A DNA stretch of 64,000 nucleotides from Myxococcales bacterium (lineage in GTDB: Bacteria; Myxococcota_A; Polyangia; Haliangiales; Haliangiaceae), in contig JAQBQE010000063.1 of the NCBI GenBank assembly GCA_028287135.1, positions 1 through 64,000 of the forward strand. The letters are read 5' to 3'. Each line of letters begins with the position of its first letter. The first letter of the stretch is position 1. The notes beneath the pieces are model-generated. The model was not told the DNA's origin. It worked only from the letters and a program-made list of their open reading frames with translations, and searched no databases. Position numbers and translations under genes: made by a program. Below are positions 1-64,000 of this stretch, piece after piece.

Positions 1-72
1 CGTAGTCGAGCATGCCGGACGTATCGGCCGTGCTTCAGCCCGGTTGCTACCGAGTCCGTGGACGTGGACGAG

Positions 73-94
73 CACGTGACACGTGCACGTGCAC
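73..94. repeat. Cluster of three CACGTG palindromes
   Basis: Three CACGTG hexamers lie almost end to end at 73-78, 80-85 and 86-91. The last two form the 12-base perfect palindrome GTGCACGTGCAC at 83-94. The cluster is in a non-coding stretch 3' of the small membrane protein gene that ends at 139. It could be an operator or a chance GC-rich run. Nothing else is recognisable in the first 138 bases. Confidence 0.3.
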
Positions 95-138
95 GACGAC
101 GGAACCCGCTAACTGACCAGCATTGCGGCTAGACCGGG

Positions 139-336
139 TCAGGGTCCGACGAGCTCGAGATTGCTCTCGATGACCGTCACGTTGCTCGACGTCCACTTGC
201 TGTCGTTCGTCCCGGCAGCCTTGGAGGTCACCGATCCTATCGATAGCGCCGTCAGGAGCAGTGCTGCTCCGATGAACAGCGCGTCCTTCCAGCGGTCCCG
301 CCCGTGTCGGTGTGCGATCTCATTCAGAGTGCTCAT
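139..336 (-). CDS. Small single-pass membrane or secreted protein
   Basis: This 65-residue protein is of unknown function. A polar, His/Arg-rich start is followed by a hydrophobic segment at about residues 18-35 (ALFIGAALLLTALSIGSV), then a short polar tail. That pattern fits a signal anchor or a cleaved Sec signal with a tiny mature peptide. The start is supported by a purine-rich ribosome-binding site (GAGGGAGG) about eight bases before the ATG. No family was recognised. The gene stands alone on the minus strand at the window edge, so any downstream partner is outside the window or absent. Confidence 0.7.
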   Translation of the reverse strand: MSTLNEIAHRHGRDRWKDALFIGAALLLTALSIGSVTSKAAGTNDSKWTSSNVTVIESNLELVGP

Positions 337-355
337 CCGTGCCTCCCTCAGGCCG

Positions 356-382
356 ATAATCGTCCCACTCTAGAATTATCAA
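356..382 (-). promoter_or_regulatory. Possible sigma70-like promoter for the small membrane protein
   Basis: Read on the minus strand, a TTGATA (377-382) is followed by a GATTAT (356-361) with a 15-base spacer, which is shorter than the usual 16-18. The stretch is AT-rich against a GC-rich background and lies about 20-45 bases before the start codon at 336. This is a weak inference from position and composition. Confidence 0.22.
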
Positions 383-435
383 AACGGTCAGGGGGTGTCA
401 CGAAAAAGCTGAGGAAGAGATCGATCGAACATCGA

Positions 436-452
436 ATTCCTCGTCGAGGAAT
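436..452. promoter_or_regulatory. 17-base palindrome upstream of the first gene
   Basis: ATTCCTCG (436-443) and CGAGGAAT (445-452) form a perfect palindrome around one T. It lies between two minus-strand genes. It could be an operator for the small membrane protein or a short hairpin after the zinc-ribbon gene. There is no T-run, so a terminator role is not supported. Confidence 0.25.
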
Positions 453-525
453 CGTGAAATGTGCCGCTGCAGGCGCGATCGACCTACATCGCCAGACTTC
501 GTGCACACGCTCCCGACCCGGTCGC

Positions 526-1668
526 TCACGGATCGTCGAGATGATCTTCCGCCTCGAGCCGGTCGGACAGTCTCTCGATGTCACCGCGCAGTGCCGCGCC
601 ACATCTCGCGCAGCCCGTGGCCGTCGAGGAGACGACCGACGCGCAGCCCGAACATCGCGGCACGCGCACGCGCCGACCGAGCACGTGTCCGGAGGTCGCG
701 GCGCCGAGCACGATCAACGGCGCTGCGCCCTGCGTGGCGAGCGCGATCGAGAAGCCCATCCCGAGCGCTGCACCCGCGATGAACCCAACGCCACCCCGAT
801 GGGTCCGCCATCGAAACGCATTGCGCCGCGGCGGTGCTGCGTCGTCGTCGAGATCGATGTCGTCGAACACCACCGGTGGCTCACGCGACTCGCTCGCCTT
901 CGCGTCGGCCGGGATCCCGAGACGTCGGCGGAGCTCGTCGGCACGCGGGCGCAGCACCGAAAGCCAGGCGGCAGTCTCATCGCGCTGTGGCGGGGACAGG
1001 CCCGCCGGAACCTCCGCGCCACGCACCGCAGCCTGCACGGCGAGCAGGTATGCGAGATCGGACATCGGCAGGAAGCCGGCCTGGAGCACGTCGTACTCGA
1101 GGGGCGAGTAGCCGCCATTGAACCGTCCGGGTCGGCTGAACTGCTGGAACGCGGCGTTCGCGGCCAGCGTGCCGAGCCCCAGGTACACGGTCGCGATCGA
1201 CCCGCGTTCGAGGTCGCGGTCGGGATCGATGTCGAGCTCGGGTGGCTCGATCGCGCGGTACGGGTCCGCGCCATCGGGTCGGTTGGCCACCGCATGCGCG
1301 ACGCCGATCTCGTGCGCGAGGGTACCGGCCACGTCATCGGCACCGATGAACTCGATCCGGAACGGGAGCTCGCGCGTGCGCACGCCGACCAGCGCAACGC
1401 GCGTGGCCGGCACGCGTTCGGTTGGAGGCGCGCCGAGCCGCTCGTCGAGCACATCGATCGCACGCGGATTTCCCGCATGCCATGCGAGCCGACGCAGCAG
1501 CGCCGCTACACCGCCGCGCGTAGGGCGCCACGGCTCGGGGAAGGCGTCGGCTCCCGGGATCACGGGCGGCAGCAGCAGCGATGCTGCTCCACCGCGGGCG
1601 ATCAGGTCGCCGAGGATGGTGAGCAGACGTTCGCAGCGTTCAGCGTCCGGTGTCGACGGGAGATCCAC
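526..1668 (-). CDS. Uncharacterised membrane protein with C-terminal zinc ribbon
   Basis: This 380-residue protein starts at GTG. The soluble N-terminal three quarters contain an LAHEIGVAH stretch at about residues 116-124. It resembles a metallopeptidase helix, but its spacing is HExxxxH rather than the canonical HExxH. A glycine/alanine-rich hydrophobic region at about residues 294-333 probably forms one or two membrane spans. A zinc ribbon follows, with a CSGC pair and a CARC pair about a dozen residues apart. The last ~20 residues are acidic. No characterised family was recognised. A metal-dependent membrane-associated role is inference only. Confidence 0.72.
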   Translation of the reverse strand: MDLPSTPDAERCERLLTILGDLIARGGAASLLLPPVIPGADAFPEPWRPTRGGVAALLRRLAWHAGNPRAIDVLDERLGAPPTERVPATRVALVGVRTRELPFRIEFIGADDVAGTLAHEIGVAHAVANRPDGADPYRAIEPPELDIDPDRDLERGSIATVYLGLGTLAANAAFQQFSRPGRFNGGYSPLEYDVLQAGFLPMSDLAYLLAVQAAVRGAEVPAGLSPPQRDETAAWLSVLRPRADELRRRLGIPADAKASESREPPVVFDDIDLDDDAAPPRRNAFRWRTHRGGVGFIAGAALGMGFSIALATQGAAPLIVLGAATSGHVLGRRVRVPRCSGCASVVSSTATGCARCGAALRGDIERLSDRLEAEDHLDDP

Positions 1669-1792
1669 GGGTGCACATCATGGAGCATCGAACGTGATCG
1701 TGCGAGAGAGCGCGCGATCGCCTCGTCAGCATCTCTCTCATACGAGGGGGCACGCAGCTTGCGTCTGATCCGATCAAGCAAAGGAGCTTAAA

Positions 1793-2095
1793 ATGAAACT
1801 CTTCAGCATCAAGCGTCTCATCGGTCTCGCGGCAGTCTACGGCGCCGTCAACTACGCCAAGAAGAACGGTGGCGCGAAGGCCGCCTTCGAAGGTCTGGTC
1901 GGCAAGGCGAAGGAAGCCCTGAACGCGGCCAACGCCAAGAAGGACGAAGTCATCGGCGCGGCTCACTCGTCGGGCATCGGGTCATCGAGCCCGAGCTACG
2001 CGGATGAGACCGGCTTTGGCAGCAGCTCTGGTGGCTACGGCGGCGGCGGATACTCGAGCGGATTCGGCGGCAACGGTTCGACTCGTCGCGGCTGA
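1793..2095 (+). CDS. Small protein with glycine/serine-rich tail
   Basis: This 100-residue protein begins MKLFSIKRLIGLAAVYG, a short hydrophobic helix that may touch or cross the membrane. A basic, alanine-rich amphipathic stretch follows (about 25-55). The last 40 residues are rich in Gly, Ser and Tyr, including SSGGYGGGGYSSGFGG. A clear ribosome-binding site (AAAGGAG) precedes the ATG, so the gene is real. It is similar in style to the next protein downstream (helix plus alanine-rich repeats). A structural or envelope role is possible, but no family was recognised. Confidence 0.72.
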   Translation: MKLFSIKRLIGLAAVYGAVNYAKKNGGAKAAFEGLVGKAKEALNAANAKKDEVIGAAHSSGIGSSSPSYADETGFGSSSGGYGGGGYSSGFGGNGSTRRG

Positions 2096-2118
2096 TCGTC
2101 CAGCTCGATCGAGATGAC

Positions 2119-2152
2119 ACGCCCGGCGGGCCTGACGGCACGTCGGGCGTTC
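2119..2152 (+). terminator. Candidate intrinsic terminator
   Basis: ACGCCCGGCG (2119-2128) pairs with CGTCGGGCGT (2141-2150) over ten positions with one G-T wobble and a 12-base loop. The hairpin lies 24 bases after the preceding stop codon. The T-tract is very short (TTCT), so termination may be weak. Confidence 0.45.
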
Positions 2153-2312
2153 TCGCGTGTGCGCAGGATCTGGTCGAGCCCCCATCACGCCGCGCGGCTC
2201 GGCACGCTGCGGAGATCACTGAGCGCGTGCGCCGCGGTCGGGATCCCGAGAGGGACGCCCTACCATCGCTAGCCCCGCGAAATCGCGTAGCCTTCTGTGC
2301 CCCGTCCCGGGC

Positions 2313-2726
2313 ATGAACGGCACACGCGATGCACCGCTTGTCGCCATGATGGCATCCGTTAAAGATCTTGTTTCCAACTTCGGCTGCGCTTCGAGCGATC
2401 TCGCCAAGCGCTTCGGCGGCTCCACCGCGGACGTGGCGAAAAACGTGGGCGGCTCCGCCGCTGACATCGCCAGGAACGTCGGTGACTCGGCTGCCAAGCT
2501 CGCGAAGAAGGTCGGACCGAAGCGCGGTCTCATCGGTCTCGTCGCGTTCGGGGCCGTGATCGCCGGTACCGTCGTGCTCGTCCGGTACCTGCGCGCGCGG
2601 CAGGAGGACGATCTGAGCGAGGAGGAGCTCGCGCTGAACGAGCAGGCGCAGGCGGCCGATCCGCATCGTCGTCGCAAGACCACCCGCGCTCAGCGCAAGG
2701 CTGCGGCCGAGCGCATGACGCACTGA
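2313..2726 (+). CDS. Membrane protein with 11-residue amphipathic repeats
   Basis: This protein has up to 137 residues. Residues about 25-68 carry four near-repeats of an 11-residue unit in the style of ADxAKxVGGSA, giving an amphipathic LEA- or apolipoprotein-like helix. A transmembrane helix follows (LIGLVAFGAVIAGTVVLVRYL, about 72-92). The cytoplasmic tail is acidic and then strongly basic. The start is uncertain: no ribosome-binding site favours the first ATG, and the MM pair at 2346/2349 is equally likely. The repeat could bind a membrane surface or self-associate. No named family was recognised. A strong hairpin follows the gene. Confidence 0.68.
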   Translation: MNGTRDAPLVAMMASVKDLVSNFGCASSDLAKRFGGSTADVAKNVGGSAADIARNVGDSAAKLAKKVGPKRGLIGLVAFGAVIAGTVVLVRYLRARQEDDLSEEELALNEQAQAADPHRRRKTTRAQRKAAAERMTH

Positions 2727-2779
2727 GCACTGCTGTGGGTCGGTGAGCGGACCACCCGGTTCGAGCACCGGTCGCCCAA

Positions 2780-2820
2780 CCGCGAGCCGGCGTACACGCG
2801 TCGGCTCGCGGAACCCTGTT
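2780..2820 (+). terminator. Strong GC-rich hairpin terminator
   Basis: CCGCGAGCCG (2780-2789) pairs perfectly with CGGCTCGCGG (2802-2811). With G-U pairs the stem extends inward to about 14 base pairs around an ACAC loop. CTGTTT follows within ten bases. It sits 54 bases after the preceding stop and fits a rho-independent terminator. Confidence 0.6.
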
Positions 2821-2899
2821 TCGGCGACTGGCGACCAGGGATAGGTCGTTGGCGGGTGCCGCCATCGTGGGATCGGAGGCAGGCGCTCAGAGTGGGCCC

Positions 2900-3409
2900 A
2901 TGCTCCACCGAACGATCCCACTTGTTGCCGCCCTGCTCTGCCTCGCCACGGACCCGGCTGATGCCGACGACGCGACGAAGGCGACGTCGGACGAGGGTCC
3001 CGTGCAGGAGCTCAGCATCAACGTGTTCCGCAATCCGTCGATCGGTCTCGAGTACCGTCGCGGCGCGGTCTCGGTCCACGGCGGGCTGTACCCCACGATC
3101 ATCTCGAAGGATGCGATGGGAGCGCACCAGACCAGCTGGTTCGTGCGCGCTGGACTGACCCACTACTTCCTCCCGCACGCGTGGTACGGGCAGCGGCCCT
3201 CGGAGGTCTACGTCTCCGCCTCGTACCTCCGCGCCCTCGACCACGAGCCCGGCAACGACCACGGCAACGCCGCCCTGCTCGACGCCGGCTACCGCTGGAT
3301 GGTGTGGCGAGGGCTCCATGTGCGCCTCGGTGTGGCGGTGATGCTCGAGCGCCATCATCCAGTGAAGGTCAACCCGACCCCGGGCCTCGGCTGGAGCGCG
3401 TCATGGTGA
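2900..3409 (+). CDS. Secreted protein, probable small outer-membrane beta-barrel
   Basis: This 169-residue protein starts at the ATG that opens a good signal peptide (MLHRTIPLVAALLCLATDPADA). The mature part alternates short polar and hydrophobic strands (SIGLEYRRGAVSVHGGLYPTI, then SWFVRAGLTHYFLP). It ends in aromatic/hydrophobic residues (GLGWSASW), as outer-membrane barrel proteins often do. No family was identified. The stop codon overlaps the start of the next, decayed gene (ATGGTGA), so the two were once translationally coupled. Confidence 0.62.
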   Translation: MLHRTIPLVAALLCLATDPADADDATKATSDEGPVQELSINVFRNPSIGLEYRRGAVSVHGGLYPTIISKDAMGAHQTSWFVRAGLTHYFLPHAWYGQRPSEVYVSASYLRALDHEPGNDHGNAALLDAGYRWMVWRGLHVRLGVAVMLERHHPVKVNPTPGLGWSASW

Positions 3410-3638
3410 CCGGACGTGGAGCACTCGCGAGGATCGGCGGCGGTGCCCTCATCCTCGGCAGTCTTGGCTTCGTCGCTGCGTTCAGCTACCTCGCGGTCAC
3501 GTTCGGGTACCCCGACGTGCTCGATGCATCGGCGAGCAGTGTGTTGCCCGCGCTCGCCGCCGGCGGCTCATCGATGCGCATCGCATCAGCGCGTACGGCA
3601 CGACGCTGCTGATCGTCCCGGTCATCGCCCCAGTGTAG
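3403..3638 (+). pseudogene. Truncated, frameshifted membrane-protein remnant (DUF4386-like)
   Basis: The reading frame starts inside the upstream stop region and encodes a transmembrane helix followed by GYPDVLDASASSVLPALAAGG. That resembles, from memory, the start of DUF4386-type membrane proteins, where AGG is followed by a Leu/Ile-rich helix. In the current frame the protein degenerates and stops at 3612. A shift of one base after the AGG codons reads RRLIDAHRISAYGTTLLIVP and then stops at 3638. This suggests one frameshift plus loss of the rest of the gene (usual length about 200 residues or more). If the frame is intact, a 69-residue membrane peptide would be made. Confidence 0.45.
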
Positions 3639-3671
3639 GCCGGTTCGCGACGGAGCGGGTCGCGCGAGCTG

Positions 3672-7751
<4,080 letters not shown>

Positions 7752-7777
7752 GGGCGGACGCAGGTTGGATCGACCCT

Positions 7778-7951
7778 ATGACATTGGCAGATCCCGGGTC
7801 CGCGGCCGCCCCGAACGGCCTTCAGCCCACTGCCAGCCGGCCCTTCGATCTGCAGGCTGCGGTGACGCGAGCGAGGGAGAGCATCTGGCGCACGGCGACG
7901 CTCGACGACCCGTACCCCAACCTGAGGGCGCGTCCGCGACCGAGCGACTGA
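7778..7951 (+). CDS. Possible 57-residue small protein
   Basis: An open frame diverges from smc with an ATG 27 bases away and ends exactly one base before the stop of the converging lipoprotein gene. The translation starts MTLADPGSAAAPNG and ends LDDPYPNLRARPRPSD. Third codon positions are mostly G or C after the first few codons, as in real genes here. No convincing ribosome-binding site is visible and no family was recognised. It could equally be a non-coding spacer. Confidence 0.35.
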   Translation: MTLADPGSAAAPNGLQPTASRPFDLQAAVTRARESIWRTATLDDPYPNLRARPRPSD

Positions 7952-9703
7952 TCAGTCGATCGGCGTGGTCGAGCGCCAGACCTGGACGTATGGCGCGCCG
8001 CGCGCGACGTACGCGTAGCCCGCGTCATCGAAGGCGACCGAGCGGAGCTGCGAGGCCGGCGTCAGCGCGCCATCGACCTCGATCGCGTAGGTCGCCTGGA
8101 GCTCGCCGAGCCCGGCATCGTCGTAGACACGCCACAGATCCTTGTCCGCAGTGCTCGCGGGCAGCGTCGTCACCAGGCTACCGCGCGTCGTCAGGAACGC
8201 CAGGCTGCGGTCGCCCTTCACACCCGTGGTCTTCCAGCTCGCGCCGGCGTCCTCGGAGACCGCATCGGTCGCGATCCACGCGCCCTTGTCGGTGACGCCG
8301 ACGAACCGGTGCGCCTCGCCCTCGATCGCGCCGCCCTCGGGCCGGGTCGCCATCGCGTCGTAGGCGGTCGTCCACGTCGTGCCCTCGTCGGTGCTGCGCC
8401 ACACCGTCGCGTGCCAGACGTCGCCGGTGGCGAGCTTGTCGCCGGTGAACCGACCGACCAGCATCGAGCCGTCGAGGCCGCGCGCGAACGCTTCCGGATC
8501 GTCGGCCTGGAGTCCGGTGCCCGTCGCCGCGGTCCACGTCATGCCCGCATCGTGACTGGTGAAGAACTTCGGCTTGGCGACGCCGAACAGCGTGTCGCCA
8601 TCCGCCCAGATCCGGGCCGGGCTCTCGCGCAGCGTCCACGACTCGGCGCCGTCGGCCCACGCCATGCCTGCGACGAGGAACGTGCCGTCGGCGCCGCGCA
8701 CGATCGGCGGACCGCCGGATCCGAACGCCGACCCCGTGTCCTCCCAGTTGCCGGCGACGACGCCCGGCGTGCCGGGTGCATCGAACCGCACGAGCCGGTA
8801 GCCCCACGCGGTCGAGCGCGCGAGCACCCAGTAATGACCGCCACCGCAGCCACCGCGCTCGGCGATCAGCTCGAGGTCACCGCTGCCGATCAACGGCTGC
8901 CAGGTGGCGCCGAGATCCCGTGTGACCTTGCCGCGCGTGATGATCGCGCCGTCGTCACAGACGGTCGCCTCGTTGTCGACCACCGCCGGTCCCGCGATCG
9001 TCCCCGCCGCCTGCCCCGCCACATCGAACACGTAGGCGGTCGTGCCGCCGACGAGCAGGAACCGGCGATCCCCGAGGACGAGGACATCGCGCCCCGCGTT
9101 CGGGATGCTCGCGGTCACGAGCTGCCACGTCATCCCGCCATCGGTCGAGCGATGCACGCCCCACCCGGAGGTCGCGACCAGCGCGCTGCCATTGCTCTCG
9201 ATGTCCTTGATGTACGGCTTGGTCTCGGTCGGCGATGGCTGCGGCAGCACGCTCATCGTCCAGCCGGCCGTACCCTCGACCGCGATCCGGTTCTCGATCG
9301 CATCGAACACGATGAACCGGCCGGTCATCGGATCGATCCGCCAGGTGCGATCGGTGGCGAACGCGGGCTCGCCGGTGAGCGGCGCGATCACGTCGGTCGC
9401 GAGGTCCCAGCGGCTGAGCCCGATCTGCGTGGCGAACGTCGCGACGATCGACCCGGTGATCGCAACGCGCGGCAGCTCGCCGAGCTGCGGATCGAGCTTG
9501 CTCCAGGTTGCGCCTCCATCGCGCGAGATCCGCCGCGACATCACGATCACGTCACCGCGCGCGGCGAGGAACACGTCGTAGCTCGTGTGCTGCGGCGGTG
9601 ACCACCGTTCGAGCACGAGGCGCTGCGGCGTGCTCGGCGTCGGGCCAGGCTCGCCGCAGGCGGCGAGTGCCGCAGCGAGGGTCACGACGACGATCGGCTT
9701 CAT
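7952..9703 (-). CDS. Lipoprotein with Asp-box (BNR) beta-propeller repeats
   Basis: This 583-residue protein has a lipobox (VTLAAALAAC, Cys16) behind a short signal, so the chosen ATG is the one that opens the signal peptide. At least six Asp-box motifs of the S/T-x-D-x-G-x-T/S-W type are spread through the chain: SRDGGATW, STDGGMTW, RDLGATW, SHDAGMTW, STDEGTTW and SEDAGASW. These are structural turns of sialidase-like or Ycf48/YVTN-like six- or seven-bladed propellers. No catalytic sialidase residues were recognised. A periplasmic or surface binding scaffold is therefore more likely than an enzyme. It stands alone, converging with the tiny frame next to smc. Confidence 0.8.
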   Translation of the reverse strand: MKPIVVVTLAAALAACGEPGPTPSTPQRLVLERWSPPQHTSYDVFLAARGDVIVMSRRISRDGGATWSKLDPQLGELPRVAITGSIVATFATQIGLSRWDLATDVIAPLTGEPAFATDRTWRIDPMTGRFIVFDAIENRIAVEGTAGWTMSVLPQPSPTETKPYIKDIESNGSALVATSGWGVHRSTDGGMTWQLVTASIPNAGRDVLVLGDRRFLLVGGTTAYVFDVAGQAAGTIAGPAVVDNEATVCDDGAIITRGKVTRDLGATWQPLIGSGDLELIAERGGCGGGHYWVLARSTAWGYRLVRFDAPGTPGVVAGNWEDTGSAFGSGGPPIVRGADGTFLVAGMAWADGAESWTLRESPARIWADGDTLFGVAKPKFFTSHDAGMTWTAATGTGLQADDPEAFARGLDGSMLVGRFTGDKLATGDVWHATVWRSTDEGTTWTTAYDAMATRPEGGAIEGEAHRFVGVTDKGAWIATDAVSEDAGASWKTTGVKGDRSLAFLTTRGSLVTTLPASTADKDLWRVYDDAGLGELQATYAIEVDGALTPASQLRSVAFDDAGYAYVARGAPYVQVWRSTTPID

Positions 9704-9779
9704 ACGAGGGCCAGTAGACATCGTCGTCAACGCACGTGCGCGCCGACTAACCCGGGCCTCACGTGCTATCACCTGAGGC

Positions 9780-11444
9780 GTGCGACGCGCGTCACTGGCG
9801 ATCGTGATGGTGCTCGCGGCGAATGCCGTTGCAGCACCGACGATCGACATCCGCGCGCAGACCCAGCTCGCCCTCGACAAGGTGCAGCTCCGCGGCGAGG
9901 GCGTCGCCGAGGTCGCAGGCCTGCTGAGCGATCGCCTCACCGGCGACGGGCTCGGCGGCCAGACGATCAAGATCCGCGTCAACGGTCAGCAGGTCACCGC
10001 GACGACCCAGCCCGACGGAACGTTCCGCGCGGTGGTCGCCGTCGTCCCGGGCCCCCAGCCGATCGAGCTCGACTTCACCGGCGGCGCGCTGCTCGAGGCG
10101 TCGACCCAGACGACGGTCACCGATCCGTCGCGGTCGCCCGTGACGCTGTCGATCTTCGTCGATCCGCTGAGCGAAGGTCCCGATCCTCACATCCGCGTCA
10201 CCGGCACGGCCGACGGCAAGGAGGCGCGGCTCGACGTCGCGCTCGAGATCGGCAGCACCACCGACGACACGCTGAAGCCGTTGCGTCGGATCGCGACCGG
10301 AACCGACTTCGTGCTGAGCCGTGCCGATGCGGGCGGTCCCGGCACCCGGCGGATCCGCGCGACGTTCCCCGGCGACGAGACGCGCCAGTCCGCGACGACC
10401 GAGGTCACGCTCGAGATCACGGCGCCGACCACGACCACCATGAAGCTGTCCTCGACCGAGCTCGCCTACGAGGACGAGCTCGTCGTCACCGGCTCGGTCA
10501 CCGATGCCGATGGCAAACCCGTCGCGCGCGCCGCGGTCACCCTCGTCACCGGCGATCGCCGGCTCGCCCAGGGCGCGACGACCACGGACGGCACCTACCG
10601 GTTCGAGGTCGAGGCCGAGGTCATCGGTCAGGGCCCGTTCGGCCTCAAGGTGCTTGCCGATCCGGGCAGCTCGTACGTCAAGGCCAGCGAGGCCGTGCCC
10701 GTCGTCGTGCGGATCGCACCGCCGCAACCGGTGCCGGTCTCGTACACGATCGCTGCGTTCATCGCGACGCTCGGCGCGGCCGTCGGGTTCTTCCTCGCCC
10801 GCGCAAAGCCGTGGAACAAGCTGCGCAAGACGGCGCCGGCAGCCGAGGTGCCCGCGAACAAGGGCGAGATCGAGCAGGTCACCGGCGGTCTCGTCACCAA
10901 CAAGCCGACCGTGATGTCGACCCTGCGCCGGCCGAACGATGAGGGATTCTCCGGGGTCGTGCGCGACACCGTGCGCAGCCGGCCGGTGCCCGAGGCCGTG
11001 GTCCGCCTGCTGTTCGGCGATCTCGAGCGCGAGGTCCGCACCGCCGAGGACGGCAGCTTCGTGCTCGAGCGGCTGGCCCCCGGCGAGTGGAAGGCCGAGG
11101 TCGCCGCGCCCGGTCACGTCACCGAGCGGTTCGGCGTCTCGATCCCGCACCGCGGGGAGCTGCGCGACGTTCGCATCGACCTGGTCCCGGTGCGCGAGCG
11201 GGTGTTCCAGCTCTACCGCCGCGCGGCCGAGCCGGCGCTCCCCGAGCCGCGGCTGTGGGGCGTGTGGTCGCCGCGTCAGATCGTGGATCACGTCCGGTCG
11301 AAGCGACAGAGCCCTGCCCTGGCGGAGCTCACCGACTTCGTCGAGGAGATTTACTTCTCGCCGCGCCTCGCGCCCGAGACCGTACTCCCGCAGGCGTCGG
11401 AGCGAGTCGAGCAAGCGATGCGCGAGCGTACGCGCGCTGCCTGA
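9780..11444 (+). CDS. Membrane-anchored protein with Ig-like and carboxypeptidase-regulatory-like domains
   Basis: This 554-residue protein starts at GTG in front of a signal peptide ([16 protein letters not shown]). The exported part (about 25-315) has several Ig/CNA-B-like segments marked by DGTFRAVV and [10 protein letters not shown]. One transmembrane helix follows ([22 protein letters not shown], about 320-341). A cytoplasmic segment contains another carboxypeptidase-regulatory-like fold ([18 protein letters not shown]) and ends with [18 protein letters not shown]. That end resembles the C-terminal helices of DUF4129 proteins, which accompany transglutaminase-type proteins. The function is not known. 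It is 32 bases upstream of ftsY on the same strand. Confidence 0.75.
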
Positions 11445-11476
11445 TTTGCTCGGCTGGATCGGGTATAGAACCGCCC

Positions 11477-12679
11477 ATGCACCCAGACGAGCTGATCAAG
11501 CTCGCGATCGCTCTCGTGGCGATCTTCCTCGTCGTGTGGATGCTCCGCCGCGCGTCGGCGCGGAGCAAGGCACGCGCGCCCTCGACCGCCCGCGAACGGC
11601 TCGGCGTCGAGCCAGCCGAAGAGGTCGTCAAGCCGCGCCGGCAGCGCAAGCGTCCGCGGCCGGGTGAGCCGGCACCGAGCGCCGCCGAGCTGCGCCGGGA
11701 GGCCGAGGCCCGGGAGGCCGAGGAAGAGGCGGCGGAGCCGACCGATGCCGAGGCTGCCGCGGCGTACAAGGCCGGGCTCGCAAAGACCCGCGGCGGGTTT
11801 GTCGCGAAGATCGGTAAGCTGTTCGGTAAGAAGAAGATCGACGCGACCACCCTCGACGAGCTCGAGGAGGTGCTGTTCACGGCCGACATCGGCCCGCGCG
11901 CGGCCGACCGGATCTTCCAGTCGGTCAAGGGCGGCATGTCCAAGGCCGACCTCGAGGACTCCGAGAAGATCTGGAAGCAGATCCGCAGGACCTCGAAGGA
12001 CATCCTCTCCCTCGACGTCAAACCGCTCGACATGAGCTCGAAGAAGCCATTCGTGCTCCTCGTCCTCGGCGTCAACGGCGTGGGCAAGACCACCACGATC
12101 GGCAAGCTCGCCAAGCAGCTCACCGACGAGGGGAAAAAAGTCATCCTCGCCGCCGGCGACACGTTCCGCGCGGCCGCGACCGAGCAGCTCGAGGAATGGG
12201 GTAAGCGAGCTGACGTTCCTGTGGTCAAGGGCAAGTCCGGTGGCGACCCGTCGTCGGTGATCTTCGACGCGATCAAGCGCGGGATCGACGAGGGCTTCGA
12301 CGTCGTGATCTGTGACACCGCGGGCCGCCTGCACTCGAACGCGGGCCTCATGGACGAGCTCAAGAAGCTCCGCCGCGTGATGGACAAGGCCCTGCCGGGC
12401 GCCCCGCACGAGACCTGGATGGTCCTCGACGCCACGACCGGCCAGAACGCGATCTCGCAGGCCAAGACCTTCAAGGCCGACATGGAGATCACGGGCATCG
12501 TCCTGACCAAGCTGGACGGGTCCTCCAAGGGGGGCGTCGTCCTGGGCATCTGTGACGAGCTCAAGGTCCCCGTCCGGTTCGTCGGCATCGGGGAAAAGAT
12601 CGGCGACCTGCGCCCGTTCGACCCTGCAGCCTTCGTGGAGGCGCTCTACGCCGATGCCAGCGCCGGTGAGGCTGCTTAG
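11477..12679 (+). CDS. ftsY: Signal recognition particle receptor FtsY
   Basis: FtsY is the SRP-type GTPase that receives ribosome-nascent chain-SRP complexes at the membrane. Of its 400 residues, about 5-23 form a transmembrane helix ([20 protein letters not shown]), so it is probably membrane-anchored. An acidic, low-complexity linker follows (about 66-95). The N domain starts near 105. The G domain carries GVNGVGKT (198-205), DTFRAAA (228-234), DTAGR (280-284) and [10 protein letters not shown]. The ATG was chosen because it opens the membrane helix; upstream in-frame sequence overlaps the preceding gene. The assignment is firm. Confidence 0.97.
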
Positions 12680-12763
12680 CGCAACTGTCAGCCAGGCGGG
12701 GTGTCCGCATTCAGGCCCCAATAACGGGCGCCGATTGCTTGAGACCAGAAAAAGGCGCGTGTT

Positions 12764-13720
12764 ATGAAGCAGCTACGAATGCGGGCATTCCATCGATCTG
12801 TCGTGGTCCTTGCAGCGCTGGCGATCTCTGCTGGCACTGTGGTGGCGCAACCGAAGAAAGCGCCCGCGCCTCCCGCGGGTGGCGACGCCGAGCCGGAGAT
12901 CGAGATCGATCCCGCCGCGGATGCGCCACCAGCTGGCGGTGACGAGATCGACATGGGAGCCGAGCCTGGCCCCGGCGATCTCGACGCCGACATGGCTGCG
13001 GCCGACGCTGCCAACGCGAACGCGGTGAAGGCCGGACCGGCTGTCCGTACGCCGCTGTCGTGGAAGGACATCCTCGTCGTCGTGCGCAAGCCGTTCCTCA
13101 AGGCACGCCGCACCGAGCTCCTGCCGATGGTCGGCACGAGCGTCAACGACAACATGGTCCGCCACTACTCGGTCGGCGGACAGCTCTCGTACTACCTGAC
13201 CGACGTCCTCGCGATCGGCGTCGAGGGTCAGTACTACCGGCCGTCGTTCCGCGAGCCGTTCGATCTCGTGGCTCGTCAGGCGCGCCGCCTGCCGACGATC
13301 AACACGCTCAAGTGGAGCGCCGCGCTCAACTTCAACTACGTGCCGGTGTACGGAAAGTTCGCCGTGCTCGACAAGCGCCTCATCACCTGGGAGGTCGCCT
13401 TCACCGCCGGTATCGGCGCAGGCCAGTCCGAGGTCGAGGAGCGCGACAAGAAGTTCCCGGGCTTCACGAACCTTCTGATCATGCCGAACGTCGGCGCGAG
13501 CATGCGGTTCTTCCTCGCCAAGTGGCTGACCGTCCAGGTCGGCATCCGTGACTACGTGTTCCTCGACAAGTTCGAGCCGACCGACCGGTCGCCGACGATG
13601 AACGCGACGGCGGACGAGGCGAAGAGCAACGCCGACACCGCGCTCATCAACAACGTCATGTTCCAGATCGGCGTGAGCTTCTGGCTCCCGACGTCGTTCG
13701 AATACACCACGTTCCGCTGA
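12764..13720 (+). CDS. Outer-membrane beta-barrel protein (Myxococcota OMP type), first of a pair
   Basis: This 318-residue protein has a signal peptide ([21 protein letters not shown]). A Pro/Ala/Asp-rich spacer follows (about 30-85). The beta-barrel begins [20 protein letters not shown] and shows alternating strands to the end ([13 protein letters not shown]). It resembles TIGR04565, an outer-membrane beta-barrel domain common in Myxococcales; this was judged from memory. It lies 12 bases upstream of a second barrel gene, so the two are probably co-transcribed and may work together. A structural or motility-linked envelope role is possible but not shown. Confidence 0.78.
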
Positions 13721-13732
13721 GACGAGGACCCC

Positions 13733-14590
<858 letters not shown>

Positions 14591-14626
14591 CCGGAACGTC
14601 CGGGACACCGGACCACGCCGCTACCG

Positions 14627-14659
14627 ACAGCCTGCCATCGCAACTGGCAGGCTGTTTTC
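14627..14659 (+). terminator. Strong intrinsic terminator after the two beta-barrel genes
   Basis: ACAGCCTGCCA (14627-14637) and TGGCAGGCTGT (14645-14655) form a perfect 11-base-pair stem with a 7-base loop, followed by TTTCG. It lies 37 bases after the stop of the second barrel gene. It could also terminate transcripts arriving from the opposing gene. Confidence 0.85.
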
Positions 14660-14738
14660 GTCCGTGCGGCAGCGCGATGTTCATGGGCCTCAAACATCCC
14701 GTGTTGTTCCGGGGTGCCTCCGTTTTGCGCCACGTGTG

Positions 14739-14752
14739 ATCGCGTACGCGAT
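14739..14752. promoter_or_regulatory. 14-base perfect palindrome in a gene-free stretch
   Basis: ATCGCGTACGCGAT is a perfect palindrome inside the non-coding stretch 14660-14945 between converging genes. I see no convincing gene, promoter or RNA in the remainder of that stretch. In GC-rich DNA a palindrome of this length may be coincidental. Confidence 0.2.
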
Positions 14753-14945
14753 TGCCGCCGACCGCCTGGTGGCGTGGGTCACGATCCAGCGCGACGCCTG
14801 CCGGGCACGGATGCGGCCACGTCGGGTCACGCCCATCATCGGAGCGGTGCCGCCGTCGCGCTCATAACGCGCGTTCGCCATCGACATCGTCCTCTGCGAC
14901 GCCCGCGCGATGTGCCGACCGTCATTCGCGGCCGGCGACCTGCTG

Positions 14946-16529
14946 CTACTTTAGCTTGGCACCGAGGATGGTCGCGGGCGCGGTCGCCTTCGCGGTCGCC
15001 CAGGTCGCGATGACCGCCATGTCCTTGCCGCCGCGCAACGCCGAGAACTGCATGCCCGGCTTCAGCATCGGCGCGAACTTCGCGTCGACCGTGAGGTCGG
15101 ACGGCGTCGTATCGTACTTCTTCGGCATCCACTTGTCGCAGATCAGCTCGTACTGGAGGCTGCCGTCGGGCAGGATTCGCGAGAGGCGGTTGGTGTAGTG
15201 CGACTTCACGCACTCCGTGCTCATGACGGACGTCTTCTTCATGGAGATGGTCGCGACGTCCTTGACCACCTTCACCGAGGCGATCACACCACCGTGGCTC
15301 ATGATCGAGCCGCCCGTACGGTCGTAGGGACGACCACCCAACCTGGGAAGGTCGAGCTTGCCCGCGTTGACGTCATCGAAGACCCATTTCTCGTTGTGGA
15401 TCTCGGTCGTCGCCGCGTTGCGAGGACCACGCATGCCCGGGAGGTCGTCGAGGCCCGCCGCCAGCCAGTCGGCGGTCGAGGTCTGTGGCTGGCATAGCAC
15501 GTAGGCGATCGCTGCGAGCTGCACCTGTGGGTTGGCCAGCAGTACCGGGCTCGCCTGATACGCAAAGCCGGTCGTCGGCTCCATGCGATCGTCCACCATC
15601 CCGGTGAACGCCTTCGCGGGGATCGTCGAGATCGCCGTCACGAGGGACTCGGCCGTCTTCGCTTCGCAGTCCGCGAACATCTTCCGTGAGCCCGCGATCT
15701 TTGCGGACTCCATCGCCTGCACCAGGTCGAGGAGCTTCGTGTTGGTGCCGATGCCCTTGGCCCACGCGAGGCGGCCACGGGCCGCGACCTCGAAGACCTT
15801 CTTGTAGGCGTCGTCCTGCTTGAACAGCTTGTCGCGCTCGACCGCATAGTCCTTGAGCGTCTCGTCGAGGTTGAGCGCCCGGAACCGTAGCAGCATCTTG
15901 GTGGCGCCATCGTGCGCGGTGTCGCTGCGGAGCTGCGTCGCAAACTTCGCGAAGTCCCACGCGTCTACATCGCCCTGACATGCCGCCCAGCGGCCGACCG
16001 AGCTGTGATTGAGGTCTTCCATGGCGCAGAACTGGAGGAAGGCGAGCCGGCCCACCTCGGTCAGCTGGCTCCCGAGCGTGTCAGCCGCGTAGAACGGCTC
16101 GCTGATGCCGCCGAGGCCGCCGTTGCCCCCGATGCTGTCCGCGATCAGCCTGTATTGATCCATCGGCGAGAACTGTGCGAGCAGCTTCGCCGACAGCGCG
16201 ATCTTCGGGAAGTTGCCGTCACGATTGTCGAGGAGCTCGACCGCGTCGGCCCAGTCCGCGTCGTTCATGCCGAGCTTCTTGCCCCACGCCCGCCGGGCCA
16301 CCTCGATTCTTGCGTGGTGCTGGCTGATTTCGGGATCGGGCGTGCACATCGTTTTCGCGATCGCTTTCACGACGTTATCGGGCTCGCTACGCTTGAGCTC
16401 GTTCAGGTCGTAGCTGCCGGCATCGAGCGATTTCCCGCGGCACCAGGCAGGTAGTGCGTCCGCCGCCGCGACCTCCGCTCCACCGAGCGATGCCACGAGG
16501 CTGGCGCAAACCATTGCAAGAGACTTCAC
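14946..16529 (-). CDS. Secreted protein of unknown function
   Basis: This 527-residue protein has a signal peptide (LAMVCASLVASLGGAEVAAADA). The mature chain has cysteines at WCRGKSLD, MCTPDPE, FCAMEDL, ACQGD, DCEAK, LCQPQ, TECVK and ICDKW, so disulfides are likely in the periplasm. The start is the GTG that has GGAGG five bases upstream, rather than the GTG four codons earlier. That start overlaps the stop of a 39-residue hydrophobic peptide (ATGTGA), suggesting translational coupling. No domain was recognised. The sequence is helical and not repeat-like. Confidence 0.75.
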   Translation of the reverse strand: MKSLAMVCASLVASLGGAEVAAADALPAWCRGKSLDAGSYDLNELKRSEPDNVVKAIAKTMCTPDPEISQHHARIEVARRAWGKKLGMNDADWADAVELLDNRDGNFPKIALSAKLLAQFSPMDQYRLIADSIGGNGGLGGISEPFYAADTLGSQLTEVGRLAFLQFCAMEDLNHSSVGRWAACQGDVDAWDFAKFATQLRSDTAHDGATKMLLRFRALNLDETLKDYAVERDKLFKQDDAYKKVFEVAARGRLAWAKGIGTNTKLLDLVQAMESAKIAGSRKMFADCEAKTAESLVTAISTIPAKAFTGMVDDRMEPTTGFAYQASPVLLANPQVQLAAIAYVLCQPQTSTADWLAAGLDDLPGMRGPRNAATTEIHNEKWVFDDVNAGKLDLPRLGGRPYDRTGGSIMSHGGVIASVKVVKDVATISMKKTSVMSTECVKSHYTNRLSRILPDGSLQYELICDKWMPKKYDTTPSDLTVDAKFAPMLKPGMQFSALRGGKDMAVIATWATAKATAPATILGAKLK

Positions 16530-16645
16530 ATCGACCTCCACAGGTGGACCGAGTGAGCGAGCCCAGCTCCGACGGTGGGTACCAGGGCGAGCGCGACGGC
16601 GATCTCGAACAACGAAACGCTAACAGTCTTCTGGGTGATGGTCAT
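16526..16645 (-). CDS. 39-residue hydrophobic peptide coupled to the secreted protein gene
   Basis: The frame begins MTITQKTVSVSLFEIAVALA and ends VGAGLAHSVHLWRSM. A single hydrophobic helix covers about residues 10-30. It ends with ATG-TGA, overlapping the GTG start of the large secreted protein downstream. Upstream of its own ATG is only a modest purine stretch (GTGAGA). It may be a leader peptide, a small membrane partner, or chance. The overlap is what makes it worth listing. Confidence 0.4.
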   Translation of the reverse strand: MTITQKTVSVSLFEIAVALALVPTVGAGLAHSVHLWRSM

Positions 16646-16784
16646 GATCTCACTAACAGGAACCCGGAGGGGCTCCTCCTCCCGCGCCGAATGTACCGCT
16701 GCCCTCCCCGCGCTTGATATGGGCAGTCTGGCGATGCGAGGCGATCTAGGGTGGAGCAACGTGCACCACACCCGAGTTGACAGG

Positions 16785-16803
16785 CTGCCAACACCATTGG
16801 CAG
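16785..16803. other. Short inverted repeat between divergent genes
   Basis: CTGCCAA (16785-16791) and TTGGCAG (16797-16803) flank a five-base loop. They lie in the otherwise gene-free interval 16646-16876 between the minus-strand peptide and the plus-strand lipoprotein. It could be an operator shared by the divergent genes. No clear -10/-35 pair was found near it. Confidence 0.25.
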
Positions 16804-16876
16804 TGTGGACGTGCAAGCACCCGGAATCGCGTGCCCGCGGGATGGATCGGTGCTTGCTCCACCACCACCTGGATCC

Positions 16877-17260
16877 ATGCGCCGTCTGCTCGCCGCCATC
16901 GTGCTCGCCGGAACCCTCGGGTCCGCTGGCTGCGTCACGCCCTCGATCCCGATCCCACCGCCCGACCCGACGCTGATCTCGTTCCAGCTGACGGGGGAGC
17001 CCGGCAGCACGACCGCATCGTTCTCCTACCCGATCCATCCGACGCTCGTCGACGCGGTCGTGTTCGTCTACAACCGCGACAAGGGCGTGGGCATCATCGA
17101 GAACGCCCATCCAGACGGCAGCGTCGGACCGACCGCGTCGGTGCGCGCCGACCTCGGCGATCAGATGGTCATCTCATTCCAGCGCGACGACCAGACGGCA
17201 TCGACCTGCATCCGCCTCAAGGAAGGCTCGCAGGACGGCACGACCTACTGCGACCCGTAG
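16877..17260 (+). CDS. Small lipoprotein
   Basis: This 127-residue protein has a clear lipobox (LAGTLGSAGC, Cys19). The mature part is about 108 residues and predicted to be beta-rich (LISFQLTGEPGSTTASFSYP and ADLGDQMVISFQRDD). Two further cysteines near the end (STCIRL and TTYCDP) could pair. No family was recognised. It converges on the PDZ protein gene; its last codons form one arm of a hairpin shared by the two. Confidence 0.7.
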   Translation: MRRLLAAIVLAGTLGSAGCVTPSIPIPPPDPTLISFQLTGEPGSTTASFSYPIHPTLVDAVVFVYNRDKGVGIIENAHPDGSVGPTASVRADLGDQMVISFQRDDQTASTCIRLKEGSQDGTTYCDP

Positions 17261-17270
17261 CCGGGTCGCA
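17249..17270. terminator. Hairpin between converging genes
   Basis: TGCGACCCG (17249-17257) pairs perfectly with CGGGTCGCA (17262-17270) around a four-base loop. The stem overlaps the stop codon of the small lipoprotein. There is no T-run on either side, so it may slow transcripts from both directions rather than terminate classically. Confidence 0.4.
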
Positions 17271-17320
17271 GCGGCCGTGGGCGATCCCGAGAGGGACCGC
17301 CGGGGTGGATCAGCGTCGTC

Positions 17321-17842
17321 TCAGTAGGTCGTGATCGACGGCCACGCCACGAGCGTGGGCCGGACCGACCGCTGCTGACCATCACGCTCGATGAGGAGCG
17401 TGGGTCGCGCACCAGCAAAGGATCCGTAGATCTTCTCCTGGAGCTCGCCGGCGGAGTCCACGCGATCACCGTTGATCGAGAGGACATGGTCACCGGGCTG
17501 CAGCGAAATCGCCTGCGCGGGCGTACCCGGCAGGACGCTATCGATCTCGGCCACACCGTTGTGGAAGACATAGCGGATGCCGAGGAACCCGTGATCCGGG
17601 CGAACCTCGACAGCAGTCACATCGGATGAATGGTACGGGCAGCCTCTCGTCGACATGCTGTCAGCGACTTGCATCGCCATCAGGGTTGTCGCGAGAGCCA
17701 GACCCGAGGCCACACCAGCCATCGTGCAAACGACAGCTACCGTTCCCAGCCCACGGCTGCGCTCGTTGGGCAGCAGTGCTTCGCGCCGGAGCACGGGATC
17801 GACGACCACGGGGGCGACATTCTCGGGCAAGACATCAGACAT
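17321..17842 (-). CDS. Single-pass membrane protein with a PDZ domain
   Basis: This 173-residue protein has a cytoplasmic N-terminus of about 30 residues and one transmembrane helix (GTVAVVCTMAGVASGLALATTL, about 33-54). A periplasmic PDZ domain follows (about 85-160) with the carboxylate-binding region FLGIRYV and the hallmark LQPGDHVLSINGDRVDSAGEL. PDZ domains bind C-terminal peptides of partner proteins and usually accompany proteases or secretion machines; no protease is fused here. GAGGAG about eight bases before the ATG supports the start. It may be an adaptor for envelope quality control, which is inference. Confidence 0.8.
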   Translation of the reverse strand: MSDVLPENVAPVVVDPVLRREALLPNERSRGLGTVAVVCTMAGVASGLALATTLMAMQVADSMSTRGCPYHSSDVTAVEVRPDHGFLGIRYVFHNGVAEIDSVLPGTPAQAISLQPGDHVLSINGDRVDSAGELQEKIYGSFAGARPTLLIERDGQQRSVRPTLVAWPSITTY

Positions 17843-18010
17843 CTACGGCTCCTCGCTTTCGGTCCTACTCCCCACTATACGGGCGTGCACCGAGCAAGAC
17901 CATCCCCAAATGCGTCGACGTGAAGGTCATCACGTCGATCGCACGCGGCTGCACTCGGAAGGTCCCCGAGCCCCGACGCCGGGCCTGATGAGGTACGGTC
18001 CGGGAGTCGG

Positions 18011-21000
18011 GTGACGACGTTTCCTCGTCGACGTAAGCGCCGCTGGCTCGTGGCCATCGGCTTGACCGTGCTGCTCCTCGTGGGCTCCGCGTTTGCCGTG
18101 CTGCGCGTGAAGTTCGAGGGCGAAGATCTCGGCGACAACATCGCGTCGATCCTCAACAAGCGGATGCGCGGCCGGATCGAGATCGGTTCGATCGAATGGT
18201 CCTCGTCCGCGCTCAAGAAGGTCGCCACGGGCGGCTGGGTCTCGGTCACGGTCCGCGACGTCAAGGTGTGGGATGATTGCGCACTCAGCGCCGGGCTCGC
18301 AGGGCGTGAGGCCGACGAGGTCCGCACCGGCGATCCGAACGAGGACTGCACCCCGGACGAGAGCCCCGACCCGGATCCCGCGAGCAAGCGGAAGCCGCGC
18401 AAGCAGCTCCTGCGAACAAGTCTGATCACGGCCGAGATCGACATCCACGCGCTGCTGTTCGGCAATCACAACTTCGTGTTCCGCAACGTGTGGATCCACG
18501 GCGGTGAGGCGCTGCTCGAGGAGACCCGCGAGCCCTACCCGCTCCACGCCTACGATCGCGTGATCGTCAGCATCGTCACCGCGTTCTACCCGCGGATGAA
18601 GGCCGGCTTTCGCGCCGGCATCTACGCGGACTCGGCGCCGCCGGTGTTCGATCTTCGCGACATCCACATCAAGGATCTGAACCTGACGCTGCACATGCGG
18701 CCGTACTCCGTCACCGGTGCCGATCGGATCGGCTACGGGTTCAGCGGGCGGCTCGAGGGCGTGTCGGTCGACGCGGATCCGAACATGCCGCGCAACGACT
18801 CGTATCTCTACATGGATGCGACCGATCCACTGGTCGCCAAGTTCTACGTGCGCCTCGCCGTCACCGCGAAGGAAGGCATGGTCCGGATCCTCGACGAGGG
18901 CCCGCGCTCCGCGTTCCGCATGCCGCTCGCGGGGATCAGCGAGGCGGCGCAGGTGTATCCGCCGAAGGAGCGCAAGGCCGAGTACCAGATCGGGCTGGTC
19001 GATATCCGGCTGAACCGGCTCGCCCAGATGCCGACCGAATGGGCGCGCCACGACTTCGTCGCGAACACGCTCGAGCTCGATCTCGAGGCGAAGACGGTGC
19101 CGTGCACGCCGCAAGGTGCGGTCCCCGATCCCAAGGCCGGCGCGCAGGTCCGGCTGACCGGCGAGCTCCAGAACTACTGGGACCGCCCGTACGACGGGGC
19201 GTGGAACCTCAAGCTCGACGCGAAGAACCTCGGCCCGACCGTGCGGTCGTGCATCAAGGCGACCGCGGGCGGCGATGATCTCAACGGAACGATCACGCTG
19301 ACCGGGCCGTTCGTCGCGTCGCCACGGATCGGACTCTCGCTCGTGAACCTCGACGTCGACGTACCGCTCCGCGAGAACGAGGAGCCGCTGCGGCTGACGC
19401 TCGCGGAGGTCCACGGCGGCATCGATCTCGTCAACGAGCAGGGCTTCATCGACAAGACCAAGGCGCTGATCCGCGGCGGCAAGGAGCCCGGCGAGGTCGA
19501 GCTGTCGGCGACGTTCGGGCTGAAGCCGTACAACGCGAACGCGCAGATCGAGATCTCGAAGGCGATCGATGTCGGCCGGTTCCTGCCGCCGAAGATCGCC
19601 ACGAGCGTCGGGAAGTTCCTCAAGGGTCGGCTGCGCGCGAAGGGTGACGTCACGGTCGGGTTCGCCCTCGAGGACTTCGATCTGGCGCTCGGTCAGAGCC
19701 CGACCTCGACCGCGCTCCGGGTTCACAAGGGCCGGCTGTTCACCGACGACGACTTCGGCAACATCCACATCGAGAAGGTCTACGTCGAGGCCGGCAAGAG
19801 CCACGCGATGTTCGACGGCAAGGTCGACATCCTCCACGAGGACCTCGATCTGCGGATCGAGGGGAGCTTCCCCGACCTCGATGTCTGGCTGAAGCGGTTC
19901 GATCTCCCGGCGTTCGTGACGAGCGCCGGCGGCAGCGTGATCATCATCAAGGGCAAGATCGCCAATCCGAAGATCAACGTGAACACGGATCTCGCAGGTG
20001 TGCCGTGTCTCGATCGGCTCCGGCTGATCGACACCCAGTTCTCCGACGGGATCCTCGACATCCGCAGGATGACGTCACAGGGGCTCGGGGGCGAGCTCAC
20101 TGGCAACGGCCGGGTCCGGATCCCCGACTCCGGCAAGCCGTTCATCGAGCATCTCAGGGTCTCCGGGCGCCGGCTCGAGGCCGCGCGGCTGTGCGGACTC
20201 GCGGGTACCGCCAAGGGCACGCTCGATGTGGTCGAGGGCGAGCTCTCCAACGTCAGCATCGACAAGAACCGCGCGCCGCTCGACTGGATCGATCACGCGT
20301 CGGTGTTCGTCAAGGCACCGAAGCTCAACGTGCTCGGCGATGGGTACTCCGATGTCGCGATCTGCATCAACAACAAGGACGACGCGGCGTGCCGGCCACG
20401 CTCGATGTACGTCGCGCCCGAGGACCTCGACAAGTGCACGACCGCGAAGAGGACGGGCGGGTCGTGCGTCGTCGCCACCGCGAAGCGCGATGCCGGGGGC
20501 GTGTTCGATGCGACGGTCGCGAAGTTGCCGGCGACCAAGGTCGGCAAGGTGTCGGTCGGCCAGCGGCTCGGCGGCGCGGTGTCGATCGACCTGCCGCTCG
20601 CGATCCTCGATCAGTTCATCGGCAAGAAGGTGCTCGGCGGCGATGCCCGGATGACGCTCCATCTCGGCGGCACGCCGACCGCTCCGCAGGCCGACGGTCA
20701 CATCACGATGCTGCGGACGTGGGTCGCCGAGAAGTTCATCGGCGACAGTCAGCTCCGGGTCGAGCCGGTGACGCTCCCCGGCGGCAAGCCCGGCGTGTCG
20801 ATCAACGGTCGCGCGCTCGCGGATCGGTTGACGATCAGCGGAACGCTCGGCACCACCGCGCCCTACCCCGTCGAGCTCGCGATCAAGGGCCACCGGATCG
20901 AGCTCGACACGGCGGTCGATCTCAACAAGTTGCTCGGGATCTCCGAGCCGGCGCAGGCCTGGGTCTCCGGCACCGTGACCGTCAAGACCGAGCTCGCCCC

Positions 21001-23101
21001 GGTGCGTCCAATGGAGCCCGAGGCGTGGGTCGAGCTCAGCGAGGTCGTCGCGATCGTGAATCACCGCGGCGCGGACGGCCGGATCACGCCACTGCGCCTC
21101 AGCGTCATCGATCAGCAGCCCGGCGCACGCGCCGCGGTCTCGATGCGCGTCACCCCGAGCTCGCTCGAGCTCGCCTGCAAGGATGCGAGCGCACCGGGCG
21201 GCCGCAAGCCATGCAGCACGCTGGTGGCCACGCCCGCCGGTGTCGTCGAGATCCGCGGGCACGCCACGCGCTCGTCGGTCGCGATCGAGGCGCTCGGAAC
21301 GCTCGACCTGTCGCTGCTCGCGCCCCTGTTCGATACCCGGTTCGATGAAGCGTCGGGTCACGTCAAGCTCGCCGCCTCGGTCGCTGGCACGCTCGAGAAG
21401 CCGACCTACCAGGCCTCGCTCGAGCTCGACACCAAGAACCCGTTGCGGCTGCGCCCCGTCGGAGGCGACACGGTCCTCGAGGCTCCGACCGGCCTCGTCA
21501 AGCTCGCCAATGGCAGCCTCGGGTTCACCGATGTCATCGTGCAGATCCGCGATCAGCACCTCGACGAGAAGGGTGAGCTCCACATCAAGGGCAACATCGC
21601 ACTCGATGGCCTGACGCCCGCGAACTGGTCCGTGCTGATCTCCGGAAAGCTCGCCGGCAAGATGCTGCTGGTCGCGGTTCCGGGGCTGGTCTCCCAGGCT
21701 GGTGGCCTCGCGACGATCGACGGCGACCTGATCCTCTCGGGCAAGGGCCAGCTGCCGCTGGTCTCGGGTTCCCTGATCTTCGACCCACCTGCCGACCACA
21801 CGAACACCCGCCCGATCTCGCTGATCCCGCGCGGCGTGCGTCGCGAGCTGTCGTTCTCACGCGGCAGCATCGACATCGAGACCACTGCGACCGGCACCCA
21901 CCGCACGTACGAGCTCGTGATCAACGACCTCCTCGGCTCGATCGACGGCGAGGGCACGCTGTCGAACATCAACGGCACGGTCGAGCTGCGCGACGGCGTG
22001 CTGACGTCGCTGCGGGCATCCCTCGACGCCGACAACATCCCGTTCCGGATCCCCGGCACGCTCGACCTCGTGATCTCGGCGCGAAACGTCGAGCTCACGA
22101 AGCCGACCGAGAATGCCAACCTCGACGTCCGCGGCAACGTCTCGATCATCGACGGCGCGTACCAGCGAAACTTCGAGCTGACCGATCAGATCCGCTCGAT
22201 CGGCTCGAGCACCGCGCCCGGCAAGCCGTTCTGGGAAGAGTACCCGACCCTCGGCAATGCCGACCTCCACCTGACGCTCGACGTCCGCCGGTTCAGCGTG
22301 AAGAACAACATCGCGCAGATCGATCTGGTCGGTCCGTTGATCGAGATCACGAACACGCCCCGCGACCCGCGCATGTCCGGCTCGATCCGCGTGCAGCGCG
22401 GCGAGTTCCGCATCCCGGGCACGCGCGCGCGGTTCACCCGCACGTCCGGATCGATCGATTTCGCCGAGAACGCAAAGGCCGGAGACCCACAGCTCAACGT
22501 CGTCAGCGAGGCGCCCGACTACCGCGACCTCTCGGGCCAGGAGCACCTGATCACGCTCGCGATCACCGGATCGCTCTCGAACCCGCAGTGGGATCTGAAG
22601 ACCTCCACGGGCTACAACAAGTCGCAGACGCTGTCGCTGCTCGTGCTCGGCCGCAACCAGGAGTCCCTGCGCCGGTCGCTCGGAGATCAATCACTCGGCG
22701 GCGATCCGACGCGCGTCGATCCGTCGACGAACCCGAGCCAGGGCTTCGCGGACCAGATCGTCAAGGATCTCGCCGGCGACTGGGTCTCCGGCCTGCTCGG
22801 GGATTCGCTCGGCAAGATCACCGGCCTCGATGTGCTCCGCGTCGAGATCGGCTTCGGCTCGATCGGCCTCCGGCTCGAGAAGAAGGTGGCCGAGAACCTG
22901 CGCCTGCTCGGGGATGCCGAGCAGACGATCCGCGGTGCCACGATCAACGGTCGGGCCGAGCTGTCCACTCCATGGAAGCTCCGGGTGTTCACCGACGTCA
23001 AGCTCCAGGCGGGCTACCTCAACAAGAACTACACCGACCCCGCCGAGCAGGACATCAGGGATGTCAACGCCAAGGTCGTCTACCGGCTCCTGATCCCGTG
23101 A
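18011..23101 (+). CDS. tamB: Translocation and assembly module protein TamB (DUF490 family)
   Basis: TamB is an inner-membrane-anchored, periplasm-spanning AsmA/VPS13-like protein that works with TamA in outer-membrane assembly and phospholipid traffic. Of its 1696 residues, a cytoplasmic basic start and one membrane helix (WLVAIGLTVLLLVGSAFAVL, about 12-31) come first. A very long beta-helical or groove-like repeat region follows. The conserved DUF490 part fills the last 350-400 residues (SGSIRVQRGEFRIPGTRARF; TLSLLVLGR; GEFGSIGLRLEKK-like segments). It starts at GTG behind GGGAG. Its stop overlaps the GTG of tamA (GTGA), so the pair is translationally coupled, with tamB first. Length is above that of the enterobacterial protein (about 1260). 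Confidence 0.9.
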   Translation: MTTFPRRRKRRWLVAIGLTVLLLVGSAFAVLRVKFEGEDLGDNIASILNKRMRGRIEIGSIEWSSSALKKVATGGWVSVTVRDVKVWDDCALSAGLAGREADEVRTGDPNEDCTPDESPDPDPASKRKPRKQLLRTSLITAEIDIHALLFGNHNFVFRNVWIHGGEALLEETREPYPLHAYDRVIVSIVTAFYPRMKAGFRAGIYADSAPPVFDLRDIHIKDLNLTLHMRPYSVTGADRIGYGFSGRLEGVSVDADPNMPRNDSYLYMDATDPLVAKFYVRLAVTAKEGMVRILDEGPRSAFRMPLAGISEAAQVYPPKERKAEYQIGLVDIRLNRLAQMPTEWARHDFVANTLELDLEAKTVPCTPQGAVPDPKAGAQVRLTGELQNYWDRPYDGAWNLKLDAKNLGPTVRSCIKATAGGDDLNGTITLTGPFVASPRIGLSLVNLDVDVPLRENEEPLRLTLAEVHGGIDLVNEQGFIDKTKALIRGGKEPGEVELSATFGLKPYNANAQIEISKAIDVGRFLPPKIATSVGKFLKGRLRAKGDVTVGFALEDFDLALGQSPTSTALRVHKGRLFTDDDFGNIHIEKVYVEAGKSHAMFDGKVDILHEDLDLRIEGSFPDLDVWLKRFDLPAFVTSAGGSVIIIKGKIANPKINVNTDLAGVPCLDRLRLIDTQFSDGILDIRRMTSQGLGGELTGNGRVRIPDSGKPFIEHLRVSGRRLEAARLCGLAGTAKGTLDVVEGELSNVSIDKNRAPLDWIDHASVFVKAPKLNVLGDGYSDVAICINNKDDAACRPRSMYVAPEDLDKCTTAKRTGGSCVVATAKRDAGGVFDATVAKLPATKVGKVSVGQRLGGAVSIDLPLAILDQFIGKKVLGGDARMTLHLGGTPTAPQADGHITMLRTWVAEKFIGDSQLRVEPVTLPGGKPGVSINGRALADRLTISGTLGTTAPYPVELAIKGHRIELDTAVDLNKLLGISEPAQAWVSGTVTVKTELAPVRPMEPEAWVELSEVVAIVNHRGADGRITPLRLSVIDQQPGARAAVSMRVTPSSLELACKDASAPGGRKPCSTLVATPAGVVEIRGHATRSSVAIEALGTLDLSLLAPLFDTRFDEASGHVKLAASVAGTLEKPTYQASLELDTKNPLRLRPVGGDTVLEAPTGLVKLANGSLGFTDVIVQIRDQHLDEKGELHIKGNIALDGLTPANWSVLISGKLAGKMLLVAVPGLVSQAGGLATIDGDLILSGKGQLPLVSGSLIFDPPADHTNTRPISLIPRGVRRELSFSRGSIDIETTATGTHRTYELVINDLLGSIDGEGTLSNINGTVELRDGVLTSLRASLDADNIPFRIPGTLDLVISARNVELTKPTENANLDVRGNVSIIDGAYQRNFELTDQIRSIGSSTAPGKPFWEEYPTLGNADLHLTLDVRRFSVKNNIAQIDLVGPLIEITNTPRDPRMSGSIRVQRGEFRIPGTRARFTRTSGSIDFAENAKAGDPQLNVVSEAPDYRDLSGQEHLITLAITGSLSNPQWDLKTSTGYNKSQTLSLLVLGRNQESLRRSLGDQSLGGDPTRVDPSTNPSQGFADQIVKDLAGDWVSGLLGDSLGKITGLDVLRVEIGFGSIGLRLEKKVAENLRLLGDAEQTIRGATINGRAELSTPWKLRVFTDVKLQAGYLNKNYTDPAEQDIRDVNAKVVYRLLIP

Positions 23102-26100
23102 CCCGCGTCGCCCCTTCCATCGTCGTCCTGCTGCTCGCAGCTGGTGGTGCGTTCGCGCAGCCCGAGCCCCAGAACAACGCACCCGATGCCAGCGAGACGC
23201 AGGTCGTCGCCGACGACGACCTCGAGGCCACGAGGTTCGATCCGGCGATGTGCGTCAACGCTGCGCCCGGGCCCGTGCCCAACGGGGTGGCTGCGCCGCC
23301 GGTCACGTGGAGCAGCTTCTCGGTCGAAGGCCAGCTCCGTGATGCCGAGAGCACCGTGCGCGCGTTGCTCGATCCCACGATGAGCCGTCATCGCGCGCTG
23401 ACCGATGCGGCTCGTGACGATATCCGGCAGATCACCGCGGCATTCGGTTACCACCTGGTCGGGTTGCGGACCAAGGACGCGGCCACCGGCAGCATCGCGG
23501 TCGTTCATCTCTCGCCCCTACCGATGGTGCGCAAGGTCGACGTCGACGTGAAGCAGTCGCTGTTCGACACCCGCCTCGACGACGAGATCCGTCGCCGCAT
23601 GCGCATGCGAACGGGAAGCTACCTGCCGTGGTTGCCCCGGGACCGCGAGTGCGATCTCCACGAGGAGAAGCTGCGGATCGAGGAGTTCCTGCGCGACGAG
23701 GGCTTCTTCGACGCGAAGGTCCGGATCCGGCAGGACCTCGACAACGGCGCCGTCTCGCTCAAGGTCAAGGTCGCTCTCGGTGACGAGTACACGACCGGCA
23801 TCGTCAACATCGCGGAGCGCGAGCCGAACAACGTCAGCGATGACGAGATCCGCACGATCTTCCGCCACAGCGGCACCTGCATCGTGTGGACGCTGTGTGT
23901 CGGCAGTGCACGCTTCAAGCGCACGCAGCACCAGGCGGACCTCCAGAAGGTCGTGGATCTATTCCACGAGCGAGGCTATCCGGCGGTCCGCGTGCGCTCC
24001 GACTTCGACCCGCGGGTGTCGTTCGACCGGAAGAAGAATACGGTCAGTGTCACGATCACGATCGATCAGCGCCGGCAGCTCGAGGTCGTGTTCGAGGGCC
24101 AGAGCGATGCGATTCCGGACACCGAGCTGAGGAAGCAGCTGACCTTCTACGATGCGGCCAGCTCCGACGACGTCGAGGCTCATGACAGCGCGCGGGCGAT
24201 CGCGGCCTATCTCCAGGGTCGCGGGTACTTCGATGCGCGCGTGACCTGGACGCGCGAACGGTTCGAGCACTTCGATCGGATCATCTACCGGATCGAGCAG
24301 GGAGAGACCCGTCGCGTCGAGACGATCGACTTCGTCGGAAACCACGCGCTCACCGACGACGAGCTACGGGAGGTCATCGCGACCCGCGAGGCCCGGCTGT
24401 CCTCGAGCTTCTTCGGCGCCAGGACCTCCGCGACCTCGGCCCAGCTCGCAACCGATGTCGATCAGATCGTCGAACGCTACCGTCGCGCTGGTTATCGCGA
24501 GGCCCGCGCGCGGGTCAGCGCAGCCACCCAGCGGGCGGGGCTCGACAGCGCGGCCCTCACCGCCAGCCTCGTGCTCGCGGATCGCGGCAACGACCTCCAC
24601 GTTCGCTACACGATCGATGAGGGACTGCCGACCCTGCTGACCCAGGTCGAGGTCCAGCTCGGTGACAAGGCCGGCGTGCTCGCGACCGCGGAGCAGCGCG
24701 AGCTGTGCAAGCTCGTCCTCGCGGATCTGGCGATGTTCTACGAGGAGCCGCAGCTCGCAACCCAGGCGGATGCCACGCGCTGCATCGCCACCGCGGCCAA
24801 CCTCCGCTACCGCGAGACCGAGGCTGCCGGAACCCGCGACCTCCTCAAGGATCGGCTGTACAGCCACGGCCGTCCGCGCGCGAAGGTCACGTACGAGGCG
24901 CGGATGCTCGGCCCGCACCGGATCCAGGCGCACTACCAGCTGACCGACATCCAGGTCCTCACGATCGGCAAGGTCGTGATCCGCGGCAACTTCCGCACGC
25001 GGACGTCGATCATCCTCGGCGAGCTGCGGTTCACCGAAGGCGCGCCGCTGACCAAGGACGTCCTCGCCGAGGGCGCTCGCCGGCTGCGCAACACCGGCCT
25101 GTTCGATGCCGTCAACGTCGCGATGCCGGACCTCGACAACACGAGCGAGGGCTCGGTCAATGCGGTCGTCGAGGTCGCGGAGCGGTTCGACTTCCGCGCG
25201 ACCGTCGACGCGGAGACCGGCCTGTCCACGTACAACGGTGCGTTCATCCGGCTGATCCCGTCGTTCAAGAACCTGTTCGGCGCAGGCGTCTCGCTCGATC
25301 TCGCCGGCACGATCGGCTTTGCCCCCGGCGCCGCCACGGAAGGCGATCTCGAGCTGCGGCAACTCGGCGCCGAGGCCACGCTGCGGTTCCCGCCGTGGCT
25401 GTGGCGCCGGCTCCCGCTGTTCGGCGCCCTCGAGTTCCAGACCGAGCTCACCGCGTTCCATCGCCGCCAGGACACCCCGCGGTTCGGCGTGCTGACGACC
25501 GACGGCGTGACGGTCGCGCTGTCGCGCACGTGGCAGTGGCAACGGACCGCAACCAGCTCGGCCCGGGCGATCACGGTCGGTCCCTACTACGACTTCCGTC
25601 TTCGCGAACGACCGGTGGATGTGCTGCGCTCGGTCGGCGCGGATGACGATCAATCCCAGGTCCCGATCTCGACGCGCACGGGTTCGTTCGGGCTCACGTT
25701 CGACTGGGAACAGCGCGTCGATCGCAGTGGCACGCTGTCGCCGCTCGCACCCGAGGCCGGGTTCCGGCTCGAGGCACGTGCTTCGTTCGCAAGCCCGTAC
25801 CTCGGAGGCCAGGACACGTTCTTCAAGGTGTCCGCCGGCGGATCCAAGTACTGGCCGCTTGGCTCGAACGTCGTGCTTCGCGCGGACCTTCGCTACGATC
25901 AGGGGTTCCCGCTTGCCGGTGCGGTGCTGTTGCCGGAGGTCGAGCGGTTCTTCGCCGGTGGCGACTCCACCGTGCGCGGCTACGAGGACGACCGGCTCGA
26001 GACCGAGATCATCCAGGTCGCGGTCCCGCCGCTCGATAACGTGCAGCAGATCCGGATCTTGCCCGCGGGCGGCAATATCCGCGTGATGTCGAGCGTCGAC

Positions 26101-26343
26101 GCGCAGGTGCGGATCTACAAGGTGCTCGCCGCGGGAGCGTTCGTCGATGTCGGCATGATCACGAACCAGTGGGCGAACGTCACCGAGGACGACATTCGCC
26201 CGTCGGTCGGGGTCGCGCTGTTCCGGATCGTCACGCCGTTCGGGACCGCAGCGCTCGAGCGCGCGATGCCGCTGCGGCCGCACCTCGGCGACAATCCACG
26301 CGGCCGCTGGCACCTCAGCTTCGCGGCGCGCGCACAGTTCTGA
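23098..26343 (+). CDS. tamA: Omp85-family outer-membrane assembly protein, TamA/BamA-like
   Basis: This 1081-residue protein has a signal peptide (APSIVVLLLAAGGAFAQ) and a series of POTRA repeats. Examples are ETIDFVGNHALTDDELREVI and VVIRGNFRTRTSIILGELRF, the latter followed by EGARRLRNTGLFDAVNV. The C-terminal 16-stranded barrel has the Omp85 signature RFFAGGDSTVRGY near residue 955. It ends WHLSFAARAQF with a terminal Phe, as expected for barrel insertion. It is much longer than E. coli TamA (577) or BamA (810). The extra length lies in the N-terminal periplasmic region, which also holds a Cys pair (SGTCIVWTLCVG). Coupling to tamB argues for TamA, but a BamA-type role cannot be excluded. 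Confidence 0.88.
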   Translation: MTRVAPSIVVLLLAAGGAFAQPEPQNNAPDASETQVVADDDLEATRFDPAMCVNAAPGPVPNGVAAPPVTWSSFSVEGQLRDAESTVRALLDPTMSRHRALTDAARDDIRQITAAFGYHLVGLRTKDAATGSIAVVHLSPLPMVRKVDVDVKQSLFDTRLDDEIRRRMRMRTGSYLPWLPRDRECDLHEEKLRIEEFLRDEGFFDAKVRIRQDLDNGAVSLKVKVALGDEYTTGIVNIAEREPNNVSDDEIRTIFRHSGTCIVWTLCVGSARFKRTQHQADLQKVVDLFHERGYPAVRVRSDFDPRVSFDRKKNTVSVTITIDQRRQLEVVFEGQSDAIPDTELRKQLTFYDAASSDDVEAHDSARAIAAYLQGRGYFDARVTWTRERFEHFDRIIYRIEQGETRRVETIDFVGNHALTDDELREVIATREARLSSSFFGARTSATSAQLATDVDQIVERYRRAGYREARARVSAATQRAGLDSAALTASLVLADRGNDLHVRYTIDEGLPTLLTQVEVQLGDKAGVLATAEQRELCKLVLADLAMFYEEPQLATQADATRCIATAANLRYRETEAAGTRDLLKDRLYSHGRPRAKVTYEARMLGPHRIQAHYQLTDIQVLTIGKVVIRGNFRTRTSIILGELRFTEGAPLTKDVLAEGARRLRNTGLFDAVNVAMPDLDNTSEGSVNAVVEVAERFDFRATVDAETGLSTYNGAFIRLIPSFKNLFGAGVSLDLAGTIGFAPGAATEGDLELRQLGAEATLRFPPWLWRRLPLFGALEFQTELTAFHRRQDTPRFGVLTTDGVTVALSRTWQWQRTATSSARAITVGPYYDFRLRERPVDVLRSVGADDDQSQVPISTRTGSFGLTFDWEQRVDRSGTLSPLAPEAGFRLEARASFASPYLGGQDTFFKVSAGGSKYWPLGSNVVLRADLRYDQGFPLAGAVLLPEVERFFAGGDSTVRGYEDDRLETEIIQVAVPPLDNVQQIRILPAGGNIRVMSSVDAQVRIYKVLAAGAFVDVGMITNQWANVTEDDIRPSVGVALFRIVTPFGTAALERAMPLRPHLGDNPRGRWHLSFAARAQF

Positions 26344-26395
26344 GACACGGAAGCTTTGGCTGGACGCGCTCCCCCGCCTCGGGCGTGATGCGCCG

Positions 26396-26782
26396 ATGTC
26401 GGAACGGGTGAATGCGAAGCGTGTCGCGGTCGGTGCGGGTGTCCTCGTAGCGCTGTACGTGATCACGAGCTTCGTCGCGCGGCCCGTGCCGGACTCGATT
26501 GTCTCGTTGCTCGGTGGTCCCAGCGGCATCGAACGCGACGGTGGGCTCCGCGTTCACTACCGACCGTCGGCGGGTGAGGTCCAGGTGATCGAGTACCCGC
26601 GAATCGCCGAGACCCAGATCCCCGACGTGCTCGATCTCCTGGTCGGCGGCGGGTTGTCGATGCGCGAGGCGCTCGAGAGCGACTATGCCAAGCGCACCGG
26701 GATTTCCGAGGGCGACTACCGGAACCCGGATCCGACGAAGGTCACGCTCGAGGGTCGATCAGTGGCGCCCGGACGAGGGTGA
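26396..26782 (+). CDS. Small membrane-anchored protein
   Basis: This 128-residue protein has one N-terminal membrane helix (VAVGAGVLVALYVITSFVA, about 10-28). A short extracytoplasmic or cytoplasmic domain with acidic and hydrophobic residues follows (VQVIEYPRIAETQIPDVLDL). Its end (TLEGRSVAPGRG) reads out of frame with the following segment, which itself lacks a good start. A single indel near 26760 could therefore have split one longer gene. No family was recognised. It is 52 bases downstream of tamA and may share its transcript. Confidence 0.55.
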   Translation: MSERVNAKRVAVGAGVLVALYVITSFVARPVPDSIVSLLGGPSGIERDGGLRVHYRPSAGEVQVIEYPRIAETQIPDVLDLLVGGGLSMREALESDYAKRTGISEGDYRNPDPTKVTLEGRSVAPGRG

Positions 26783-27014
26783 CGGTGGCATCCACACGGT
26801 CGTCGAGCGGGTCCTCGCGGACGCCGGGATCCCCTGCCGCATCCACGCAAGCCACCTGCGGACGCTGCTCGCCTTCTACGGGCCCTTCGCACCGGCGATC
26901 GTCCTGGTCCCGGCGGAGCACGCCGCCGTGGCACTCGCCAGGGTCGACAACGTGCTGCGGGCGGCGACCAGTAAACCGCCGATCGCCCGGGTGACCGACT
27001 CGTCGGCGGCGTGA
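26685..27014 (+). CDS. DUF2007-like small protein, start uncertain
   Basis: The convincing part is the last ~70 residues: HTVVERVLADAGIPCRIH, then FAPAIVLVPAEHAAVALARV. This resembles DUF2007 putative signal-transducing domains, in which a helix ending AGIP is followed by a VLVP-EE strand-helix. The only in-frame ATG lies inside the preceding gene, and its first ~27 residues are Arg/Ser-rich and unlikely to be real protein. Either a rare start codon is used after 26760, or this is the C-terminal half of the preceding gene, separated by a frameshift. Confidence 0.42.
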   Translation: MPSAPGFPRATTGTRIRRRSRSRVDQWRPDEGDGGIHTVVERVLADAGIPCRIHASHLRTLLAFYGPFAPAIVLVPAEHAAVALARVDNVLRAATSKPPIARVTDSSAA

Positions 27015-27071
27015 CGCCTAGCCACGGACCTCCGCCTCCTGCTACAAGGGCCCCCTACCAAGGAGACTCCC

Positions 27072-27209
27072 ATGGGACGCAACGATAATCGCCGGACGCT
27101 GAAGATGCGTCGCAAGAAGAGCCAGACCAAGCTCAAGCTCCGCATCAAGCGCAAGATCACCGCGGCGAAGTCTACGAAGAAGCCTGCCGCTCCCTCGAAG
27201 AAGAAGTAA
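27072..27209 (+). CDS. 45-residue, highly basic protein
   Basis: This short gene has a perfect ribosome-binding site (AAGGAG) seven bases before the ATG. The protein starts [20 protein letters not shown] and ends PAAPSKKK; nearly half of its residues are Lys or Arg. The composition is like that of a small ribosomal protein or a nucleic-acid-binding peptide. The ATG, spacing and codon use make it a confident gene despite its length. It lies 57 bases after the preceding frame and 10 bases before the thioesterase start, so it probably belongs to that transcript. No family is assigned. Confidence 0.72.
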
Positions 27210-27219
27210 GCTTCGGGCG

Positions 27220-27689
<470 letters not shown>

Positions 27690-27693
<4 letters not shown>

Positions 27694-28469
27694 GCACCAC
27701 GGTGATCGTCGATCGGACTGCCTGGGGTCGGCTGCGCGTCAGCGGCTCCGATCGCGTCCGCTTCCTCCAGGGCCTCACGACCGTCAACGTCGAGCAGCTC
27801 GCCGACGGCGGGCATGGCTGGGGCGCGATCCTGAATCCGAAGGGCCGCGTGCTCTCGGTGATCAACGTCGCGCGGATCGGCGAGGCCTTCCTGATCGCGT
27901 GCGAGCCCGAGATCGCCGACAAGACCAAGGCACTGCTCGAGCGCTACGCCGTGATGGACGACGTCACGTTCGAGCCGATCACCGGCCCGGCGCACCAGAT
28001 CTGGGAGAGCGTCGTCGACGTCTGGCGCGCGCCGATCATCGATGGCGTCAACGATCACTCGCGCGATGATCGCGAGCCGCAGGTCGAGGCGATGCGGATC
28101 CACGCCGGCTTCGTGCGCTACGGCGTGGATGTCGGCGAGGACAACTTCCCGTTCGAGACCCCGCTCACGCAGTTCCTCGACTACGGCAAGGGCTGCTACG
28201 TCGGCCAGGAGCCCGTGTTCCGCGTCCATTCGCAGGGCAACTCCGCAAAGACGCTGCGCGGCCTCGTCGTCGACGGCCAGGCACCCCTCGCGCACGGCGC
28301 GCCGATCAAGCATCCCGCCAAGGACAACGCCGGGCTCGTGACCTCGTCGGTCACCCACGGCGATGGAACGCTCGCGCTCGGCTACCTCCACCGGACGTGC
28401 TGGACGCCCGGCGAGACCGTGGAGATCGACGGGCGCCGCGCGGTCGTCCGCGAGCTGCCGTTCGAATGA
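27690..28469 (+). CDS. ygfZ: Folate-binding Fe-S cluster repair/assembly protein YgfZ (GcvT-like)
   Basis: YgfZ supports maturation or repair of certain iron-sulfur enzymes in a tetrahydrofolate-linked way. Of its 259 residues, the GcvT-like N-terminal domain includes [12 protein letters not shown]. The family motif GKGCYVGQE is at residues 166-174, with the conserved Cys169. A C-terminal barrel follows ([10 protein letters not shown]). The length is slightly below the usual 300-330. The start overlaps the thioesterase stop and the end overlaps the next lipoprotein start (ATGA at both ends), giving a tight three-gene unit. Confidence 0.93.
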
Positions 28470-29725
28470 AGCTGGTCGCGCTCGCGCTGGCGATCCCGCT
28501 CGCCGGCTGCAGCCTGGTCACCGATAGCTTCGTCACCAACGACTTCTCGGGCGATCCGTTTCCGATCCAGGCCGATGTCGCGAGCGGCGCGGTCGTGCTC
28601 GGCGTCCGTCAAGAAGGCGTCCACGATCGCGCGGCCGTGCTCGACCTGCTGTCGCCGGTGACGCTGACCGATCCAGGCACTGACGTTGCACCCTCGGTGT
28701 CGAGCCTCGACCTCGTGGTCCTCGGTGCGGACGGTCCCGGAGGCCCGATCGATCTCCCGCGCGCGAAGCTCCTCGGCAAGCAGGTGATCGCGCTCCATCC
28801 GTGTGTCGGCGATCCATGTCTGGTAGGTACCGAGGCACTCCCTCGCCCGTACGAGGCGATCATCGGAGCGGATGCGCTCGCCGGCGATGCGGTGCGCCTT
28901 CGCCTCGGCGAGGACCAGGTGTTCGTGCTCCCCGACATCGGCGGCGACGAGGTCCATCGCACGCGGTTCTGCGACGGTGTGTTCCCGTCTCCGTATCGCG
29001 GTGGCGGAACCCTGGTGATCGCGGGCACCGAGCTGCCGTTCGGCGGCCGTCGGATCGCGCTGCAGGCGTGCCTCGGCGCGAACCCCGAGCCCACGCTGCC
29101 GCAGAGCGCGCGCGGCGCCGACGCGCTGCTCGTGGTGTCGACGGCGATCGGCATCACGATCCTCGGGGAGTCCGCGTACCTCCGCTATCGCGAGTCGCGG
29201 CCGACGGCGCCGGCGCTCGACACCCTGCCGATCGAGAACGTGTATCTCCCGTCGGGGCGCCTCGAAGGCCGCCGCGGCACGCTCGAGGCGCTCGCTCTCG
29301 TCGCGAGCTCGAGCTCGACGCCGCGTGCTCCGTGCCGCCAGGTCTACGGCAGCCACCTGATGGTCCAGCGAAACTGCCAGGTCACCGATGACTGCCCCTG
29401 CGAGGACCGGAGCTCGTTCTGCGGCGTGCCCGCGATCGTCGAGCTCACACCCCCGACCGCGCTCGACGTCCTCGTGATCCCTGACTCCGATCCGACGCTC
29501 CAGGCGCTGCGCACCGAGCTGCGCCCGGACCAGGCCGAGGTCGACGGCATCCTCGGCACCAACGCGCTGCGCACCGCGGAGATCGACGTCGACTATCCGC
29601 ACAACCGCCTGCTCGCGCGCTGCACCGCGGGCGGCTGCAGCACGCGCCCGGCGCTGACCGAGGAAAGCGATCGCGGGCAGATCCAGGGCTGCATCGGGCC
29701 GAACCCCGTCGGCCCGCTGTTCTGA
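28466..29725 (+). CDS. Lipoprotein resembling a degenerate retropepsin-type aspartic protease
   Basis: This 419-residue protein has lipobox LAIPLAGC (Cys15). A strand (GVHDRAAVLDLLSPVTL) sits where aspartic proteases of clan AA have DTGAS: the Asp is kept but Thr-Gly is replaced by Leu-Leu. Near the end, GILGTNALRTAEIDVDYPHN matches the second characteristic motif of that fold. Several cysteines (PCVGDPC, NCQVTDDCPCEDRSSFC, RCTAGGC) suggest disulfides. The protein is likely a non-catalytic binding lipoprotein derived from a protease. That is inference from two motifs. Its stop abuts that of the opposing modC gene with no spacer. Confidence 0.75.
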   Translation: MKLVALALAIPLAGCSLVTDSFVTNDFSGDPFPIQADVASGAVVLGVRQEGVHDRAAVLDLLSPVTLTDPGTDVAPSVSSLDLVVLGADGPGGPIDLPRAKLLGKQVIALHPCVGDPCLVGTEALPRPYEAIIGADALAGDAVRLRLGEDQVFVLPDIGGDEVHRTRFCDGVFPSPYRGGGTLVIAGTELPFGGRRIALQACLGANPEPTLPQSARGADALLVVSTAIGITILGESAYLRYRESRPTAPALDTLPIENVYLPSGRLEGRRGTLEALALVASSSSTPRAPCRQVYGSHLMVQRNCQVTDDCPCEDRSSFCGVPAIVELTPPTALDVLVIPDSDPTLQALRTELRPDQAEVDGILGTNALRTAEIDVDYPHNRLLARCTAGGCSTRPALTEESDRGQIQGCIGPNPVGPLF

Positions 29726-30418
29726 TCACTCCTCGAGCGTCGTCACGCCGGCGAGCACTTGCGAAACGGTGCCCTGCGCGACGATCTTGCCGCGCTCGAG
29801 GCGCACGACCTTGTCGGCGAGCTGGCGCGCCTCGGCGACCGAGTGCGTGACGTGGACGAGCGGAACCTTGAGCTCGGGCACGAGCTCACGCACGAGCGTC
29901 GTCAGCTGCGCACGCAGATCGCGGTCGAGGGCCGAGAACGGTTCATCGAGCAGCAGGAGCTGAGGCTGGCGGGCGAGTGCACGCGCGAGTGCCACCCGCT
30001 GCGCCTCGCCACCGGAGAACGTCCGCGGCCGGCGCGCTGCGAGGTGCCCGACCCCGACCCGATCGAGCAGGGCCTTCGCCCGGTCGGCACGTTCGGCGCG
30101 CGGGACCTCCTGCATCCCGTACTTCACGTTCTCGAGCGCGGTCATGTGCGGGAACAAGGCGAGGCCCTGGAACACGTACGACAGGCGCCGCTGGTGCACG
30201 GGCACCTCGATCGCCCTGGCGCGATCGAGCCACACGGTGTCGCCGAGCGCGACCCGCCCGCGATCGGGGACCGTCAGTCCCGCGAGCACGCCGAGGATCG
30301 TGCTCTTGCCCGAGCCCGACGGTCCCATCACGCACGTGATACCCGGCGGACACTCGAGCACGACGTCGAGCACGAACTCGCCGCGGGTCAGCACGATGGA
30401 GGCGGACAGATCAGACAC
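29726..30418 (-). CDS. modC: Molybdate-type ABC transporter ATPase ModC (short form)
   Basis: This ATPase powers uptake of molybdate or a similar oxyanion through ModB. Of its 230 residues, Walker A is GPSGSGKS (32-39), the signature FSGGE (134-138), Walker B LLLLDEP (154-160) and the switch His about 192. It ends right after the core ATPase and lacks the C-terminal TOBE/Mop domain that binds molybdate in the typical 350-residue ModC. It overlaps modB by eight bases. Transport specificity is inferred from the pairing with a ModB-like permease; sulfate or tungstate remain possible. Confidence 0.82.
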   Translation of the reverse strand: MSDLSASIVLTRGEFVLDVVLECPPGITCVMGPSGSGKSTILGVLAGLTVPDRGRVALGDTVWLDRARAIEVPVHQRRLSYVFQGLALFPHMTALENVKYGMQEVPRAERADRAKALLDRVGVGHLAARRPRTFSGGEAQRVALARALARQPQLLLLDEPFSALDRDLRAQLTTLVRELVPELKVPLVHVTHSVAEARQLADKVVRLERGKIVAQGTVSQVLAGVTTLEE

Positions 30419-31160
30419 GGTTGCTGCTGCGGCGAACGAAGCGGTTGGCGATGTAGAGCAGCGAGATGCCGACCACGGTGGTCACGATCGCCATGTTGCG
30501 CGCTGCATCCTCGTGGCCACCGTACAGCGCATTCATCACGTGGATCGACGCGGTCTCGGTCCCGTTGATCATCTGCCCCGCGACCATCTGGGTGATGCCG
30601 TAGTCGCCGAGGGCGCGAGCGAACGCGAGCATCGCACCGGCTGCGATGCCAGGCGCCGCGAGCGGGAGGAGCACCGTGAACAGCACGCGCAGCGGTCGTG
30701 CACCGAGCGTACGTGCGGCCGCGATCAGGCTCGGGTCCACCGCCTCGAGCGCGACCCGCGCCGAACGCACGACCAGCGGCAACGAGCCCACCGCGGCCGC
30801 GATCACCGCGCCGGTGAACGAGAACACGATCGTCGTGCCGGTGAGATTCTCCCACGCCCTGCCGATCGCGCTCTCCGTCCCGAGCGCCACGAGCAGGTAG
30901 TAGCCGAGCACGGTCGGGGGCAGGACGAGCGGCGCCGACACGATCGCATCGAACAGCTCGCGCGCCGGCATCCGCTTCGAGTGGAGTGCCAGGGCAAACG
31001 CGGTCCCGGCAACGAGGGCGAGCAGCATCGACAGCGACGCGATCCTGATCGAGAGGAACAGCGGCGCCCATGCAGCACCCGGAAGGACATCCAGGCGAGA
31101 CAGCACCGTGATCCCGAGGGCGAGCAGGGCCGCGAGGATCCCGAGCGTGCGATAGCTCAT
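30411..31160 (-). CDS. modB: Molybdate-type ABC transporter permease ModB
   Basis: This 249-residue integral membrane protein has about five or six helices. The permease EAA-type loop is EAVDPSLIAAARTLGARPLRVLFTVLLP-like, followed by PGIAAGAMLAFARALGDYG, which matches ModB/CysT-type permeases. The substrate-binding ModA is not next to it: upstream, the gene only three bases away is a histidine kinase. Either ModA is encoded elsewhere or another binding protein is used. Confidence 0.85.
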   Translation of the reverse strand: MSYRTLGILAALLALGITVLSRLDVLPGAAWAPLFLSIRIASLSMLLALVAGTAFALALHSKRMPARELFDAIVSAPLVLPPTVLGYYLLVALGTESAIGRAWENLTGTTIVFSFTGAVIAAAVGSLPLVVRSARVALEAVDPSLIAAARTLGARPLRVLFTVLLPLAAPGIAAGAMLAFARALGDYGITQMVAGQMINGTETASIHVMNALYGGHEDAARNMAIVTTVVGISLLYIANRFVRRSSNRV

Positions 31161-31163
31161 CGC

Positions 31164-31895
31164 CTACTCCGGGAGGTGGACCACGAACACCGCGCCGAGA
31201 TCGCCGCGCTGCTCGACATGGATCGTGCCGCCGTGAGCCTCGGCGGCGAGCTTGCAGAAGTACAGGCCGAGCCCCCGGTTCGCACGCGCCGCCGCACGGC
31301 GGGCCTCGACCTGAAAGTAGCGGCCAAAAATCCGCTCGCGCTCGGTCTCGGGCACCGGCGGGCCGCTGTTGCCGATCGCGATCTCCACGCCGCCAGGATC
31401 ACGGCGGACGGCGATCGCGATGCGACCTGCGCGCGGCGAGTAGCGAGCGGAGTTGTCGATCAGGTTCTCGAGGATCCGCGAGAACAGATCGCGATCGAGG
31501 CGCACCACCAGATCAGGATCGACGTCGATGTCGACGCGCAGATCACGGACCTCGAACTGCGCACGATTGCCGGCGTTCGCGCGCTCGATGAGCTCGATGA
31601 TCCGGACCGGCGCCTTGTGCGCCTTGAGGATGCCGTCCTCGAGCTCGTCGACATCGAGGATCGTCGCGACCAGGCTGAGCGCCTTGCCGACCAGTGTCGT
31701 CGCATCGTCGATGTAGCTGTAGGCGGTGGCCTTGCCCTGCGCGTTGGGATCCTCGAGCTCCTCGCGGAGCAGCTGGAGGTAGCCCTGGATCGCGGACAGC
31801 GGGCTGCGCAGATCGTGGACGACGAGGGCCGCGAGCACGCGCTTCTTCTCGCGAAGCTCGCGTGCGCTGTCGGTCTCCAGAGGTCCGCCGCGCAT
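31164..31895 (-). CDS. Soluble sensor histidine kinase
   Basis: This 243-residue kinase has no membrane span. The H-box VVHDLRSPLSAIQGYL carries the phosphorylated His27. The N-box ENLIDNSARYSP contains Asn148, and G-boxes follow (GVEIAIGNSGPPVP; RGLGLYFCKLAAEAHGG). The N-terminus is only about 20 residues, so no sensory domain is built in and the signal must come from a partner. Its start codon overlaps the stop of the FHA-GGDEF gene just upstream. The kinase and the cyclic-di-GMP enzyme are therefore probably co-expressed. No response regulator lies nearby. Confidence 0.9.
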   Translation of the reverse strand: MRGGPLETDSARELREKKRVLAALVVHDLRSPLSAIQGYLQLLREELEDPNAQGKATAYSYIDDATTLVGKALSLVATILDVDELEDGILKAHKAPVRIIELIERANAGNRAQFEVRDLRVDIDVDPDLVVRLDRDLFSRILENLIDNSARYSPRAGRIAIAVRRDPGGVEIAIGNSGPPVPETERERIFGRYFQVEARRAAARANRGLGLYFCKLAAEAHGGTIHVEQRGDLGAVFVVHLPE

Positions 31896-32779
31896 CAGCC
31901 CTTCACCTGGTTACGGCCCCCCTCCTTGGCCGCAAACAGGTGGGTATCGGCCTTCTTGATGAACTCCAGCGCGTCCTCGATCTCTCCGTGCAAGGCAGCG
32001 ACCCCTATAGACACGGTCACGGGGATCAGCGCGTCCTCGAACTTGAACTCCGCGACCTCGACGAGCTTGCGGATCTTCTCGGCGAACTGCATCGCGTTGT
32101 AGAGATCGATCTCGGGAAGGACGATCGCGAACTCCTCACCGCCGTAGCGCGCGAGGACATCTTCGCGGCGGATCCGGGTCTTGATCACCGTCGCGAGGTG
32201 CTTCAGGACGTGGTCCCCCGCGAGGTGGCCGAAGCTGTCGTTGACGCCCTTGAACCGGTCGATGTCGAACATGATCAGCGACAGATCGCGGCGATAGCGC
32301 AACGCGCGTCCGATCTCTCGCTCGAGGGTCTCGACGAAGTACCGGCGGTTGAACACCTGGGTGAGGCCATCGACCGTGGTCAGCCGGTAGATCTCCTCGT
32401 GGTAGGCGTTCTCGATGTTGTTGCCGCTGAGGAACTTGAAGATGCAGCGGCCGACCTTGATGAAGTCGCCGTCGCGCAGCACGTACTCGTCGATCATCTC
32501 GTCGTTGACGTAGGTACCGTTGGTCGACCCCATGTCACGCAGCATGATCGCGTTGCCGGTGTTGATGATCTTGCAGTGGTTGCGGGAGACCGCTTCCTGA
32601 TCGATCTGGATGTCGGCCTTGGACGACCGGCCGATGATGATCTGCGGGCGGTTCAAGTTGAACTTCTTGCCCAGCTCGAGGCCGTAGATCACGACCAGGC
32701 AGGCCTCTTTGGCCACCGGTCGGTCGCTGATCTTCGAGATCGCGGTGACGACGGTCTTGTTACGCCCGGTATCGCTCAC
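31895..32779 (-). CDS. FHA-GGDEF protein, diguanylate cyclase
   Basis: This 294-residue protein joins a phosphothreonine-binding FHA domain (about 27-118; GRSS at 50-53, SRNH at 65-68, STNG at 85-88) to a GGDEF domain. The active site is GGEEF (213-217), a functional variant. FDID (171-174) provides the metal ligands. The product-inhibition site RxxD is kept as RRED (204-207), five residues upstream. It makes the second messenger c-di-GMP and is likely controlled by phosphorylated partners. It starts at GTG and overlaps the histidine kinase gene downstream. Confidence 0.93.
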
Positions 32780-32796
32780 CCACCCTGATCGTAACA

Positions 32797-32811
32797 GAAA
32801 CCGGGGGTTTC
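32797..32811 (-). terminator. Weak hairpin between lipoprotein and FHA-GGDEF genes
   Basis: GAAACC and GGTTTC (32797-32802 and 32806-32811) form a six-base-pair stem with a CCC loop on the minus strand, followed by TGTTAC. It overlaps the stop codon of the upstream lipoprotein. It could be a poor terminator or attenuator. Confidence 0.3.
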
Positions 32812-33349
32812 AGCGGGAGTCGGTGTCACTACAGTCCAGCTTGTCGTCCGCTGCACGCCTGCACAGGAGCGCCTCCACCAGCTGATAACCACCGCGCACG
32901 AAGCGGTACGACTGAAGCAGCAACCTGCCGCCGTGTAGGTTCCAGTAGCCGCGGACGTCGCTCATGTTGTCGTCGCCCTTCGCGGCGAGCGGCTCGAGCG
33001 CGGTGGCCGCGAAGGTCCCCGCATAGCGCGAGCATTCCTGAGACCCCGACGGAGGCGACCGGAACACGTTCCAGTAGCAGTTGCCCTCCGCGGTGCACAT
33101 CGCGCGATCGACCACGATGCTCTCGACCGTACCGTCACCATCGAGATCGCGGTCGGCGCGATCGAGCCTGGGTGCGTCACCGATCACGCCGTCCCTGCCC
33201 GGCTCGCCACATGCTCCGACCTGGACGGAGGGCGTCGGCATCACACGTGGGCTCGAAGCGCGCGGTGCGCGCGTGCACGCGGCCACCACGATCGGCCCGA
33301 CCGTCACGGCGCTGATCCACGACATGCGCCTGTGGGACATCGCCGGCAA
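32810..33349 (-). CDS. Lipoprotein of unknown function
   Basis: This 179-residue protein has a signal (WISAVTVGPIVVAAC) with lipobox Cys25. The mature part carries DRADRDLDGDGTVESIVVD, an Asp-rich stretch like a calcium-binding or FG-GAP-type loop. Cysteines are present at MCTAEGNCYW, QECSRY, ALLCRR and LDCSD. The chain ends ALLCRRAADDKLDCSDTDSR. No enzyme family was recognised. It lies 30 bases upstream of the FHA-GGDEF gene on the same strand and 62 bases from the divergent transpeptidase gene. Confidence 0.68.
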   Translation of the reverse strand: MPAMSHRRMSWISAVTVGPIVVAACTRAPRASSPRVMPTPSVQVGACGEPGRDGVIGDAPRLDRADRDLDGDGTVESIVVDRAMCTAEGNCYWNVFRSPPSGSQECSRYAGTFAATALEPLAAKGDDNMSDVRGYWNLHGGRLLLQSYRFVRGGYQLVEALLCRRAADDKLDCSDTDSR

Positions 33350-33411
33350 ACCTACATCGAAACAGTGAAAGATTCTTGTGCCTGCGCGCAGATGAGGCTA
33401 CATCGGAGTCG

Positions 33412-34749
33412 ATGCGACGCACCTTCGTCCTGCTCGCCGGCGCTGCAGTCCTCGCCGGTGGGGCCGCGATGGTCGGTGGCGATGACCGCGCTCCTGCCGC
33501 CTCGATCGGAGGCGCATCGCTCGCCCAGGGCGCTGTGCCGGTGACGATGCCATCGCAATCGCCCGCGCAGGCCGCGATCGAGCGTGCGCGGTTCGAGGGA
33601 CTTGCGGACGCCAGCGCCCCGGCCAAGCCCTTGCTCGGCACCCTGATCGATCTCGACCACATCGAGCGTGTCGACGATCACTACGAGGCGCCGCTGAAGG
33701 ACGGCCGGCGCGCGGTCCTCACCCTCGACCCGGATCTGCAACCTCTCGCCGAGCGGCTGCTCAACGAGTCCCGCGCACCGCGCGGTGGCATCGTCGTGAT
33801 GGCGCCGGATGGTCGGATCCTCGCGCTTGCGGGACGTCGGACCGAGGACACCGCGGGCTCGCGCGACGGCATCTTCGACTGGCGGCTCGCGACCGATGTG
33901 TGGGCACCCGCCGCGTCGATCTTCAAGCTGGTCACCGCGAGCGCGCTGATCACCGCGGGCGTCGGCAAGGACGAGAAGGTCTGCTTTCACGGTGGCGTTC
34001 GCTCGGTCAGCGAGTCGAACCTGATCGACACCAAGCGGGACTCGCGCTGCGAGTCGCTGACGTTCGGGGTCTCGCACTCGAACAACGCGATCCTCGGCAA
34101 GCTCGCGTACCAGAAGCTGGTCCCCGAGGGGCTGAGCGGAATGGCGCGCGCGCTCGGCCTCGAGGGCGCCCTCCCCGGCACCGAGGTCCCGGGCAATGCG
34201 GGTGTGATGACGATCCCGACGAGCCTCGACCTGTCGTTCGCGAAGACCGCCGCGGGCTTCATGAACTCGCGGCTCTCCGTGGTCGGTGGCGCGCTGCTCG
34301 GGGCGGCGTTCGCGACCGGTGGCGAGCAGCCCATCCCGCGCCTGCTCGCCTCGATCGACGGCGCCACGCAGCCCGCGCAGAAGCCGCGGCGAGTCCTCCC
34401 GGTGTCGACCGCGCGCGCGGTGGCGCAGATGATGGTCGCGACCTGTGACTCGGGCAGCGCGGCGAAGTCGTTCCGCGGCAACCGCGACATCAGCGTGGCG
34501 GGCAAGACCGGTACGCTGTCGCAGCGCGAGCCGTTCTACATGGAGCACTCCTGGTTCGTCGGGTTCGCTCCCGCCGACAAGCCGCAGGTCATCGTCTCGG
34601 TGCTGCTCGGCAATCCCGAGAGCTGGCACCTGCGTGGTCACGAGGCCGCGCGCCGGCTGATCGATCGCGCACTCGGTGCCACCGGACGTGAAAAAGATCG
34701 CACGGCGGCGGCGCCGAGCGCCTCGAAGCATCGCAAACGCGATCTGTAG
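33412..34749 (+). CDS. Penicillin-binding transpeptidase-domain protein
   Basis: This 445-residue exported protein has an N-terminal hydrophobic segment (FVLLAGAAVLAGGAAMVGG). The acyl-serine transpeptidase motifs are in order: SIFK with the nucleophile Ser169 (169-172), SNN (223-225) and KTGT (365-368). It lacks the large dimerisation or glycosyltransferase domain of class A or PBP2/3 proteins, having only about 100 residues before the catalytic fold. It may cross-link peptidoglycan or act as a specialised D,D-transpeptidase. GGAG seven bases before the ATG supports the start. Confidence 0.88.
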   Translation: MRRTFVLLAGAAVLAGGAAMVGGDDRAPAASIGGASLAQGAVPVTMPSQSPAQAAIERARFEGLADASAPAKPLLGTLIDLDHIERVDDHYEAPLKDGRRAVLTLDPDLQPLAERLLNESRAPRGGIVVMAPDGRILALAGRRTEDTAGSRDGIFDWRLATDVWAPAASIFKLVTASALITAGVGKDEKVCFHGGVRSVSESNLIDTKRDSRCESLTFGVSHSNNAILGKLAYQKLVPEGLSGMARALGLEGALPGTEVPGNAGVMTIPTSLDLSFAKTAAGFMNSRLSVVGGALLGAAFATGGEQPIPRLLASIDGATQPAQKPRRVLPVSTARAVAQMMVATCDSGSAAKSFRGNRDISVAGKTGTLSQREPFYMEHSWFVGFAPADKPQVIVSVLLGNPESWHLRGHEAARRLIDRALGATGREKDRTAAAPSASKHRKRDL

Positions 34750-34759
34750 TAGAATCACT

Positions 34760-34793
34760 CGTTCGCTCGAACGTCCGACAGGGCGAACGTCCG
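34760..34793 (+). repeat. Repeated CGAACGTCCG sites upstream of a TPR/barrel gene
   Basis: CGAACGTCCG occurs at 34768-34777 and 34784-34793, a 16-base period. CGTTCG at 34760-34765 forms an inverted partner to the first copy. They sit between the transpeptidase stop and the next ribosome-binding site (GGGGAG). They could be binding sites for a regulator or a 5' UTR structure. Confidence 0.35.
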
Positions 34794-34803
34794 GGGAGAT
34801 TCC

Positions 34804-35982
34804 ATGACCAGGCTTACTTCGATCGCGGCGATGGCCGCATCGCTCGCGACGATCATCACGCTGGCCGCGCCGGCGTCCGCGCAGAGCCAGGCGGACCTGG
34901 CGAGCAACCTCAACGACGAGGGCAAGGAGCTGATGTATGCCGGCAAGTACGCCGAGGCATCTGCCAAGTTCCGCGATGCCGTCGCCCGGGTCCCCGAGCC
35001 CAAGTACTTCTTCAACCTGTGCACGTCGAACTTCCAGCAGGGCAAGTTCGACGAGGCGATCACCGCGTGCAATGCGGCCGACAAGCACAGCCCGACGCCC
35101 GAGCTCGCCGCCAAGATCACGAAGCTGACGGATCGGATCAAGCAGGAAGCCAAGGCGCAGAACATCGAGCTCCACCCGACCGGTGGCGGCGGCGGTGATC
35201 AGAACCTCCCGCCCGACGGCACCACCCCGGATCCGACGAACCCGCCGGATCCGACCCACCCGAACGTCGGCAACCCGAACGTCGCAACGTCCAACCCGCC
35301 ATCGGGCTACACGCCGGCCGTCGGGCGCCCGCCCGCGCAGGGTCTGTTCGTCGCGACCACGGCGGACAACAAGTACACGTGGACCCTCGGCGTCGATCTG
35401 TTCGGTGGCGGCGGCAAGATCGGTCGCGCCGACTACTACGGCTCGTCGGCGGGCGGCCTGCGGTTCAAGGGCGACTACCTCCTCAATGCGGCGCAGCGGT
35501 TCGGCGCGCAGGGCTACTTCCAGATCCAGCACTTCGGTCAGGGCGAGATGCAGTCGGCGGGCGTCGCCACGCTCGACGTGTTCGACCTCGGCATCGCGGC
35601 CTACAAGCACCTGTGCCCGCGGAGCTCGCCGCGGCTGTGCCTGACCCCGCTCGCCGGCGTGCAGCTCGCGCTGATGTCGCCGGCTGGCGAGAATGATTCT
35701 GCGGGCAGCCAGGTCTTCAACTACGCCGCACTGGGCGGCCGGCTCGAGATGGGTCTGCAGTACGGGATCGGCAAGCGCATGGAGCACGTGCTCGGCGTGC
35801 AGCTCGGCGTCAACGTGTACTCCCCGGTGTTCTCCGGACCGTCGGAAAATCCGCTCGACGACATGGCATCGATCGAGGAGGTCGGTCTCGACAAGGGCGG
35901 CGCCGCCGTCTATGTCGGATTCGGATACACGTACCGGTTCAACACGCCGCTCGGCAGCTCGCCGTTCGTCACGCTCGAGTAG
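34804..35982 (+). CDS. Secreted TPR plus outer-membrane beta-barrel protein
   Basis: This 392-residue protein has a signal peptide (AMAASLATIITLAAPASAQ). It carries tetratricopeptide-like helices (about 35-110; NDEGKELMYAGKYAEASAKF and FFNLCTSNFQQGKFDEAI). A Pro/Asn/Thr-rich linker follows (about 130-180). The C-terminal domain of alternating strands (TWTLGVDLFGGGGKIG; GFGYTYRFNTP) looks like a small outer-membrane barrel. TPRs bind proteins, so it may be a periplasm-facing anchor. The start has a good ribosome-binding site. Confidence 0.8.
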   Translation: MTRLTSIAAMAASLATIITLAAPASAQSQADLASNLNDEGKELMYAGKYAEASAKFRDAVARVPEPKYFFNLCTSNFQQGKFDEAITACNAADKHSPTPELAAKITKLTDRIKQEAKAQNIELHPTGGGGGDQNLPPDGTTPDPTNPPDPTHPNVGNPNVATSNPPSGYTPAVGRPPAQGLFVATTADNKYTWTLGVDLFGGGGKIGRADYYGSSAGGLRFKGDYLLNAAQRFGAQGYFQIQHFGQGEMQSAGVATLDVFDLGIAAYKHLCPRSSPRLCLTPLAGVQLALMSPAGENDSAGSQVFNYAALGGRLEMGLQYGIGKRMEHVLGVQLGVNVYSPVFSGPSENPLDDMASIEEVGLDKGGAAVYVGFGYTYRFNTPLGSSPFVTLE

Positions 35983-36029
35983 CGGTATTTTTTGCGCCGC
36001 GGGGCGTCATGACTTTCCGCGGGATCAGG

Positions 36030-36058
36030 TATGGTCTCCGCACTGCAATTTTGCAGTG
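36030..36058 (+). promoter_or_regulatory. Operator-like inverted repeat and possible -10 before citrate synthase
   Basis: CACTGCAA (36041-36048) and TTGCAGTG (36051-36058) form perfect eight-base arms with a TT centre, ending 17 bases before the citrate synthase ATG. A TATGGT -10-like hexamer is at 36030-36035, which would place the repeat at the transcription start. That layout suits a repressor operator or a 5' hairpin. No convincing -35 is present. The regulator is unknown. Confidence 0.42.
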
Positions 36059-36075
36059 CCTCCGAGGGAGATCTC

Positions 36076-37383
36076 ATGGCCGGTCCCGAAACGAAACTGA
36101 CAGCCAAACTGGTGCTGCCCGGCGGCAAGGAAGCAACGCTTCCGGTCGTCGTTGGAACCGAAGACGAGCACGCGGTCGACATTACCAAGCTGCGGGGCGA
36201 GACCGGTTACATCACGCTCGACACCGGGTTCATGAACACCGGCTCGACGACGAGCGCGATCACGTACCTCGACGGTGAGCAGGGAATCCTGCGCTACCGC
36301 GGGTACTCGATCGAGGATCTCGCCGAGCAGAGCGACTTCGTCGAGGTCAGCTACCTGCTGATCAATGGCAAGTTGCCCACCAAGCCCGAGCGCCAGCAGT
36401 TCTCGACGGCGTTGACCAGGCACAGCCTGATCCACGAGGACATGCACCAGTTCTTCGCCGGCTACCCGCCGACCAGCCATCCGATGGCGGTGCTGTCGGC
36501 GATGGTGACGTCGATGTCGGCGTACTACCCCGACAGTCTCGATCGCAACTCGGCGGTCGACCTGCACATCACGCGGCTGCTCTCGAAGGTCCGCACGATC
36601 GCGGCGTTCGCCTACAAGAAGAGCATCGGCCAGCCGCTGATGTACCCGAAGAATTCGCTCAAGTACTGCGCGAACTTCCTCCACATGATGTTCGCGGTCC
36701 CGAGCGAGGACTACGAGGTCAGCCCGATCCTGGAGAAGGCGCTGAACCAGCTCCTGATCCTTCACGCCGATCACGAGCAGAACTGCTCGACGTCGACCGT
36801 GCGCATGGTCGGCAGCTCCGGCGCGAACCTCTACGCGGCGATCGCCTCTGGCATCCTCGCGCTCTGGGGACCGCTGCACGGCGGCGCCAACCAGGCGGTC
36901 ATCGAGATGCTCGAGGAGATCAAGCTCTCGGGCGGTGACTTCAAGAAGTTCATCGACGACGTGAAGAACAAGCGCGATAACCGCCGCCTCATGGGCTTCG
37001 GTCATCGCGTCTACAAGAACTTCGACCCGCGCGCGAAGATCCTGAAGAAGATGTGTGACGAGGTTCTCCAGCACCTCGGCGTCAAGGATCCGCTGCTCGA
37101 CCTCGCCAAGGGCATGGAAGAGATCGCGCTCAAGGACGACTACTTCATCTCGAAGAAGCTCTACCCGAACGTCGACTTCTACTCGGGCATCATCTATCGC
37201 GCGCTCGGCATCCCGACGAACATGTTCACGGTGATGTTCGCGCTCGGCCGCCTGCCCGGCTGGATCGCGCACTGGAAGGAGATGGTCGACGACCCGAACA
37301 CGAAGATCGGTCGTCCTCGCCAGATCTACACCGGCGAGAAGCTGCGCAAGTACGTCCCGCTGGACCAGCGCGGCCAGCAGTAA
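36076..37383 (+). CDS. gltA: Citrate synthase (hexameric type II)
   Basis: Citrate synthase condenses oxaloacetate with acetyl-CoA to open the TCA cycle. Of its 435 residues, catalytic His268 is in GPLHGGANQ, His310 in MGFGHRVYKNFDPR and Asp367 in NVDFYSG. The N-terminal part (GFMNTGSTTSAITYLDGEQG) is that of the Gram-negative, NADH-sensitive family. The ATG with GAGGGAG eight bases upstream was chosen over an ATG 15 codons earlier. A perfect inverted repeat lies in its leader and a strong terminator follows. The gene is monocistronic. Confidence 0.97.
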   Translation: MAGPETKLTAKLVLPGGKEATLPVVVGTEDEHAVDITKLRGETGYITLDTGFMNTGSTTSAITYLDGEQGILRYRGYSIEDLAEQSDFVEVSYLLINGKLPTKPERQQFSTALTRHSLIHEDMHQFFAGYPPTSHPMAVLSAMVTSMSAYYPDSLDRNSAVDLHITRLLSKVRTIAAFAYKKSIGQPLMYPKNSLKYCANFLHMMFAVPSEDYEVSPILEKALNQLLILHADHEQNCSTSTVRMVGSSGANLYAAIASGILALWGPLHGGANQAVIEMLEEIKLSGGDFKKFIDDVKNKRDNRRLMGFGHRVYKNFDPRAKILKKMCDEVLQHLGVKDPLLDLAKGMEEIALKDDYFISKKLYPNVDFYSGIIYRALGIPTNMFTVMFALGRLPGWIAHWKEMVDDPNTKIGRPRQIYTGEKLRKYVPLDQRGQQ

Positions 37384-37409
37384 CCAGCGCCGCGCATCGC
37401 GCGACGTGA

Positions 37410-37438
37410 AGGGCCGGCACCTCGCCGGCCCTGTTTTC
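37410..37438. terminator. Strong terminator after citrate synthase
   Basis: AGGGCCGGC (37410-37418) and GCCGGCCCT (37424-37432) pair perfectly with a five-base loop, followed by GTTTTCG. The site lies between the converging citrate synthase and CAP-domain genes and can serve the plus strand well. Confidence 0.88.
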
Positions 37439-37454
37439 GTTTCGGCGCCGAGCC

Positions 37455-38168
37455 CTACTTCTTGCAGCTCGTGGGGAGCACGTGCGCGGGGTACTGGCCT
37501 TCCCAGTTCCCGGGTGGGTCGTACTCGCAGACCCAGATGTCCATGCCCTTGCACGTCGACTTCCCGCAGCCGACCTGCGTGGTGGTCGTCCACACGACCT
37601 GCGTGAAGTGACCGGTCTGCATCGAGAAGCCCGGCTGCTTGAACGAGTAGCCCTTGACCTCGTCGTACCACATGGCCACCGTCGACCTCGCGTCGAGCGC
37701 GCCGCTGGTGCCGGCTGCGAGGTTCTCGCCGTACGCTCCGCCGCTGTGCTCGAAGGCGCAGCCCTTGTCGCGCAGCTTGTTGGCCCACTGCTGCGCAACC
37801 TCGGCGAGCTTGGGTGACCAGGTCAGTGGCTTCGCGCAGTGCTGCGCGCGATAGCCGTTGTGGGTGTCGAGCAGGAGCTGCGCCTCGGCCGGCAGGTTCG
37901 AGCTCGCCGCGGCAGGGCGCCCTGGCGCGCCACCTCGCGGCGCCGACGTGGGTGCGGACGCGGCCACCGGATCGACCGGGCCCGACGCGCCGCCCGGATC
38001 ACCCGCGCCCTCCTGCCACGGGTCACTGCCCGGCGGCCCTTCGGTCGCGGCTCCCTGCTGCGGGGGCTGCGGCGGCGGATTCGGCGTGCCGTACATCTGA
38101 CCGCAGCCTGCGCTGACCACGATCGAGAGGACGGCGCGCAGGCGCATGGATTGCGAGGACGTTTGCAT
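37455..38168 (-). CDS. CAP/SCP-domain lipoprotein
   Basis: This 237-residue protein has a lipobox (LSIVVSAGC, Cys22) and a Pro/Gln/Gly-rich linker (about 28-90). The CAP (PR-1/SCP) domain shows LLDTHNGYRAQH, EVAQQWANKL, FEHSGGAYGENLA, GHFTQVVWTTTTQVGCG and IWVCEYDPPGNW. The conserved His and Glu of the CAP cavity are present. CAP proteins bind lipids or act in envelope and extracellular functions; the specific role here is unknown. The start could also be the ATG seven codons later. Confidence 0.9.
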   Translation of the reverse strand: MQTSSQSMRLRAVLSIVVSAGCGQMYGTPNPPPQPPQQGAATEGPPGSDPWQEGAGDPGGASGPVDPVAASAPTSAPRGGAPGRPAAASSNLPAEAQLLLDTHNGYRAQHCAKPLTWSPKLAEVAQQWANKLRDKGCAFEHSGGAYGENLAAGTSGALDARSTVAMWYDEVKGYSFKQPGFSMQTGHFTQVVWTTTTQVGCGKSTCKGMDIWVCEYDPPGNWEGQYPAHVLPTSCKK

Positions 38169-38288
38169 CACGAAGCCTTGTCGAGACGGACCACGCGTCG
38201 AGCATGACACGGCGAACGCCGTGCCGCTGCTCGCGACGGACCCGGCACTCCCTTGCAATGGATCGCACATCGGGCCAGATTCCCGGCG

Positions 38289-38717
38289 ATGCGCACAACC
38301 GTGGCTGAGCCTACATCGTCGGCGGTGACCGACGGCATCCGCGTGCGCGTGCAGTCGCACTACCTCGCGGACCAGTCGTCACCGCCCGACGATCGCTACG
38401 TGTTCGCGTACACGATCACGATCTCGAACGAGGGCAACGCGACCGCCCAGCTGCGGACCCGGCACTGGGTCATCACGGATGGCCGGGGCAAGGTCGAGGA
38501 GGTTCGCGGTGACGGCGTGGTCGGCGAGCAGCCGCGGCTGTCGCCCGGGCAGAGCTTCCAGTACACGTCCGGATGCGTGCTGACGACCCCGATCGGGACG
38601 ATGCAGGGCAGCTACCGGATGTGGAAGGACGACGGCAGCTACTTCGACGCCCAGATCGCCCCGTTCTCGCTCGCGTCGCCAGCGTCCGCGCGGCTCGCCG
38701 ACCACGAAGCCAACTGA
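38289..38717 (+). CDS. apaG: ApaG (DUF525) protein
   Basis: This 142-residue protein consists almost entirely of the ApaG fibronectin-III-like fold. The characteristic block is GDGVVGEQPRLSPGQSFQYT, then SGCVLTTPIGTMQGSYRM. ApaG is linked genetically to Co2+/Mg2+ handling and to nucleotide binding, but its biochemical role is unsettled. The chosen ATG gives the usual length plus about ten residues. It stands alone, divergent from the CAP-domain gene. Confidence 0.92.
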   Translation: MRTTVAEPTSSAVTDGIRVRVQSHYLADQSSPPDDRYVFAYTITISNEGNATAQLRTRHWVITDGRGKVEEVRGDGVVGEQPRLSPGQSFQYTSGCVLTTPIGTMQGSYRMWKDDGSYFDAQIAPFSLASPASARLADHEAN

Positions 38718-38770
38718 TCCGGCCACTTGCCGGTAGGCGCTGATGTAGGCGCGGCGTCGGTTCGAGGCCC

Positions 38771-38796
38771 TCAACAAAACTCAAAGCCTTGGCGTA
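38771..38796 (+). promoter_or_regulatory. Possible ECF-type promoter of the sigma-factor gene
   Basis: TCAAC (38771-38775), 17 bases, then CGTA (38793-38796) matches the general -35 AAC / -10 CGT pattern of ECF promoters. It lies 26 bases before the sigma-factor start, so the gene may activate itself. The -35 departs from the common GGAAC. Confidence 0.3.
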
Positions 38797-38822
38797 GGCT
38801 ATGCGTCTAACGATTCACTAGC

Positions 38823-39506
38823 GTGCAGGACCGCGTGCCCCCGCCCATGACTGCTGCCGAGCGCGAAGCCGCGACGGCATCGTCGCTCGTCGAAGCGGCG
38901 AAGGCGGGCGACCAGCGCGCGTTCGAGTCGCTGGTGAAGCGGTACCGCAAGCGCATCTTCGCGCTCGCGCTCCACATCATCGGCTCCTCGAGCGAGGCCG
39001 ACGACATCACGCAGGAGGTCTTCCTCAAGGCATATCGCGCGCTGGCGGAGTTCGAGGGCCGCAGCCAGTTCTTCACGTGGGTCTACCGGATGACCGTGAA
39101 CCGCTCGCTCAACGCGCGGCGCGATCGCGCCCGCCGGGGCGAGGACAACGACGATCCTCGTCTCGAGCTCGCGATCGCGGTCGATGCACGCAGTAACCCA
39201 GGCCGCGTCGCCGAGCTCCGCCAGACCTACGCGCGCCTGCTGCGCGCGCTCGACGGTCTTCCGATCGACATGCGCACGACCGTCATCCTCGTGTCGCTGC
39301 AGGGCATGTCGCACGGCGAGGTCGCGGTCGTTCAGAACGTCAGCGAAGGCACCATCGCGTGGCGCATGCACGAAGCACGGCGTCGCCTCCACGAGGCGAT
39401 GGCACCCGAGAAGCTCCAGCGCCCGCGCGGCCTGTCCGCGGATCTCGCGCGCGTGCTCGGCGAGCACGGCCTGTTCGTCCCCGTGATGCCCAAGGGTCGG
39501 GCGTAG
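38823..39506 (+). CDS. ECF-type RNA polymerase sigma factor
   Basis: This 227-residue sigma70-family factor has region 2 (about 25-95: QRAFESLVKRYRKRIFALAL, then DDITQEVFLKAYRAL and FFTWVYRMTVNRSLNARR). Region 4 follows (about 135-190: LLRALDGLPIDMRTTVILVSLQGMSHGEVAVV-type helices, WRMHEARRRL). The start is GTG; ATG at codon 9 is an alternative. No anti-sigma gene lies on either side, as the downstream gene is an opposing GST. Control may be through its own promoter or a distant partner. Confidence 0.92.
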   Translation: MQDRVPPPMTAAEREAATASSLVEAAKAGDQRAFESLVKRYRKRIFALALHIIGSSSEADDITQEVFLKAYRALAEFEGRSQFFTWVYRMTVNRSLNARRDRARRGEDNDDPRLELAIAVDARSNPGRVAELRQTYARLLRALDGLPIDMRTTVILVSLQGMSHGEVAVVQNVSEGTIAWRMHEARRRLHEAMAPEKLQRPRGLSADLARVLGEHGLFVPVMPKGRA

Positions 39507-39508
39507 CG

Positions 39509-40195
39509 CTAGAGATCGAAGCTCTGCGGACCGCCGCGCTCGAGCGCGCGCTTGTACGCAGGACGCTCGGACATCCGCTTCGCGAGATCGAAGATCCGCG
39601 GCGACACCTCGAGATCCTTGCCGCGCGCGACGATCGCCTCGATCGCGTAGCTCATCTGGATATCCGCGGCCGAGAGCTCGGCGCCCGCAAACCACTTGTT
39701 CGTCGCGAGATGGTCCGCGAGGAACTTCAGGTGCCGGGTGAGGTTCGGCAGCACGAAGTCGCCGGTCACCTTGCCGGAGATCTTCTTGACGAGCGGCTTC
39801 ACGAAGAACGGCACCGGTGCCGTGCGGATCTTGTCGAAGATCAGCTTGAGCAGGAGGTACGGCATCAGCGAGCCCTCCGCGTAGTGCATGAAGTAGCGGT
39901 AGTTCCGGTACTCGGCCGTGCCGCGCGGCGGCAGCAGCCTGCCCTGCCCGTAGGTGTCGACCAGATACTCGAGGATATTGCCGGACTCCGCGATCGTGGC
40001 CGAGCCATCGGTGATCACCGGCGACTTGCCGAGCGGATGGATCTTCTGCAGCGACGGCGGCGCGAGCATCGTCTTCGGATCGCGCTCGTACTTCACGATC
40101 TCGTATGGGATCTCGAGCTCCTCGAGGAGCCACAGCACGCGCTGCGAGCGCGAATGGTTCAGGTGATGAACGGTGATCACGCTCCCATGTAGCAC
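39509..40195 (-). CDS. Glutathione S-transferase family protein
   Basis: This 228-residue protein has an N-terminal thioredoxin-fold half (ITVHHLNHSRSQRVLWLLEE; GKSPVITDGSATIAESGNIL), in which the Glu-Ser pair binds glutathione. The C-terminal half is all-helical, with a conserved Asp (GAELSAADIQMSYAIEA). It conjugates or reduces with glutathione, or has a related role. It converges on the sigma-factor gene with only two bases between stops. Confidence 0.92.
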   Translation of the reverse strand: MLHGSVITVHHLNHSRSQRVLWLLEELEIPYEIVKYERDPKTMLAPPSLQKIHPLGKSPVITDGSATIAESGNILEYLVDTYGQGRLLPPRGTAEYRNYRYFMHYAEGSLMPYLLLKLIFDKIRTAPVPFFVKPLVKKISGKVTGDFVLPNLTRHLKFLADHLATNKWFAGAELSAADIQMSYAIEAIVARGKDLEVSPRIFDLAKRMSERPAYKRALERGGPQSFDL

Positions 40196-40246
40196 TTTCG
40201 CCGGCCAAGCCTTGCGGGAGCGAGGGGTCTTCGCGAGGATGCCGCG

Positions 40247-40780
40247 ATGCGACGACGTCTACTCGGAGGTGCGCTGACGGTGGCTGTCAGCGCGACCGGA
40301 TGTGCGCAGCTGATGGGCGCGCCAAAGCAAGAACCGTTTCCGGTGATCGAGGTCAAGGCCGAGCGACCTCCGCCGGGACCTGCGCGTGTCGTGCTGACCG
40401 CGTCGAACATCGCGATCCTCGACAAGGTGCAGTTCGAGACCGGCAAGGCAGACCTCAAGGACGTCTCGCACTCGCTGCTCGACGAGGTCGCCAGCATGCT
40501 CAAGGACAACCCGCAGATCGAGCTGCTGCAGGTCGAGGGTCACACCGACTCCACCGGCTCGCCGGAATTCAACCGCAAGCTGTCTCAGCAGCGCGCCGAG
40601 TCGGTCGTGAAGTACATGACCAGCAAGGGCGTGAAGAAGGCGCGGATGGATCCGAAGGGCTTCGGTCCGGATCGCCCGGTCGCCGACAACGGGACGGACC
40701 CCGGCCGCGAAGCGAACCGGCGCGTCGAGTTCAACATCGTCAAGCAGGGCCCCAAGAAGACGCTGGTGAAAGATGAATAA
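40247..40780 (+). CDS. OmpA-family lipoprotein (Pal-like)
   Basis: This 177-residue protein has lipobox AVSATGC (Cys19). The OmpA-like peptidoglycan-binding domain (about 55-170) shows VQFETGKADLKDVSHSLLDE, LLQVEGHTDSTGSPEFNRKL, LSQQRAESVVKYM and GFGPDRPVADN, ending GREANRRVEFNI. The two conserved Arg/Asp positions that bind diaminopimelate are present. It tethers the outer membrane to the cell wall. It overlaps the next lipoprotein gene by eight bases, pointing to a joint function. Confidence 0.93.
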   Translation: MRRRLLGGALTVAVSATGCAQLMGAPKQEPFPVIEVKAERPPPGPARVVLTASNIAILDKVQFETGKADLKDVSHSLLDEVASMLKDNPQIELLQVEGHTDSTGSPEFNRKLSQQRAESVVKYMTSKGVKKARMDPKGFGPDRPVADNGTDPGREANRRVEFNIVKQGPKKTLVKDE

Positions 40781-41141
40781 GCACCTCTGCCTCTCCCTCG
40801 CGATCATCGCGGCCCTCGGTGCGTGCAAGAGCGCAGGCACCAATCCCGCGATCCGCGCCGATATCAGCGCCAAGCTGGCGAGCGCGCAGGAGCCGATCCA
40901 GCGCTGTTACCAGAGCTCGCTGACCACCAACCGCAAGCTGCGCGGCATGTACGTCGTGCAGATGGCCGCCGCGCCCGACGGCCAGTTCACCGAGATCAAC
41001 CTGCGCCGCGACGAGCCCGCCGATCCGGTGCTGCGGTTCTGCGTGATCGCCGAGCTCGCGAAGCTCAAGCTCGAGAAGCCTCCCGGCGCGCGCATCGTGA
41101 TCGAGAGCGTTCCGATCAAGTTCGAATGGTCGAACCCGTGA
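40773..41141 (+). CDS. Lipoprotein with AgmX/PglI-like C-terminal domain
   Basis: This 122-residue protein has lipobox AIIAALGAC (Cys18). The remaining 100 residues follow the TonB-like pattern of AgmX/PglI C-terminal domains. A helix with IQRCYQSSLTTNRKLRG is followed by a strand YVVQMAAAPDGQFTEINLRR, then LRFCVIAELAKLKLEKPPG and a last strand. The two cysteines (ERCY-like and RFCV) probably pair. In Myxococcota such domains belong to gliding and envelope complexes. It overlaps the OmpA lipoprotein and the next gene. Confidence 0.78.
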   Translation: MNKHLCLSLAIIAALGACKSAGTNPAIRADISAKLASAQEPIQRCYQSSLTTNRKLRGMYVVQMAAAPDGQFTEINLRRDEPADPVLRFCVIAELAKLKLEKPPGARIVIESVPIKFEWSNP

Positions 41142-41581
41142 GCAAGCTACCGACTCGCTCGCCGACCCACGAGGACGTCCCGATCGGACGGCTGTCGTCG
41201 ATGGGCCTCGAGCTCGAGGAGATCGCGAGTGACGACGTCGTCGACATCGTCGCGCTCGCGGAGCTCGCCGAGGATCGCGGTCGTCCCGCGAGCCACTACA
41301 TCGCGGCCGTGTCGCTCGCGACCGAGCTCCTGATCGGACCGCCCGCTCCGGTCGCTGTCCGGGTCTGTGTCGGCGTCTGCCAGCGCTACGGTGCACTCGA
41401 CAACCTCGACCACCTGGTCGCGCGGAAGTCCAAGGGCTTCGTGATCGTGCCGGTCTCCTGTCTCGACCAGTGTGACAAGGCTCCCGCGTGCGAGATCGAT
41501 GGCGCGCACGGCAAGCTCGTGATCGCGCCGACGACGGCCGCGAGCCTCGACGAAGCGCTCGACGAGCTCACCGGCTCGTAG
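41138..41581 (+). CDS. Thioredoxin-like 2Fe-2S ferredoxin-type protein
   Basis: This 147-residue protein starts at the GTG that overlaps the previous stop (GTGA); an ATG four codons earlier is possible. The C-terminal half resembles NuoE/thioredoxin-like ferredoxins, with VRVCVGVCQRYGALDN, then a VPVSCLDQCDKAPACEID strand-turn. Its cysteine pairs are C-x3-C and C-x3-C, against the common C-x4-C in NuoE. Binding of a 2Fe-2S cluster is therefore likely but not certain. The N-terminal 65 residues are helical and not recognised. Confidence 0.7.
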   Translation: MSKLPTRSPTHEDVPIGRLSSMGLELEEIASDDVVDIVALAELAEDRGRPASHYIAAVSLATELLIGPPAPVAVRVCVGVCQRYGALDNLDHLVARKSKGFVIVPVSCLDQCDKAPACEIDGAHGKLVIAPTTAASLDEALDELTGS

Positions 41582-41694
41582 CGGCGACGCCGCTGTACAG
41601 CGGGCCGACACCCTTGTCGCACGTGTCGCAGCGTTGCTGCGCCGGATGCACGCTGGCCCCCGGTGTCGCACCGCGCTAGCCTCGCAAACACACG

Positions 41695-42404
<710 letters not shown>

Positions 42405-42405
<1 letters not shown>

Positions 42406-43775
42406 TGGCGGTCGCGGCACTCAAGCTGCTCGCCGGGCTGGTCGCCCTGGCCGGCGTGCTCGCGATCCTCGCCGCGCTGATCGTCCTCGCGATCGCGCTG
42501 CTCCGCATGCTCGGGATCACGCTCGTGCAGTGGCGCGATCTGCTGTCCGTTGATCGGTGGCAGGAGGTCCTCGTGACGATCGGGCGCAATCGGCTGCGCA
42601 CGTTCCTCACGACGGTCAGCGTCGCGTGGGGCATCTTCGTTCTCGTGTTCCTGCTCGGCCTCGGGCGCGGACTCGATCACGGAATGCGCCAGAACTTCGC
42701 GCGCGACGCCACGAACGGCGTGTGGATCAACGCGAGCAAGACGTCGGTCGCCAGCGGCGGCTACGACGTCGGGCGCCGGATCATGTTCGAGAACTCGGAC
42801 TATCAGCGCGCCAGGAAGACCAAGGGCGTCGAGTTCATGTCGGCCGAGCACTTCATCGGCGGCCAGCGCTGGATGTCGCTGATGACGAAGTACGGCGCCA
42901 AGGCCAACGCGTTCGAGCTCGACGCGGTCTACGAAGAGACGATCCGCCTCCAGTCGCACGTGATCACACAGGGCAGCTTCCTCAGCGCCGCGGATATCGC
43001 GCAGAGCCGCAAGTCAGCGGTGATCGGAAAGACCGTCGCTGACTTCCTGTTCGAGGGCAAGCCTCCGATCGGCGAGTGGATCACCGTCGGCAGCACGGCG
43101 TTCCAGGTCGTCGGCGTGTTCACCGATCCAGGTGGCGCCGAGGAAGAGCGCCGGATCTACATCCCGGTCTCGACCGCCCAGCTCGCGTTCAACGGTGGCG
43201 AGAAGCTCGGGCAGCTCCAGATGACGCTCGGCCAGGCCGGCCCGGCGGAAGCCCAGGCGATCATCGATGACATCGTCGGTCAGCTCGCCGAGCGCCACAA
43301 CTTCGACCCGACGGACAAGCAGGCGGTCCGTGTCCACAACAACATCGCGCAGTTCGAGCGGTTCAAGCAGATGTTCTGGATGATCTCGACGTTCGTGATC
43401 GTGATCGGCCTCGGCACGCTCGCCGCCGGCGTCGTCGGGGTCTCGAACATCATGATGATCGCGGTCAAGGAGCGCACGAAGGAGATCGGCGTCCGCAAGG
43501 CGCTCGGCGCCACCCCGTACTCGATCGTCTTCATGATCATCCAGGAAGCCGTGTTCCTCACCGGCGTCGCGGGCCTGCTCGGCTTGTCCGCGGGTGTCGG
43601 CGTGCTCGAGCTGCTCGGGCGCCTGGACAACGAGTTCATCGTCAATCCGAACATCGATCTCGGGATGGGCCTCGGCGCGGCGGTCTTCCTCGTCGTCGCC
43701 GGCGCACTCGCAGGCTACTTCCCTGCCCGCGCCGCCGCACGCGTCAACCCGATCCACGCGCTCAGGGACCAGTAG
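42405..43775 (+). CDS. MacB-like FtsX-family permease, first
   Basis: This 456-residue protein starts at GTG overlapping the ATPase stop. It has an extra N-terminal hydrophobic segment (LLAGLVALAGVLAILAALIVLAIALL) before the standard first helix (LRTFLTTVSVAWGIFVLVFLLG). A large periplasmic domain follows, then the FtsX helices (EIGVRKALGATPYSIVFMII; GVGVLELLG; AGALAGYFPARAAARVNPIH). The ENS-like coupling sequence ERTKEIGVRKALGATP contacts the ATPase. It acts with the second permease as a heterodimer, probably. Confidence 0.9.
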
Positions 43776-45028
43776 TGTTCGACCTCGACAAGTGGAAGGA
43801 GATCTGGTCGACGCTGCGCTCGAATCCGCTGCGCACGTTCCTCACGGCGTTCGGCGTGTTCTGGGGAATCCTCATGCTGATGGCGATGCTGGGGTTTGGC
43901 TCGGCGATCCAGAGCGGCAGCCAGCGCCAGATGAAGGGCATGGCGACGAACCTCCTGTTCGTCTGGGGCCAGCAGACGACCGAGTCCTACGACGGCCTTC
44001 CGCCCGGCCGCGGTGTTCGCTTCAACACGGCGGACATCGAGCTCCTGCGCCGCCTGCCGTCGATCGAGTACCTCGCGCCACGGCTCCAGCTCGGCGGCTG
44101 GATGAACAACTTCACCGTCTCGCACGAGAGCAAGAACGGCACGTTCACGGTGATGGCGGACTACCCGGAGCTCAAGCACATCGTCGCGTTCGAGTACGAC
44201 GCGGGCCGGTTCATCAACGAGCGCGACATCGCGGAACAGCGCAAGGTCGTCGTGATCGGGCGTGCGGTGTACGAGCAGCTGTTCGAGCCGGGCATCGACC
44301 CGATCAACAAGCACATCAAGATCAGCGGCGTCTACTTCCAGGTCGTCGGCCTGACCCGCACGCTACGCGGCGGCAACCAGGGAGACCGCGACGCGAACAC
44401 GTTGTTCGTCCCGTTCACCACGCTGAAGACCGCGTTCAACATCGGCGACCGCGTCGGATTCTTCGCGATGACCGCGAAACCGGGCACCGACGGCCCCGAG
44501 CTCGAGCGGCAGGTTCGCGAGGCGCTGTCGCGGCACCATCGAATCTCTCCGACCGACCAGCTCGCGATCGGCTCGTTCAACATGTTCGTGATGTACAGCA
44601 AGTTCGAGATGTTCTTCCTCGTGCTCCAGCTCGTGAGCTGGGTGGTCGGTGGCGCCACGCTGCTCGCCGGCGTGATCGGCGTTTCGAACATCATGCTGAT
44701 CACCGTCAAGGAGCGCACCAAGGAGATCGGGGTGCGCAAGGCGCTCGGCGCGAGCCCGATGTCGATCGTCTCGATGGTGATGAAGGAATCGATCGTGCTG
44801 ACCGCGTTCGCCGGGCTGATCGGCGTGGTCGCTGGCGTCGCGCTGCTCGCGGGGACCGGGGCGATCCTCGAGCACCTCCCGGAGTCACCGCTCGGTCCAC
44901 CGAACGTCAGCCTGTCGACCGTGCTGACCGCGGTCGCCGTCCTGATCGGCGCCGGCGCCCTCGCCGGTGTCATGCCCGCAACCCACGCTGCCTCGATCAA
45001 ACCGATCGAGGCACTTCGCGCAGAGTGA
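43775..45028 (+). CDS. MacB-like FtsX-family permease, second
   Basis: This 417-residue protein starts at GTG overlapping the previous stop. The first helix is LRTFLTAFGVFWGILMLMAML. A periplasmic domain precedes three C-terminal helices, with the coupling motif TVKERTKEIGVRKALGASPM. It is similar to its neighbour but lacks the extra N-terminal helix. One permease each in a pair suggests a heterodimeric exporter of a peptide, lipid or lipoprotein. Confidence 0.9.
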   Translation: MFDLDKWKEIWSTLRSNPLRTFLTAFGVFWGILMLMAMLGFGSAIQSGSQRQMKGMATNLLFVWGQQTTESYDGLPPGRGVRFNTADIELLRRLPSIEYLAPRLQLGGWMNNFTVSHESKNGTFTVMADYPELKHIVAFEYDAGRFINERDIAEQRKVVVIGRAVYEQLFEPGIDPINKHIKISGVYFQVVGLTRTLRGGNQGDRDANTLFVPFTTLKTAFNIGDRVGFFAMTAKPGTDGPELERQVREALSRHHRISPTDQLAIGSFNMFVMYSKFEMFFLVLQLVSWVVGGATLLAGVIGVSNIMLITVKERTKEIGVRKALGASPMSIVSMVMKESIVLTAFAGLIGVVAGVALLAGTGAILEHLPESPLGPPNVSLSTVLTAVAVLIGAGALAGVMPATHAASIKPIEALRAE

Positions 45029-45047
45029 GAGCTACGAGGCCCCCGTC

Positions 45048-46184
45048 ATGAAACGCATCTTCAGCTGGCTACTGGTCGTCGTCCTGGTCGCGATGATCGG
45101 CGGCGCGTTCTTCTACCTCTACAAGAAGTCGCAGTCGCACCCTGTCGTGTTCCTGACCGAGATGCCCGAGGTCACCGACATCACGAAGAAGACCGTCGCG
45201 ACCGGTTCGCTCGTCCCGCGCGAAGAGGTCGAGGTCAAGCCCAAGGTCAGCGGCGTGCTGTCGGAGCTCTACGTCGAGCCCGGCAAGCGCGTGAAGCTCG
45301 GCGATCCGCTCGGCAAGATCTCGATCATCGCGGATGCGATGCAGACCAACCAGGCGGAGTCTGGCGTGCGCACCGCGCAGATCGCGTTCGAGAACGCGAA
45401 GCGCGAGCTCGAGCGCAACGAAGCACTGTTCAAGCGAGGCGTGGTCGCGGACGCAGAGCTCCAGCGCTACCGCACCGAGTTCGCGCTGCGCAGGCAGGAG
45501 CTGTCGGCCGCCGGCTCGAGCCTCCAGCTCGTCAAGGAAGGCGCGACGCGCGGTGCAGGCAAGAGCTCGTCGCTGATCGTCACCGCGACCAAGGAGGGCA
45601 TGGTGATCGATGTGCCGGTCAAGGTCGGCTTCTCGGTGATCCAGGCCAACAACTTTAACGCCGGCACCACGGTCGCCACGATCGCCAACATGGACGACAT
45701 GATCTTCGAGGGCCGGGTCGACGAGGCCGAGGTCGCAAAGATCAAGGAGGGCATGAAGCTCGCGATCAAGGTCGGCGCGATCGAGAAGGAGCTCCTCGAC
45801 GGCGTGCTCGAGTACATCTCGCCGAAGGGCAAGACGATCGATGGCGCGATCCAGTTCGAGATCAAGGCGGCCGTGAAGGCGAAGCCCGGCATGCAGATCC
45901 GCGCGAACTACAGCGCGAACGCGGACATCGTGCTCGACGAGAAGAAGCAGGTGCTCGCGATCCGCGAGGCCCTCGTGCAGTACGAGAACGAGAAGCCGTA
46001 CGTCGAGATCGAGAGCTCGCCGCAGACGTTCACGCGCAAGGACATCCAGCTCGGGCTGTCCGATGGCATCAAGGTCGAGGTCCTGGCCGGGGTCAGCAAG
46101 ACCGACAAGATCAAGATCCCCGAGACCGCAGGCCCCCCGGGTCCGCCCGGCGACAAGACGGGCAAGCCGCCCGCCAAGAAATAG
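45048..46184 (+). CDS. Periplasmic membrane fusion protein (MacA/HlyD type)
   Basis: This 378-residue protein has an N-terminal membrane anchor (FSWLLVVVLVAMIGGAFFYLY). A beta-barrel and lipoyl region follow (ATGSLVPREEVEVKPKVSGV), then a helical hairpin (about 100-165) and C-terminal beta domains. A Pro/Gly/Lys-rich tail closes it (PPGPPGDKTGKPPAKK). It links the permeases to an outer-membrane channel. No TolC-like gene is in this operon, so the channel must come from elsewhere. Confidence 0.9.
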   Translation: MKRIFSWLLVVVLVAMIGGAFFYLYKKSQSHPVVFLTEMPEVTDITKKTVATGSLVPREEVEVKPKVSGVLSELYVEPGKRVKLGDPLGKISIIADAMQTNQAESGVRTAQIAFENAKRELERNEALFKRGVVADAELQRYRTEFALRRQELSAAGSSLQLVKEGATRGAGKSSSLIVTATKEGMVIDVPVKVGFSVIQANNFNAGTTVATIANMDDMIFEGRVDEAEVAKIKEGMKLAIKVGAIEKELLDGVLEYISPKGKTIDGAIQFEIKAAVKAKPGMQIRANYSANADIVLDEKKQVLAIREALVQYENEKPYVEIESSPQTFTRKDIQLGLSDGIKVEVLAGVSKTDKIKIPETAGPPGPPGDKTGKPPAKK

Positions 46185-46282
46185 ACCGAGCGCGAGCGCC
46201 TACGCCTCAGCCGGCGCCAGACACGAGCAGCGACCCGAGATCGCGTCAACGCCGAGCCTGCCAGCGTGCTAGCGTGCACGCG

Positions 46283-47896
46283 ATGGGAGGGCCCGTCCGC
46301 CTCGGAGCGATCGACGCTGGATCGAATGCGATCCGGATCGTCATCGCCGAGCTCACGCCCACCGAGCTCGTGCGGATCGAGGCCGAGCGCGTGCCGGTGC
46401 GCCTCGGTCACGGCGCGTTCACCCGCGGCGAGCTCGATCCGGAGACCATCGACCAGGCGGTCGCCGCGTTCGTTCACTTCCGCCAGCGCTTCGACCATCA
46501 CGGAGTCGTGATGTACCGGGCCGTCGCGACCAGCGCGGTCCGCAGCGCATCGAACCGCGACATCCTGCTCCACCGCCTCTATCACGAGGCCGGCATCGAG
46601 CTCGAGATCATCGAGGGCGAGGAAGAGGCGCGCCTCGTTCGCAAGGCCGTGGTGCACGCGATGGGATCGAACGGCGCGACCCCGCGCGCGATCCTCGACC
46701 TCGGTGGCGGGAGCCTCGAGGTCAACCTCAAGGAGGGCTCCGCGTGGCACGCGTACTCGCTCCCGGTCGGCACGGTCCGTCTCCTCGAGACGTTCGGTCT
46801 CGACGGCGCGATCGCGGACGCCGAGGCGAGCATGGTGCGCCGGTACACGGCCACGCTGATGACCACGATCTCCCGTGGCGCCAACGGTTCCGGTGTCGCG
46901 GCGGCCACCGGCGGAAACGCCGATGCGCTCGCGAAGATCGTCTCCGACGGGACGCCCGGTATGCCGAGCTTCGAGCTCGCGGCGCTCGAGAAGGCGCTGC
47001 CATCCCTCGTCAACGCCACCGTCGAGGAGCGGATGACCCGGTTCGGCGTGAAGCGCGATCGCGCCGAGGTCCTCGGCATCGCGGCGCTCGTGTTCGCCAC
47101 GGTGGCCCGCCAGCTCGGGATCTCGAAGCTCGTCACCCCGGGCGTCGGCGTGCGCGAGGCGGTGCTGCTGGAGCTGTCCGAGACCGCGCGCGAGGAGCAG
47201 ATCCGCGCGGAGGGCGCCCACGACAAGGCGCTGCTCACCGCCGCGCGCGGCTTCGCGAATCGTGTCGACCACGACACCACGCATGGCGAGCATGTCCGCC
47301 ACCTCGCGCGTGCGCTGTTCCATCAGCTTCGCGACGTTCACGGGATCCCGGATGACCGTGGCGTTCTGCTCGAGGTCGCCGCCTTGCTGCACGACGTCGG
47401 CGAGGTCGTGAACGTCCGCGGCCACCACAAGCACAGCGAGTACATGATCCGGTGGGCCCGCCTGCCCGGCCTCGACGACAATGCGCGCGAGCTCGTCGCA
47501 CTGATGGCGCGCACCCACCGCAAGGACGCCGCGCGCGCCAAGCAGATCATCAACGACTCCACGCTGCCGAAGGAGCAACGCGCACAGCTGCGCAAGCTGA
47601 CCGCGCTGCTCCGGATCGCAGATGGTCTCGACTGGGAGCATCGCTCGCGTGTCGAGCAGGTCGTGTGCACGCGGATGGGCGATGCGATCGTCCTCGATCT
47701 CGTCGTCCGCGACGGACCCTCGCGCGACGACGCGCAGCTCCTGCGCAAGGCCGATCTGTTCCGCGAGGAGATGGGGCTCGACGTGCGACTCACCGTCGCC
47801 CGACCGGTCGCACCACCGGTCGCACCACCGGTCGAGATACCAGCGTCGTCCTCGGCGACCGCCCTCGAGAAGATCGCGCGCGCAAAGATCCGTTGA
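46283..47896 (+). CDS. ppx: Ppx/GppA phosphatase with C-terminal HD domain
   Basis: This 537-residue enzyme of the ASKHA fold cleaves polyphosphate or (p)ppGpp-type nucleotides. GAIDAGSNAIRIVIAEL is the first phosphate loop, RAVATSAVRSASNR the second block and ILDLGGGSLEVNL the third. The C-terminal HD domain (about 335-480) has LHDVGEVVNVRGHHKHSEYM, with metal-binding His and Asp. The ATG was taken because the family begins within a few residues of GAIDAGS; a GTG three codons earlier is possible. It links nutrient and stringent signalling. It is monocistronic as far as can be seen. Confidence 0.93.
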   Translation: MGGPVRLGAIDAGSNAIRIVIAELTPTELVRIEAERVPVRLGHGAFTRGELDPETIDQAVAAFVHFRQRFDHHGVVMYRAVATSAVRSASNRDILLHRLYHEAGIELEIIEGEEEARLVRKAVVHAMGSNGATPRAILDLGGGSLEVNLKEGSAWHAYSLPVGTVRLLETFGLDGAIADAEASMVRRYTATLMTTISRGANGSGVAAATGGNADALAKIVSDGTPGMPSFELAALEKALPSLVNATVEERMTRFGVKRDRAEVLGIAALVFATVARQLGISKLVTPGVGVREAVLLELSETAREEQIRAEGAHDKALLTAARGFANRVDHDTTHGEHVRHLARALFHQLRDVHGIPDDRGVLLEVAALLHDVGEVVNVRGHHKHSEYMIRWARLPGLDDNARELVALMARTHRKDAARAKQIINDSTLPKEQRAQLRKLTALLRIADGLDWEHRSRVEQVVCTRMGDAIVLDLVVRDGPSRDDAQLLRKADLFREEMGLDVRLTVARPVAPPVAPPVEIPASSSATALEKIARAKIR

Positions 47897-47927
47897 GCGC
47901 CGGCTGCTTTCACAGCAAGATGGCGGG

Positions 47928-49103
47928 GTGCGCCTCGCCGTCTGGTGGTTGACCCTCGCGAGCGCGTGCTACTCTCCCTCCCCGGCGATTGGGGTTCCCT
48001 GTGGAGACCAGGATGCGTGCCCGACCGGGCTCGTCTGTGCGCCTACCTCGGGCACGTGCGAGCACGCAGGCTTCGACGGTGGACGCCAGGATGCCGACGA
48101 GGTCGATGCTCCCGACGACGCCGCGAGGGACGCGACCTTCGATGCGCAAGCCGGGTGCTACGGCGTCGGGCTGATCTCGATCTGTCCGGTCGCACCGATC
48201 ACCGAGGCGCTGGTCCTCACGACGCAGACCCTCCATACCGGCACGTCGCCGCTGTGCCTCGACTACACCGGAACCTCGCCGGGCGCGTTCTGCGTGATCG
48301 CGGGCACCACCGTCAGCAGTGCCGTGGGCACCCTCGTGTCGACCGTTGGCCCGAGGCCGCTCGTCATCGTGTCGACCTCGACGATGACGATCGACGGCAT
48401 GATCGACGTCGCGAGTCATCGCAGCGGAGGCGTGATCGGCGCAGGCGCGAATGACGCCGGGTGTCCTGCGTCACCCGCGTCCACCGGCTCGAGTGGAGGC
48501 GCCGGTGGCAGCTTCGGGAGCGCGGGCGGCACCGGCGGATCCTCCCAGGGCACCGGTGCGCCGGCCGCCGCTGCGTCGATCCCGACGACCGTCCGCGGTG
48601 GCTGCCGCGGCTCGACCGGCGCGGGGCTGTCCCCCGGAGGAGGAGGCAACGGCGGTGGTGCGATCGCGCTGATCGCGACGCAGCTCGAGATCAGCGGCAC
48701 GGTCAACGCGTCCGGGTCCGGGGGCGAAGGTGGCAGCGACCTGCTCGATGACTCCGGCGGTGGAGGCGGCGGCAGCGGTGGGATGATCCTGCTCGACGCA
48801 GCGACGATCACGATCACCGCGTCCGGGCGCGTGTTCGCCAACGGCGGGGGTGGTGGCGAAGGTAGCGGCGGCAACTCGGGCATCCCCGGTGCCGATCCGA
48901 TGTCGCCGATGATCGCTGCGCCCGGCGGCAGCGGAGCCCAGCTCGCGACCGGCAACGGCGGCCCGGGGTCCGTGGGTAGCGGTGCGGGACAGAGCGGGAT
49001 ATCGGCGAATCGTTCCGGCGGCGGCGGTGGTGGTGGCGCCGGTGTGATCCGCGTGTTCCCCGCGCAGGTCCTCGTGGGTCAGGTCTCGCCTCCAGCGAGC
49101 TGA
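47928..49103 (+). CDS. Glycine-rich, Cys-containing surface lipoprotein
   Basis: This 391-residue protein starts at GTG. The signal ends at a lipobox (LTLASAC, Cys14). A short Cys-rich segment follows (GVPCGDQDACPTGLVCAPTS, then CEHAG), which looks like an EGF-like or metal-binding knot. An Asp-rich linker leads into a beta-strand region. The second half is dominated by Gly/Ser stretches (SSGGAGGSFGSAGGTGG; GGGGNGGGAI) like those of surface and spore-coat-like proteins in Myxococcota. No catalytic family was recognised. Confidence 0.78.
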   Translation: MRLAVWWLTLASACYSPSPAIGVPCGDQDACPTGLVCAPTSGTCEHAGFDGGRQDADEVDAPDDAARDATFDAQAGCYGVGLISICPVAPITEALVLTTQTLHTGTSPLCLDYTGTSPGAFCVIAGTTVSSAVGTLVSTVGPRPLVIVSTSTMTIDGMIDVASHRSGGVIGAGANDAGCPASPASTGSSGGAGGSFGSAGGTGGSSQGTGAPAAAASIPTTVRGGCRGSTGAGLSPGGGGNGGGAIALIATQLEISGTVNASGSGGEGGSDLLDDSGGGGGGSGGMILLDAATITITASGRVFANGGGGGEGSGGNSGIPGADPMSPMIAAPGGSGAQLATGNGGPGSVGSGAGQSGISANRSGGGGGGGAGVIRVFPAQVLVGQVSPPAS

Positions 49104-49146
49104 AAGTCACGCGCTGCCGCGACGTGGCGTGGTATTTCCGCAGGCC

Positions 49147-50814
49147 ATGAGACGCCTGTTCGTCCTCGGTCTGCTCGTCGGTTGTGGCGGTGACGATGCG
49201 GACCTCCCGGTCGGCCCGATCGCGGCCACCGTCACGCACTACGACTACACGTTCGACATCGTGAGCCGGGCCGCGCACGCCAAGGTGACCGCGACGGTCG
49301 ACACCGGTGGCGATTGCTTCGCGCTTCCGTTCCGCGCCGAGGGATTCTCGCCCGCGACGACGCAGATCGACGGCGCCGTGGCCGCGAGCGCCACACTCGA
49401 TGCCGGGACGCTCACGGTGTGCGGCGCCGGGCACCGCGCAGGTTCGACACTGACGCTCGATGTCGATCTCAGCGTGCCGATGCAGACGCTATCGACGAGC
49501 CAGGTCGGTTACTCGATCACGCGAGACTCCCAGCAGAACCCGTTCTACTACCTGGTGAGCTGGGTCGGTGGCTGCGACCGGTTCGGGCCATGCGACAACC
49601 GACCGGATCAGTTCGCGACGTACACCTTCCACGTCACGCATCCGCCGGAGCTGATGGTCACGTGCTCCGGTGAGATCACCGAGCCGTCGCCGACCGAGAC
49701 GCAGTGCGTGTTCGATCATGCAGGCGGTCCGACCTACTCGACATTCGGGATCGCTGCGTATCCGCGCACCGCCTGGACGCCGACCGACAAGGGCATGTGG
49801 GGCAGCGCGCACGTCACGGTCTATGATCGTGCAACGACGAACATCGCCGCCGCGATCGATCCGACCTACAACGCGGGCTTCGTCAGCTGGATGGAGTCGC
49901 AGTTCGGACCGTATCCGTTCGGGAGCGAGCTGCGGATCCTCACCGCGCCCACGTACTGGAGCGGCTTCGAGCACCCGGGCAACATCGTTCTCGACGATTC
50001 ACTCGCTCGCATCGTGATGCCGTCGTATCGGCACAACGTGCAGCACATCCTCGGCCACGAGATCGCGCACCAGTGGGCCGGCGATCAGACCACGATCGAG
50101 GACACCTACGACTTCGTGTGGAAGGAGTCGATGGCCGAGTACCTGACGTTCGCGTACGAGGACATGATGGAGCCACCGGCTGCGCTGCAGACAGCGGGCG
50201 CCTGGAAGAGCTTCTCGGCCAGTGCGGCGTTCTTCCCGGTCCCCGGCGAGAAGCCGGCCCTGTTCGACTACTACGGTGATGTCTACGGTGCGGGCCCGAT
50301 GGTCCTGTTTCGCCAGATCGAGGTGCTGTCGTCAAGGCAGCAGGTGCTCGCTGCACTCGCGATGTTGCTCGGACAACCGCGTGCGATCGCCGTCGACGAT
50401 GTGCTCACGGCGCTCGAGACCACCACCGGTCTCGATCTCGATGCGTATGCCGCAGCATGGATCTACGGCACCGGTGCTCCGACGTGGCCTACCGTCGCCA
50501 CCACGTACACGGCGGGTGCAGATACCAGCACCGTGCGGGTTCGCGTGACCGCCGGTGGAGAACGCCGCTGCAAGTTCCACGTCGGGTTGCGCGGAGCGGG
50601 CGTGGACGAGGTCGTTCGCTTCGAGGTCGACACGTTCCGCAACGGTCTCGATCAAACGCTGACGGTGCCGACGCCGGCCTTCACGGTGACGACGACCGAG
50701 CTCGATCCGTTGCGCGAGTGCCTCGTGTTCGTCGGCACCGCTGCACGCGAACAGCGTCGTCATCCATGGCTGTCGGATCGCGGTCGTGCTGCAGAGCACG
50801 TCAGGCGTCCCTGA
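49147..50814 (+). CDS. M1-family-like zinc metallopeptidase lipoprotein
   Basis: This 555-residue protein has a short signal with lipobox LGLLVGC (Cys13). The gluzincin zinc site HEIAH-x18-E is intact (HEIAHQWAGDQTT, then a Glu 18 residues after the second His). The usual exopeptidase motif GAMEN is replaced by GFEHPGNIVL, so substrate choice may differ. A beta-rich N-terminal domain precedes the catalytic part. It likely cleaves peptides at the cell surface or in the periplasm. Confidence 0.88.
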   Translation: MRRLFVLGLLVGCGGDDADLPVGPIAATVTHYDYTFDIVSRAAHAKVTATVDTGGDCFALPFRAEGFSPATTQIDGAVAASATLDAGTLTVCGAGHRAGSTLTLDVDLSVPMQTLSTSQVGYSITRDSQQNPFYYLVSWVGGCDRFGPCDNRPDQFATYTFHVTHPPELMVTCSGEITEPSPTETQCVFDHAGGPTYSTFGIAAYPRTAWTPTDKGMWGSAHVTVYDRATTNIAAAIDPTYNAGFVSWMESQFGPYPFGSELRILTAPTYWSGFEHPGNIVLDDSLARIVMPSYRHNVQHILGHEIAHQWAGDQTTIEDTYDFVWKESMAEYLTFAYEDMMEPPAALQTAGAWKSFSASAAFFPVPGEKPALFDYYGDVYGAGPMVLFRQIEVLSSRQQVLAALAMLLGQPRAIAVDDVLTALETTTGLDLDAYAAAWIYGTGAPTWPTVATTYTAGADTSTVRVRVTAGGERRCKFHVGLRGAGVDEVVRFEVDTFRNGLDQTLTVPTPAFTVTTTELDPLRECLVFVGTAAREQRRHPWLSDRGRAAEHVRRP

Positions 50815-50838
50815 CCCGCTCTCACGGAGGTTTTGCGA

Positions 50839-50866
50839 CCCACCGGCGCGACCCGGGTGGGGATTC
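50839..50866 (+). terminator. Possible terminator after the metallopeptidase gene
   Basis: CCCACC (50839-50844) and GGTGGG (50856-50861) extend inward to an eight-base-pair stem with one bulge, followed by ATTCTT. It lies 25 bases after the stop. Moderate support only. Confidence 0.35.
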
Positions 50867-50907
50867 TTGATATCGATGTCGGGATTCCAAGGGGAGCCTG
50901 ATCATTC

Positions 50908-51966
50908 ATGCGCACTATCAATTCTTCACGTCTTCTTCTCGCCACCGCCCTCGTCGCGCTCGTGACCCTCGCGGGTTGTCCGAAGGGCAAGGGAATGCCC
51001 GGTGGCGGCGGCATGCCCGGTGGCGGCAGCATCCCGGGCGGCGATAGCGTCCCCGGCGGTCTCGGTGGTGAGTCCGGCATGGTCGACCCGAACAGCTGCG
51101 GCAACTACGCCGCGTCCGATGCAGGCCGCAAGCTGAAGGCGTTCCTCCAGGCGACCAAGCAGCTGCACGAGACCACCGAGGCGACCATCCAGGTCGTCAA
51201 GCAGAGCTGCATCATGATGGGCAACGAGCTCGGCATGGTCGAGGGCGACTACCAGGGCGAGACCAAGGATATCTGCGCCAAGGTCTGGGGCGCGTATCGC
51301 GATAACTTCAAGGTCGCGTTCAAGACGAAGGCTGCCCTCAAGATCAAGTACAAGCCGGCCGTCTGCCGGATCAACGTCGACGCGCAGGCCAAGGCCGCCG
51401 CGGAGTGCGAGGGCAAGGCATCGGCTGATGTCGGCGCGACCTGCACCGGCGTGTGCAACGGCAAGTGCGAAGGCACCTGCGCGGGCAAGGCCGGCACCGG
51501 CGGCTCGGGCGGCGACTGCAACGGCGAGTGCAAGGGCACCTGCCGTGGCACGTGCGAAGGTCACGCTGACGTCAACGCGAGCGCGGAGTGCCGCACCAAC
51601 GCGACCGTTCGCGCATCGGTCGACATGGACTGCACCGAGCCGGAGCTCGAGGTCTCGATGGACGCCAAGGCGACCCTCGACAAGTCGAAGGCGGAGATGG
51701 TCATCAAGGCGATCAAGGCCGGCGTCCCGAAGCTCCTCTCGGTCAAGGCTCGCATGGAGCCGCTCAAGTACGCGGTTGGCATCTGGGCCAAGAGCGCACA
51801 GGATCTGAAGGGCTCGGCTCGCACGCTCGCGACGTCGTTCAAGGATCAGGCTTTGTGCATCACGGGGCAGATCGCCGCTGCGGCGTCGCTGATCGGCAAC
51901 ATCCAGGTCAACGTGTCGGTCTCGGTCGAAGTCTCGGCCGAAGCGTCCGGCAGCGTTGGCGGCTGA
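50908..51966 (+). CDS. Lipoprotein with Gly-Met-Pro linker and a Cys-rich knot
   Basis: This 352-residue protein has a lipobox (VALVTLAGC, Cys24) and a strong ribosome-binding site (AAGGGGAG). The linker repeats GMPGGG/GSIPGG (about 28-52). The central region has a cysteine pattern with repeats of C-x3-C-x3-C (VCNGKCEGTCAGK; DCNGECKGTCRGTCEGH), suggesting a disulfide- or metal-rich knot. A helical region (about 230-350) follows. No known family. Conserved in style with other Myxococcota surface lipoproteins, by impression only. Confidence 0.8.
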   Translation: MRTINSSRLLLATALVALVTLAGCPKGKGMPGGGGMPGGGSIPGGDSVPGGLGGESGMVDPNSCGNYAASDAGRKLKAFLQATKQLHETTEATIQVVKQSCIMMGNELGMVEGDYQGETKDICAKVWGAYRDNFKVAFKTKAALKIKYKPAVCRINVDAQAKAAAECEGKASADVGATCTGVCNGKCEGTCAGKAGTGGSGGDCNGECKGTCRGTCEGHADVNASAECRTNATVRASVDMDCTEPELEVSMDAKATLDKSKAEMVIKAIKAGVPKLLSVKARMEPLKYAVGIWAKSAQDLKGSARTLATSFKDQALCITGQIAAAASLIGNIQVNVSVSVEVSAEASGSVGG

Positions 51967-52027
51967 GAGATAGTCGGGGCCCTCGGGGGGCTAGCGCTGC
52001 GAGGGGGTTTGGTGTAGCAAGCCTCCC

Positions 52028-53443
52028 ATGAAGACGCTCACCGAGTTCTCGACGCTGACCCTTCGCAAAGCGGCCGAGGCACGCGCCTCCGTCCGCGCCG
52101 CGATGGGCGGCTCCGCACCCGCTGCTGCCGAGGCGCCCTCCGAGGCCCCCGCAGCAGAGGACACCACCCAGGCAGCTGGCGACGCGCCGAGCGAGCCTGG
52201 TGGTGATGTGGCGGCCGAGGCGTCCGCCGAGGGCGGCGCCGAGGCGTCCGCCGAGGGCGGCGCCGAGGCTGGTGGCACCGAGGCTGCGGCCGAGGGCGGC
52301 GAGTCCGCCGAAGGCGGCGAAGCGGCGGCTCCTGCCAAGGCAGCCGATCCCGCGATCGAAGGGGTCGCGCAGGCCCTCGGCGTTCAGCCGGACAAGGCGG
52401 CCCGGCTGCTCGAGGCGCTCGACATCGTCGGCGGTCAGATCGATCAGGTCCGCCTGGTCCGCGTCTACCAGGGCGAGACCGGTCCGCATAACTCGGTCGC
52501 GCGCGGCGAGTTCCATTACGTCATCGATCGCGTTGCCGGTGCGCAGCGCGCGCGCCGCGATGATCGCGGCAGTGATCGCGGTCGTAGCGGCGGCGGTGAT
52601 CGCGGTCGCAGCGGCGGCGGCGGCGGTGGCGGCGGCGGCGGCGCTGGTGGTGCTGGCGGCCGTGGCGGCCCCGGTGGCCCGGGTGGTCGTGACAAGCCGC
52701 GCGGTCTCGGCAGCCTCGTCCACGGCGCTCGCAAGGACGACAAGAAGGAAGAGGACGATCGTGGCCCGCGTGGCGAGCTCCCGAAGGCCGGCATCGGCTG
52801 GCAGCTCACCGCAGCGCCGCGTGACTTCACCAAGGGTCGCGGTGGTCCCGGCGGTCCGCGGGGTCCCGGTGGCGATCGCGATCGGCGCGGTCCCGGCGGT
52901 CCGCGGGGTCCCGGTGGTCCGCGTGGCCCCGGTGGCCCGGGTGGCCGCAGCTTCGGTGGACCGCGTGGTCCCGGGGGTGGCGGCTACGGCGGCGGTGGCG
53001 GTGGCGGCGGATATGGCGGTGGCCCGGCCGGCGAGCAGCGCCTCGGTCCGGACGGCCAGCCGCTTCCTCAGGACGATCGCGGTCGCGGTGGCTACGGTCC
53101 CCGCGGTGCTGGCGGCGGTGGTGGTGGTGGCCCTCGCCCGCCGCGTCCCCCCCGCGAGCAGCGCCTCGGCCCGGATGGCCAGCCGCTGCCGCCCGAGCCG
53201 CGCCTCGGCCCCGATGGTCAGCCGTTGCCGCCGAAGCCGCGCCGTGACCGCAAGCCGATCGGCCCCGACGCAAACGGTATGGGGCCTGACGGAAAGCCGT
53301 GGGATCCCGCGCGCCGCGCGCAGCGCGTCGCCGAGCGTCAGTCCGCGCCGGATGGTTCGCAGGGCGGAATGAATTCGCAGCAGGGTGGCACCGTCGAAGG
53401 CCCGGGCTCCACGGGTGAGTCCGCCGAAGCCACGAAGGAATAA
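52028..53443 (+). CDS. Low-complexity RGG-rich protein with GPDGQPLP repeats
   Basis: This 471-residue protein has no signal peptide. The N-terminus (TLTEFSTLTLRKAAEARASV) is helical. An Ala/Glu-rich acidic stretch follows (about 30-110). A small folded part (about 115-175) includes GVAQALGVQPDKAARLLEAL and QVRLVRVYQGETGPHNSVAR. Most of the rest is Arg-Gly-Gly/Gly-Pro-Gly low complexity (GGRGGPGGPGGRD; RGPGGPRGPGG). The short unit RLGPDGQPLP occurs three times, with a fourth degenerate copy. RGG regions in other organisms bind RNA or drive condensation; that role is inference here. Confidence 0.8.
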   Translation: MKTLTEFSTLTLRKAAEARASVRAAMGGSAPAAAEAPSEAPAAEDTTQAAGDAPSEPGGDVAAEASAEGGAEASAEGGAEAGGTEAAAEGGESAEGGEAAAPAKAADPAIEGVAQALGVQPDKAARLLEALDIVGGQIDQVRLVRVYQGETGPHNSVARGEFHYVIDRVAGAQRARRDDRGSDRGRSGGGDRGRSGGGGGGGGGGAGGAGGRGGPGGPGGRDKPRGLGSLVHGARKDDKKEEDDRGPRGELPKAGIGWQLTAAPRDFTKGRGGPGGPRGPGGDRDRRGPGGPRGPGGPRGPGGPGGRSFGGPRGPGGGGYGGGGGGGGYGGGPAGEQRLGPDGQPLPQDDRGRGGYGPRGAGGGGGGGPRPPRPPREQRLGPDGQPLPPEPRLGPDGQPLPPKPRRDRKPIGPDANGMGPDGKPWDPARRAQRVAERQSAPDGSQGGMNSQQGGTVEGPGSTGESAEATKE

Positions 53444-53545
53444 GCACTTACGGAAGCGACGGCATAACGAAGGTCACAGTCGAGAAACCCGGAGCGCTGG
53501 CCGGTGTCGACGAGTTATCTTCGAAGCGAAACGAAAGGGTGTCCC

Positions 53546-54016
53546 ATGTCCATCCGCATGATGTCCGTCGCTGTCCTCGCTGCTGCGCTCGTCGTGAGCG
53601 GAGTCGCCTCCGCTGACGTGTCCAAGGGCGTGATCAACGCCTTCAAGGGTCAGCTCATCGTCAGCAAGGGCGAGCTGCCCGAGGGCAAGAACGACAAGGA
53701 GACGATCTCGAAGATCAAGGTCGCGAAGCTCGCGGCCCTGACCGGCGAGGCGCAAGAGGACGTCACGTACTGGAACTTCCACTACACGGCGTTCCTGTCG
53801 AAGACGGGCTCCTCGAAGCTCAAGCTCGAGTTCTACAACGGCAAGCAGCTCGCGGCGGACAAGACCCTGGACGGCATCGACGCGAAGAGCGCGGTGCTCT
53901 CGGGCGACATCTCGATCAACGAGGACGAAGGTCTCGCCAAGGGCAAGACGTACACCGTCAAGCTCGTCAACGAGCGCGATCAGGTCATCTCGTCCGCGTC
54001 GCTCACGATGAAGTGA
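53546..54016 (+). CDS. Secreted protein of unknown function
   Basis: This 156-residue protein has a signal peptide (MMSVAVLAAALVVSGVASA) and a ribosome-binding site (AAAGGGTG). The mature part is Lys/Asp-rich, with KGVINAFKGQLIVSKGEL, then FYNGKQLAADKTLDG and YTVKLVNERDQVISSASLTM. It is probably a small beta-sandwich of the kind that has a role in envelope stress or binding. No family was recognised. It lies 103 bases after the RGG-rich protein gene. Confidence 0.72.
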   Translation: MSIRMMSVAVLAAALVVSGVASADVSKGVINAFKGQLIVSKGELPEGKNDKETISKIKVAKLAALTGEAQEDVTYWNFHYTAFLSKTGSSKLKLEFYNGKQLAADKTLDGIDAKSAVLSGDISINEDEGLAKGKTYTVKLVNERDQVISSASLTMK

Positions 54017-54032
54017 GCCGCTGCCGAGGGTT

Positions 54033-56033
54033 TCAGCCCTCGGAGATGACGCGCTTGCACGCAGCGACGACGGCCGCGGTCGAGATCCCGAGCTTCTCGA
54101 GCACGATCTCGCCAGGCGCCGAGGCACCGTAGCGGTCGATGCCGATCGCGATGCCGCGGTCGCCGATCCACTCGCGCCAGCCCATCGTCACGCCGGCCTC
54201 GACCGAGACCCGGCGGCGGCGATCATGCGGCAGCACGGACTCGCGATACGCGACGGGCTGCGCCGCGAACAGCTCCCAGCACGGCATCGAGACCACGCGC
54301 GCGGAGACCTTGTCCTTCGCGAGCTCGTCGCGCGCAGCGAGCGCGAGCGAGACCTCGGAGCCGGTTGCGATGATGATCACGTCGGTCCCATCCGCGAGAA
54401 CGTAGGCCCCCTTCTCGGCTCCCGGTGCACCCGGCTGCGTGACGATCGGCAGGTCCTGGCGTGACAGCACGAGACCGGTCGGGCCGTGCGCGTTCGCGAG
54501 CGCGTAGCGCCAGCCCGCCGTCGTCTCGTTGCCATCGGCGGGACGAAATATGGAGAGGTTCGGCACCACGCGCAGCGCCATCAGATGCTCGACGGGCTGG
54601 TGCGTCGGACCGTCCTCGCCGAGGCCAACGGAATCGTGCGTCCACACGAAGATCGCGGGCTGCTTGTTGAGCGAGGCGAGCCGGACCGGCGGTCGCATGT
54701 AATCGGAGAACACGAAGAACGTCGCGACGAACGGCCGGACGCCACCGTGATAGAGCATCCCGTTGCCGATCGCGCCCATCGCGTGCTCGCGGATGCCGAA
54801 CCGGAGGTTGCGTCCCGCGCCCTCGTGGTTGTAGTCACCGCCGGGAACGATGGTCTTTGTCGACCCGCCGAGATCGGCGTCGCCGCCGAACAGCCACGGG
54901 ATCCGCTTCGTCAGCTCGGCCATCACCTTGCCCGAGGCGCTCCGCGTCGCGATCGGCGCGGTGAACGACGGGAGGTTCGCGTCCCAGCCCGCCGGGAGCT
55001 CGCCGCGGACGGCGAGATCGAGCTCCATCGCGAGCTCCGGGAACGCGAGCTTGTACGCCGCGAGCTTCTCGCGCCACGCGGCGTGCGAGGTGGCGCCGCG
55101 CTTCACCGCTTCGCCGAAGTGCTGCTTGACCGCGTCGGGGATCAGGAACTTCGCTTCCGGATCCCAGCCGAGCTTGGTCTTGGTCGCCGCGATCTCGGCA
55201 TCGCCGAGCGGCGATCCGTGCGCCGACGAGGTGCCCGCCTTCTTCGGCGAGCCGTACCCGATCGTCGTGCGGATGATGATAATCGACGGCTTCGCGGTCT
55301 CGTCCTTCGCGGCGCGGATCGCCGCGTCGAGCGCTTCGAGATCGGTGTCCCCGTTCTCGACGTGGAGCACGTGCCAGCCCTGCGCCTGGTAGCGCGCGCC
55401 GACGTCCTCGGACATCACGAGGCTGAGCGGACCGTCGAGCGTGATCTGGTTTGCGTCGTAGAGGTAGACGAGCTTGCCGAGGCCGAGGTGGCCCGCGATG
55501 CTCGCCGCTTCCATCGCGACGCCTTCCATCACGTCGCCATCGGAGACCAGCGCGAACGTGTGGTGATCGATGATGTCGTGACCGGGGCGGTTGAAGTGGG
55601 TCGCGAGGTAGCGCTCGGCGAGTGCCATGCCGACGGCGTTCGCAGCGCCCTGCCCGAGCGGGCCCGTCGTGGCCTCGACGCCCGGGGTCTCGTGCGCACC
55701 CGGGTGATCACCGGACTGCCACTCGGGATGGCCCGGCGTCCTGCTGCCCCACTGCCGGAAGTTCTCGAGCTCGGACAGCGGCAGCTCGTAGCCGGTGAGA
55801 TGCAGCAGCGAGTAGAGCAGCATCGAGCCGTGCCCCGCGGACAGCACGAACCGATCACGATCGAACCAGTGCGGACATTTCGGATCGTGCTTGAGGTGGC
55901 GTTGCCACAGTGTGTACGCCATCGGCGCGCAACCCATCGGCAACCCGGGGTGACCCGAGTTGGCTTTCTGGATGGCGTCCATCGCCAACGTACGGATCGT
56001 GTTGATCGACAGCGTCGGAAGGTCGGTCGTCAT
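54033..56033 (-). CDS. tkt: Transketolase
   Basis: Transketolase moves two-carbon ketol units between sugar phosphates using thiamine diphosphate, joining glycolysis and the pentose phosphate pathway. Of its 666 residues, AGHGSMLLY is at about 66-74 and the ThDP/metal motif SDGDVMEG at 164-171, followed by [10 protein letters not shown]. The pyrimidine domain includes [17 protein letters not shown]. The ATG is the one that starts [20 protein letters not shown], the usual N-terminus. It is monocistronic, divergent from a CxxCH lipoprotein gene 40 bases away. Confidence 0.97.
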
Positions 56034-56073
56034 CGGCGAGCGGAAGCTAGCATGATGGTACGATGCGCGAGGC

Positions 56074-57843
56074 ATGGGGAACGCTAGACGTTTGGTTCTG
56101 CTCGGGTTGTTGTCGACGGTGAACGCGTGTGGTGGCAAGACGCCGCAGCCAACGCCGGGGCGTGGCTCCGGAGCGGGATCGGCGGTTACCACCACGGAGG
56201 CGAAGCCGCCCGAGCCGCCGCCGGCGGCCGATCGCCCCCCGGAGCTGTTCGAGCCCGCGATCAAGAAGGTCGGCGTCGGCCAGACGGTCAGCTTCTCGAC
56301 CGCCGCGATCGATCAGGATCTCGACGAGACGCGCGTCGAGGTCACCAGGATGCCGGCCTCGGCGAAGTTCGATCCGATCACCCAGACGGTGACGTGGACG
56401 CCGACGAAGGCCGATATCCCGGGCGGTGAGTTCACGCTCCAGATCACGCAGCCCGGCAAGAAGGGGTCTCAGACCGAGAGCTGGCTGATCGACGTCGATC
56501 CCAAGAAGCAGCCGCTGCCGGTCGCCGAGACGCAGACCGCGATCATCGAGACCGTGCTGATGATCCGCCAGCCCAAGCGGCTCGAGCAGATCAACAAGGA
56601 CTGGCCGCTCGACAAGATGCTGCTCGTCAGCGCCGAGAACTTCAAACCCCAGTTCGACGCGGAGAAGGCCAAGGCCCTCGGTGCGCTCGACAAGAAGGTC
56701 CTGTTCGATGGCTTTCTCACCGGGCTCGCACAGACCCACCAGAATCCGCGCCTCGATCCGGCGTCGCCGCAGTTCGACAAGGCGGTGTTCGGGGATCCCG
56801 CGGCGTGGAAGATCGTCACGCTACGCCCGCGGATCGATCGCGCGTGGACCGAGCTCCGCGTCGTCTACCAGGCGGTGAAGGCGCCCGAGCCGGTGTTCGC
56901 GATGTTCCGGATCCGTCCGGTCACCGAGTTCGTGCCGGCGCTGCCCCGCCCCGCCGAGGAGAAGGCGACGAACAACAAGGTGTTCCTCGGGCTGGTCGCA
57001 AAGCACCTGCTGCCCGGCGGTGCGCCGAGCGAGAAGCTCCTCAAGGATCAGGCCGGTCACGGCAAGGTGGTCGCCGCGTTCATGAAGGAATTCATGGCGT
57101 ACGACGACACCAAGACGGCGCCGTACCTCAAGACGTTCTCGATCGGGATCGCGACCGAGGCACGGATGGGCGGAGGCAGCGCGCGCAACCCCGATGGCAC
57201 GTACAAGAACGGCGACGGCTGGGGCTGGAGCGCGATGAAGCCGTTCATCACGCCCGACGGCAAGAGCCAGCAGTACACCAACGTGATCATCCCGGGGTTC
57301 TGGACCAAGACGGTGCCGTCCGAGGACAAGAAGAGCTGGATCCCGACGTGCGGTCCGCGCTGGACCACGGGCGACAAGCAACTGGCGCCCGGTCACGACG
57401 TCCTCTGTCGCAAGACGCTCGGCTTTGTCGACCTCCCGTCGATCGAATCGTTCGGCAGTGGCGACAAGGTCAAGGGCGCCCGGATCGACGCCAATCACCT
57501 GTTCGTCGAGCACAAGAACAAGTTCATGGTCGCCGACCTCGCCCTCGACGACGGCCGTCGTGACGTCGGCGAGGAGAACGGCATGACCTGCTCGCAGTGC
57601 CACATCCGCAACTTCGGCATGCACGACTACGCCGACCTCGCGAACACCGATCCGACGCAGGGCGTCCCGAAGACCCGCAACAAGAAGATCGCGACCCTCA
57701 ACTTCGTGATCGTCCCGTCGACGCACTGGGAGGAGTTCACGCTCGACTTCCTCAAGCACCAGGAGTGCCGCGCGAAGCAGAACTACGAGCAGTTCCTCGG
57801 GGCAGATGCCGCGAAGGGACTCACCTGCCCGCTCGCGCCGTAG
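56074..57843 (+). CDS. Lipoprotein with a single c-type haem motif
   Basis: This 589-residue protein has a signal with lipobox [11 protein letters not shown] (Cys19) and a Pro/Thr/Gly-rich linker. A cadherin- or Ig-like domain follows (about 60-140: [19 protein letters not shown] and [19 protein letters not shown]). The large C-terminal part carries one haem c motif CSQCH (near residue 508), followed by [14 protein letters not shown]. Attachment of haem would need a distal ligand not identified here. It is probably a periplasmic electron-transfer or redox lipoprotein. It lies upstream of the Fe-S membrane protein, separated by a repeat element. Confidence 0.8.
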
Positions 57844-57903
57844 GACAGGAGGGGCACGTCGAGCGCGGCGAGCGCGTGGTGAGGTACGCGAGCCTGGAGA
57901 TCT

Positions 57904-58146
57904 AACCGCAGAGCCGCAGAGGCCGCAGAGCAGAACTTTTTCTTCGAAGCGCGCTGATGTCCCGGAGCAGATGCTGACGCTCCCAGAACAGATACTGACG
58001 CTCCCAGAACACATGCTGAGACTCCAGAGCAGATCATGATCATGGCCCGAGCCACACCGATGGACGGACCTCCGAGCAGAGGACGAACCAGTTCTCGAAG
58101 AGAAGGGTTGTTCTCTCGGCTCTGCGCCCTCTGCGGCTCTGCGGTT
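57904..58146. repeat. Long inverted-repeat element between genes
   Basis: The arms 57904-57930 and 58120-58146 are 27 bases long and inverted copies with a single mismatch. Beyond them a weaker resemblance continues inward (AGAAC, then CTTCGA on both sides). Each arm is itself built of CCGCAGAG tandem units. The interior holds the 21-base repeats described separately. It sits between the haem lipoprotein and the Fe-S membrane protein. The rest of 57844-58306 contains no gene. It resembles dispersed non-coding elements of other large genomes, from memory. Confidence 0.62.
57965..58035 (+). repeat. 21-base tandem repeats inside the inverted-repeat element
   Basis: Copies GAGCAGATGCTGACGCTCCC(A) at 57965-57985, 57986-58006 and 58007-58026 (one base shorter), with a partial fourth copy from 58027. 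The unit reads GARCASATRCTGASRCTCCCA. Confidence 0.7.
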
Positions 58147-58218
58147 CACCTCCGAGGGAACGGAGCTAACCGTCCAGCACACAGCCTCGGGGCGAAGCCC
58201 GGAACCAGCTCTGTGATT

Positions 58219-58240
58219 GGCGGCCTTGGCGCCTTGGCGG
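58219..58240 (+). repeat. GGCCTTGGC short tandem repeat
   Basis: The run GGCGGCCTTGGCGCCTTGGC-GG repeats the nine-base unit GGCCTTGGC twice. It follows the inverted-repeat element and precedes the Fe-S membrane protein start by about 65 bases. Such TTGGCGG-type runs look like a dispersed repeat, by impression. Confidence 0.4.
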
Positions 58241-58306
58241 TCCATCCTCCGAGTGCGTACGGCTCGAACGCGCCACGGCGAGTCCTCCGGTGACTGCGAG
58301 CCTCCT

Positions 58307-61174
58307 GTGAACGACACCCCCAAGAAGAAGCTGCCGATCGCTGACGGCGGCAAGCCGGCATCGAAGGCGGACAAGACGCGCGCCGGCGGCTGGACCGCGT
58401 TTACCGACGGCGGCACGGCTCCGCGCTGGGTGATCGCGGCGCGGATCGTCCTCGTGCTCGCGCTCATGGCCACGATCCCGACGATCCTCGGCGTCGAGCA
58501 CGGCAATCGCCTGCTGTGGACCGTGTGCATCGCGGTGCTGCCGTTCTTCTGGATGACGTTTGGCTATCACCTGTGGCGACGGCTGTGTCCGCTCGCGGTG
58601 ATGGGCCAGATCGGTCGGCTCGTCGGGCGGCCCGGCACGCGCAAGATGGGCGACTGGATGGGCAAGAACTACGTGCTCGTCCAGCTCGGCCTGATGATCA
58701 TCGCGCTGACGCTGCGCCTGGTGGCGACCAACGGCAGCGATGTCTGGCTCGCCGGATTCCTCGGGGTTGTCGTGGTCGCAGCGATCGTCACGAGCTTCGT
58801 GTTCGGCGGCAAGACATGGTGCAACTTCATCTGCCCGGTCGGCCTCGTCGAGAAGATCTACACCGAGCCCGCCCGCGGCTCGTCCGCGCCGGAGCTGACC
58901 TCGCAGTGCGCGCCGTGCGTCGCGTGCAAGAAGCATTGCCCCGACATCGATCTCGAGCAGGGCTACTGGAAAGAGGCCACGGATCGGCCGCGCCGGATCG
59001 CGTACTTCGCGTGGCCCGGCGTCGTCGCCGCGTTCTACGTCTACTACTACCTCGTCGCCGGAGACTGGAGCTACTACTTCTCGGGCGCGTGGGCCTACGA
59101 GCGCGATCTGCCGGCGCAGATGATGGCGCCCGGATTCACGTTCGCGCCCGCGATCCCGCGGATCGTCGCCGCGCCGCTCACGCTCGTCGCCTTCGGGCTC
59201 GTCAGCTTCCTCGTGTTCTCGCTGATCGAGCGTGTGGTCGTTCGGGTGCGGACCCGGACGCTGACCCGCGAGACCCCGGCGGAAGCACGCGCGCAGATCA
59301 CCCAGCGGATCCGCCACGGGATGCTCGCGCTGTGCGGGCTCGTTGCGTTCAACGCGTTCTATCTGTTCGCGGGTCAACCGTCGCTCGCGAAGCTACCGGC
59401 ATGGGTCGTCACGGGTTGGGGCCTGATCGTCGTGTTCTCGTCGACCGCGATCTTCGTCCGCCGGATCACGCGCCGCGAGGACCAGCACGTTCACGAGAAG
59501 TTCGCGCAGAAGATCCTCAAGAAGTGGGAATGGGGGGACGCTCCGCCGTCCGACGACCTCAAGGACATCTACCTCCTCCACACCGAGCGCACCAAGCAGC
59601 GCGAGGCGCGCCTGCGTGCCTACAAGGAGACCGTGCGCGAGATGGTGGCCGATGGCCTGGTCACGCGGAACGAGATGCAGCTGCTCGACAGCCTGCGCGC
59701 GCAGCTCGGCATCTCCGACAAGGATCACCAGAAGATCATGGGCGAGCTGTCGAGCGAGGAGCGCCAGCTGTTCGACCCGGCGTACCAGGGCTCGGCCGAG
59801 ACCCGGCTGGTGCGCGAGCAGTACCGCAAGGATCTGTCGCGGCTCGTCGTCGAGGCCGCGCGCCTCGGTGTCGCGCCGACGCCGTCGAGCTTGCAGACGC
59901 TACGGACCGAGCGTGGCGTGGGCGCGGCCGAGGAGGCCAACGAGCTCGCGCTGCTGCTCGCGCCCGGCGGACCGATCGCTGCGCTCTACGACGCCGAGCT
60001 CGCGTCGATGGGACAGCTCGTCGCCGCCACCGAGGCGGCGAATCACGCGAACGCGGTACAGGCCGAGTCCGCCAGCCTGTCGCTGCTCCGTCACCTCGCG
60101 AAGCATCGCGCGCACGAGCATGCGATCCACGCGCTCGGCGTGCTCGCCGTGATGACCCAGCGGCCCGAGGTCGAGCAGGTCCGCGCCCAGGCTGCGACCC
60201 GTGGCCTCGTGCGCCTCGGCTCGCTCGATGCGCTCGACGGTGTGGATCCCGCGCTGCGCCGTCCGCTCGTCGAGATGCTGACGCGACTGCAACGTGGCGA
60301 CGAAGCACCGATCGCGCCAGGGCCGTTCCTCGCCATCGCCGCGGACTCTTCGCGACACCTGCGGGCGGTGTGCGCGATGCTGCTGTCGCGATTCGACGAT
60401 GAAGCCGCGCGCGCGCAGCTGCTGGTGATGATCGGCGATCCGGAACCGATCGTCCGCGAAGCCGCCGTCCGCGCGATGGGCGCGAAGAGCCGGCTGACCC
60501 GTGATCTCCTCGCGAAGGTCCTCGACGATCCAGATGCCCGCGTACGCCACGCTGCGGTGCGCGCGGTGTCGGGCACGACGTCGAACGAGCTGCCGGCGCT
60601 CGATCCATCGATGTTTGCGCAGACCAAGGCCGGCGTCGGCAAGCCGGGCGTCTACGCGACGCTGGATGCGAATGCGGCGATGGCGTCGTTGACCGTGATC
60701 GAGAAGATGATGCTGATCCGCCAGGTCCCGATCTTCGCGGAGCTCGACCCCGACGATCTCGAGGAGCTCGCCGACATCGTCGAGGAGCGCCGGATCGAGC
60801 CGGGCCGTGACGTGTTCCGAGAGGGCGATCCAGGCGACGCCGTGTACCTGATCGTGAAGGGCGAGGTCACGGTGTTCGTCGGCGGGATCGGCGATCGCCC
60901 GGAGCGCGTGCTGTCGCAGCTCGGCGCCGGAGCGTGCATCGGCGAGATGGCGGTGCTCGATGCCTCGCCGCGCTCCGCGACGGTCCGCGCCAACGAACGG
61001 ACCCGGATGCTCCGGGTGCCCGGCGAGGGCTTCAAGCGCGTGATGTCGGAGCGGCCGGAGATGTCCCAGGCGATCGTCGCCGAGCTGGTCAAGCGGATGC
61101 GCGGGATGATGGCGCAGGGTCCCCATCCTGCGATGTCGAACCCCGCGATCCCGGTGCAGTCACCCGAGGAATGA
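58307..61174 (+). CDS. Polyferredoxin-type membrane protein fused to HEAT repeats and a cNMP-binding domain
   Basis: This 955-residue protein starts at GTG, the codon before which the sequence is non-coding repeat. The membrane part (about 40-380) resembles NapH/NosR-type 4Fe-4S proteins, with RRLCPLAVMG (Cys94), TWCNFICPVG (Cys172, Cys176) and CAPCVACKKHCP (Cys201, 204, 207, 211). A cytoplasmic helical region follows. HEAT-like repeats (about 680-755; DPEPIVREAAVRAMGAK; DPDARVRHAAVRAV) precede a cyclic-nucleotide domain (about 805-935; GEMAVLDASPRSATVRA, including the phosphate-binding Arg). It may sense redox or cyclic nucleotides. Its N-terminal TM and Fe-S motif arrangement is firm; the function is unknown. 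Confidence 0.88.
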   Translation: MNDTPKKKLPIADGGKPASKADKTRAGGWTAFTDGGTAPRWVIAARIVLVLALMATIPTILGVEHGNRLLWTVCIAVLPFFWMTFGYHLWRRLCPLAVMGQIGRLVGRPGTRKMGDWMGKNYVLVQLGLMIIALTLRLVATNGSDVWLAGFLGVVVVAAIVTSFVFGGKTWCNFICPVGLVEKIYTEPARGSSAPELTSQCAPCVACKKHCPDIDLEQGYWKEATDRPRRIAYFAWPGVVAAFYVYYYLVAGDWSYYFSGAWAYERDLPAQMMAPGFTFAPAIPRIVAAPLTLVAFGLVSFLVFSLIERVVVRVRTRTLTRETPAEARAQITQRIRHGMLALCGLVAFNAFYLFAGQPSLAKLPAWVVTGWGLIVVFSSTAIFVRRITRREDQHVHEKFAQKILKKWEWGDAPPSDDLKDIYLLHTERTKQREARLRAYKETVREMVADGLVTRNEMQLLDSLRAQLGISDKDHQKIMGELSSEERQLFDPAYQGSAETRLVREQYRKDLSRLVVEAARLGVAPTPSSLQTLRTERGVGAAEEANELALLLAPGGPIAALYDAELASMGQLVAATEAANHANAVQAESASLSLLRHLAKHRAHEHAIHALGVLAVMTQRPEVEQVRAQAATRGLVRLGSLDALDGVDPALRRPLVEMLTRLQRGDEAPIAPGPFLAIAADSSRHLRAVCAMLLSRFDDEAARAQLLVMIGDPEPIVREAAVRAMGAKSRLTRDLLAKVLDDPDARVRHAAVRAVSGTTSNELPALDPSMFAQTKAGVGKPGVYATLDANAAMASLTVIEKMMLIRQVPIFAELDPDDLEELADIVEERRIEPGRDVFREGDPGDAVYLIVKGEVTVFVGGIGDRPERVLSQLGAGACIGEMAVLDASPRSATVRANERTRMLRVPGEGFKRVMSERPEMSQAIVAELVKRMRGMMAQGPHPAMSNPAIPVQSPEE

Positions 61175-61195
61175 GATCTGTTACGCTTCAGAGCC

Positions 61196-61477
61196 ATGAA
61201 GCGAGACACTGCTCAGACGATCTTCCGGACCGTGGTGTTTGCTGGCGCGATGCTCGGCTCCGGCTGCAGCAAGAAGCCCACGACGCCGTCGACGATCCCG
61301 ACGAACTCCAACCCGACGGAGACCGGCACGCAGCCGGACACCGCCACCCCAACGGGCACCGACACTGCGACACCTGATCCGTGCGCGAGCGCGGATCCGT
61401 GTGCCGGCGGCGAGCGTCCGCGTGGCACCGACGACGACGGTGGTGGCGGCACGGGCCGCGGCTTCGTCCTGTCCTGA
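61196..61477 (+). CDS. Lipoprotein with a GRGFVLS C-terminus, first of a pair
   Basis: This 93-residue protein has a signal with IFRTVVFAGAMLGSGC (lipobox Cys24). The middle is Pro/Thr-rich low complexity (PTTPSTIPTNSNPTETGTQP). A short segment with ASADPCAGGERPRG precedes the exact C-terminus GTGRGFVLS. The second gene of this pair shares both the signal core (RTVVFAGAML) and the C-terminus (TGRGFILS). The conserved end suggests a recognition or anchoring motif. It is 22 bases after the Fe-S/cNMP protein and probably on the same transcript. Confidence 0.72.
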   Translation: MKRDTAQTIFRTVVFAGAMLGSGCSKKPTTPSTIPTNSNPTETGTQPDTATPTGTDTATPDPCASADPCAGGERPRGTDDDGGGGTGRGFVLS

Positions 61478-61490
61478 GTCGAGCGCGAGC

Positions 61491-61530
61491 CGTGAACGTG
61501 GCCGACCGGCCGTGATCGTGGCCGTGCACC
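61491..61530 (+). repeat. 20-base tandem repeat between the two paralogous lipoproteins
   Basis: CGTGAACGTGGCCGACCGGC (61491-61510) and CGTGATCGTGGCCGTGCACC (61511-61530) match at 15 of 20 positions. The stretch 61478-61666 holds no gene. Confidence 0.4.
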
Positions 61531-61666
61531 TGAGCGTGACCGCCCCCAAAGACCGTCGTCGCTGAGGGTCCAGGGATCCAGCTCGATCCCACGGGCGATC
61601 CGGCGGCCGCCCTGGCATTTGGGGGACTCCGGTGTCATCGTCCCTGACTCACGGGGGGACGGAACC

Positions 61667-62059
61667 ATGACGAAGCGCGCAGGAGTCTCGAACACGATCT
61701 GGCGGACGGTGGTCTTTGCGGGCGCGATGCTCGCCACCCCGCTGGTCACGGCATGTGGTGGCTCTGACAAGAAGCCCGCCACGATGCCCGAGGCCCCTCC
61801 CGCCGCGGATCCGGCGGCGGACAAGGCGGCTGCGGACCAGGCGGCCGCGGATCAGGCTGCGGCGGATCAGGCCGCTGCCGACCAGAAGGCCGCTGCCGAC
61901 CAGAAGGCCGCGGACGACAAAGCGGCCGCCGACCTGCTGGCCGCCAAGGAAGCCGAGGAGAAGGCGCTCGCCGACGCAGCCGCTGCCGAGGCTGCGAAGC
62001 CCCGCCCGCGCGCGAACACGAAGAGCAAGTCGACCGGTCGCGGTTTCATCCTGTCGTGA
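61667..62059 (+). CDS. Lipoprotein with a GRGFILS C-terminus, second of a pair
   Basis: This 130-residue protein has a strong purine-rich ribosome-binding site (GGGGGA). The signal IWRTVVFAGAMLATPLVTAC (lipobox Cys30) is close to that of the first paralogue. The middle is Ala/Asp/Gln/Lys-rich, a long helix of AADQA repeats that is quite different from the Pro/Thr-rich middle of its paralogue. The end TGRGFILS matches. Its stop overlaps the GTG start of the diiron protein (GTGA), so the two are translationally coupled. Confidence 0.78.
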   Translation: MTKRAGVSNTIWRTVVFAGAMLATPLVTACGGSDKKPATMPEAPPAADPAADKAAADQAAADQAAADQAAADQKAAADQKAADDKAAADLLAAKEAEEKALADAAAAEAAKPRPRANTKSKSTGRGFILS

Positions 62060-62952
62060 GCACCGAACCAGCCATCGACGTTCTCGGCGACATCGAGCCG
62101 CAGGGTCGCGACGATCAGTACGAGCCGACCAGCCCGTGGTGGTTGTCGGGTACCCCGCTCGAGTCCGAGCATCATCGGCTGATGCGGCGGCGCACGGTCC
62201 ACATCCCGTGGACTGAGACGACCGCCGAGAAGCTGACCGACGCCGAACGTGCACGGCTCGCGGCGACCTGGATGCGGAGGTCGGAAGCCGAGTACCTCGC
62301 GGTCTCGACGTTCTCGGTCCTCGCGATCGATCTGGTCGCTGCACGCGCACCGGCCGACGTGCTTTCGCTGTGCCTGCGTGCCGGGATCGACGAGATCCGT
62401 CACGCAGAGATGTGCATCCGCATGGCGCAGATCTACTCGGGCAAACAGAACCTGCCGCCCCCGGGGATGAGCTCGCTGCCCGATGATCCGACGCGGCCGA
62501 AGCTGCACCAGGCGCTCGCGAACACGATGCTCGTGTCGTGCGTCTCGGAGACGTACGCGACCACCGTGCTGTCGGCGACGCGCGATCTCACGACCGACCC
62601 GACGGCACAGGCGGTGCTGACCTCGATCTACTCGGACGAGGTCATGCATGCGCGGCTCGGCTGGTCGTACATGCGCCACGCGATCGAGATCGGTGGCCAG
62701 GGCGTGATCGACGCTGCCGCGGCGATGTTGCCGCGCGCGCTGCGTGGCGTCGCCAACGTCGTCGAGGCGGAGCGCCCCGTCGGCGAGGTAACCACCGCCG
62801 TGCGCACGCATGGCCTGATGACACCCGCCGAGGAGCGCGTGATCTTCTCGACCTGTGTTCGCGAAGTCCTGGTCCCAGGGTTCGAAGCACTTGGCATTCC
62901 CGTCGGCAGCGCGCTCGACGATTACGGAGACACATGGGCGCACGCAGCCTGA
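62056..62952 (+). CDS. Ferritin-like diiron protein
   Basis: This 298-residue protein has a ferritin-like four-helix bundle with the diiron ligand pattern. Glu79 (RRSEAEY), then Glu113-x2-His116 (DEIRHAEM), Glu165 (CVSETYATTV) and Glu195-x2-His198 (SDEVMHARLG) match E...ExxH...E...ExxH. It is thus a non-haem diiron oxidase or oxygenase-like protein or a metal store. No signal peptide was seen, so it acts in the cytoplasm. It is coupled to the second GRGF lipoprotein and overlaps the next gene. Confidence 0.82.
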   Translation: MSTEPAIDVLGDIEPQGRDDQYEPTSPWWLSGTPLESEHHRLMRRRTVHIPWTETTAEKLTDAERARLAATWMRRSEAEYLAVSTFSVLAIDLVAARAPADVLSLCLRAGIDEIRHAEMCIRMAQIYSGKQNLPPPGMSSLPDDPTRPKLHQALANTMLVSCVSETYATTVLSATRDLTTDPTAQAVLTSIYSDEVMHARLGWSYMRHAIEIGGQGVIDAAAAMLPRALRGVANVVEAERPVGEVTTAVRTHGLMTPAEERVIFSTCVREVLVPGFEALGIPVGSALDDYGDTWAHAA

Positions 62953-63539
62953 GCTTGTTCGCACTCCCTGCCCTCGCGCTGCTCGCAGGCTGTCCCGCAC
63001 CGAAGCCGGCGGCGCAGCCCGCCATGGCAAAGACCATGGCCGAGCGCGTGGTCGCCGACTTCGAAGCGGCCGTGAAGACCAGCAAGGAGTCGTACGTCGC
63101 CTTGTTCGACTTCGCCGCCGTCGGCGAATTCGAGATCCTGCTGCATCGCTACGATCTCAACGGCCGGCTCGCGAACATCACCGAGGACGAGAAGGCGCAG
63201 TTCTCCGCGGAGGATGGCACCCCGTATCCCGCGGAGCGCGAGCGACGCAACGTCGGCAACTTCTACAAGATCCTCGGCCAGCGCACCGTCGGTACGGGCG
63301 GCTGTGTCGCGGGCGAGCCGCGAACGCAGTACGGCACGCTGCTCGGTCAGACCTACGAGGAGCTGCCCGACGGCACGCCGCCGGCCTACGAGACCCTGCG
63401 TACGCACGTCAATGGGTGGCTCGCGCGTGGCGGCGTGATCGGCATGCGCTGCCAGGGGGGCAAGGGCGGTCTCGCGCTGGTGTTCACCGCCAGTGATCAC
63501 GCACGCGGGTACGACCTGATCACGATCTACGACGACTGA
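62934..63539 (+). CDS. Lipoprotein of unknown function
   Basis: This 201-residue protein has lipobox PALALLAGC (Cys20). It starts 19 bases inside the diiron gene, with GGAG eight bases before the ATG. The mature part has a helix (MAERVVADFEAAVKTSKESY), then a beta-rich half (AVGEFEILLHRYDLNGRLAN; GLALVFTASDHARGYDLITI). Two cysteines are in GTGGCVAG and GMRCQGG. No family was recognised. The strong overlap implies joint expression with the diiron protein. Confidence 0.75.
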   Translation: MGARSLSLFALPALALLAGCPAPKPAAQPAMAKTMAERVVADFEAAVKTSKESYVALFDFAAVGEFEILLHRYDLNGRLANITEDEKAQFSAEDGTPYPAERERRNVGNFYKILGQRTVGTGGCVAGEPRTQYGTLLGQTYEELPDGTPPAYETLRTHVNGWLARGGVIGMRCQGGKGGLALVFTASDHARGYDLITIYDD

Positions 63540-63577
63540 GCGCGTGCATCGCAGCGCGCGTGCGATAGGTTCCCTCC

Positions 63578-63931
63578 ATGCTCAAAGCGGTCCTCCTCAC
63601 GACGGTCCTGTTCCTCGCGGCTTGCTCCGGCAAGAAGGACGAGGAGCATGTGCTGCAGCCCGAGCCGGCGCCGATCACCACCGGATCTGCGACGGCGACG
63701 CCCGGTTCCGCAGCGACCGGGTCGGCAACGGCCGAAGCACCGCTCACGGGCTCTGGTTCCGACGCTGTCGGATCTGCCGCAGCCGGTTCGGGATCTGCGA
63801 CAGGTTCCGGATCCGCGACAGGTTCCGGATCTGCGACGGGATCGGGATCTGCGACAGGTTCGGGTTCCGCCGCCTCGCAGGGTTCGGCAGCGGGCTCGGC
63901 GGCTGCGCCGGCGGCACCACCGACGAAGTAG
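63578..63931 (+). CDS. Small lipoprotein with Gly-Ser-Ala-Thr repeats
   Basis: This 117-residue protein has lipobox TVLFLAAC (Cys16). After a short charged segment (GKKDEEHVLQPEPAP) the chain is low complexity: GSATGSGSATGSGSATGSGS repeats and an Ala/Pro tail. The repeat is mirrored in an 18-base DNA tandem array. It is probably a flexible spacer or surface tether. The region after its stop, to the window end, shows no gene. Confidence 0.72.
   Translation: MLKAVLLTTVLFLAACSGKKDEEHVLQPEPAPITTGSATATPGSAATGSATAEAPLTGSGSDAVGSAAAGSGSATGSGSATGSGSATGSGSATGSGSAASQGSAAGSAAAPAAPPTK
63785..63874 (+). repeat. 18-base tandem repeat in the GSAT lipoprotein gene
   Basis: Five copies of an 18-base unit (consensus GGTTCCGGATCTGCGACA) encode the repeated GSGSAT. 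Copies differ at up to five positions, mostly at synonymous sites. Copy number may vary between strains by slippage. Confidence 0.8.
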
Positions 63932-64000
63932 CCAGCGACGAGCGTGTCGCGGTTCGACGCGTGGTCGCGTCGGAGATCCGCGCTCAGTCGATCGCGTTGC

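Follow-up and report, generated by a model that had tools for sequence, protein, structure and literature searches.

A conserved tail on exported proteins of a myxobacterial group suggests a tail-reading system that includes a ferritin-like diiron protein

What connects two short lipoproteins that share both their ends with the ferritin-like diiron protein encoded directly after them? The question arises in a stretch of 64,000 nucleotides (the window), the start of contig C34 of a Kofleriaceae-like MAG of 4.84 Mb that is 59.5% complete. A sequence-only reading of this locus had proposed that the common tail of the two lipoproteins is recognised by something, perhaps involving the diiron protein. 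The comparisons described here suggest that the tail, a conserved signal core, the diiron protein and a companion lipoprotein may together be a system, so far undescribed, for reading protein tails and probably for modifying them chemically.

The features of the locus are collected in Table 1. Both tail lipoproteins have a [WF]RTVVFAGAML core and a lipobox near the N-terminus (...IFRTVVFAGAMLGSGC... in the first, ...TIWRTVVFAGAML...LVTAC in the second) and end in GRGF[VI]LS, with TGRGFVLS and STGRGFILS, respectively, immediately preceding the stop codon. The low-complexity middles are unrelated, that of lipoprotein 1 being rich in Thr, Pro and DPC and that of lipoprotein 2 in AADQ. Lipoprotein 1 has no match in Pfam; its orthologues occur at L004, L005, L006, L007 and L012, among others, and the orthologues of lipoprotein 2 at L004–L007 have similar AAD/AE-rich middles. 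The GTG start of the diiron gene overlaps the TGA stop of lipoprotein 2 as GTGA (62056–62059). The sequence-only reading had described these features, and they hold: the common core and tail by sequence, ORFs and a genome-wide pattern count, the Pro/Thr-rich and AADQ-rich middles by sequence, and the overlap at its position. In that count, a degenerate 24-base tail pattern occurred exactly twice in the 4.84 Mb genome, both times here, and reversed-pattern controls gave none. Third codon positions in the tail genes vary whilst the residues do not, so that selection acts on the protein.

Table 1. Features of the locus, with positions in the window and the basis of each assignment
Feature	Position	Strand	Basis
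Fer4_5/HEAT/cNMP-binding protein, 985 aa	58217–61174	same direction as cassette	Pfam
Tail lipoprotein 1, 93 aa, low-complexity Pro/Thr/DPC-rich middle	61196–61477	+	ORF; orthologues
Signal core IFRTVVFAGAML of lipoprotein 1, then lipobox ...GSGC	61220–61255	+	sequence
C-terminal tail GRGFVLS of lipoprotein 1	61454–61474	+	sequence; kept in 36 proteins
Tail lipoprotein 2, 130 aa, AADQ-repeat middle	61667–62059	+	ORF from ATG at 61667; orthologues
Signal core IWRTVVFAGAML of lipoprotein 2, then lipobox ...LVTAC	61697–61732	+	sequence
C-terminal tail GRGFILS of lipoprotein 2	62036–62056	+	sequence; kept in 36 proteins
Ferritin-like diiron protein, 298 aa, without signal peptide	62056–62952	+	ORF, fold, ligands
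Span of six diiron ligands E79, E113, H116, E165, E195, H198	62290–62649	+	E...ExxH...E...ExxH, homologue alignment
Companion lipoprotein, 201 aa (...RGYDLITIYDD)	62934–63539	+	overlaps diiron gene; genome co-occurrence

All five genes from the Fer4_5/HEAT/cNMP protein to the companion lipoprotein run in one direction (58217–63539). The first of these, which joins a Fer4_5/4Fe-4S membrane part to HEAT repeats and a cNMP-binding domain in an unusual combination, is a frequent neighbour of the cassette formed by the tail genes, the diiron gene and the companion, and lies outside the cassette itself. On the other side, a lipoprotein with a long GSGSATGSG-type repeat (63578–63931) lies between the cassette and a flanking lipoprotein held in common with genome G045.

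The tail is not confined to the two genes of the window. Across the order, 36 distinct proteins with varied middles carry both signal core and tail, which bears out the idea of a family that conserves its ends around a freely varying middle. The tail residues G, R, G, F and L are invariant in 36/36, in a search that allowed any residue at R and F; an R-x-R lies within the 34 residues preceding the tail in every protein, the core W/F-R/K-T-V-V-x-A-G-A-M-L is nearly invariant, and none of the 36 has a Cys in its last 10 residues. Among 318 genomes of the class the tail pattern gave 18 matches versus one for its reversed control; in 14 of the 18, all from the family to which the window belongs, the protein also has the signal core described above. 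The matches in G016, G031, G287 and G315, which lack the core and fall in very short or unrelated frames, were rejected as chance level, like the one control match.

Orthologues of the diiron protein were sampled at 13 loci from genome contigs and in 20 genomes of the order at E<1e-100. In nearly all cases one to three tail proteins are encoded directly upstream, joined to the diiron gene by start/stop overlaps or short gaps; in relatives the neighbourhood of the tail genes includes the diiron gene in nearly every case. The sequence-only reading had named two outcomes as fatal to its idea, a tail limited to these two genes and neighbourhoods that never contain a diiron gene; both were checked, and neither applied. 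Locus L006 has three tandem tail proteins, one with an ordinary signal peptide in place of the lipobox; signal peptides were called here by a hydropathy and lipobox rule rather than by a trained predictor.

Tail patterns allowing AGY serine codons and TAG stops revealed a further set of proteins away from the cassette. Eleven tail proteins are unlinked to a diiron gene (G048:C13, G062:C316, G063:C135 and C523, G064:C41, G065:C64, G066:C1282, G067:C321 and C472, G068:C68 and C92), a count to be read with the uneven completeness of the MAGs in mind, since contig breaks can separate a copy from its diiron gene; nine of the 11 have both ends on the contig, and G046, where a linked copy looks unlinked for this reason, was left out. 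The fetched stretches of about 3 kb around the 11 hold no diiron homologue, and the protein at G065:C64 lies 43 kb from the diiron gene. Wherever the N-terminus is intact the same signal core is kept. In three of these proteins the middle is a domain recognised by Pfam, DUF1573 (E 4e-19) or PEGA (3e-9 and 1.2e-5), and the others are DUF1573 relatives or contain DPC-rich stretches. Two (L200 in G066 and L201 at G067:C472) have no signal, their starts being chimeric or cut. The unrelated-looking N-terminus of L200, a DUF1573-type tail protein, resembles by eye the start of a biotin carboxyl carrier protein and is probably a misassembly.

These proteins bear on two simple explanations. One is paralogy: a single lipoprotein family, once duplicated, would have kept its ends through common ancestry and would need no reader. 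Most copies do sit in one bacterial family, and the tandem copies are clear paralogues. However, the same two ends enclose unrelated middles, including two different Pfam domains; the tail does not vary along with the freely changing middles, and genomes without the diiron gene have no tail. This explanation is largely refuted and we consider it very improbable. A simple genome-wide sorting tag, the simplest reading, was also rejected as unlikely because there are only one to three tail proteins per genome, found only in genomes with the diiron gene.

Presence and absence were compared among 33 order-mates, 20 with and 13 without a diiron orthologue. Tail proteins occur in 19/20 of the former versus 0/13 of the latter (Fisher p 2e-8, which is overstated as related MAGs are non-independent), and the earlier proposal that the tail lipoproteins go with a ferritin-like diiron gene is thereby upheld. 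The companion lipoprotein is found in 20/20 versus 0/13. The flanking Fer4 gene is distributed differently. It persists, with 73–79% identity, in the congeners G045, G047 and G049, all of which lack the tail/diiron/companion set and have no ORF with the signal core after the Fer4 gene. In G045 the site is empty, the next gene encoding a lipoprotein homologous (E 1e-20) to one beyond the set in the window genome. On account of the joint presence and absence, the independent Fer4 gene and the empty site, the tail proteins behave together with the diiron gene and the companion as a single cassette, and we hold with high confidence that the three are functional partners. Together with the tail proteins built on other folded domains away from the locus, the joint occurrence with the diiron gene also makes a trans-acting reader of the tail very likely; the earlier suggestion that something recognises the tail gains to this extent from the unlinked DUF1573 and PEGA proteins and from the co-occurrence.

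The reader might sit on the envelope side. On that account the companion, or another envelope factor, sorts or anchors proteins by the tail, while the diiron protein has another function, such as acting on a small molecule. The companion's presence exactly matches that of the diiron gene, and it is itself a lipoprotein. Its structure model is confident and has no clear fold relative (Foldseek best E 0.6), the weak NTF2/MlaC-like arrangement that it resembles being matched at a Z of about 6. An envelope reader would, however, account neither for the translational coupling between the tail and diiron genes nor for the short signal-bearing partners found directly upstream in other diiron clades (see below), and we regard it as decidedly unlikely.

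The leading candidate is the diiron protein. Its sequence contains no signal peptide and it is apparently cytoplasmic. It is predicted to form a helical bundle with E, ExxH, E, ExxH ligands, as in ferritin-like diiron oxidases/oxygenases, and all six metal ligands are kept in 132/132 homologues (position 195 is E in 131 and D in one). An AlphaFold2 model (mean pLDDT 74.5) matches PaaA, aldehyde-deformylating oxygenase, VlmB and R2lox with Z 16–19 over about 200–240 residues; since the Foldseek E-values are weak and helical bundles often score well, we take these matches together with the ligands as indicating a fold class and not a function. No Pfam or NCBIfam model scores above its cut-off. 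Against AurF (PF11583; cut-off 29.6 bits) the protein scores 14.2 bits and its closest relative tested 28.3 bits, and against DUF455 (PF04305; cut-off 34.3) the protein scores 16.1 bits, all below. A Pfam search of the five genes around the tails found no DUF692.

These properties are consistent with a mechanism in which the tail is a recognition tag for a cytoplasmic diiron oxidase/oxygenase, putatively modifying exported proteins before secretion, and to this reading we give an even chance. We infer both acts of the diiron protein (reading the tail and modifying it), their timing and the companion's role as follows. The cassette of one to three tail proteins, diiron protein and companion would constitute the tail-reading system. 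Exported proteins would be tagged at both ends, by the core W-R/K-T-V-V-x-A-G-A-M-L and the tail R-x-R ... G-R-G-F-[VI]-L-S, and the diiron protein would stay in the cytoplasm, made with its nearest substrate through translational coupling. Since it is cytoplasmic by sequence, and the tail proteins apparently leave by Sec-type signals, the two would meet in the cytoplasm before export. There the diiron protein may recognise the seven-residue tail and putatively modify it oxidatively; given the oxygenase-type fold, oxidation is the natural act, and hydroxylation within G-R-G-F-x-L is one candidate reaction. The modified protein would then leave by the lipoprotein or ordinary signal-peptide route, and the companion may come into play afterwards in the envelope, either acting on such proteins or working with them. 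One genome counts against modification: G053 (L003; 94% complete) has the diiron gene and companion with no detectable tail protein, and its Fer4 gene abuts the diiron gene.

The wider family of the diiron protein bears on both its partnership and its place of action. The class yielded homologues in 201 of 318 genomes, and the phylum sample in 163 of 379. A short signal-bearing, lipoprotein-like ORF lies directly upstream of 59/89 non-fused diiron genes versus 20/137 background genes, several of the 20 being pieces of this very operon. The type of partner follows the diiron tree, with 26 changes versus 78 in shuffles. In clade A (support 99/95) the partners have the GRGFxLS tail; three clade-A rows (L058, L072 and L076) escaped the automatic signal test, and their labels in the tree were assigned by eye. 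Clade B partners end in RGFSGAxRARA and similar tails, and clade C partners in CC...C...GPFVPP or WGPPxPP, with RALRAA-type signals and often in tandem copies. Clade-C tail lipoproteins lie directly before the diiron genes at L067, L069, L079, L081, L083–L085, L087, L089 and L090, and further loci are L098, L101, L102, L105, L148 and L240. Clade D, in which the diiron genes are those closest to AurF (L095, L099, L103, L108, L109, L114 and L120), has very short lipoproteins that conserve a [KR]xF[KRH]xxVVxG signal and not the C-terminus, a second point against the modification reading.

In 43 of 132 examined homologues the diiron domain follows a lipoprotein signal and a low-complexity stalk on one fused chain, often with a CCY...C.GRP[FLY] segment between stalk and diiron domain. 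All fused proteins fall within one clade (support 100/100; examples are L088, L091, L093, L104, L110–L113, L115, L122, L124 and L127), which is large, often has several copies per genome and, for the members tested, has no Pfam or NCBIfam match above cut-off. At L151, within this clade, the lipoprotein part and the diiron domain are encoded by separate genes that overlap by 4 bases, the result of a recent fission or of a frameshift.

The fused clade keeps alive an alternative in which the tail docks on the diiron protein, the lipoprotein tethering or escorting its partner as a split version of the fused chains. The diiron domain of the fused clade is apparently exported, which fits tethering better than cytoplasmic modification; the low-complexity middles of the tail proteins are stalk-like; and a twin arginine, counted as a motif, is present in 21/43 fused and 15/26 clade-C signals, compatible with Tat export of a folded partner. 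By the same motif, clade A signals have no consistently placed RR before the signal core and, as the diiron protein has no signal of its own, co-export is hard to explain there. The unlinked tail proteins, moreover, bear folded domains (DUF1573, PEGA) and not stalks only. Homology between the clade-C tail and the fused linker (CCY...C.GRPF) was not supported, a profile comparison giving an hhalign probability of 0.1 and no significant homology; the counterpart of the fused GRPF may just as well be SGTPL, at the N-terminus of diiron proteins encoded by a gene of their own. Docking or escort is, in our judgement, unlikely.

Under the modification reading, the clades may be variants of one theme. 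We put forward, tentatively and at somewhat short of even odds, that ferritin-like diiron oxygenases are a tail-modification class across Myxococcota, reading short C-terminal tags on diverse exported proteins; with similar reserve, the tags would be GRGFxLS, GPFVPP-type and others in the sister clades, and the pairs would range from separate genes to a fused chain. Most clades of the diiron family appear with their own short exported partner or fused to one. If the diiron protein does modify the tails, one more enzyme family would join the few that install modifications via a short C-terminal tag, a genetically encodable seven-residue tag would become available, and a large unnamed diiron protein family spread through Myxococcota would gain its first functional lead.

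Literature searches on ferritin-like partners of tailed lipoproteins in myxobacteria found none. Several known systems share parts of the arrangement. In fold (Z 16–19), E...ExxH...E...ExxH ligands and a sub-threshold AurF match the diiron protein resembles PaaA, aldehyde-deformylating oxygenase, R2lox and AurF/CmlI/VlmB; unlike these ferritin-like diiron oxygenases, its genetic partner is an exported tail protein and not a small-molecule pathway. The MYXO-CTERM/myxosortase system likewise pairs a C-terminal tag on exported Myxococcota proteins with a dedicated processing factor (here a candidate) (PMC11980579). The MYXO-CTERM tag combines an invariant Cys and a transmembrane helix with an Arg-rich end and is found on dozens of proteins per genome (PMC11980579), whereas GRGF(V/I)LS tails are polar, have none of these three elements and occur on one to three proteins per genome. 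Bufferins and oxazolins, which are copper-binding RiPPs, also start as signal-peptide precursors modified by an MNIO iron enzyme before export, but their modified residues are cysteines (in EGKCG motifs for oxazolins), and the shared tail here has no such motif.

The closest parallel in layout is with the DAG-RiPPs of the ChrH-DybH subfamily (MNIO/DUF692; PMC12636315), in which the MNIO iron enzyme DybH recognises lipoproteins, and also proteins larger than 30 kDa, by a C-terminal motif of seven residues (PMC12636315). In both cases an iron-dependent oxidative enzyme, here a putative one, is encoded beside signal-bearing precursors, and a lipoprotein or ordinary signal is combined with a conserved short C-terminal motif and a free remainder, including in larger proteins. 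The differences are that the DAG-RiPP enzyme is a DUF692 TIM barrel and ours a ferritin-like helical bundle, that their motif (CPxCxMG) is cysteine-based whilst GRGFxLS contains no cysteine, and that here the signal core is also conserved. As the enzyme family is different, the likeness to DAG-RiPPs would be one of a way of working and not of membership.
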